A stretch of 35,366 nucleotides of DNA from Candidatus Eremiobacteraceae bacterium. Its GTDB lineage: Bacteria; Vulcanimicrobiota; Vulcanimicrobiia; Eremiobacterales; Eremiobacteraceae. Positions 1 to 35,366 of this stretch are shown here, in pieces. Position 1 is the first letter of the stretch. Each line of letters opens with the position of its first letter. The notes below the pieces were generated by a model that saw nothing but the letters and a program-made list of their open reading frames with translations, searched no databases and was not told where the DNA came from. Location of the stretch: contig DATFYX010000075.1 of assembly GCA_035314825.1 (NCBI GenBank), forward strand, positions 1-35,366, in the 5' to 3' direction. A program made the translations under genes and the position numbers.

Positions 1-8
1 AGTAGTGC

Positions 9-191
9 GTGAGCGATCGCACCGCGCGATTTTCGATAGTCATTCCGGCACGCAACGAAGAGCGCTCGTGTCGCAAGTTCGATCATCTCGGCGACTGGTA
101 TCTGCTGCGCAATGCGCCGCGTCTCGCGTCGATGCTCGGCGGACATAACGAAGGCGAGGCAAACCACTTCTTCTACGATTTCCCGCGTTAA
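9..191 (+). pseudogene. Remnant of a family 2 glycosyltransferase with internal deletion
   Basis: A GTG-started 60-codon frame begins with FSIVIPARNEE (residues 8-18), the typical first beta strand of a GT-A, family 2 glycosyltransferase that binds the nucleotide-sugar. Instead of the usual 200 or more residues with DxD motifs, it runs within a few residues into an unrelated-looking tail (WYLLRNAPRLASMLGG and on) and stops. The simplest reading is a gene that lost its middle in frame, keeping both ends. No DxD or acceptor-binding part is visible, so it should be inactive. It could also be a short unrelated protein that happens to start with this motif, or an assembly collapse. The family call for the first 18 residues is fairly safe; the deletion is inference. 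Confidence 0.5.
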
Positions 192-205
192 GCAAAGGAG
201 AAAGC

Positions 206-703
206 ATGCGTGCCGTCCAGCGTCTAAGGCTAATCCCTCGCGTTATGCTCGCCACACTCGCGATCGGCGCCTTGATGGCTCCGGCAGTGCTCTCGGCAAA
301 AGAGCTCCCGACGGATCGTTGTGCGCTGCTTCCTGCAAGCGAACTGCAAAAAGTCGTCGGTGGAACTTTCGGAGCACCGGGCAGCAGCGTAGCGCCTCCC
401 GCGTTCGCGGGCTTGCCGCCGGGCACGGAGTGCGATTACACGGCAGGGGGCGCCGGCGGCAAAGTCGTCTTCATCGTCTACGTCGACCCGAGCGCGGCGA
501 CAGCCAAGGAGACCTTTGCGAAGCTGACGCCCTATTATGGCGTCAAGTCGTCCCCGCCGCATCTCGGCGACACGGCGTACGTCGATCAGAGCAACGCGAT
601 CCACGTGCTCAAAGGCAAGGTCCGTTTCTACATCAACGTGACCCCAACGCCGTCGGACCGAGAACTGATAGAGCTGGCCGCCTGGGTCGCCGGCCAGCTC
701 TAG
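206..703 (+). CDS. Secreted protein of unknown function
   Basis: A 165-residue protein with a clear ribosome binding site (AAAGGAGAAAG) just ahead of the ATG. The N-terminus carries a basic stretch, then a hydrophobic core around residues 13-28 ending in VLSA, a likely Sec signal peptide. The mature part has two cysteines (in DRCALLP and TECDY) that could form a disulphide, and an alternating pattern suggesting an alpha/beta fold. The CALLPASELQKVVGG start of the mature domain resembles the general layout of DUF3558-type actinobacterial secreted proteins, but I cannot claim membership. It starts 14 nt after the glycosyltransferase remnant and is followed by a + strand terminator beyond the antisense tRNA-Ala. 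Confidence 0.75.
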   Translation: MRAVQRLRLIPRVMLATLAIGALMAPAVLSAKELPTDRCALLPASELQKVVGGTFGAPGSSVAPPAFAGLPPGTECDYTAGGAGGKVVFIVYVDPSAATAKETFAKLTPYYGVKSSPPHLGDTAYVDQSNAIHVLKGKVRFYINVTPTPSDRELIELAAWVAGQL

Positions 704-729
704 CGAGGAACTGCGCGTATATCACGGAG

Positions 730-802
730 TGGAGGATAGCGGGCTCGAACCGCTGACCTCATGCTTGCAAAGCACGCGCTCTACCAACTGAGCTAATCCC
801 CC
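730..802 (-). tRNA. tRNA-Ala(TGC)
   Basis: Reading the minus strand, a 7-bp acceptor stem (GGGGGAT with ATCCTCC, one G-T pair), a D arm (AGCTCAGTTGGTAGAGC), an anticodon arm with TGC and a T arm (GGTTCGAGCC) all form. Discriminator A is at 730; no CCA is encoded. It lies opposite to its neighbours, between two secreted-protein genes. Confidence 0.95.
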
Positions 803-803
803 G

Positions 804-840
804 AAGCCGCGTAGTTCAAGACGACGCGGCTTTTTCTTTT
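804..840 (+). terminator. Intrinsic terminator after the 206-703 gene
   Basis: An inverted repeat AGCCGCGT ... ACGCGGCT with an 11-nt loop is followed by TTTTTCTTTTT on the + strand. It would end transcripts of the secreted-protein gene after they cross the antisense tRNA-Ala. Confidence 0.8.
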
Positions 841-949
841 TCGAGCTCGCCTGGCTACAGGTGATCGGGGATATGATCGACCGCCCGCGAAACGTTCTCC
901 CGCGCACCAGCGTTACGTTCAAAACGCTCTTTTCCAAGGGGGCATCCAT

Positions 950-1954
950 ATGGATCGGAACGTCGCCTTTGCCGCAGCCGTCTTCGCCTTTGCGCTTGGG
1001 GTCGTAGCCGCACGGCCGGCGGCGGCAACCGTGACCGCGGCGACCATAACCGCGACCACCCCGTCATTTTCCGGCAAGTGTCCGACCGCCGAAGCGTTCA
1101 AAGGCACGATCGCCGGCACGCCGGGCACGACACTCCAGTACAGTTTCAACCGCTACATCAATGGAGCGCAACAAGTCCAAAACGTCGGGGCGGCGACGAT
1201 TCCATGGGGCGGCAGTATCGCGGTCAGCGACTCATTCAGCATCACAACCAGCAGTACCGGGGCGAACTTCGACCAGCTCTGGGTGCACAACATCGCGGGC
1301 GGCCAAGCGGACGTGTATTCGAACAAGGCCACCTTCGCCGTTGCCTGCGGTGCGGCGAACCCATACGGCGTGCTGCATCAGGCGAACTCGCTCGTCCGCC
1401 CGTTGATCACGCTGCACACCAAGTGGTGGGGTTGGCGCAAGTACGAGTACAAGTGGGTCGGCATGTCCACATATCAGCCGGAGGTCGGCACCGGGCCGTG
1501 CGCCGACCTGTGCACGGGCTGGGTGCACATCAAAAACGGCGACTCGTTCTACCTTTATCACTGGAACTTCTATCTGCGGTCGGCCTTGCTTTTCGACCAA
1601 GCCGCCATCTCCGGCGCGCACGTGGGCAAAGCCACCCTGACCATCAAGCCGACCACCGGCGAGATGGCGTGCTTCGGCGGCATCGGCCGCGCCACGGTCA
1701 GCTGGATCGGTGGCAGCAACGACTTCACCGCCCCGTATCCGGTCGACGCCGATTTCTCGGCGCCGGTGGTCCAGCAAACCGCGTCCACCTTCACATTCGA
1801 TGTGACCCCGATCGTGCAAGGGTGGGCCAGCGGCGCTACGACCAACAACGGCTTCGTCTTGCGTGGCAGGAGCGAGGACAATGGCTCGAACGGCAACGAC
1901 AGCTGCACAGTCGATTTCGCCACTGACGGGGTGCTCACGATCACGCAGATGTAA
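950..1954 (+). CDS. Secreted beta-sandwich protein, DNRLRE-like
   Basis: A 334-residue protein with a signal peptide (hydrophobic residues 5-20, cleavage after the AAAT region near 27). The start is supported by AAGGGGGC upstream of the ATG. The first third (about 30-130) is Thr/Ser rich and looks like an Ig-type beta fold. The C-terminal 190 residues carry features of DNRLRE/CBM96-like surface domains: a strand pattern around AHVGKATLTIKPT, then VTPIVQGWASG followed by NNGFVLRGR near residues 283-306. Such domains are usually extracellular and sugar- or surface-related. Paired cysteines (ACG, PCADLC, MACFGG, SCTVDF) suggest disulphides. It stands alone between two tRNAs. Exact function is unknown. 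Confidence 0.7.
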   Translation: MDRNVAFAAAVFAFALGVVAARPAAATVTAATITATTPSFSGKCPTAEAFKGTIAGTPGTTLQYSFNRYINGAQQVQNVGAATIPWGGSIAVSDSFSITTSSTGANFDQLWVHNIAGGQADVYSNKATFAVACGAANPYGVLHQANSLVRPLITLHTKWWGWRKYEYKWVGMSTYQPEVGTGPCADLCTGWVHIKNGDSFYLYHWNFYLRSALLFDQAAISGAHVGKATLTIKPTTGEMACFGGIGRATVSWIGGSNDFTAPYPVDADFSAPVVQQTASTFTFDVTPIVQGWASGATTNNGFVLRGRSEDNGSNGNDSCTVDFATDGVLTITQM

Positions 1955-2022
1955 GACCGCTCCGCGGCAGGGCGCCCCGGTTTGCCGGAGAACCATCGGA
2001 ACTTCGCGAAATCCGCGCGTGC

Positions 2023-2096
2023 GGGCGATTAGCTCAGGTGGTTAGAGCGCATCCCTGATAAGGATGAGGTCCGAGGTTCGAGTCCTCGATCGCCCA
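2023..2096 (+). tRNA. tRNA-Ile(GAT)
   Basis: Acceptor stem GGGCGAT/ATCGCCC, D arm, anticodon loop CTGATAA with GAT, and T arm GAGGTTCGAGTCCTC are all present. CCA is encoded at 2097-2099. It decodes ATC/ATT and stands alone rather than in an rRNA spacer. Confidence 0.96.
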
Positions 2097-2100
2097 CCAA

Positions 2101-2565
2101 TCAGTAACCCGATCCGGCGGGCGTAGCGCTCATTCCCGAGGATCCGCCTGGCGTTGCGCTCGACGGGATGTCGCCGCAGGCGACGTACGTCTGGATCGCA
2201 GCGGCGGACTCGTGGATGTTGATCGCCATCGTGCCCGCTTGGAGCTGCGCCAGCGATACGTCCACGACCGTGCTCGATTTGCCGCCCGTCACCGCGGTCA
2301 ACGGATATGACGGCTTCGGATTCAGCGTCTTGCACGGGCCCTTGTGGATGTGCGCCGGCTCGACCGCGCCATCAGGCTCGCCCTTGAGGCTGATGTCCAC
2401 TTTGGTCTTGCCGTCCGAGGTCGGCGTGAGCGTTGCGACGCCCGTCTGGTTGGAACCGTTTTGAGCCGCGATCGGCACCGTCACTGAACCCATTTGATCT
2501 GCGAAAGCAGGCCATGCGGCGACAGCGATGATGACTGCGGCTGCCGGGAGAAGTGCTCGTTTCAT
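2101..2565 (-). CDS. Secreted CHRD-like domain protein
   Basis: On the minus strand, a GGAGG site 7 nt before the ATG supports the start. The 154-residue product has a signal peptide (MKRALL, hydrophobic to about 20, AFA-DQ cleavage). The mature part follows the CHRD pattern: GVATLTPTSDGKTKVDISLKG, then PAHIHKGPC, then a GK-SSTVVDVSLAQLQAG turn and MAINIHES, ending at a YVACGDI strand. The His residues in HIH and NIH are typical of this family, found in chordin and in many bacterial exported proteins of unknown role. The last 20 residues are Gly/Ser/Pro rich. It ends 1 nt from the CCA of the convergent tRNA-Ile, leaving no room for a separate terminator. Confidence 0.7.
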   Translation of the reverse strand: MKRALLPAAAVIIAVAAWPAFADQMGSVTVPIAAQNGSNQTGVATLTPTSDGKTKVDISLKGEPDGAVEPAHIHKGPCKTLNPKPSYPLTAVTGGKSSTVVDVSLAQLQAGTMAINIHESAAAIQTYVACGDIPSSATPGGSSGMSATPAGSGY

Positions 2566-2590
2566 AGTGGGACCTCCAAGGAAGGCGTAA

Positions 2591-2622
2591 CGGGGGCTCC
2601 CGAGGTTGGCGAGAGACCCCCG
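2591..2622 (-). terminator. Possible terminator hairpin after the 2629-2922 gene
   Basis: On the minus strand CGGGGG(T)CTC pairs with GAGCCCCCG across a 13-nt loop, with one bulged base, shortly after the stop of the upstream gene. There is no T run, so intrinsic termination is uncertain. Confidence 0.35.
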
Positions 2623-2628
2623 CTTTGC

Positions 2629-2922
2629 CTATTGGCCGCGGATCAGGCCGATCCACTCCTTGGTGATCTTATCGTCGATCTTGCGCTCGGCCATGTCGAG
2701 GTCCTCGAGCATGCTGCGCTCGCGCATGCTCTCGGAGCGATCTGCAACAGCTTCATTGAAGACCTCACTGCGGTTGTCGAGCGCCTCCTGATGCTGCATC
2801 TCGCGCGCCTGCAGCAGCAGTTGATTGGTCTCGTCCATCTGGATCATCGCTTGCTGTGCGACGTCGATGCCCTTTGAGGTCACGAGCGACATCACCGTGC
2901 CGACCAGTGGTAGCCACGCCAT
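2629..2922 (-). CDS. Small hypothetical protein with N-terminal hydrophobic segment
   Basis: I place the start at the ATG at 2922 because GAGGAGG precedes it by 6 nt; a longer frame exists but lacks such a site. The 97-residue product starts with MAWLPLVGTVMSLV, a short hydrophobic segment, then a strongly charged alpha-helical region (about 25-97) rich in Gln, Glu, Met and Arg with heptad-like spacing, probably a coiled coil. I do not recognise a family. It reads in the same direction as the CHRD-like gene and diverges from rpmE, sharing the 2930-3000 spacer that should hold both promoters. Confidence 0.6.
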   Translation of the reverse strand: MAWLPLVGTVMSLVTSKGIDVAQQAMIQMDETNQLLLQAREMQHQEALDNRSEVFNEAVADRSESMRERSMLEDLDMAERKIDDKITKEWIGLIRGQ

Positions 2923-2984
2923 GGCGGTCCTCCTCGGGGCTTGCAACCGCCCCGCTTCTTAGGGCTTGTTGTCACACCCGGCGG

Positions 2985-3013
2985 TGGACTGTCTAGGTCC
3001 CGTATGATATAGT
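2985..3013 (+). promoter_or_regulatory. Sigma-70 type promoter for rpmE
   Basis: TGGACT (2985-2990) and TATAGT (3008-3013) are separated by 17 nt, close to TTGACA-N17-TATAAT. Transcription would start near 3020, giving about 70 nt of leader before rpmE. Found by eye only. Confidence 0.55.
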
Positions 3014-3089
3014 AGCCTTTGGCGCACGTGGCCGATTGCGGGACAGAAGTCGCCGAAGCATTGGCCGGGCAGCGCGAGAGAGGACCCCA

Positions 3090-3908
3090 GTGAGAGAGAA
3101 GATCCACCCCAAGTGGCATACTGCCACCGTCGTGTGCGCGTGCGGCCACACCTTCCAAACCGGCTCAACGCTTGAAAAACTGCATGTCGAGATCTGCTCG
3201 AACTGCCATCCGTTTTTCACGGGTAAGCAGAAGTTCGTCGACACGGAAGGTCGCGTCGAGAAATTCGTGACCAAGTACGGCGCAGTCGAGAGCCAAAAAT
3301 CCAAGAAAGCCAAAGCTGCAGCCGAGGCCAAGAAAGTCAAAGACGCCGCCGATGCTGCGGCAGCCGAGGCGGCCAAAGCCGCTGCCGTCGCGGCCGCGGA
3401 GCAAGCCGCGCGCGAAGCCGCCGAGAGCTCGGCGCGAGAGGCCGAGCACAAGCGCAAGCACGAGGCGGAAACCGCCAAGCGCGAGACTGCTGCGCAGGCG
3501 CAGCGCGCCGCGGAAGAAACGCGCAAAGCAGAAGAAGCGCGCAAGCAGCACGAGGCCGCGAAAGCGCAAGAGCTGCAGGCGGCCGCGCAAAGCGCGGCGC
3601 ACGAAGCCGTTCACGGCGCAGCCGCAACAGATGCGAGCGTAGAGGCCGTCGAGACGCCGGAAATCGAGGCCGCACCGGTCGCACAGCCGGCGGCAGCCGC
3701 TGCCGTCACGCTGGAAGACGTCGAAGCCGCTAAGCCGAAAATAGCCAAGCGCGCTCCGGCAAAAGCGAAGACGGCGACGAAATCGGCCAAGACGAAGGCG
3801 ACCGCGGCGACCGAAGCGCCCAAGAAGGTGAAGGCCGCTGCCAAGAAGACCACGGAGACCAAAGCGAAGAAACCCGCCGCGAAAGGCAAGACGGCGAAGT
3901 CGAAGTAG
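3090..3908 (+). CDS. rpmE: Ribosomal protein bL31 with long Lys/Ala-rich C-terminal tail
   Basis: GTG start at 3090 with a GAGAGAGGA site before it; the frame is open further upstream, but L31 similarity begins here. Residues 1-70 are a normal zinc-type bL31: [10 protein letters not shown], a CAC motif at 16-18, CSNC at 36-39 and [20 protein letters not shown]. Together the cysteines should bind one zinc. L31 bridges the two ribosomal subunits. The family is usually about 70-90 residues; this one has 272. The extra 200 residues are almost only Ala, Lys, Glu and Arg, first a charged helix (about 71-175), then a less structured segment with [14 protein letters not shown], then AK/PAK/TK repeats resembling histone H1 tails (about 230-272). 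The gene leads the prfA-prmC-hemF cluster, a known L31-RF1 neighbourhood. The tail's job (rRNA or DNA binding) is inference. Confidence 0.93.
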
Positions 3909-3929
3909 CGCGCGTGCGCGCCGCGCGCT
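3907..3929 (+). other. GC-rich hairpin between rpmE and prfA
   Basis: AGCGCGCG and CGCGCGCT form an 8-bp stem with a 7-nt loop directly at the rpmE stop. No T run follows. It may reduce read-through into prfA or protect the rpmE 3' end; low-complexity GC sequence makes chance pairing possible. Confidence 0.35.
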
Positions 3930-3953
3930 GCGACCGGCTTCGTAAGCGTCGTT

Positions 3954-5045
3954 ATGGATACCACTCCACAAGGGTTGCCCGCACGCCTGGGCGCGATCCA
4001 AAAGCGTTTTGACGAGATAAACGCCCGGCTCGAGGCGCTCACCTCCGCCTTCGATCCGCAAGAGAACAAGAAGCTGTCCAAGGAGCGCGCGGCGCTCGAG
4101 CCGATCATCGGCGCCTACCACCAATACAACATCCTCTTCAACGAGCTCGGCGACGCCGAGTCGATGACGCGCGACCCTGACCAAGCGATCGCCGATATGG
4201 CGCGCGCCGAAGTGGCGCGCTTGCGCGAAGCCGTCGCCGGCCAGGAGCGTCATCTGCGTGTGCTGCTCGTGCCCAAGGACCCCAACGACGAGAAGAACAT
4301 CTTCATCGAGATCCGGGCAGGCACCGGGGGCGACGAGGCCGGGCTTTTCGCGGGCGATCTGCTGCGCATGTATCTGAAGTTCGCCGAGCGCCATCGGCTC
4401 AAAAGCGAGATCGTCAGCGCGAGCGAGAGCGAGGCAGGCGGCTATCGCGAGGCGGTCGTCGCAGTGCGCGGCGAAGGCGCGTACCGGGAGTTCAAACACG
4501 AGAGCGGCGTCCATCGCGTGCAGCGCGTGCCCGAAACCGAGGGCAGCGGGCGCATCCACACCTCGACGGCGACCGTCGCCGTGCTGCCCGAGGCCGACGA
4601 CGTCGAGATCGAGATCAATCCCTCGGATCTGCAGATCGACACCTACCGCGCGTCGGGCGCCGGCGGCCAGCACGTCAACAAGACCGAGTCGGCGATCCGC
4701 ATCACGCACAAGCCGAGCGGCGTCGTCGTAGCCTGCCAAGAAGAGCGCTCGCAGCTCCAGAATCGCGAGCGCGCTATGCAGCTGTTGCGCGCGCATCTGT
4801 ATGAAGCCAAGCTGCGCGAGCAAGAAGCCGCGACCGCCTCGGCGCGGCGCTCGCAGGTCGGTTCGGGCGATCGAAGCGAGAAGATCCGCACCTACAATTT
4901 CCCGCAGGACCGCCTGACCGATCACCGCATCGGCTTTTCGACGGGCAACCTCAAGTCGATCCTCGCCGGCGACCTCGACGCGGTGGTGGAAGCCTTGCTC
5001 ACCGATGAAGAACGGCGCGCCCTGGGCGGCGATGCGGTCGCCTGA
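3954..5045 (+). CDS. prfA: Peptide chain release factor 1
   Basis: A 363-residue class I release factor of normal length. It reads UAA and UAG in the ribosomal A site and triggers release of the finished peptide. The catalytic GGQ is at 237-239 in [16 protein letters not shown], and the flanking domain 3 sequence ([14 protein letters not shown]) is typical. A PxT-type codon-recognition region should lie before it: VPETEGSGR around 197-205 fits the RF1 PxT region (PET). ATG start at 3954; no strong ribosome site is visible. It is followed with overlap by prmC, the enzyme that methylates the GGQ glutamine, the same pairing as in E. coli hemA-prfA-prmC. Confidence 0.98.
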
Positions 5046-5903
5046 GCGTCGCTTTCACCGCGTTGCGGCCGACACGATCGCCGCAGCGGTCGAGCTGTGC
5101 CGCCGCCGCCTCATCGGCGTGTCCGATACGCCCTGGCTCGACGCGCGCGTCCTGGCGAGCCACGTGACCGGTCTTGATGCTTCTGCGATCGTGGCGTACG
5201 GGGAACATCGCCTTCCCGCGCGCCGCCGCGAAGAACTCGAGGCGCTGACGAGCCGGCGCGCGGCCGGCGAACCGGTGGCGTACTTGGTGGGTTTCAAGGA
5301 ATTCTGCGGGCTGCGCGTCGCCGTTGATCGGCGCGTGCTCGTGCCTCGCCCCGAGACCGAAGAGCTCGTGCTGGCGGTCGTCGAGGATTGGCGCGGCCGC
5401 GAACCCGATATCCTCGACCTCGGCACCGGCAGCGGCGCCATCGCCTGCGCGCTCGCAGACATGCTCCCGAATGCGGCCGTCGTCGCGACCGACGTCAGCA
5501 TAGGCGCGCTGCAGGTCGCCGCCGAGAATGTCGCCCGTTTCGCGCTCGGTGAACGCATCGAACTCGTCCACGGCGACCTCTTCGAGCCTCTCGAGCGCGA
5601 TCGCCGCTTCGATGCGATCGTCGCCAATCTGCCCTACGTGCGCGATGGCGATCCCGAGCTGGCGCCCGGTGTCCGCGCCTACGAGCCGGCGCTTGCTCTT
5701 GACGCCGGCCTGGACGGATTAGACGTCTACCGGCGCATGTTCCAAGAAGCGCCGCGGCACTTACTCCAGGGCGGACGCGTCTACTGCGAATGCGGCCCTG
5801 CTACGGCGGCGGATCTCGCCACAACGGCAAGCGCTGCATTCCCGGATCGTACCGTGAGCATCCGCCACGACATCGGCGGTCGCGAACGCATGGTGCTGGT
5901 CGC

Positions 5904-5907
<4 letters not shown>
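5032..5907 (+). CDS. prmC: Release factor glutamine methyltransferase
   Basis: PrmC (HemK) transfers a methyl group from S-adenosylmethionine to the Gln of the release factor GGQ loop. The N-terminal helical domain is at about 1-95, then the Rossmann methyltransferase with [14 protein letters not shown] as the SAM-binding loop. The active-site signature, normally NPPY, reads NLPY here (199-202 with the 5032 start). NLPY is more often seen in rRNA adenine methylases; some PrmC proteins may tolerate it, since Asn and Tyr hold the amide. RPETEE before the SAM loop is the standard PrmC motif, so the family call stands. An alternative ATG at 5005 gives 9 more residues. It overlaps prfA by 14 nt and hemF by 4 nt, so the three are probably co-translated. 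Confidence 0.95.
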
Positions 5908-8661
<2,754 letters not shown>

Positions 8662-8709
8662 CCGCTAGCTCAAGCAAGGAAGAGCGCGTTTTTCGACGAC
8701 GCGCCGCTA

Positions 8710-9483
8710 TTGATTGTGGACGTCTCCCAGATCACGTTCGTCGTCCTGACGAAGAACGAAGCCGCGCGCATCGGCGATTGTCTCGCGTCGCTGCCGTCTG
8801 GCGCAAAGGCGCTGGTCTATGATTCTGCGTCCGCCGACGGCACGCCGGCACTGGCGAGCGCCCGCGGTGCGCGAGTCGTCGACGGGCAGTGGCGAGGCTT
8901 TGCCCAGACGCGGCTGGACGCGGCCGCGCTGGTGGACACGCTCTGGACCTTCATGCTCGACGCCGACGAACGGGTGACGCCGGAGCTGGCGCTGGAGATC
9001 GCGCGCGCGGATCCCCCCGACGACGTGGTCGCCTACTCGGTGCCGCGGCGCAATTATTTTTGCGGCGCCTGGATCCGCGGCGCGGGCTGGTGGCCCGACC
9101 GCCTGATCCGCTTGTTCCGCACCGGGCGCGTCGGCATCCAAGCGCGCCATAGCGGCGACGCCGCGCTTCATGAGACCTGGACGGTGCGTGGCGCAAGCGC
9201 GCGGCTCGACGCTCCCCTCGATCATCATTCCTATGACGACCTCGCGCGGTACCGCGCCAAGTTCGATCGTTACACCAGCATCGAAGCATCTGCCTCGGAA
9301 CCTGATGCGTTGTCGCTTGCCGGCCTCGCGATGCTGGCGCCCTTGCGGGCTCTGTGGCTGCTGTTCGTTCGCGGTGCCATTGCGGATGGCTGGCGCGGCG
9401 CCTACATCGCTTGGTTCAGCGCGCTCTATCCGGTCGCTGTGGCCGCCAAAGCGCTGCGGCGCGGCGCGAGTCCGCCGGCGTGA
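8710..9483 (+). CDS. Family 2 glycosyltransferase, KdtX/WaaE-like
   Basis: A 257-residue GT-A fold enzyme. The N-terminus ITFVVLTKNEAARIGDCLASL is the nucleotide-sugar binding start; FMLDADERV holds the DxD metal motif. It lacks the long C-terminal domain of polymerising enzymes and ends in a hydrophobic/amphipathic stretch (about 200-245), as in lipopolysaccharide-core WaaE/KdtX-type transferases that act at the inner membrane. Starts at TTG 8710 or GTG 8716; the upstream AAGGAAGAG fits only loosely. It overlaps the next glycosyltransferase by 4 nt (GTGA), so the pair likely builds one envelope glycan. Sugar and acceptor cannot be told. Confidence 0.85.
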   Translation: MIVDVSQITFVVLTKNEAARIGDCLASLPSGAKALVYDSASADGTPALASARGARVVDGQWRGFAQTRLDAAALVDTLWTFMLDADERVTPELALEIARADPPDDVVAYSVPRRNYFCGAWIRGAGWWPDRLIRLFRTGRVGIQARHSGDAALHETWTVRGASARLDAPLDHHSYDDLARYRAKFDRYTSIEASASEPDALSLAGLAMLAPLRALWLLFVRGAIADGWRGAYIAWFSALYPVAVAAKALRRGASPPA

Positions 9484-10586
9484 GCGCGCCGCACATCATC
9501 CTCGACGCGCGCGTCACGAAGCAGATGTCCGTCGGGATGATCACGTACGTGCGCGAGCTTGCCGCGCGCTTGCCCGATGCCGCACCCGATCTGTCGTTCA
9601 CCATCGTGTCGAACGTGAAGCTCGATACCGGCGGCGACGTCGGAACGATTCATATCCCCGAGCGTCTTGCCGTGAACGGATCGCTCGGCGAGCAGCTCGG
9701 GTATGCGGGGCTGCTGCGCCGGCTGCGGCGCAACGCATCGCTGACCCATCTGATGTCGGTCTACGCGCCGCGATGGACCCCGACACCCTACGTCTACACG
9801 ATCCACGATCTGATCCACCGGCGCTTCCCGCACTACTTCAAATGGAAGGTGCGCCCATATTATGAGTTCGTCGCGGGCCCGGTCGCGCGCGGCGCAAGCG
9901 CGGTGATCACGGACGCGGCGGCGACGGTGCCGGATCTGGAGCGCTTTCTCGGCGTGGACGCCGCTGCGGTGCGGATCGTGCCGCTCGGCGTCAGCGAGCG
10001 CTTCGCGCTCGACGCGTCCGAACGGGAGCAGGCAGCCAAGCGAGTGCGAGCGCGCCTCGAGCTGCGTGCACCGTACATCTTCTACGCGGGTAATCATCGC
10101 GAGCACAAGAACCTTGAGACGCTGGCGGCCGCCTGGCAGGAAGTCCAAGGCGCCTGCGATCTCGTCTTGACGGAAAGCATGCCGTTCGCGTTCGACCTCG
10201 ATAGGTACACGAAAAGGGGCGGCAGAATTGTGCGGGCCGGACACGTATCAGAAGAAGAACTCGTCGAGTTGTATGCAGGCTGCGCGGCCACCGTGCAGCC
10301 CTCGTCGTATGAAGGTTTTGGCTTGTCGGTATTAGAGGGTATGGCGGCGGGCGCGCCGGTCATCGTCGCGCAGACGCCTGCGCTGCTCGAAGTCGCCGGA
10401 GATGCGGCGCTGACGTTCCCCGTGCGCGATGTGACGGCGCTGACGCGCGCCGTCGAGCTCGTGCTCGCCGGCGGCGCCGACGTCGAGGCGCTGCGCGAGC
10501 GCGGGCGGCGGCGCGCCTCCGCATATTCCTGGTCGCAGACGGCGCGACTCACCGCTGGGGTCTATCGCGAATGTCTCGCGCGCTAA
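9480..10586 (+). CDS. Family 4 glycosyltransferase
   Basis: A 368-residue GT-B enzyme. The N-terminal domain has HIILDARVTKQMSVGMITYVRELA, where the glycine-containing loop usually contacts the acceptor. The C-terminal domain has the GT4 hallmarks: FYAGNHREHKN (donor-binding strand), the AGHVSEEELVELYAGCAATVQPSSYEGFGLSVLEGMAAGAPVI block with the EGFGLSVLE motif, and EVAGDAALTF after it. It starts at the GTG overlapping the previous stop. GT4 enzymes retain anomeric configuration and usually use UDP- or GDP-sugars. Its 3' end overlaps the next gene by 16 nt. Confidence 0.9.
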   Translation: MSAPHIILDARVTKQMSVGMITYVRELAARLPDAAPDLSFTIVSNVKLDTGGDVGTIHIPERLAVNGSLGEQLGYAGLLRRLRRNASLTHLMSVYAPRWTPTPYVYTIHDLIHRRFPHYFKWKVRPYYEFVAGPVARGASAVITDAAATVPDLERFLGVDAAAVRIVPLGVSERFALDASEREQAAKRVRARLELRAPYIFYAGNHREHKNLETLAAAWQEVQGACDLVLTESMPFAFDLDRYTKRGGRIVRAGHVSEEELVELYAGCAATVQPSSYEGFGLSVLEGMAAGAPVIVAQTPALLEVAGDAALTFPVRDVTALTRAVELVLAGGADVEALRERGRRRASAYSWSQTARLTAGVYRECLAR

Positions 10587-12142
10587 GATCTGCCGGTGCC
10601 GGTCTCATAGGCGCAGTTGCGGCGTTGACTATCGTGTCGACAGCGCTGCCGACCGCCGCAGCGGGCGACTCGATCGTCGTCAATGGCACGCATTTGCCGG
10701 CCGACGCGGTCGCTTCGGTCGGCGGCCGTACGTATGTCGCACTGCGCCCCGTCGGGGAGGCGCTCGGCGCGGACATCCGCTACGACGGCAAGACCAAGCA
10801 GGTGACCGTGACGACGGTGCTCGTGCAACTCGTCTTCCGCATCGACGATCCGACGGTGATCGTGAACGGCCAGCCGCACAAGATCGAAGCGCCGGCGCAG
10901 ACCATCAACGGCAAGGTGATGTTGCCGCTGCGCGGCCTCGCCTCTGCGTTGGGCGCATCGTTGCGTACGGACGCGTCCAAGCACGAGATCGATCTCGCGC
11001 TCGCGGATCAGAGCGGTCCTGCCAACGGGCCGACGCCGCCGCCGGTACGCTCCAACAACACGCTCGAAGGCACGGTCACAAGCGTCTCGCCGGACGCTGA
11101 CGTGCCATCGGTCGACATCGACGTCAAAGGCATGTCGTATACCATCACCGTTCCGCCGACCACCAAGGTCCAGTTCCGCGACACCCATGGCGCGGTCGCT
11201 GGTGACGGCACGCTCGCCCAGGTCAAGCCGGGCGATACGCTGATCGCCACGCTTGACGTGCAAGGGCGCGTGCTCTCGATGGCCGACGTGTTCTCCGGCG
11301 CGAGCGGCACCGTGACCAGCGTGGCCGGCCAGAACATGGTCCTGGCCAACGGCCGCGTGTTCTCCGTCGACAGTTCGACGAGCATCGCCGTCGACGGGCG
11401 GACCGCGACGCTTGCCGACGTGCACGCGGGCGACATCGTCACGGTGCGCTCGGATCCACGGACCGGTAAAGTGCGCCAAGTCGTGGCGTTCACACCTGCG
11501 CCGCCAGGCGGCGCAACGCCGTCGGCGATCCCAGCGACTCCAGGCACGACCGTCGCTGCGAACGCGCTTTCCATCAGCGGCGTCACCGCGAATACCGATC
11601 ACCCGTTACACCTGGGCCAGTCGGTCGACATCGCCTTTGACGGCACGCCGGGCGGCACTGCCACGTTCGATCTGAGCAACGTGGTGGTGGCGGCGCCGAT
11701 GCGCGAAGTGCGGCCGGGCCATTACGAGGGCTCGTATGTCGTGCAGGTCGGCACCAACCTGGTGGATGCGCCGATCTTGGTGACCCTCATCAAAGCCGGC
11801 CAAAGCGCGCACGCGGTCGGACCGGACCCGCTCAACATCATCACCGAGCCGCCTCAGGTGAAGGAGACCGCACCGGGCAGCGGTGCGCGCATCAATACGC
11901 TGCGGCCCAGCATCTACGTCACGTTCGAGACGTTGGGCGGCAAGGGCATGGATGCCGGCAGCCTGCAGCTCCTCGTCGACGGCAAGGACGTCACTTCACA
12001 AGCGACGCGTACCGGCGGTTTCATCTCGTACTTCCCGGCATCCGACTTGCATCAGGGCCAGATCTCCGTGAGGGTCAGAGGAGCCGACGTCGCCGGCAAC
12101 GCGCTGGATTATTCGTGGTCGTTCGTCATATCCAGCAACTGA
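10571..12142 (+). CDS. Secreted stalk-domain protein (copper amine oxidase N-terminal type)
   Basis: 523 residues. A signal peptide (about 1-31, ending PTAAAG) is followed by a Cu_amine_oxidN1-type domain at about 36-145: SIVVNGTHLPADAVASVGGRTYVALRPVGEALGA and PHKIEAPAQTINGKVMLPLRGLASALGA. This domain is common in Firmicutes and related surface proteins and does not itself carry oxidase activity. Then come two OB-like beta repeats around 165-310 (GTVTSVSPDAD and GTVTSVAGQNMVLANG), a Pro/Ala linker (about 308-330), and two Ig-like domains (SISGVTANTDHPLHLGQSVDIAFDG and RPSIYVTFETLGGKGMDAGSLQLLVDG). It is probably attached to, or secreted around, the envelope. It overlaps both neighbours, which suggests coordinated expression with the glycosyltransferases and the binding lipoprotein. 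Confidence 0.8.
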   Translation: MSRALRSAGAGLIGAVAALTIVSTALPTAAAGDSIVVNGTHLPADAVASVGGRTYVALRPVGEALGADIRYDGKTKQVTVTTVLVQLVFRIDDPTVIVNGQPHKIEAPAQTINGKVMLPLRGLASALGASLRTDASKHEIDLALADQSGPANGPTPPPVRSNNTLEGTVTSVSPDADVPSVDIDVKGMSYTITVPPTTKVQFRDTHGAVAGDGTLAQVKPGDTLIATLDVQGRVLSMADVFSGASGTVTSVAGQNMVLANGRVFSVDSSTSIAVDGRTATLADVHAGDIVTVRSDPRTGKVRQVVAFTPAPPGGATPSAIPATPGTTVAANALSISGVTANTDHPLHLGQSVDIAFDGTPGGTATFDLSNVVVAAPMREVRPGHYEGSYVVQVGTNLVDAPILVTLIKAGQSAHAVGPDPLNIITEPPQVKETAPGSGARINTLRPSIYVTFETLGGKGMDAGSLQLLVDGKDVTSQATRTGGFISYFPASDLHQGQISVRVRGADVAGNALDYSWSFVISSN

Positions 12143-13740
12143 TGCGCCACCCGCTCGCCGATCGTCTTGCGCGCGCCGTTGCGTGCGCTGCCGTAGCTGC
12201 GGTGCTCGCGGCGGGCTGCAGCGCGCCCAAGCAAGACACGTCGACGCTGGTCTTCGGGCGCAACAAGGACGCGGTCAAGCTCGATCCGGCCGTGGTGACC
12301 GACGGCATGTCGCTCAACGTCGCGCGCGCCACGATGGAGGGCCTTACGGCCTATGGCAGCGGCTCGTTCGAGATCCGTCCTTCGCTGGCGACCTCGTGGA
12401 CCACGTCGCCGGATGGCAAGATATGGACGTTCACGCTTCGCCGCGGTGTCAAGTTCCAAGACGGCACCGCCTTTGACGCCGCCGCCGTGAAGGTCAACTT
12501 CGACCGCTGGCGGCTCAAGAAGGATCCCTTGCATCTATCGCTGCCGGGCGACTATTCGTACTACGAGAGCCAGTTCGGCGGTTTCCCCGGCGTCATCGCC
12601 GACGTGCGCGTGCTGGCGCCCGACAAAGTGCAGATCGTCCTGACCAAGCCGCTCGCGCCGATGCTCGCGAACCTGGCGATGCCTTCGTTCGCCATGTCGT
12701 CGCCGGCGGCGATGAAGAGCAAAGGCGAGGACTACTTCCGCGAACCGGTGGGGACCGGTCCCTATCAGGTGGTCGAGTGGGTCAAGGACGACCACATCAC
12801 GCTCAAGGCGTTCGACGGATATTGGGGGCGCAAACCGCGCATCGGCACGGTCATCCTGCGCGATATACCGGATGCCGCCTCAAGCCTGATCGCGCTGCAG
12901 AAGGGGGAGATCGACGGCTGGGAATATCCGCAGCCCAACGACCTGCCGCGCATCGCGCAGGACCATAACCTGGTGCTCTACCATATGCCGCCCAACAACG
13001 TGATGTACTTAGCGCTCAACAACGGCAAGAAACCGTTCGACAACGTGCTCGTGCGCCGGGCGATCAACGAGGCGATCGACGCCAAGGCGATCGTCAAGAA
13101 TTTCTATGACCCGAAGGCCGATGTCGCCGACGAGTTCCTGCCCGCGGCGATCTGGCCGCACGGCGTCAAGGTCGCCTATCCGTACGACCCGGCGGCAGCG
13201 CGCGCGCTGCTGGCGCGCGCCGGCTATCCGACCGGTTTTTCGACCACTTTGTGGTACATGACGCTGCCGCGGCCGTATCTGCCCCAACCGCAGCGCGTCG
13301 CCGAGGCCATCCAAGCCGATCTCAAGGCGGTCGGAATCAATGCGACCCTTGAGGGGTTCGAGTGGGGCACGTACCTGGAACGCGTCATGAACGGCGAAGC
13401 GGACATGGCGCTGTATGGCTGGAGCGGGGACAACGGCGACCCGGACAATTTCCTTTACGTCCTGCTCGACAAGGATTCGGCCACCCCGCCGGGCGCGCAA
13501 AACGTCTGCTTCTGGAAAGATGAGCAGTTCCATCAGTTGACCACCCAGGCGCAGCTGGTGACCGACAAGGCAAAACGCAGCGCGCTGTACGACCAGGCGC
13601 TCGCGATCGTGCACGATCGCGCGCCGTGCGTGCCGCTGGTGCACACCAGCCCGCCGATCGCGTTCAACGTCAAAGTCAAAGGCTACGTGCCGCACCCGGA
13701 CAGCGCCGAGCTGTTCCAAGACCTGTGGATCGCGCATTGA
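12142..13740 (+). CDS. ABC transporter substrate-binding lipoprotein, SBP family 5 (Dpp/Opp-like)
   Basis: 532 residues with a lipoprotein signal peptide ending in LAAGC (Cys26 would be lipidated). The mature protein is the bilobed family 5 fold: TLVFGRNKDAVKLDPA, LATSWTTSPDGKIWTFTLRRGVKFQDGTAFDAAAVKVNFDRW (family signature), VGTGPYQVVEW, FDNVLVRRAINEAID and PDSAELFQDLWI near the end. These proteins bind di- or oligopeptides, nickel or other solutes and deliver them to a membrane permease. No permease or ATPase gene is next to it, so the partner must be elsewhere. ATG overlaps the stop of the stalk-domain gene by one base. Confidence 0.92.
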   Translation: MRHPLADRLARAVACAAVAAVLAAGCSAPKQDTSTLVFGRNKDAVKLDPAVVTDGMSLNVARATMEGLTAYGSGSFEIRPSLATSWTTSPDGKIWTFTLRRGVKFQDGTAFDAAAVKVNFDRWRLKKDPLHLSLPGDYSYYESQFGGFPGVIADVRVLAPDKVQIVLTKPLAPMLANLAMPSFAMSSPAAMKSKGEDYFREPVGTGPYQVVEWVKDDHITLKAFDGYWGRKPRIGTVILRDIPDAASSLIALQKGEIDGWEYPQPNDLPRIAQDHNLVLYHMPPNNVMYLALNNGKKPFDNVLVRRAINEAIDAKAIVKNFYDPKADVADEFLPAAIWPHGVKVAYPYDPAAARALLARAGYPTGFSTTLWYMTLPRPYLPQPQRVAEAIQADLKAVGINATLEGFEWGTYLERVMNGEADMALYGWSGDNGDPDNFLYVLLDKDSATPPGAQNVCFWKDEQFHQLTTQAQLVTDKAKRSALYDQALAIVHDRAPCVPLVHTSPPIAFNVKVKGYVPHPDSAELFQDLWIAH

Positions 13741-13742
13741 CC

Positions 13743-14090
13743 ATGGCCGACGGCTGCGTGTTCTGCGATATCATCGCGCGCAAGATCGTGACGCCGTTCC
13801 TGTACGAGGATGACGACGTGGTGGCGTTCGCCGACATCCGCCCGATCGCGCCCGATCATATCCTGGTCGTGCCGCGCGAGCATCACGCCACCCTTACCGA
13901 CGCGGTCAACGACGGCGGCGAGGCGCTGCTGGGGCGGCTGCTCAAAGTCGCCGGAGATCTCGGCGCTGCGCGCGGCCCCGAGGGTGGCTACCGCGTCGTG
14001 ATCAACAACGGGGCCGCGGCCGGCCAAACCGTGTATCATCTTCACGTCCACGTCGTATCCGGCCGGCATTTCGCGTGGCCGCCGGGATGA
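13743..14090 (+). CDS. HIT family hydrolase (HinT-like)
   Basis: A 115-residue histidine-triad protein. CVFCDI near the start, RPIAPDHILVVPREHH in the middle and the triad HLHVH (His99, 101, 103) are clear. HinT proteins hydrolyse AMP-lysine and similar nucleoside phosphoramidates. The family usually ends with HVIGGR.F.WPPG, and this one ends VVSGRHFAWPPG, so it is full length. It starts 2 nt after the preceding stop, and its stop overlaps the next start (ATGA). Confidence 0.95.
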   Translation: MADGCVFCDIIARKIVTPFLYEDDDVVAFADIRPIAPDHILVVPREHHATLTDAVNDGGEALLGRLLKVAGDLGAARGPEGGYRVVINNGAAAGQTVYHLHVHVVSGRHFAWPPG

Positions 14091-14683
14091 AGGAAGACAT
14101 GGAACAGCGTCACTTGCATACCGTGCCTGCGGATCTGCCGGTGCCGGTCGATGACGGCGCAGCCGATCATCTGCGCGGCATGCGTCTGCCTGACGTCGAG
14201 CTTGCGTCGACGCGCGGCGGCGTGATCTCTCTGGCGCGCGTCGACAGTCCGATCGTCGTGGTCTACTGCTATCCGCGCACCGGCCAGCCGGGAGTACCAG
14301 TGCCCAAGGACTGGGATGCGATTCCGGGTGCGCGCGGTTGCACGCCGCAGAACTGCGCCTTCCGAGACCGTTACGCACAGCTGCGCGAGCTCGGCGCCGC
14401 GGTCTTCGGCCTGTCCACGCAGACCAGCGAGTACCAACAGGAGATGGCGGCGCGCCTCGAACTCGAGTACCCGGTCCTCAGCGACGAACGGCATCGCCTG
14501 ACCGACGCGCTGCGTCTGCCGACGTTCGAGTACAACGGCGAGCGCCTGATCAAACGCCTGAGCTTGATCGCGATCGACGGCACGATCGAACACGTCGTCT
14601 ACCCGGTGTTCCCATCGGATGCGGACGCCCCCGCCGTCGTCGCATGGCTTCGCGCTCGGAAAACCCGGGGAACGCGCACATGA
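14087..14683 (+). CDS. Peroxiredoxin-like redoxin (AhpC/TSA family)
   Basis: 198 residues. The thioredoxin-fold core begins at GMRLPDVELASTRGGVISLARV and continues with IVVVYCYPRTGQPG. The candidate redox centre is GCTPQNCAFRD (about 84-94), with two cysteines five residues apart; the CxxxxC spacing and the following FRD match a branch of peroxiredoxins annotated from proteobacteria. A strand FGLSTQTSEYQQEMA then follows, as in Prx. It likely reduces peroxides in the cytoplasm with thiols as donors. Translation is coupled to the HIT gene before it (ATGA) and the dehydrogenase after it (ATGA). Confidence 0.85.
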   Translation: MKEDMEQRHLHTVPADLPVPVDDGAADHLRGMRLPDVELASTRGGVISLARVDSPIVVVYCYPRTGQPGVPVPKDWDAIPGARGCTPQNCAFRDRYAQLRELGAAVFGLSTQTSEYQQEMAARLELEYPVLSDERHRLTDALRLPTFEYNGERLIKRLSLIAIDGTIEHVVYPVFPSDADAPAVVAWLRARKTRGTRT

Positions 14684-15579
14684 GCGAACAGAAGGTCGGA
14701 ATCGTCGGCGCGGGGCGCATGGGCGCCAACATCGGCCGGCGGCTCAAAGACGTCGGGTATCCGATCGCGGCGGTGTTCGACGCGCGCCCGGAGGTGGGCG
14801 CGCAGGTCGCAGCCGAGTTGGGCGCGCAGGCCGCGCCTTCGCTGGCAGCGGTCACAGCTGCTTCGGATACCGTCATCACCGTGGTCAGCGACGACGCAGC
14901 CATGCGCGAGATCTTCGCGCGCTCCGATGACAGCCTGCTGTCCGGCGCGCGCGGCAGGTTATTCGTCAACTGCGCGACCGTCTCGCCAGGCGTGCACGTC
15001 GACGTCGAGAAGGCGGCCGCAGACGCCGGCGCGCAATCGCTCGAAGCCTGCATGGCCAGTTCGATCCCGCAGGCGCGCGAGGGCACGCTCTATCTCATGT
15101 GCGGCGGCTCGCGCGAGGCGTTCGAGCGCGCGCGTCCGATGCTCGAGCAGATGAGCTCGTCGCTGCGCTACATCGGACCCGCCGGATCGGCGGCCAAAGT
15201 CAAAGCGCTCGTCAACATGGTCATGAACATCAACACCGCAGGCCTCGCCGAAGGGCTCGGCCTTGCTGACGCGCTCGGATTGGAGCTCGCCATGGTGCGC
15301 GAGGTGTTCTCCCAGACAGGCGCCAACTCGCGCGTCCTCGAGACCGACGGCGCGGACATGCAGAATCGCGAGCACGACGTCTATTTCTCGGCGGCACATG
15401 CCGCCAAGGATTCCGGCATCGCGCTCGCGCTCGCTCGAGCGGCCGGGCTGCGGCTGCCCCTTGCGCAAGCGGCAGAGCAGCAGTTCGCGGCGATGGTCGC
15501 CGCCGGACTGGGCGAACTCGACAAGTCAGGCGTCGCAGAATTGACCTTTCGTTCACGTCGTAAGGAGAGAGGGATATGA
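14680..15579 (+). CDS. NAD(P)-dependent 3-hydroxyisobutyrate dehydrogenase family oxidoreductase
   Basis: 299 residues. The N-terminal Rossmann domain has GIVGAGRMGANIGRRL, with FDARPE as the dinucleotide specificity loop. A helical domain follows, with GSAAKVKALVNMVMNINTAGLAEGLGLA carrying the catalytic lysine, and a C-terminal KDSGIALALARAAGLRLPL. Members oxidise beta-hydroxyacids such as 3-hydroxyisobutyrate or tartronate semialdehyde, or reduce succinic semialdehyde. The substrate cannot be told from the sequence. It overlaps both neighbours by 4 nt. Confidence 0.92.
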   Translation: MSEQKVGIVGAGRMGANIGRRLKDVGYPIAAVFDARPEVGAQVAAELGAQAAPSLAAVTAASDTVITVVSDDAAMREIFARSDDSLLSGARGRLFVNCATVSPGVHVDVEKAAADAGAQSLEACMASSIPQAREGTLYLMCGGSREAFERARPMLEQMSSSLRYIGPAGSAAKVKALVNMVMNINTAGLAEGLGLADALGLELAMVREVFSQTGANSRVLETDGADMQNREHDVYFSAAHAAKDSGIALALARAAGLRLPLAQAAEQQFAAMVAAGLGELDKSGVAELTFRSRRKERGI

Positions 15580-16010
15580 GCACTCACGTCATTCCGATGG
15601 TCAGCTCCGGCACAGCGGGGCCGCTGGGCGCCATCCACTTGCCGCGCCTTTGGGCCAAGCTCACGCTCGACGCCGCCGGCAAGCTGCCCGACGACTACGA
15701 TGCTTGCGGCACCGGTTTCGATCAGCTGACGATCAGCGATCTCGGCCTGAAGAAGGATGAAGTCGTCGCATTCGTCGCGTCAAAGCGGCCGACATACGTC
15801 GAATTCGAAGAGTGGGTCGTCGCGCACGGCAAGACCGATCCTGAGACCATCCGCAAGCACAACGAGAACGTGCGCGGTTACCATCATGGCGATGAGACCG
15901 CCGCTAAGATGCGGACCGCGATGGGCCTCAAGCGCGGCGACGTGAAGGATGCGGTGACCCTCAACACGCTCGAGGACCTTCACGCGCTCCATTCCGCCGT
16001 CACGAAGTAA
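15576..16010 (+). CDS. DUF5069 family protein
   Basis: 144 residues, preceded by GGAGAG. Typical stretches are HLPRLWAKLTLDAAGKLPDDYDACGTGFDQLTISDLGL and FVASKRPTYVEFEEWV, seen in the DUF5069 family of unknown function, often small cytoplasmic proteins with a helical fold. I know of no characterised member. It is the last gene in the overlapping chain starting at 10571 and ends just before the structured RNA at 16020. Confidence 0.75.
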   Translation: MSTHVIPMVSSGTAGPLGAIHLPRLWAKLTLDAAGKLPDDYDACGTGFDQLTISDLGLKKDEVVAFVASKRPTYVEFEEWVVAHGKTDPETIRKHNENVRGYHHGDETAAKMRTAMGLKRGDVKDAVTLNTLEDLHALHSAVTK

Positions 16011-16019
16011 TCGCCCAGC

Positions 16020-16193
16020 GGGACACCCGGGGCGCGACCCGATGTGGTGGCGCCGTTCTTGAGCGCGCCCAGGCCTGGTCGCGCCGGCTCGCAAGGGCGG
16101 GTTTTGCCCGGCGACGAATAGTGCCCCCAGGAGCGAACGGTGCGGGCCTGGGGCCCGCATTCGGCGTCTAAAAGAGCGAAAAGGGGGTGTCCC
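16020..16193 (+). ncRNA. ssrS: Structured RNA upstream of rpsU, candidate 6S RNA
   Basis: A 174-nt segment folds by eye into a rod. Closing stem: GGGACACCC (16020-16028) with GGGTGTCCC (16185-16193). Apical stem: CCTGG-TCG-CGCCGG (16074-16087) with CCGGCG-A-CGA (16108-16117) and, after an internal loop, CCAGG (16127-16131). Between them is a large open bubble whose 3' strand holds a perfect hairpin TGCGGGCC-TGG-GGCCCGCA (16141-16159). A rod with central bubble and a small hairpin on its 3' strand is the 6S RNA plan; CCGAT on the 5' strand also matches the E. coli 6S region around the product-RNA start. 6S RNA imitates an open promoter and traps housekeeping RNA polymerase. Alternatively it is a leader that controls rpsU, since its 3' closing strand includes the rpsU ribosome site. 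Confidence 0.55.
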
Positions 16194-16196
16194 AAT

Positions 16197-16367
16197 ATGG
16201 AAACGAGAGTCGGTCCCAACGAATCGATCGACAGCGCCCTCAAACGCTTCAAGAAGATGTGCCAGAAATCAGGCGTGCTTGCTGAAGCGCGTCGCCACGA
16301 GCACTATGAGAAACCCAGCGTGCGGCGCAAGAAGAAGTCTGCCGCAGCGCGCAAGCGCCGTTCGTAG
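16197..16367 (+). CDS. rpsU: Small ribosomal subunit protein bS21
   Basis: 56 residues, normal length. [26 protein letters not shown] is the family start, followed by [28 protein letters not shown], a basic tail that contacts 16S rRNA. S21 acts late in 30S assembly and in initiation. The site AGGGGGTG 7 nt before the ATG is the 3' strand of the closing stem of the RNA at 16020-16193. Followed by yqeY, a common bacterial pairing. Confidence 0.97.
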
Positions 16368-16386
16368 CCAAACCCACTGCACAGAG

Positions 16387-16407
16387 GGGGCGACCAAGGG
16401 TCGCCCC
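16387..16407 (+). other. Hairpin between rpsU and yqeY
   Basis: GGGGCGACC and GGTCGCCCC form a 9-bp stem with a 3-nt loop (AAG), followed by CTAATG without a T run. It could partly terminate rpsU transcripts or protect their 3' end. Confidence 0.5.
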
Positions 16408-16426
16408 TAATGATTCAATCCGGACA

Positions 16427-16882
16427 ATGGAACACAAGAGCATCGCCGACCGCCTTGGCGACGACCTCAAAGCGGCGATGAAAGCGCGCGACGCCGACCG
16501 CATGGCCACGCTTCGCATGGCGATTTCCGCCATGAGCTACCAACGCATCGAGCGCAACGCGGCGCTCACGCCGCAAGAGCAAGAAGACGTGATGCGCAAG
16601 CAGGTCAAACAGCGCGAAGACTCGATCGAGGAGTTCACCAAAGCCGGCCGCATGGAGCTCGCGGACAAAGAGAAGCGCGAACGCGAGATCCTCAAGGAAT
16701 ATCTGCCGGCCGAAATGGCGCCCGAGCAGCTCAAGAGCGAGGTCGCCGGCATCCTCGCGGGTCTTGGCCCCGATGCGAAATTCGGCGACGCGATGAAAGC
16801 GGTCGTGCCGGTGCTCGGCAAACGCGCCAACGGCAAGGCGATCCAAGAGGCGGTCAAAGCGGCCATGGCGGGCAAGTCATGA
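16427..16882 (+). CDS. yqeY: GatB/YqeY domain protein
   Basis: 151 residues, normal for the free-standing family. IADRLGDDLKAAMKARDADRMATLRMAISAMSYQRIE is the N-terminal helical part; LKEYLPAEMAPEQLKSEV leads the C-terminal part, which resembles the tail domain of GatB that recognises tRNA. The cellular role is not established. Its stop overlaps the nfeD start (ATGA). Confidence 0.93.
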   Translation: MEHKSIADRLGDDLKAAMKARDADRMATLRMAISAMSYQRIERNAALTPQEQEDVMRKQVKQREDSIEEFTKAGRMELADKEKREREILKEYLPAEMAPEQLKSEVAGILAGLGPDAKFGDAMKAVVPVLGKRANGKAIQEAVKAAMAGKS

Positions 16883-18213
16883 GCAGATCGCGCCACTACA
16901 TGGCGCTAGCCTCGCTGGTCGCTGTTCTGCTCGGCGCAGGCGGTTTCGCTGCGGCGGCGGTCACCCAGTCCAGCGCTAAAGTGCAAGTCGTCCAGGTCGA
17001 CGGCGTGATCAACGCCGGCATGTCGCATCGCATCCAGCGCGCTATCGACGACGCGCACGCCAATGGGGCACGCGTGCTGCTGCTCGAGATCAAGACCGAC
17101 GGCGGTGTCGTCGACGACGCCAACGACATCAAAGACGCGCTGCGCACCTCTGGACTCACCACCATCGCGTACGTGGACCGAGCGTGGTCGGCCGGCGCGT
17201 TGATCGCGCTCGCGTGCGACAAGATCTACATGGCGCCCGAATCGAGCATGGGAGCCGCCGAGCCGGTATTGATCGGCGGCGGCGGCACGACGCAGCCCGC
17301 CGGCGAGAAAGCGATCTCGGCGGTCAAAGCCGAGTTCCAGTCGCTGGCCGAAGCGCACCATCGCGATCCGCAGATCGCCGCCGCGATGGTGGACCCTTCG
17401 CTTGACGTGCCCGGCGTCAAGACGAAAGGCCATCTGCTGACGCTGTCCGCCGAACAGGCGCGCAAGCTCAAGTTCGTGGACGGCATAGCCGACACGCCGG
17501 TCGCAGCGCTCGAAGCCGCCGGAGTGCACGGCGCCGTGATGGCGACGACCGAGCCGTCATTGGGCGAGCGCATCGCGCAGTTCGTCACCGATCCGATCGT
17601 CTCGGGCATACTGCTCACGATCGGCTTCCTGGGCCTGTTCATCGAGATGCAGACCCTGCATCTGGTGGCGGGCATCATCGGCGTCGCTGCGCTGGCCCTG
17701 TTCTTCGGGGGCCACATCATCGCCGGGGCGTCGAACTGGGTCATCGTCGCGCTTTTCGCGCTGGGCGTCGTCGCCCTGCTCTTCGAATTGCACGTGCTGC
17801 CCGGACACGGCATCTCGGGCCTGGTCGGCGCGCTGCTGATCCTCACCAGCATCGTCATGGCGTTCGGCGCCGCGTTCTGGCTCACCGGCATCGTCTACAC
17901 CTCGATCGCGCTGGCCCTGGCGATCATCGTGTTTTTCGTCTTGCTGCGCTGGCTGCCGGAGAGCGCGTTCGTGCGGCGCATCGCCTTCGCCGGCGGGCAG
18001 TCGGTCGAGGCCGGCTACGTCACCTCGCGGCCGCTCGATCATCTCGTCGGCAAACAGGGCCTGGCCGAGACTTATCTGCGGCCGGCGGGCGTCGCGTCCA
18101 TCGACGGCAGCCGCTATCAGGTCCAGACCAACGGTGATTTCATCCCGGCGCAGACCCGCATCCTCGTCGCACGGGTCGAAGGCGCCACCATCTTCGTGAC
18201 GCGAGCAGCGTAA
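16879..18213 (+). CDS. Long-form NfeD membrane serine protease
   Basis: 444 residues. A signal/anchor segment (about 7-27) leads to a ClpP-like protease domain with VDGVINAGMSHRIQRAI, the nucleophile Ser104 in RAWSAGALIALACDKIYMAP, and a lysine near 144 (GEKAIS) as the likely partner in a Ser-Lys dyad. Four or so membrane helices follow (about 237-355). The C-terminal OB-fold NfeD domain (GKQGLAETYLRPAGVASIDGSRYQVQTNGDFI) ends the protein. Long NfeD proteins cut stomatin/flotillin-type partners, and the partner floA follows 9 nt later. Confidence 0.93.
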   Translation: MSRSRHYMALASLVAVLLGAGGFAAAAVTQSSAKVQVVQVDGVINAGMSHRIQRAIDDAHANGARVLLLEIKTDGGVVDDANDIKDALRTSGLTTIAYVDRAWSAGALIALACDKIYMAPESSMGAAEPVLIGGGGTTQPAGEKAISAVKAEFQSLAEAHHRDPQIAAAMVDPSLDVPGVKTKGHLLTLSAEQARKLKFVDGIADTPVAALEAAGVHGAVMATTEPSLGERIAQFVTDPIVSGILLTIGFLGLFIEMQTLHLVAGIIGVAALALFFGGHIIAGASNWVIVALFALGVVALLFELHVLPGHGISGLVGALLILTSIVMAFGAAFWLTGIVYTSIALALAIIVFFVLLRWLPESAFVRRIAFAGGQSVEAGYVTSRPLDHLVGKQGLAETYLRPAGVASIDGSRYQVQTNGDFIPAQTRILVARVEGATIFVTRAA

Positions 18214-18222
18214 GGAGCATCA

Positions 18223-19260
18223 ATGACTTTCGGTATTAGCGTCGGCCTGTTCATCATCGTGCTGCTGCTCATCATCGCGTTCTTCGTGTTCTTGTACTAC
18301 GTACCGCTGGGACTGTGGGTGCGCGCGGCGGCGGCAGGCGTCCGGCTGGGCATCTTCAGTCTCTTCCGCATGCGGGTCATCGGCATTCCGCCCTCGGTCA
18401 TCGTCGATTCGCTGATCATGGCGCGCAAGGCCGGCATCGATGTGAACGATTCGCAGCTGCAAGCACAGTATCTGTCGGGCGGCCATCTCGACCGCGTGGT
18501 GCTCGCGCTGATCGCGGCGCAGCGCGCGCAGATCCCGCTCGAATGGCAGCGCGCCTGTGCGATCGACCTCGCCGGCCGCAATCCGCTCGACGCGGTGCAG
18601 ACCTCGGTCAATCCGAAGGTCATCGAGACGCCGATCTTCCAGGGCGTAGCCAAAGACGGCATCCAGCTCAACGTCAAGGCGCGCATCACCGTGCGCACCA
18701 ACATGGACCGCTACGTCGGCGGCGCCGGCGAGCCGACGATCATCGCGCGCGTGGGCGAGGGCGTCGTCGCGGCGATCGGCGGCAGCGAGAACTACAAAGA
18801 GGTGCTCGAGAACCCCGACCATATCTCCAAGACCGTGCTCGCCAAAGGACTTGACGCCGGCACGGCGTTCGAGATCGTGTCGATCGACATCGCCGACGTC
18901 GACGTCGGACGTAACGTCGGCGCCGACCTGCAGACCGCGCAAGCCGAGGCAGACCGGCGCGTCGCGCAGGCCAAGGCCGCCGAACGCCAATACGCCGCGC
19001 AGGCGCAAGAGCAGGAGATGAAGGCGCAGACCCAAGCGATGCGCGCGAAAGTGGTCGAGGCGGAAGCGCTCGTGCCGGCCGCCATCGCCGACGCGTTCCG
19101 CGGCGGCAATCTCGGCGTGATGGATTACTATCGGATGCGCAACGTGCTCGCCGACACCGAGATGCGCCAATCGCTCTCCGGCGCGGGTGGAACGCAACAG
19201 TCGGGCGGCAGCGGCGGGCTAACCCCGCCTCCGTCGTCGCCTCCCTCGTCCGGCTCGTAG
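18223..19260 (+). CDS. floA: Flotillin-like protein FloA
   Basis: 345 residues. One membrane hairpin or helix (about 6-30), then [34 protein letters not shown], the FloA/YqfA signature, an SPFH domain ([26 protein letters not shown] ... [13 protein letters not shown]), a helical region with alternating Ala/Glu (about 240-285) for oligomerisation, and a flexible Gly/Ser/Pro tail. FloA organises membrane microdomains rich in specific lipids. An AAGGAGC site precedes the ATG. Partner of the NfeD protease encoded just upstream. Confidence 0.95.
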
Positions 19261-19857
19261 ATGCACGCGCTCGCGCTTGCTCGTCTGGTCCATCCGCTGA
19301 GCGAAGCGGCCTTTCCGTGGGTCGCGTTCATCCTCGTCGCCGGCTGGCTCATCCTCACGCTCGCCCCGATGTTGAGGCGGATGTCGCGGAGGGCGCAGCA
19401 AGCACCGCAAACGCTCGACGGAGAAGCGGACGAGGCCGAGCAGTCGCCGCAAGGCCAGCGCTTGGCGCATACCGTCCAGACGATCGCCGCGCAAGCGCAA
19501 GCGGCCGCAGCGGCGGCAGCGCAGCAGATGCAGGCGCGTATGGACGCGCAAACGGCGGCAGCGGCGGCGAAACCGGCAGCGGCGATGGGGCACGATCCGC
19601 TCGTGCTCGCTGCGCAAAACGCGCGCCAGACAGTGCTCGGCGACTTGGCAGGCACGTTGAGCAACATGGTTGACCAAACCGCGATGCCGTCGACTATGTC
19701 GCTGCCCCAAACGCAGCCGCCAGCACCCGCAGGGCCGAGCCCGCGAATCGCCCATCTCGCCACGCCCGACGGGCTGGCCTACGCGATCGTCGCGGCGGCG
19801 GTCATCGGCCAATGTGCGGGATTGCGCAGCGAACCCATGCAGCCGGGCGGATGGTGA
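19261..19857 (+). CDS. Single-span membrane protein of unknown function
   Basis: 198 residues, starting with the ATG directly after the floA stop. A membrane helix lies at about 18-36 (PWVAFILVAGWLILTLAPML), followed by basic residues (RRMSRRAQQ), so the bulk is probably cytoplasmic. Residues 60-110 are Ala/Gln rich and helical, likely coiled coil; 130-165 is Pro/Ser rich. The C-terminal 30 residues (AYAIVAAAVIGQCAG) are again hydrophobic. Bacillus has small yqf genes at this place, but I see no clear similarity. Position suggests a role with FloA/NfeD in the membrane. Confidence 0.65.
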   Translation: MHALALARLVHPLSEAAFPWVAFILVAGWLILTLAPMLRRMSRRAQQAPQTLDGEADEAEQSPQGQRLAHTVQTIAAQAQAAAAAAAQQMQARMDAQTAAAAAKPAAAMGHDPLVLAAQNARQTVLGDLAGTLSNMVDQTAMPSTMSLPQTQPPAPAGPSPRIAHLATPDGLAYAIVAAAVIGQCAGLRSEPMQPGGW

Positions 19858-19877
19858 TCGAGGACGTGCGTTAGCAG

Positions 19878-20831
19878 TTGACGCAGGCGCAGTCCGAAAC
19901 GCGAATGAGCTTGCGCGGCCTCGACGACCGCGTGCGTCTGTTCGGCGAACTCGACGGCAACCTCACCCATCTCGAGCGCGGCGCGGGCGTCGTCTTGCAC
20001 GTCGACGGCGACGAGGTCGTCGTGGCCGGTGAAACCGGCCGCGTGGCGATCGCGTCAGCGGCCCTTGAGACGCTCATCAAAGCGGCGCGCAGCGGGTCGG
20101 ATGTCAGCGCGCTCGACGTCGAGCTGGCGTTGCGCGCCGCGCGCGACGGGCTCGAAAGCGAAAGCGCCGAGGGCACGCTGGCGACCACGCGGCGCGGCCG
20201 GCCGGTCCGGCCCCGCACTCCCGGCCAGCGCGCCTTGGTCGAGGCGGCGGCGGAACGCACGCTGGTGTTCGCCATCGGGCCGGCGGGCACGGGTAAGACG
20301 TTCTTGGCGGTCGTGCTGGCGCTCGCGGCGCTGCGCGCTGGTCGCGTGCAGCGCATAGTCCTGTCGCGGCCGGCGGTGGAGGCGGGAGAAAAACTGGGCT
20401 TCTTGCCCGGCGACCTCCAGGAAAAGGTAGACCCGTACCTGCGCCCGCTCTTCGACGCGCTTGGCGAGATCCTCGAACCGCAGGCCATCACTCGCGCGGT
20501 CGAGCGAGGGCAGATCGAAGTCGCGCCGCTCGCGTACATGCGCGGGCGAACCCTTGCCGATGCGTTCATCGTCCTCGACGAAGCGCAGAACACGACCAAC
20601 GAGCAGATGAAGATGTTCCTCACGCGCATCGGCGCGGGTTCGCGCATGCTCGTCTGCGGCGACGTGACGCAGATCGACCTGCCGTCCGCGGTCGAATCGG
20701 GTTTGGTCGCTGCGCAGCGCTTGTTCGCGGGAGTGCCGGAGACGTCGATCGTCGAGCTCACCGAGGTCGACGTCGTGCGCCATCCGCTCATCCGCCGCAT
20801 CATCGAGGCGTATGCGCGCGGCAAACTATGA
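19878..20831 (+). CDS. ybeZ: PhoH family ATPase (YbeZ-like)
   Basis: 317 residues, normal length. A KH-like N-terminal part (10-80) is followed by the PhoH ATPase: Walker A GPAGTGKT at 134-141, VEAGEKLGFLPGDLQEKVDPYLRPLFDAL, Walker B FIVLDEAQNTT, and TRIGAGSRMLVCGDVTQIDLP. The family is linked to RNA metabolism and works with the RNase YbeY, encoded next. TTG start at 19878; ATG 19905 is the alternative and nothing in the leader decides between them. Confidence 0.95.
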   Translation: MTQAQSETRMSLRGLDDRVRLFGELDGNLTHLERGAGVVLHVDGDEVVVAGETGRVAIASAALETLIKAARSGSDVSALDVELALRAARDGLESESAEGTLATTRRGRPVRPRTPGQRALVEAAAERTLVFAIGPAGTGKTFLAVVLALAALRAGRVQRIVLSRPAVEAGEKLGFLPGDLQEKVDPYLRPLFDALGEILEPQAITRAVERGQIEVAPLAYMRGRTLADAFIVLDEAQNTTNEQMKMFLTRIGAGSRMLVCGDVTQIDLPSAVESGLVAAQRLFAGVPETSIVELTEVDVVRHPLIRRIIEAYARGKL

Positions 20832-21267
20832 AGGCCCTCACGTGCACGTGCGCCGCGCACGCAAGGCGCCCAAACGCACCGCCCGCTTCGAACGCGCCGT
20901 CTTGCACACCCTCGCGGCGGCGGCGCCGCAGGTGCGCGGTGACGTGACGCTCGTGCTGACAACCGATGAAGCCGTCAGGCGGCTCAACCGGCGCTATCGC
21001 GGCAAAGATGTGCCGACCGACGTGCTCTCATTCGAGCTCGGCGGCGGCGAACGCCCGGGTGAACCGTTCGGCGACGTGGTCGTCTCCGTCGACGCCGCGC
21101 GCCGCCAAGCGCGCGATTACGACGCCACCCTGAGCGAGGAGCTGCTGCGGTTGATCGTGCACGGCACGCTGCATCTGTGCGGCTACGATCATCACGAGCG
21201 CCGCGAGGCCGCGCGCATGCACGGCTTGACGCGCCGGCTCATCAAGGAGCTGTCCGCCGATGGCTGA
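20812..21267 (+). CDS. ybeY: Endoribonuclease YbeY
   Basis: 151 residues. The zinc motif HGTLHLCGYDH (three His) is perfect, and LTTDEAVRRLNRRYRGKDVPTDVLSFEL matches the family. YbeY takes part in 16S rRNA 3' end maturation and ribosome quality control. It overlaps phoH by 20 nt; a GTG at 20842 is a possible shorter start. It overlaps dgkA by 8 nt. Confidence 0.95.
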   Translation: MRAANYEGPHVHVRRARKAPKRTARFERAVLHTLAAAAPQVRGDVTLVLTTDEAVRRLNRRYRGKDVPTDVLSFELGGGERPGEPFGDVVVSVDAARRQARDYDATLSEELLRLIVHGTLHLCGYDHHERREAARMHGLTRRLIKELSADG

Positions 21268-21619
21268 GCGGCCGTTCAGCCGGGCGCTTGCCGATGCTGC
21301 CGACGGCGTCGCCACCACCGTGCGCGAACAGCGCAATATCCGCATCCAGGTCGCGCTCGGCGCCCTCGCCGTCATCGCCGCTGCCATCGTGCGTTTCGAC
21401 GCCATTCACTGGGCGGTGCTGGCCTTGACGATCGGCGCCGTGCTGGCCGCCGAGCTGTTCAATACGGCGCTCGAGCGCGCGGTGGACTGCGCGTCGACCG
21501 TCGAATCGCCCCTCGCGCGCTCCGCAAAACACGCCGCTGCGGGAGCGGTGCTCCTTGCCTGTGTGACGGCGCTGGCCGTCGGTTTCGCCCTCTTCGCGAG
21601 CGTGCTGTGGCACCGCTGA
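21260..21619 (+). CDS. dgkA: Diacylglycerol/undecaprenol kinase
   Basis: 119 residues with three membrane helices (about 34-51, 53-72 and 93-117). The signature EQRNIRIQ and AELFNTALERAVD, with the metal-binding Glu and Asn, are present; AKHAAAGAVLL follows. Gram-positive members mainly phosphorylate undecaprenol, recycling the lipid carrier for wall synthesis. The gene order ybeY-dgkA matches the Firmicutes cluster. Its ATG lies 8 nt before the ybeY stop. Confidence 0.93.
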   Translation: MAERPFSRALADAADGVATTVREQRNIRIQVALGALAVIAAAIVRFDAIHWAVLALTIGAVLAAELFNTALERAVDCASTVESPLARSAKHAAAGAVLLACVTALAVGFALFASVLWHR

Positions 21620-21667
21620 AGCCGCAGGTGGATAACGCCCGCTCGACCGCGAATGGACGGGAGGTCC

Positions 21668-22996
21668 ATGACGGATCCTAGGCTGTTCAGCCTGCTCGCC
21701 ATCATCGCGCTCATCATCCTGTCCGCGCTCTTCAGCGCCTCTGAAGCTGCGCTGTTGGCCATGAGCCGGCTGCGCCTGCTGCAGCGCACCGACGACAGCG
21801 TGAGCCGCTCGCTCACCGAGCTGCTCGACGACCGCAACCGCTATCTCACCACCATGCTGATCGGCAACACCATCGTGCTGCTCGCCGCGGATTCCGTGGC
21901 GACCTGGCTTGCGATCCAGTTGGGCGTGGCCAGTCCGGTGCTGGTCGCCACTGTGGTGATGACGCTCGCCGTGTTGATCTTCGCCGAGATACTGCCGAAG
22001 ATGATCGCCGTGCAGGATCCGATGCGCTGGGCGCCGCGTCTGGCCTGGTTCTTGCGCGGCATGCGCGTCGTGCTGGCGCCGGTCACCTGGGCGCTCGTAG
22101 GCGTGACCTCCGGCATCATCCGATTGTTCGGCGGCGATCCCAAAGCGCACGGGCCGTACGTGACCGAAGACGACATCCGCGCGCTCGTCAATGCGGGCGA
22201 AGCACACGGCGTCATCGAGGAAGAGGAGAAGGAGATGATCCACTCCATCTTCGAGCTCGGCGACACCGCGGTGAGCGAAGTGATGACCCCGCGCATCGAC
22301 ATCGTATGCGCGGATGCGAACGGCCCTGCCTCGGCCGGCGTGGAACTGGCGATCAAAGAAGGCTATTCGAAGCTGCCGGTCTACGAAGGCAACATCGACC
22401 ATATCATCGGCGTCGTGCACGACCGCGAGCTGCTGGTCGCGCTCAGCCGCGGCGAGTTGTCCAAGCCGCTGCGCGAACTGATGCGCCCCGTCAAAGCTAT
22501 TCCGGAGACCAAGAAAGTCGACGAGCTCATACGCGAGATGCAGGCGGAGAAAGTCTCGGTGGCCATCGTCGTGGACGAGTACGGCGGCACGGCCGGCCTG
22601 GTCACGATGGAGGACCTGCTCGAAGAGATCGTCGGCGAGATCATGGACGAGTACGACGTCGGGGAGCATGACACGCCGGCAGAAATCAAACACCTGGCCG
22701 ATGGCGACGCGGTGGTGGACGCCCGCATGAGCATCGAGGACGTCAATGAAGAGCTCGGGCTGCACCTGCCGACCGAGGATTTCGAGAGCATAGGCGGCTA
22801 TGCGTTCGGTCAGTTCGGACGTGTCCCGTTGCCCGGGGATGAGATATCCCTCGCACCCGGTGTGACTCTTGTGGTCGAAGAAACCGCCGGAAGAAGGTTG
22901 CGTTCGGTCCGCATAAAGAAGGCTGGGCCGACCAACGGAGCAGCCGCCGCGACCGACTCCGAGCGGAGTATGAAGCCGGCCAACCGACATACCTGA
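21668..22996 (+). CDS. CNNM/CorC family membrane protein with CBS domains
   Basis: 442 residues from the ATG at 21668, which has GGGAGG just before it; ATG 21653 is an alternative. Order: DUF21 (CNNM) membrane domain with SALFSASEAALLAMSRLRL and three to four helices (about 1-165), a short EDDIRALVNAGEAHGVIEEEEKEMIHSIFELGDTAVSEVMTPR linker typical of the family, two CBS domains (about 205-330) that bind adenine nucleotides, and a CorC/HlyC domain at the C-terminus. These proteins are linked to magnesium and cobalt efflux; the old name hemolysin is misleading. Confidence 0.95.
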   Translation: MTDPRLFSLLAIIALIILSALFSASEAALLAMSRLRLLQRTDDSVSRSLTELLDDRNRYLTTMLIGNTIVLLAADSVATWLAIQLGVASPVLVATVVMTLAVLIFAEILPKMIAVQDPMRWAPRLAWFLRGMRVVLAPVTWALVGVTSGIIRLFGGDPKAHGPYVTEDDIRALVNAGEAHGVIEEEEKEMIHSIFELGDTAVSEVMTPRIDIVCADANGPASAGVELAIKEGYSKLPVYEGNIDHIIGVVHDRELLVALSRGELSKPLRELMRPVKAIPETKKVDELIREMQAEKVSVAIVVDEYGGTAGLVTMEDLLEEIVGEIMDEYDVGEHDTPAEIKHLADGDAVVDARMSIEDVNEELGLHLPTEDFESIGGYAFGQFGRVPLPGDEISLAPGVTLVVEETAGRRLRSVRIKKAGPTNGAAAATDSERSMKPANRHT

Positions 22997-23019
22997 CGCA
23001 CGACCGAGGAGGCCCACCG

Positions 23020-23466
23020 GTGCCAAGGCTCAATGAGAACCGCATCAGCGCGCTCGCGCAAAAAGCGTGGGAGACCTGGCTCTTCGCGTACGCCCCGTAT
23101 TCGCAGTTCCGCGTCGGCGCCGCATTGCTCGCCGCCGACGGACGCGTCTTCACCGGCGCCAACGTCGAGAATCCGTCGTACGGTTTGTCGATGTGCGCCG
23201 AGCGCGTCGCGGTCGGTGCCGCCGCCGCCGCTGGCGCCCGCTCGTTCGTCGCGATCGCCGTTGCGGGAGATAGTCCTGGCGGACTCGTACCGTGCGGAGC
23301 GTGCCGCCAAGTGCTCGCAGAGTTCTCGCCCGATCTGCTCGTGATCCGGTGCCGCCCGGACGGCTCGTACGAAAAGTTCCGGATGCGCGATCTGATGCCG
23401 ACCCCGCTCACCGGCAAGGCCATGGAGTCGACGGTGCAAAGCGAGATGGAGCTGGCAGCGCGCTAA
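23020..23466 (+). CDS. cdd: Cytidine deaminase
   Basis: 148 residues; GTG start with a clear GAGGAGG site. It turns cytidine and deoxycytidine into (deoxy)uridine for pyrimidine salvage. The zinc site is visible: Cys59-Ala-Glu61 in SMCAERVA and Cys92/Cys95 in PCGACRQVLAEF. NVENPSYGLS is the nucleoside-binding loop. In Firmicutes cdd is followed by era and recO; here era is absent and the palindromic element fills the gap. Confidence 0.95.
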   Translation: MPRLNENRISALAQKAWETWLFAYAPYSQFRVGAALLAADGRVFTGANVENPSYGLSMCAERVAVGAAAAAGARSFVAIAVAGDSPGGLVPCGACRQVLAEFSPDLLVIRCRPDGSYEKFRMRDLMPTPLTGKAMESTVQSEMELAAR

Positions 23467-23482
23467 CGCCAAAGGCCCCGCC

Positions 23483-23508
23483 ATGGAGCGGTCGAATTTA
23501 TTCGACCG
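23483..23508 (+). repeat. Palindromic element, copy 2, between cdd and recO
   Basis: ATGGAG followed by CGGTCGAATTTATTCGACCG (9-bp arms, TT centre). A T-rich run (TTCTTTCTTT) follows, so it may also work as a terminator for cdd. The frame starting at its ATG (MERSNLFDR) runs without stop into recO. Confidence 0.8.
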
Positions 23509-23521
23509 TTCTTTCTTTATC

Positions 23522-24370
23522 ATGAAATCATACTCCGTCGAAGCCGTCGTGCTCCGTCTGCGCCCGCTGGGCGAGGCGGATCGCATACTCACGCTCTTCT
23601 CTCGCGAGCGCGGCAAGCTCCATGCCGTCGCCAAAGGGTCGCGCAAGACCGGCAGCCGTTTCGGCGCGCGGCTCGATTTCTTCAACCGCGTGTGGCTGTC
23701 GCTGCATAGCGGCCGCAGTCTCGACGTCGTGACCGGCGCCCGCTCTATCCCCGGTCCGCGCATGGAGCGGTCGAATTCATTCGACCGCCCACAACCCAGC
23801 GTCTGGGAGCGCCTCGTCGAACCCGACGCATTCGCGTTGGCCTCGTATGCCGCAGAGATCGTCGACGCGTTGTGCGAGCCGGATCTCGCCGTGCCGGACA
23901 TCTTCGATCTGCTCTGCGAATTGCGCGACGCGATCGGCGCGGGCGTGCAGCCCGCTGCGCTCGCACCTGCGGTGGATCTGCGCCTGCTTGGCGCTTTTGG
24001 GCTCGCGCCCGAGCTTGACGCGTGCGCGCGGTGCGGCACGCCGCTGGGCAACCGCCCGCTCGCGGGCGGACGCGCGCGTCTATCCCCGGCATCGGGCGGC
24101 CTGATATGCGCGCGCTGCAGCATCGAGGACTCTGCGATAGGCTCGGGCGCCTCGGGTCAGACCTATTCGGTGAGCAGCGGCGAACTGGCCCTTTTGCGCG
24201 TGCTGCGCGCCGCGCCGCTGCGCTCGCTCCAAGACATCCCCGACGTCGCGCAGGTGCGCCGGCTTACCAGGCCGTTCGTCGAGTATCAGCTTGGGCGCCG
24301 CTCGAGGGCGCTCTCGATCGACGACTCGCAGCGGCAGCGGCGTCGGTCTTCGAAGAGCGCATCGCGATGA
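23522..24370 (+). CDS. recO: DNA repair protein RecO, with palindromic insert
   Basis: 282 residues. RecO loads RecA with RecR and anneals single strands. The OB domain is MKSYSVEAVVLRLRPLGEADRILTLFSRERGKLHAVAKGSRK (1-42) and on to about 78; then a helical domain and a zinc finger with CARCG and CARCS (about 168-171, 200-203). Residues 81-89, MERSNSFDR, are encoded by the third palindromic element, placed in frame at the boundary after the OB domain where RecO tolerates loops. I start at ATG 23522, where RecO similarity begins; ATG 23483, inside another element copy, would add 13 residues. No Shine-Dalgarno site is visible for either. Overlaps ruvX (ATGA). Confidence 0.93.
   Translation: MKSYSVEAVVLRLRPLGEADRILTLFSRERGKLHAVAKGSRKTGSRFGARLDFFNRVWLSLHSGRSLDVVTGARSIPGPRMERSNSFDRPQPSVWERLVEPDAFALASYAAEIVDALCEPDLAVPDIFDLLCELRDAIGAGVQPAALAPAVDLRLLGAFGLAPELDACARCGTPLGNRPLAGGRARLSPASGGLICARCSIEDSAIGSGASGQTYSVSSGELALLRVLRAAPLRSLQDIPDVAQVRRLTRPFVEYQLGRRSRALSIDDSQRQRRRSSKSASR
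23762..23787 (+). repeat. Palindromic element, copy 3, inside recO
   Basis: ATGGAG followed by CGGTCGAATTCATTCGACCG, identical to copy 2 except one base in the centre. It lies in the recO frame and adds MERSNSFDR to the protein without breaking it. Confidence 0.85.
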
Positions 24371-24801
24371 AGGGCGCCATTCTCGCCGTCGACGTCGGCA
24401 GCGTGCGTATCGGCATCGCGGTGTGCGAAAGCCTCGAGCTTCCGGCATTGCCGGTCACCACGCTCGCGCACACGTCGCGGGAGAAGGATGTGGCGGCCAT
24501 TGCGGCATTGGCGCGCGAGCGCGACGCCCACACCATCGTGGTAGGCTATCCGTTGCGCCTCGACGGACAGCGCGGCCCTGCGGCCGAGAAGATGGATACG
24601 TTCATCGCAGCGCTGCGCGCCGGATTCGAGGGCGACGTGGTCGCGGTCGACGAGCGCCTCACGAGCGCGGCCGCCGATGCCAAGCTGCGCGGCGCGCAGA
24701 TGAGCGGCGCCCGACGGCGCGAGCTCGTCGATCGTTTTGCGGCTGTCGAGATCCTCGAGTCATATCGAGCCGCGCGGCGCCGGAGCGGCGGTCAAGCGTG
24801 A
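24367..24801 (+). CDS. ruvX: RuvX/YqgF family nuclease
   Basis: 144 residues. The RNase H-like start ILAVDVGSVRIGIAV holds the first catalytic Asp; VVGYPLRLDGQRGPAAEKMDTFIAAL and VDERLTSAAAD carry the later acidic residues. The family acts on Holliday junctions and, in E. coli, in 16S rRNA 5' processing. The start overlaps the recO stop (ATGA) and its stop overlaps the mltG start (GTGA). Confidence 0.93.
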   Translation: MKGAILAVDVGSVRIGIAVCESLELPALPVTTLAHTSREKDVAAIAALARERDAHTIVVGYPLRLDGQRGPAAEKMDTFIAALRAGFEGDVVAVDERLTSAAADAKLRGAQMSGARRRELVDRFAAVEILESYRAARRRSGGQA

Positions 24802-25790
24802 AGACGCGCTGGGTCGCGGCGGTCGCCATCGGCCTTGCCGCTGTCATCGCCCTCGCGCTCGGAGTCCTCGGCTGGCTGATCGAGGGCGACTCCTCGCTGC
24901 CGCAGGCGCCGGTCAGCGTCGATGTGCCGCCAGGCTTCGGCATCGGACAGATCGCGCAGGAGCTGCGCGCGGCCGGCGTGGTGCGCTCGGCTTCGTTGTT
25001 GAAATACTATGCGGCCGCACGCGGCATCGCAGCGAAGGTCGACGCCGCGCAGTACGACTTCCCGGCGCATGTCACCATGGCGCGCGTCGTCGACCTGCTC
25101 GCGGCAGGCGGCAAACCGCCCGTCGCCTGGGTGACCGTTCCCGAGGGCTACACGGCGCGCGAGATCGCGCACCGGCTCGATGCGGCGCAGATCGTGTCCG
25201 CGTCAGCGTTTGAGGACGTCGCAGAGCATACCAGCATGCTGCTCGGCGGCTCGCTGACGCGCGGGCTTGAAGGCTATCTGTATCCCGATACCTATCAAGT
25301 CCGGCGCGGTTCGAGCGCGCAGGATGTGGCGATGCTGATGACCGACCAGTTCCGGCGCAAGCTCCCCAAGGATTACGAACGCACGGCCCGCCACTTGGGT
25401 TTGAGCGTGCCTCAGGTCATCACGCTGGCGTCGCTCATCGAGCGCGAAGCGAAGGTCGATTCGGAGCGCCGGCTGATGGCGGGGGTCTATTACAACAGGC
25501 TCAAGCGCGGCATGCCGCTCGAAGTGGATGCGACGATCGAGTACGCGTTGCCCGAGCATAAGGCCGTCTTGCATTACAGCGATCTCGATATCGACAGCCC
25601 GTACAACACGTACACGCACACCGGGCTGCCGCCGACGCCGATCGCCAATCCCGGCGCCAAGTCCATCGCGGCCGCGTTCGATCCGCAGCACACGGACTAT
25701 CTCTATTATGTCTACGCAGGCAACGGGCACCATCATTTCTCGAAAACCCTTGACGAGCAGAACGCGGCGGTGCGACGCTACCTTCATTAG
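24798..25790 (+). CDS. mltG: Endolytic murein transglycosylase
   Basis: 330 residues. A membrane helix at about 7-29 anchors it in the inner membrane; the rest is periplasmic. A LysM-like part (VPEGYTAREIAHRL) precedes the YceG domain, with LEGYLYPDTYQV, TLASLIEREAK (catalytic Glu in the IE-E motif), YNRLKRGMPLEVDATIEYAL and YNTYTHTGLPPTPIANPG. MltG cuts nascent peptidoglycan strands and ends their growth. The ruvX-mltG pair is common. Confidence 0.95.
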   Translation: MKTRWVAAVAIGLAAVIALALGVLGWLIEGDSSLPQAPVSVDVPPGFGIGQIAQELRAAGVVRSASLLKYYAAARGIAAKVDAAQYDFPAHVTMARVVDLLAAGGKPPVAWVTVPEGYTAREIAHRLDAAQIVSASAFEDVAEHTSMLLGGSLTRGLEGYLYPDTYQVRRGSSAQDVAMLMTDQFRRKLPKDYERTARHLGLSVPQVITLASLIEREAKVDSERRLMAGVYYNRLKRGMPLEVDATIEYALPEHKAVLHYSDLDIDSPYNTYTHTGLPPTPIANPGAKSIAAAFDPQHTDYLYYVYAGNGHHHFSKTLDEQNAAVRRYLH

Positions 25791-25827
25791 AGGCGCGGGC
25801 TCTGGGCCCGGTGAACCCGTCGCCACC

Positions 25828-26127
25828 GTGCAGAATGGCACTCAACATACGGCGACGCGTGTCGAGCTTGAGGACACCATCATCGTCGCTGCCAGGACCG
25901 GGGAGCAGGCCGATGCGCCGACCCGCGAGCTGGAGTTCGAGGTCGTCGCGCTGATCGGCGAAGACGAAGCCGAGGCCAAGTACGCCGTGTGCTACTGTGA
26001 GTCCGATGACGAATTCGTCGTAGCCGACATCTACGGCCGCCTGCTGGATGACGAGGCGCTCGCGCAAGAAGTGCTCAACGGATTTTTGGAGCACGCCGAC
26101 GACGCACAGGCGGGAGACGGACCATAG
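25828..26127 (+). CDS. Small acidic protein, DUF1292-like
   Basis: About 99 residues from GTG 25828; no ribosome site is seen. The frame is open further upstream, but that part is the antisense-frame shadow of mltG. The core ELEFEVVALIGEDEAEAKYAVCYCESDDEFVVADIYGRLLDDEALAQEVLNGFLEH is acidic, with the two beta hairpins of the DUF1292 (YrzB) family, whose genes often sit near ruvX and mltG. Function unknown. The family call rests on pattern and place. Confidence 0.6.
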   Translation: MQNGTQHTATRVELEDTIIVAARTGEQADAPTRELEFEVVALIGEDEAEAKYAVCYCESDDEFVVADIYGRLLDDEALAQEVLNGFLEHADDAQAGDGP

Positions 26128-26177
26128 CACTGCAGCTTGAGACGCGGGTTCGCCCGCGGCGCACGCGCGCGCCGCGC

Positions 26178-27287
26178 GTGCTCTTCCTGTCCGCCAGCGT
26201 CGGCGAGGGCCACACCGCCGCGGCGCAGGCGGTGTGCAACGCGTTGCAGGCGAGCGACCCTGGCTGCGGCTGCGAGGTCGTGGACTCGTATCGGTATGCG
26301 TCGGAATATTTTCACCGCGTGGCGAGCAACGGATACATCGGCATGGTCAAGGTGCTGCCGCAGCTCTACGGGCTCATCTACGACCAGGCCGAACGCGCCA
26401 CCAAAGTGTCCGCCTTCAAGAAATGGCTGCACCGCTACACGGCGCTCAATCTGCGCCAGTACGTCGCCGAGCTCGAGCCCGACGTCGTGGTGTGCACGCA
26501 CGCGTTCCCGTGCGGCGTGATGGCCGAATACAAGCGCGAGTTCCGCGATGCGCCGGCTGTCGTGGGAGTCGTCACCGATTTCGTCGTGCATCCGTTTTGG
26601 ATCCATCGCAACATCGATGCGTACGCGGTCGCGACGCCCGCGATGCGTCAAGCGCTCGTTTCGCGCGGCGTGCGCCAGGAGCGCATCACCGTGACCGGCA
26701 TCCCGATCGACGCGCGCTTCGGACAGGACCACGACAAGCAGGCGGTGCGCCGCAAGCTCGGGCTCGAGCCCGATCGCACGACGCTGTTGGTGATGGGCGG
26801 CGGCGTGGGCATCGGCCCGCTCGAGAACGCGATCCAGGGGATCGACCGTCTCGCGCACCGGGTGCAGACCGTCGTGGTGGTCGGCAAGAATCCGTCGCTA
26901 GAGCGCCGCGTCGCAGATGTGGCGCGCACGCTATCACATCCGGTGAAGGTCGTCGGTTTCGTGTGCAACGTGTTCGAGTACATGCAGGCTGCGGATGTGC
27001 TGGTGAGCAAGCCCGGCGGGTTGACGAGCTCCGAAGCGCTTGCCGCCCAGCTGCCGTTGCTCATGCTGCGCCCGCTGCCGGGTCAAGAGGAGCGCAACAC
27101 GCGCTATCTGGAGGAAGCCGGGACCGGCATCCGCGTGCAGAGCGCGCGCGAACTGGTGGCGGCGTTGGATCGGCTGTTGGCGGATGCGCGGCAGCTCGAT
27201 GCGATGCGCGCGCGCGCGCGCGCGCTGGCCCGGCCGGATGCGGCGCTTGCGGTGTCCGGCATCATCCGCCGGCTCATCCCGGCTTGA
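26178..27287 (+). CDS. GT28 glycolipid synthase (MGDG synthase/UgtP-like)
   Basis: 369 residues. The N-terminal MGDG_synth domain begins at VLFLSASVGEGHTAAAQAV, with VVCTHAFPCGVMAEYKRE and TDFVVHPFWIHRNIDAYAV. The C-terminal GT28 half has GGGVGIGPLENAI (nucleotide-sugar loop), FVCNVFEYMQAADVLVSKPGGLTSSEALAAQLPLLMLRPLPGQEERN, the family's donor site. Such enzymes move galactose or glucose from UDP-sugar to diacylglycerol, making membrane glycolipids and lipoteichoic anchors. The start is unclear: GTG 26178 lies right at the first strand, and CTG 26130 or ATA 26124, nearer to GGGAG, would add a basic leader. Confidence 0.9.
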   Translation: MLFLSASVGEGHTAAAQAVCNALQASDPGCGCEVVDSYRYASEYFHRVASNGYIGMVKVLPQLYGLIYDQAERATKVSAFKKWLHRYTALNLRQYVAELEPDVVVCTHAFPCGVMAEYKREFRDAPAVVGVVTDFVVHPFWIHRNIDAYAVATPAMRQALVSRGVRQERITVTGIPIDARFGQDHDKQAVRRKLGLEPDRTTLLVMGGGVGIGPLENAIQGIDRLAHRVQTVVVVGKNPSLERRVADVARTLSHPVKVVGFVCNVFEYMQAADVLVSKPGGLTSSEALAAQLPLLMLRPLPGQEERNTRYLEEAGTGIRVQSARELVAALDRLLADARQLDAMRARARALARPDAALAVSGIIRRLIPA

Positions 27288-27313
27288 AGCAGCAGCGCTT
27301 GCTGTGGTACACT
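27284..27313 (+). promoter_or_regulatory. Promoter for the tRNA cluster
   Basis: TTGAAG (27284-27289) and TACACT (27308-27313) with an 18-nt spacer, ending 14 nt before tRNA-Ser(GCT). The -35 overlaps the stop of the GT28 gene. Confidence 0.55.
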
Positions 27314-27327
27314 GACGGACGTCCCGA

Positions 27328-27420
27328 GGAGAGATGGCCGAGCTGGCTGAAGGCGGCGGTTTGCTAAACCGTTATAGTGCTGTAAAGGCGCTATCGAGGG
27401 TTCGAATCCCTCTCTCTCCG
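27328..27420 (+). tRNA. tRNA-Ser(GCT)
   Basis: Acceptor GGAGAGA/TCTCTCC, long variable arm (GTGCTGTAAAGGCGC region), anticodon GCT in GTTTGCTAAACC. CCA is encoded at 27421-27423. Decodes AGC/AGT. Confidence 0.95.
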
Positions 27421-27429
27421 CCAGGACCA

Positions 27430-27446
27430 GGTCGATAGGTTCGACC
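27430..27446 (+). repeat. Degenerate inverted repeat resembling the palindromic element
   Basis: GGTCGA-TAGGT-TCGACC followed by GCC. It shares the GGTCGA/TCGACC core with the three palindromic copies but lacks the ATGGAG prefix and has a wider loop. It lies between two tRNA genes and may be unrelated, for example a processing hairpin. Confidence 0.35.
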
Positions 27447-27455
27447 GCCGCGTAC

Positions 27456-27530
27456 GCGCTCGTAGTTCAGCTGGATTAGAATGCCAGACTACGAATCTGG
27501 AGGTCGGGGGTTCGAGTCCCTCCGAGCGCG
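27456..27530 (+). tRNA. tRNA-Arg(ACG)
   Basis: Acceptor GCGCTCG/CGAGCGC, anticodon loop CTACGAA with ACG. A34 is the substrate of TadA (encoded 190 nt downstream), giving inosine to read CGT, CGC and CGA. No CCA encoded. Confidence 0.95.
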
Positions 27531-27538
27531 ATTCACTT

Positions 27539-27610
27539 GCCTCGGTAGCTCAGTGGTAGAGCAGGGGACTCATAAGCCCTTGGTCGCAAGTTCGAGTCTT
27601 GCCCGAGGCA
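27539..27610 (+). tRNA. tRNA-Met(CAT), elongator or Ile2 type
   Basis: Acceptor GCCTCGG/CCGAGGC with a normal G1-C72 pair, so not the initiator. The anticodon loop CTCATAA has CAT; the adjoining stem has an A-G mismatch next to the loop. Whether C34 is changed to lysidine (Ile) cannot be seen. Confidence 0.9.
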
Positions 27611-27616
27611 CAGCAC

Positions 27617-27690
27617 GCGCCCGTAGCTCAATTGGATAGAGTATCGGCCTCCGAAGCCGAGGGTTGGTGGTTCGAGCCCACTCGGGCGCG
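27617..27690 (+). tRNA. tRNA-Arg(CCG)
   Basis: Acceptor GCGCCCG/CGGGCGC, anticodon loop CTCCGAA. Decodes CGG. Only 6 nt after tRNA-Met, so co-transcribed. No CCA encoded. Confidence 0.95.
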
Positions 27691-27720
27691 CGGTCATCGC
27701 AGTAGGATTCACATATAAGG

Positions 27721-28203
27721 ATGCACACCGCCGGCCAGACGCAGACCGATATCGCATTCATGCGCAAGGCGCTCGAGCTGGCAGGCAGCGCGCAGCGCCA
27801 CGGCGACGTGCCCGTCGGCGCGGTGATCGAGATGGACGGCGAAATCGCGGCCGTCGGATTCAATCAGAAGGAAGCCAATCACGATCCGACCGCGCACGCG
27901 GAGATGGTCGCGTTGCGCCAGGCCTCTGCGCGGCGTGGCGGCTGGCGGTTGAGCGGAGCGACGCTGTACGTCACCAAAGAGCCGTGCGTCATGTGCGCGG
28001 CGGCGTGCGTGGCGGCGCGCATCGACCGGCTGGTCTTCGGCTGTCCGGATCCCAAGGGCGGCGGCGCGGGTTCCGTGTTCAATCTTATCGACGATCCGCG
28101 CCTCAATCATCGCGTGCGCGTCACCAGCGGCGTGCTTGCGGACGAAGCCGCCGAGATGCTGCGCGCGTTTTTCCGCGGGCGCCGAGTATCAGACGAGCTG
28201 TGA
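27721..28203 (+). CDS. tadA: tRNA adenosine(34) deaminase
   Basis: 160 residues. TadA deaminates A34 of tRNA-Arg(ACG) to inosine. The zinc and proton-shuttle site is HAEM (His59, Glu61) and PCVMC (Cys89, Cys92); GDVPVGAVI and ANHDPTAHAEMVALRQA are family motifs. ATG at 27721 is the first codon after the tRNA operon. Its own substrate tRNA gene lies just upstream, an arrangement that could tie their expression. Confidence 0.96.
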   Translation: MHTAGQTQTDIAFMRKALELAGSAQRHGDVPVGAVIEMDGEIAAVGFNQKEANHDPTAHAEMVALRQASARRGGWRLSGATLYVTKEPCVMCAAACVAARIDRLVFGCPDPKGGGAGSVFNLIDDPRLNHRVRVTSGVLADEAAEMLRAFFRGRRVSDEL

Positions 28204-28209
28204 GCGATG

Positions 28210-28227
28210 CCGCCCTGCAAAGGGCGG
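28210..28227 (+). other. Hairpin after tadA
   Basis: CCGCCCT-GCAA-AGGGCGG, a 7-bp stem closed by a GNRA tetraloop, 6 nt after the tadA stop. No T run, so probably a transcript-stabilising or processing hairpin between tadA and tRNA-Ser(CGA). Confidence 0.45.
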
Positions 28228-28264
28228 TTGCGCGCGCGGGCAGAAGCGCAAGCGTATCAACCGC

Positions 28265-28352
28265 GGAGAGGTGGCAGAGTGGTTGATCGCGCTCGCCTCG
28301 AAAGCGAGTAACGGCTTATACCCGTTCGTGGGTTCAAATCCCACCCTCTCCG
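28265..28352 (+). tRNA. tRNA-Ser(CGA)
   Basis: Acceptor GGAGAGG/CCTCTCC, long variable arm, anticodon CGA in GCCTCGAAAGC. Decodes TCG. No CCA encoded. Confidence 0.94.
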
Positions 28353-28388
28353 TTCGATCTTCAACGCTGATCCAGAAGGTACGACCGG

Positions 28389-28928
28389 ATGCACCGCACG
28401 CTTGTCGCGCTCGGGCTTCTGGCCGCCGTGTGCGCGCCCGGTTGCGGCGTGCATTCGCGCGGCGCAAGCGGCGCGACGTCGGCGCCGACACCCGCGTCGC
28501 AAGCGCACATCGAGATCCACGGCGTTATCACGATCGCGCACGATGCGGCCGTCAGGCAATGCTACATCGGCAAACCGGGTCCGAAGCTGCTCAACGGCTA
28601 CAGCGTGACGTTCGCCGCCGATCAGCTCATCGACGGCGGCGAGGTGCTCATCCCCGATTTTCACGGCGACGGCACGTACACCGGCGCGGCCGGTGTCATC
28701 CTCAATGTGGCACAAGGCCCGGGTTTTCCGCACGGCACGACATTGGAAGAACGGCCTGACACCAAAGTGACGGTGACGATCGGGGATGGCGGCAAGAGCG
28801 GGCGCGCGCTCTTGACGGATTATCGCAGCCTGTACGGGCGCAACGGCGACGAGCGCGGCGGGGCGGTGTCGGGATCCATCACGTGGACGTGCGCGCAAGT
28901 CGCGCGCGGACCCGCGATGCAAGGATGA
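28389..28928 (+). CDS. Secreted protein of unknown function
   Basis: 179 residues with an AGAAGG-type site before the ATG. The N-terminus (MHRTLVALGLLAAVCAPGCG) is a signal peptide; the cysteines at 15 and 19 raise the chance of a lipoprotein, but no textbook lipobox is present. The mature part after a Ser/Ala/Thr linker begins with IEIHGVITIAHDAAVRQCYIG and shows beta-rich sequence with ILNVAQGPGFPHGT, VTIGDGGKSGRALLTDY and SGSITWTCAQ. The two distant cysteines may pair. I do not recognise a family. It lies between two tRNA-Ser genes. Confidence 0.65.
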   Translation: MHRTLVALGLLAAVCAPGCGVHSRGASGATSAPTPASQAHIEIHGVITIAHDAAVRQCYIGKPGPKLLNGYSVTFAADQLIDGGEVLIPDFHGDGTYTGAAGVILNVAQGPGFPHGTTLEERPDTKVTVTIGDGGKSGRALLTDYRSLYGRNGDERGGAVSGSITWTCAQVARGPAMQG

Positions 28929-28987
28929 CACCGGCGCGGCTGGAACTGTCAAAGCAGAGCGGCGCGCGGCGCCGCTTCGACGCATCC

Positions 28988-29075
28988 GGAGAGGTGCTGG
29001 AGTGGTCGATCAGGCACGACTGGAAATCGTGTAGGCGCTAAAACCGTCTCGAGGGTTCGAATCCCTCCCTCTCCG
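28988..29075 (+). tRNA. tRNA-Ser(GGA)
   Basis: Acceptor GGAGAGG/CCTCTCC, anticodon loop CTGGAAA with GGA, long variable arm. Decodes TCC/TCT. Third serine tRNA within 1.7 kb. No CCA encoded. Confidence 0.95.
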
Positions 29076-29095
29076 AACCCGATCCCCATCTTCGT

Positions 29096-29216
29096 GGGGG
29101 CGTTGACGGCGCCGGGACCCGCGCGACGAAAACCCGCTAACCCCGTCAGGACCGGAAGGTAGCAGCGGCATGTGGGATCTTTCGGGTGCCGCGGCACGCT
29201 CGGCGCTCGAGCCCCC
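29096..29216 (+). ncRNA. ffs: Small signal recognition particle RNA (4.5S type)
   Basis: The conserved apical domain GTCAGGACCGGAAGGTAGC is present at 29145-29163, with the GGAA tetraloop and the asymmetric loop bound by Ffh. The ends pair (GGGGGC at 29096-29101 with GCCCCC at 29211-29216), as do inner parts (CGGCGCC-like strands). No Alu domain, so this is the short form. The exact ends are estimated from the closing stem. Confidence 0.93.
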
Positions 29217-29318
29217 TTCATGGGGTCGGCTTGTTCTGTGGGACGGATCACACAGCAGCAGAGCGGTTTTCGGGAGGACAGGCATGGCAGCGTACGAATG
29301 CAGGGTGGTGCCCTTCTT

Positions 29319-29801
29319 ATGAGCGACGCTTTCGCGTCCCTCACAGGGGGTATGAGCGCCGCGGCAATTCTTTTTATCATTCTCATCGCCGCCGCAAGCT
29401 CGATCGTCGTTGTGACGATATATCATTGGGCCGTTGCGCGGCCGAGGTTCCGATCATCCGGGGTCACCGCTTCCAAGACGGGCCCGGAGATAGACAAGAG
29501 GAGCCTGGACGACCTGCGCAACCGGGTGGCTGCCCTCGAGGCGGCCTCTGTCGGTGCCCTGCAGCACGTTGGGTTCGTGCGCTTTAACGCGTTTGCCGAC
29601 GTCGGTTCGGAGCTGTCGTACGCTTTAGCGGCCATTGACGGCCGTGGCAACGGGTTCCTGATCTCCAGCATCTACTCGCGCGAGGAGGTCCGGAGCTACG
29701 CCAAGGCGGTACGCGAGTTCGTCACCGACAAGGACTTGAGCGTCGAAGAGCAGCGGGCCCTGGAGATCGCGGTGTCGCTCGCCAAGCGGCAGCGGACATG
29801 A
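29319..29801 (+). CDS. DUF4446 family membrane protein
   Basis: 160 residues from ATG 29319. A membrane helix (about 14-36, SAAAILFIILIAAASSIVVVTIY), a short coiled-coil stretch (RSLDDLRNRVAALEAAS), then the DUF4446 core: VGFVRFNAFADVGSELSYALAAIDGRGNGFLISSIYSREEVRSYAKAV, ending in LSVEEQRALEIA. The family is common in Firmicutes and other Gram-positives; function unknown. Followed by the M23 gene. Confidence 0.85.
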   Translation: MSDAFASLTGGMSAAAILFIILIAAASSIVVVTIYHWAVARPRFRSSGVTASKTGPEIDKRSLDDLRNRVAALEAASVGALQHVGFVRFNAFADVGSELSYALAAIDGRGNGFLISSIYSREEVRSYAKAVREFVTDKDLSVEEQRALEIAVSLAKRQRT

Positions 29802-29816
29802 CGCGGAGGAAACGGA

Positions 29817-30893
29817 TTGGCCAAGAGTTCGGACGCGTGGAGCAAGCGGGTCCTCATCAAGATCATCCCGCAGGACGCGTGCTCGATCTACAAGCTTGAG
29901 CTGACCTATGGTCATCTGGCGCTGTTCGCGGCGTGCATCGTCGTGCTCATCGCGGCGTTCTTCACCGAGCATTTCACCCAGGTGCGCGCCGAAGAGGCCA
30001 AAGTGCGGGCGCTGCAGAGCTTGACCGCGGCGCAGCAGCAGCAGCTGGTCGATTTCTCCAGACAGACCAACCACATGTGGAAACAGCTCAACGAGATCCA
30101 GGCCGAGCATCAGGAGATCAAACGTCTGACGGCGCCCTCGCTCGGCGTGGGAACGACTACGAACGGTCAGCCCAGCGGCCAGTCGGCCGACAGACCGAAT
30201 GACCAGAACAAACCCGCCAAACCTACCGCCATGCTTTTGATGGAGCCGAGCAGCGAGGCACTGCCCGCCCATGGACCCTGGTGGACGCAAGCAGTGGCCT
30301 GGCTAGGCATCGGCCGCGGCGGCGTGACGTTCCAGGTCGAATCCGCCAATCTCGCGCTGTTGGATGTGGGACTCGACCGCGTGTACTCCGATACCGTCAA
30401 GCTCAAAGATGAGGCGTTCTTGCAGGCGCAGGCGCGCGAAGAGGCGACGCTTGCGTACCAGCGCATGCTGGAGGCGATCCCATCGATCTGGCCCACCGAC
30501 GGTTCGATCTCGTCGGGCTTCGGTTTCCGCTCGTACCCGGATTACGGGTTCCACTCGGGCGTCGACATCGTCAATTTCTACGGCGCGCCGGTCATCGCGA
30601 CCGCCGCCGGGACCGTCGTCGAAGCTGGTTGGGATGGCGGCTTCGGGATCAAGATCGCCATCGATCATGGCAATGGCTACGTGACGTGGTATGGGCACAA
30701 TTCGGCCGCGCTCGTCTCGCCGGGCCAATTCGTGCATAAGGGTCAGCTGATCGCGCGCCTCGGTTCGACCGGGTTTGCGACCGGGCCGCACGTGCACTAC
30801 GAGGTGCACGTAGACGGCCGGCCGATCAATCCGGTGCCGTTCTTGTCCGGGTCGGTCGGACCGACGCCGGCGATGCTGGCCGCGTTGCGATAA
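29817..30893 (+). CDS. M23 family peptidoglycan endopeptidase-like protein
   Basis: 358 residues; TTG start with GGAGGA before it. A membrane helix at about 35-54, a coiled coil (55-110, VRAEEAKVRALQSLTAAQQQQLVDFSR), a variable linker, and a C-terminal LytM domain. Zinc ligands are visible: His246 and Asp250 in HSGVD, and His327 with catalytic His325 in HVHYEVH, so it should be active rather than a degenerate EnvC type. It cuts peptide crosslinks in the wall, facing the periplasm or outside. Confidence 0.9.
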   Translation: MAKSSDAWSKRVLIKIIPQDACSIYKLELTYGHLALFAACIVVLIAAFFTEHFTQVRAEEAKVRALQSLTAAQQQQLVDFSRQTNHMWKQLNEIQAEHQEIKRLTAPSLGVGTTTNGQPSGQSADRPNDQNKPAKPTAMLLMEPSSEALPAHGPWWTQAVAWLGIGRGGVTFQVESANLALLDVGLDRVYSDTVKLKDEAFLQAQAREEATLAYQRMLEAIPSIWPTDGSISSGFGFRSYPDYGFHSGVDIVNFYGAPVIATAAGTVVEAGWDGGFGIKIAIDHGNGYVTWYGHNSAALVSPGQFVHKGQLIARLGSTGFATGPHVHYEVHVDGRPINPVPFLSGSVGPTPAMLAALR

Positions 30894-30918
30894 GATAGTC
30901 GCGTGACCGTAGCGAACG

Positions 30919-30943
30919 CGGGAGACGTGGCTAACGTCTCCCG
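30919..30943 (+). terminator. Hairpin between the M23 gene and lepA
   Basis: CGGGAGACGT and ACGTCTCCCG form a perfect 10-bp stem with a GGCTA loop, followed by ATTGATTT. It ends 12 nt before the lepA ATG, so it may both stop upstream transcripts and limit lepA translation, for which no ribosome site is seen. Confidence 0.55.
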
Positions 30944-30955
30944 ATTGATTTCCGC

Positions 30956-32782
<1,827 letters not shown>

Positions 32783-32798
32783 CTTTCTTGGAGGAGTG

Positions 32799-33401
32799 AT
32801 GCGTCTGGATCCGCGCGTGCCGATCGCGGTCGCGACGCGGAATGCGGACAAGTTCGGCGAGCTGGTAACATTGTGGGGCGACACGCTGCCGGTGCTGGTG
32901 CCGCCCGGCGACGAATATCCGGAAGTGGACGAGCCGCACGCGACCTATGAAGGGAACGCGCTGCTCAAGGCGACGGAGCTCGCGCGTTTGCGCGGCGGCC
33001 CGGCGCTGGCCGACGATTCAGGGATAGAAGTGGAGGCGCTCGGCTGGGGGCCCGGCGTGGTGTCGGCGCGGACGCCCTCGCCGGATTCAACGCCGGGAGA
33101 GCGCAATGCTGACATCTTGGCGCGCTTGGCTGCGCTTGGGGATGTGAGCCGGCGGGCGCGCTACGTCTGCGTGTGCGCGTTGGTCGTGCCCGGTCAGGAG
33201 CCGATCATCGGCCGAGGTGAGGTAGAGGGCGAGATTGCTCGCGCGCCGCGCGGCTCGAACGGCTTCGGTTACGATCCGATTTTCTATTACCCGCCATATG
33301 CCCGTACATTCGGCGAGGTCGACATCGCGATGAAGCACGCCGTCTCGCACCGCGCCCGTGCTATTCGCGATTTAAGCGAAAAGCTCATACGCAGGCAATA
33401 G
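32799..33401 (+). CDS. rdgB: XTP/dITP pyrophosphatase (Ham1/RdgB)
   Basis: 200 residues. It hydrolyses non-canonical purine triphosphates (XTP, ITP) and keeps them out of nucleic acids. Visible: IAVATRNADKFGEL (triphosphate binding), TYEGNALLKA, LADDSGIEVEAL, and APRGSNGFGYDPIFYYP, ending KHAVSHRARAI. The GGAGG site favours ATG 32799; a GTG one codon earlier (32796) is in the same frame. Confidence 0.95.
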   Translation: MRLDPRVPIAVATRNADKFGELVTLWGDTLPVLVPPGDEYPEVDEPHATYEGNALLKATELARLRGGPALADDSGIEVEALGWGPGVVSARTPSPDSTPGERNADILARLAALGDVSRRARYVCVCALVVPGQEPIIGRGEVEGEIARAPRGSNGFGYDPIFYYPPYARTFGEVDIAMKHAVSHRARAIRDLSEKLIRRQ

Positions 33402-33420
33402 CCGGCCCACAGATCCCCTG

Positions 33421-33426
33421 TACAAT
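33421..33426 (+). promoter_or_regulatory. Candidate -10 for a leaderless HNH gene
   Basis: TACAAT lies 6 nt before the ATG at 33433, so transcription would begin at or next to the start codon. No convincing -35 is seen, and no Shine-Dalgarno site fits in the gap. A chance match is possible. Confidence 0.4.
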
Positions 33427-33432
33427 CGGGCG

Positions 33433-33882
33433 ATGTGGAAGTTTTGTCGGAGATGTCACAAACGAAAGTCGCCCGATGCCTTTGGCCGTAGACAACGCGG
33501 CACAGATATCTTGACCTCCTACTGCAAGGAATGTCAGCGCAAGTATTGCCATGAACACTATCAAACGCATCGGGCGCGGCACAACGAGCGGCGTTATGCC
33601 AACCAGGTGGTCTATCGCAGGCGTAACCGCGCAACGGTTGACGCGTACTTGTTCTCCCACCCGTGCGTCGATTGTGGTGAGTCAGATCCTATCGTGCTGG
33701 AGTTCGACCATGTGCGGGGCACAAAGCGCGTGGAGATTAGCCGGCTGATCCATCTGGCAACGGCCGCGACGCTCGAAGCCGAGATTGCGAAGTGCGATGT
33801 CCGCTGCGCGAATCGCCATCGACGCAAGACTTTCAAGGAGCTTTGGGCGGGTTCAAGAATTCGAGGCTCTGACGGGCGGTAG
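33433..33882 (+). CDS. HNH endonuclease-like zinc protein
   Basis: 149 residues. The N-terminal half has a zinc-ribbon-like part (FCRRCHKRKSPDAFG ... SYCKECQRKYCHEHYQ). The C-terminal half has an HNH/His-Me pattern: PCVDCGESDPIVLEFDHVRGTK, then CDVRCANRHRRKT, with DH and N-RH in the usual places. Comparable small phage- and island-borne proteins are nucleases, but activity is not shown. Codon use looks lower in GC than in the neighbours (for example ttttgtcggagatgtcac), which suits recent arrival. It sits between rdgB and a tRNA-Pro. Confidence 0.75.
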   Translation: MWKFCRRCHKRKSPDAFGRRQRGTDILTSYCKECQRKYCHEHYQTHRARHNERRYANQVVYRRRNRATVDAYLFSHPCVDCGESDPIVLEFDHVRGTKRVEISRLIHLATAATLEAEIAKCDVRCANRHRRKTFKELWAGSRIRGSDGR

Positions 33883-33946
33883 CTCAGCCAGGTAGAGCGC
33901 CGCGTTTGGGACGCGGAGGGCGCAGGTTCGATCCCTGTCCGCCCGA
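33873..33946 (+). tRNA. tRNA-Pro(TGG)
   Basis: Acceptor CGGGCGG/CCGCCCG, anticodon loop TTTGGGA with TGG, CCA encoded at 33947-33949. Its first 10 nt overlap the last codons of the HNH gene. Confidence 0.95.
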
Positions 33947-33955
33947 CCAATCAAC

Positions 33956-33985
33956 AGGGAAGCGCGAGACGCTTCCCTTACGTTT
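33956..33985 (+). terminator. Terminator after tRNA-Pro
   Basis: AGGGAAGCG-CGAGA-CGCTTCCCT, a 9-bp stem, followed by TACGTTT. A moderate T run ends the tRNA-Pro transcript. Confidence 0.7.
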
Positions 33986-34024
33986 GCCAAGAAATGCTCC
34001 GAAAGATAAAGAATCATCTATCGA

Positions 34025-34098
34025 GCGCCTGTAGCTCAACCGGATAGAGCAGCGGCCTTCTAAGCCGCAGGTTTCGGGTTCGACTCCCGACGGGCGCG
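34025..34098 (+). tRNA. tRNA-Arg(TCT)
   Basis: Acceptor GCGCCTG/CGGGCGC (one T-G pair), anticodon loop CTTCTAA with TCT. Decodes AGA/AGG. No CCA encoded. Confidence 0.94.
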
Positions 34099-34166
34099 CG
34101 TTCTTCGAAGAGCGTTGAAGGCGCGTTTAGCGGGCTTCGAGAAAAGCTCGCGTCCGCCAATCGCAT

Positions 34167-34241
34167 GGTGAATGTAGCTCAGTTGGTTAGAGCGTCGGCC
34201 TGTGGCGCCGAAGGTCGCGGGTTCGACCCCCGTCATTCACC
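34167..34241 (+). tRNA. tRNA-His(GTG)
   Basis: Encoded G-1 (34167) and discriminator C (34241), the usual His identity pair, around acceptor GTGAATG/CATTCAC. Anticodon GTG; CCA encoded at 34242-34244. Confidence 0.95.
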
Positions 34242-34248
34242 CCACGAT

Positions 34249-34322
34249 GCGCCTGTAGCTCAATTGGATAGAGTTCCAGACTTCGAATCTGGCGGTTGGG
34301 GGTTCGAGCCCCTCCAGGCGCG
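34249..34322 (+). tRNA. tRNA-Arg(TCG)
   Basis: Acceptor GCGCCTG/CAGGCGC, anticodon loop CTTCGAA with TCG. It starts 4 nt after the His CCA, so they share a transcript. Overlaps in decoding with tRNA-Arg(ACG). Confidence 0.94.
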
Positions 34323-34373
34323 TTTGATCGACTCGACGCGTCATGGCCATAAGCGGGAAACTGAGGTGGTCTG

Positions 34374-34610
34374 TTGAGCAAGCTAAGTGTCCTGAAGCGA
34401 AGAGAGTCGCGGATCCGTGCGACGTACGCTCGGCTAAGCAAGAACGCCGAAGCCTATGCACGCCGCATCGTAAGGCGCGGCTACGTACTGCCAGCCGAAC
34501 GCAAGACCATGGCGAAATTGATAAAACAAACCGCGAGCGTATGGGTCAAAGAACAAGTGTGCCGCGAGCTGTACCTCAAAGAGTTGCGGCATATCGCGAC
34601 CAAGGAATAA
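34374..34610 (+). CDS. Small basic protein of unknown function
   Basis: 78 residues, TTG start with AGGTGG about 5 nt before it. Strongly basic (many Arg and Lys) and helical: KLSVLKRRESRIRATYARLSKN, then YARRIVRRGYVLPAERKTMAKLIKQ and EQVCRELYLKELRHIATKE. It could bind nucleic acid, but no known fold is evident. It lies between tRNA-Arg(TCG) and tRNA-Lys(TTT), like the HNH gene among tRNAs. Confidence 0.55.
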   Translation: MSKLSVLKRRESRIRATYARLSKNAEAYARRIVRRGYVLPAERKTMAKLIKQTASVWVKEQVCRELYLKELRHIATKE

Positions 34611-34691
34611 TGTGTCTCCGTCGGTCCTGACACCATCCGAAGGCGCCGGACGGATCCCACGCGAAGTTGCCGACTCCGCGATTCCGCCTGT

Positions 34692-34763
34692 GCTCCGGTA
34701 GCTCAATGGTAGAGCATCGGCCTTTTAAGCCGGTGGTTCCGAGTTCGAGTCTCGGCCGGGGCA
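34692..34763 (+). tRNA. tRNA-Lys(TTT)
   Basis: Acceptor GCTCCGG/CCGGGGC (one T-G pair), anticodon loop CTTTTAA. It can read both AAA and AAG, so loss of tRNA-Lys(CTT) would be tolerated. No CCA encoded. Confidence 0.94.
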
Positions 34764-34838
34764 CATCGTCTTTTTCTCGCGCCGCCGTGTTTGAGAGGAT
34801 ATGGCAGTCCGCGGGTAAGAACTACAAGACGCGCACAC

Positions 34839-34877
34839 GCGTCGTTAGCTCAATTGGTAGAGCAGCAGACTCTTAAT
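34839..34877 (+). pseudogene. Truncated tRNA-Lys(CTT), 5' part only
   Basis: A perfect 5' half: acceptor strand GCGTCGT, D arm (AGCTCAATTGGTAGAGC), anticodon stem GCAGA, loop CTCTTAA with CTT. After one matching base the 3' stem (expected TCTGC) breaks into TCTCGAAGG, and no T arm or 3' acceptor strand follows up to the window end. The break lies at the anticodon loop, a favoured crossover site of tyrosine integrases. Confidence 0.75.
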
Positions 34878-34882
34878 TCTCG

Positions 34883-34920
34883 AAGGACGTGTCGCAAAGG
34901 TTCGCCACGTCCTTTTTTCT
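34883..34920 (+). terminator. Intrinsic terminator just after the cut tRNA
   Basis: AAGGACGTG and CACGTCCTT form a 9-bp stem with a 14-nt loop, running into TTTTTTCTT. It starts 6 nt after the tRNA break. Confidence 0.8.
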
Positions 34921-34939
34921 TCGTCGTACCACCGCAAAG

Positions 34940-34958
34940 GGTTGCGCGAGGTTGCGCG
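34940..34958 (+). repeat. Tandem 9-bp repeat GGTTGCGCG
   Basis: GGTTGCGCG occurs at 34940-34948 and 34950-34958, a spacing of 10 nt or one helical turn, as expected for paired protein binding sites. Confidence 0.6.
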
Positions 34959-34971
34959 CTGACGCATGGTC

Positions 34972-34993
34972 CGTGACCACGGCGTGACCACGG
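34972..34993 (+). repeat. Perfect tandem 11-bp repeat CGTGACCACGG
   Basis: CGTGACCACGG occurs twice in direct succession; with the preceding C each copy contains the inverted repeat CCGTG-AC-CACGG. Two such pairs within 55 nt near a cut tRNA resemble arm-type integrase sites. Confidence 0.65.
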
Positions 34994-35171
34994 GTTCGCG
35001 GGGAATCCATCGAAACCGACTTATTGCCGACGCGTCCTCCTTGAAGGAATCGTATTTGTAAGCAAACGAACGTGCAGTCACGTTCGAGCATAAAAACGGA
35101 GTGAGCGGTCAGCCCGAGATAGGCGGCCGTGACGCTCAGCGATCCTGACTCACCCACGCAACTCGGTAGTC

Positions 35172-35366
35172 GTGAAAGAGATCATCGCCCTTTTTGCCGT
35201 CGCCTTAATTACTGCGGTCGTCGCGATCGTGTGCATCGGCTTTCCGCGAACGGCCAAGAGGCTTACCGGGCTAACCGGCCTTAACGAGAAGATGGCGCCC
35301 GACTTCTTCGTCCGCGCTCTAGGCGTTACGTTGGCAGCGATGGCCGGACTTGTTGTTTGGGCGGCT
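35172..35366 (+). CDS. Partial small membrane protein
   Basis: Open from GTG 35172 to the window end (65 codons, no stop). KEIIALFAVALITAVVAIVCIG is a membrane helix, a basic loop with PRTAKRL follows, and VRALGVTLAAMAGLVVWAA is a second helix. The C-terminus lies outside. Family not recognised; similar two-helix proteins are common. It is the first gene beyond the presumed tRNA junction. Confidence 0.55.
   Translation, partial: MKEIIALFAVALITAVVAIVCIGFPRTAKRLTGLTGLNEKMAPDFFVRALGVTLAAMAGLVVWAA

Follow-up and report, generated by a model that had tools for sequence, protein, structure and literature searches.

REPs of the GTAG superfamily are dispersed, high-copy palindromes of 20–40 bp, which carry an unpaired GTAG-type tag at one end, form a stem of 5–13 bp with a short loop and compensatory variants, and lie predominantly outside genes. 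The superfamily, its RAYTs, the occurrence of intragenic copies, their frequency in replication and repair genes, and a suggested siting in linkers have all been published (Nunvar 2010, PMC2817692; PMC3733652), and an account of 2013 (Di Nocera, PMC3733652) already covers REPs that lie within genes, among them genes for DNA repair. The tag degeneracy listed for the GTAG families comprises GYAG, GYRG, GTRG, and GTMG (PMC3733652), and GGAG is listed as a REP head in neither PMC3733652 nor PMC2817692. For REPs in Eremiobacterota, no report was found in the open-access literature. The element considered here lies within recO in a stretch of 35,366 nucleotides (the window) and is best read as a single copy of a new, mostly GGAG-tagged family of the GTAG-tagged superfamily, probably spread in the RAYT manner and with its copies kept mostly in linkers and termini, a reading to which we assign a probability of about 0.88. 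The genome holding the window (G000; 2.55 Mb in 89 contigs, 97% complete) was compared with its two congeners (G001 and G002) and with more distant relatives; copy-level analysis covered 96 copies from 682 kb of G000, with comparison stretches of 555 kb from G001 and 184 kb from G002.

Structure of the Unit and Its Copies in the Window

The palindrome CGGTCGA-N6-TCGACCG has exactly three matches in the window, at 6987, 23489, and 23768, with ATGGAG directly 5′ of each, which confirms the 26-nt unit that an earlier, sequence-only reading had placed at 6981, 23483, and 23762. The three copies (6981–7006, 23483–23508, and 23762–23787) are identical apart from a loop base and a single stem pair (G-C rather than A-T in the 6981 copy), and lie ahead of pyrG, ahead of recO, and in frame within recO, respectively. 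The unit is built of a 4-base tag (GGAG) and a 20-base palindrome, with a 9-bp stem and a 2-base TY loop. In the pyrG leader, the copy (6983–7006, + strand) is the stem variant with G-C at pair 8 and ends 8 nt 5′ of the GTG start at 7015 of the CTP synthase gene pyrG (7015–8661, + strand), a start deduced from 92% identity to G002, whose own pyrG leader contains no copy. The second copy (23485–23508, + strand) occupies the spacer between a deaminase gene and recO, 13 nt 5′ of the conserved recO ATG, and the third (23764–23787, + strand), within recO, consists of the tag GGAG and CGGTCGAATTCATTCGACCG, with T at 23763 and A at 23762 also fitting the family, and encodes M-ERSNSFDR. A terminator-like hairpin (AGAACCAGGTCG...CGACCTGGTTCT) is also found 5′ of pyrG, at 6942–6973, and is matched at the equivalent position in G002, where the adjoining REP is absent. 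Four same-strand copies end 7–8 nt 5′ of a start codon (window 6983–7015; L069 7605; L073 5206; L084 5464); if the hairpin were looped out, the GGAG tag of these copies, four cases only, would fall at Shine-Dalgarno distance.

When the flanks of 89 tagged copies from G000 are aligned, conservation runs from a T at position −1 (85/89) through the tag G[GT]AG and stops where the palindrome does; A occupies −2 in 59/89, and 3′ of the palindrome there is only a weak avoidance of G at the first base. The unit common to the copies can be written as T + G[GT]AG + 20 nt, with A preferred at −2; the tag and palindrome of the 26-nt unit first proposed stand, but its ATG is incidental. Among the 96 deduplicated copies, 89 are tagged G[GT]AG (GGAG in 69, GTAG in 20). 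The loop is TT or TC, and the 9-bp stem covaries at pairs 4, 8, and 9 (pair 8: AT 72, GC 18, CG 3; pair 4: TA 91, CG 4). Among the 4-mers that most often flank hairpins in an independent scan blind to sequence, GGAG and GTAG stand out in G000 but in neither G001 nor G002.

Dispersal in One Species and Siting of the Copies

The genome-wide search for further copies that the sequence-only reading had proposed finds the perfect palindrome 157 times in the 2.55 Mb of G000, 101 times with GGAG, and not once in the backwards control, so that the matches at the window sites are not due to chance. In one congener, GGAG-tagged matches number 5, and in 59 other relatives 0–2. For the exact unit TGGAGCGGTCGARTTYAYTCGACCG, G000 has 85 occurrences and a further 116 genomes of the class have none, and a pattern scan across all species genomes gave mostly single chance matches. 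Over 157 copies of one REP family are dispersed in G000.

The element enters coding and non-coding DNA, as had been claimed: of the 96 copies, 58 fall essentially between genes and 21 in deep gene interiors, which make up 77% of the sequence and would be expected to hold ∼74, all of these counts resting on a home-made dicodon gene caller that overcalls coding DNA (94%). Spacers between convergent genes are over-represented (12/58 spacer copies vs. 23/277 spacers). Close pairs number 10 among the 96 copies, of which 8 are direct; inverted pairs are scarce, and head-to-head inverted dimers (REPIN) do not appear as the mobile unit in this set.

Intragenic copies are found in five frames out of six, the remaining one being interrupted by a stop in the palindrome; in one frame, copies tagged GTAG are blocked and those tagged GGAG are not. 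The counts give no support for enrichment of GGAG over GTAG inside genes (GGAG, 28 genic and 33 between genes; GTAG, 6 and 10). Copies deep in genes are biased toward linkers, with 12 of 17 in 16 Pfam-annotated proteins falling outside Pfam domains vs. 4.5 expected (P ∼1.5e-5, simulated). The hosts include RecO, in the linker between RecO_N and RecO_C; a UvrD-type helicase with a PD-(D/E)XK nuclease domain, where the copy lies between helicase and nuclease; MutS2, ahead of the Smr domain; TilS and FabH; a 2-oxoacid dehydrogenase E2, with copies in both linkers; and an OGDH fusion protein, with a copy in a linker. In this OGDH E1/E2 fusion (L162 8643–12617, − strand), a second, degenerate REP peptide, DGRMNSNAPS, adjoins the first in the same linker.

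The Insertion in recO and Orthologous Sites

The recO gene (23522–24370, + strand) starts at ATG 23522 and encodes 282 amino acids, with RecO_N at residues 1–75 and RecO_C at residues 101–262. With the frame intact, the copy at 23762 supplies residues 81–89, MERSNSFDR, between the two domains; the nine in-frame residues postulated at this domain border are thus upheld. It had further been held that both copies at recO give MERSN(L/S)FDR, and both do read so, but the other copy, 279 nt 5′ of the internal one, would yield the peptide only if translated from its own ATG (23483), and conservation puts the start at 23522. In an alignment with relatives, none of the other 13 genomes in the family has MERSNSFDR in its RecO. 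RecO is 15 residues shorter at the insertion place in 11 of these 13 relatives, and the element explains 8–9 of those residues. As judged by these alignments, the recO copy is an in-frame insertion into the inter-domain linker. The peptide that it adds is probably near-neutral.

The RecO linker is itself a hot spot of length variation: G001 (L101) has its own, unrelated 11-residue non-REP insert at the same place, and G002 has two extra residues. The G002 gene (L100) carries TCGACCGCTC at the linker place, possibly a remnant of an inverted copy. A cleaner case than recO is a DagK-like gene, which encodes LMERSNSFDR in G000 and shows a clean 10-residue gap in G001 (62% protein identity); this empty site is a 30-nt gap, which exceeds the 24–25-nt conserved unit and does not fix the exact insertion boundary. 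The orthologues of MutS2 and TilS also lack the element peptide, their linkers being too diverged for exact alignment.

RAYT Genes and Sister REPs in Related Genera

No RAYT or Y1 transposase was found in G000 by searches with Pfam Y1_Tnp, RAYT proteins, or NCBIfam NF047646, and the Y1_Tnp and RAYT-protein searches of G001 and G002 gave no match. Similarly, G000 yielded no REPtron, that is, no RAYT gene with inverted cognate REPs. Across the family, Y1_Tnp genes are present in 10 of 14 genomes, one to three in each and none in the genus of the window, and at 12 of 15 such loci in sister genera tagged hairpins lie on both sides in inverted orientation. Two of the sister-genera proteins exceed the NCBIfam cut-off for REP-associated tyrosine transposase. 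In genus g4, the flanking hairpins GTAGCGGTCGAGCTTTAGCTCGACCG and GGAGCGGTCGAGATTCATCTCGACCG are sisters of the window unit with a different inner stem, the two g4 genomes contain 159 and 100 such units, and GTAG and GGAG sets surround two different transposases, which suggests that tag and enzyme diverged together in this genus. There (L113, L115, L123, L126; G012, G005), each genome has two RAYTs, one with GTAG-tagged and one with mainly GGAG-tagged sister REPs. RAYT genes of other genera (L122 1120–1400, L125 1071–1270) have one-sided tandem arrays of 6–8 direct REPs at a spacing of ∼34–35 nt.

Proposed Mechanism and Alternative Explanations

RAYT action on REP hairpins is known from the literature. 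By analogy, the unit as single-stranded DNA would fold into a hairpin that a RAYT (a Y1 HUH enzyme) would bind, the tag guiding cleavage, and copies would be moved in trans. Such dispersal would have left most copies in spacers, and genic copies would have been kept only where the frame stayed open and the 8–9 added residues for the most part fell within a linker or at a terminus, recO being an example. Because no RAYT is detectable in G000 or its two congeners, we infer from the relatives that a RAYT mobilized the unit in G000; the enzyme may have been recently lost, may be encoded in the few percent that the assembly lacks, or may have acted from elsewhere. The failure to detect a RAYT in the genus, a GGAG tag outside the listed degeneracy, and the predominance of single copies, with the few pairs mainly direct, count against this reading. 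Alternatively, some enzyme other than a RAYT might have driven the expansion of this REP family within a single species, and the GGAG tag, which unlike GTAG is stop-free, would then allow genic insertion in five of the six frames; we consider this rather unlikely.

An in-frame repeat like the Rickettsia palindromic elements or the cyanobacterial small dispersed repeats (SDR), unrelated to REPs and spread by an unknown route, would have a similar outcome, namely a short palindrome in genes and spacers, kept in frame as peptide. The sequence-only reading had favored a Rickettsia affinity, which is abandoned here: the 24–25-nt unit has a GTAG/GGAG tag and the GC-rich, TY-loop hairpin of a GTAG-tagged REP, inverted sister units border RAYT genes, and the short Rickettsia elements RPE-4 and RPE-6 are themselves placed among the tagged REPs, in the CGTC superfamily (PMC3733652), all of which makes an origin apart from REPs improbable. 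The claim of a new family in this lineage holds for a new REP family but not for a new kind of element. A perfect palindrome with a preference for spacers, and an excess in those between convergent genes, might also serve a regulator that binds DNA or RNA (as an operator, a terminator, or an mRNA hairpin), having arisen or been kept by selection at each place; however, the one-sided tag is conserved beyond the palindrome, copies occur within core enzymes and use five of the six frames, and the unit is absent from congeners, as at the orthologous positions of pyrG, recO, and DagK, and we rate this explanation as very improbable. Some copies may have been secondarily used as terminators or mRNA stabilizers. 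Variation in the length of the RecO linker, as in G001 and G002, could suggest that residues 81–89 are an ordinary lineage-specific linker matching the repeat by chance, a notion refuted by the genome-wide count, since the 24-nt match is to a family of over 157 copies with a control of 0 and a second copy lies 279 nt upstream; its probability is negligible.

These findings extend REP elements and RAYTs to uncultured Eremiobacterota and show clearly that core enzymes (RecO, UvrD-type helicase-nuclease, MutS2, TilS, E2, and OGDH subunits) can accept a transposon-like repeat as peptide in their linkers. They also pose the question of how a one-species family reached over 157 near-identical copies with no transposase detectable in the genus.

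Comparison With Known Systems

Cyanobacterial SDR are 21–27-nt units in genes and spacers, for which we know of no RAYT-type tag; by description, rather than by sequence, they resemble the present family as short units found in both kinds of DNA. Rickettsia palindromic elements share the in-frame insertion in conserved genes with the peptide kept; by length and tag, they differ from the present family, RPE-1 being longer and the tag being a different one. Within the GTAG-tagged REPs, the family is less usual in its GGAG tag, scarce inverted pairs, mostly single copies, and missing transposase: most copies carry GGAG, which goes beyond the published degeneracy although both tags flank RAYTs in sister genera; they stand singly or in direct pairs, whereas head-to-head inverted dimers predominate in known families; and searches of the genome and its congeners gave no RAYT. 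The 24-nt unit with its 157 perfect palindromes has the size, the tag at one end (89/96), and the GC-rich hairpin with 9-bp stem, 2-nt TY loop, and covarying stem pairs of these REPs. Its hundreds of dispersed copies are mostly in spacers (21/96 deep in genes vs. 74 expected), with some in frame in genes including those for DNA repair, and RAYT genes with inverted flanking copies occur, here in sister genera.
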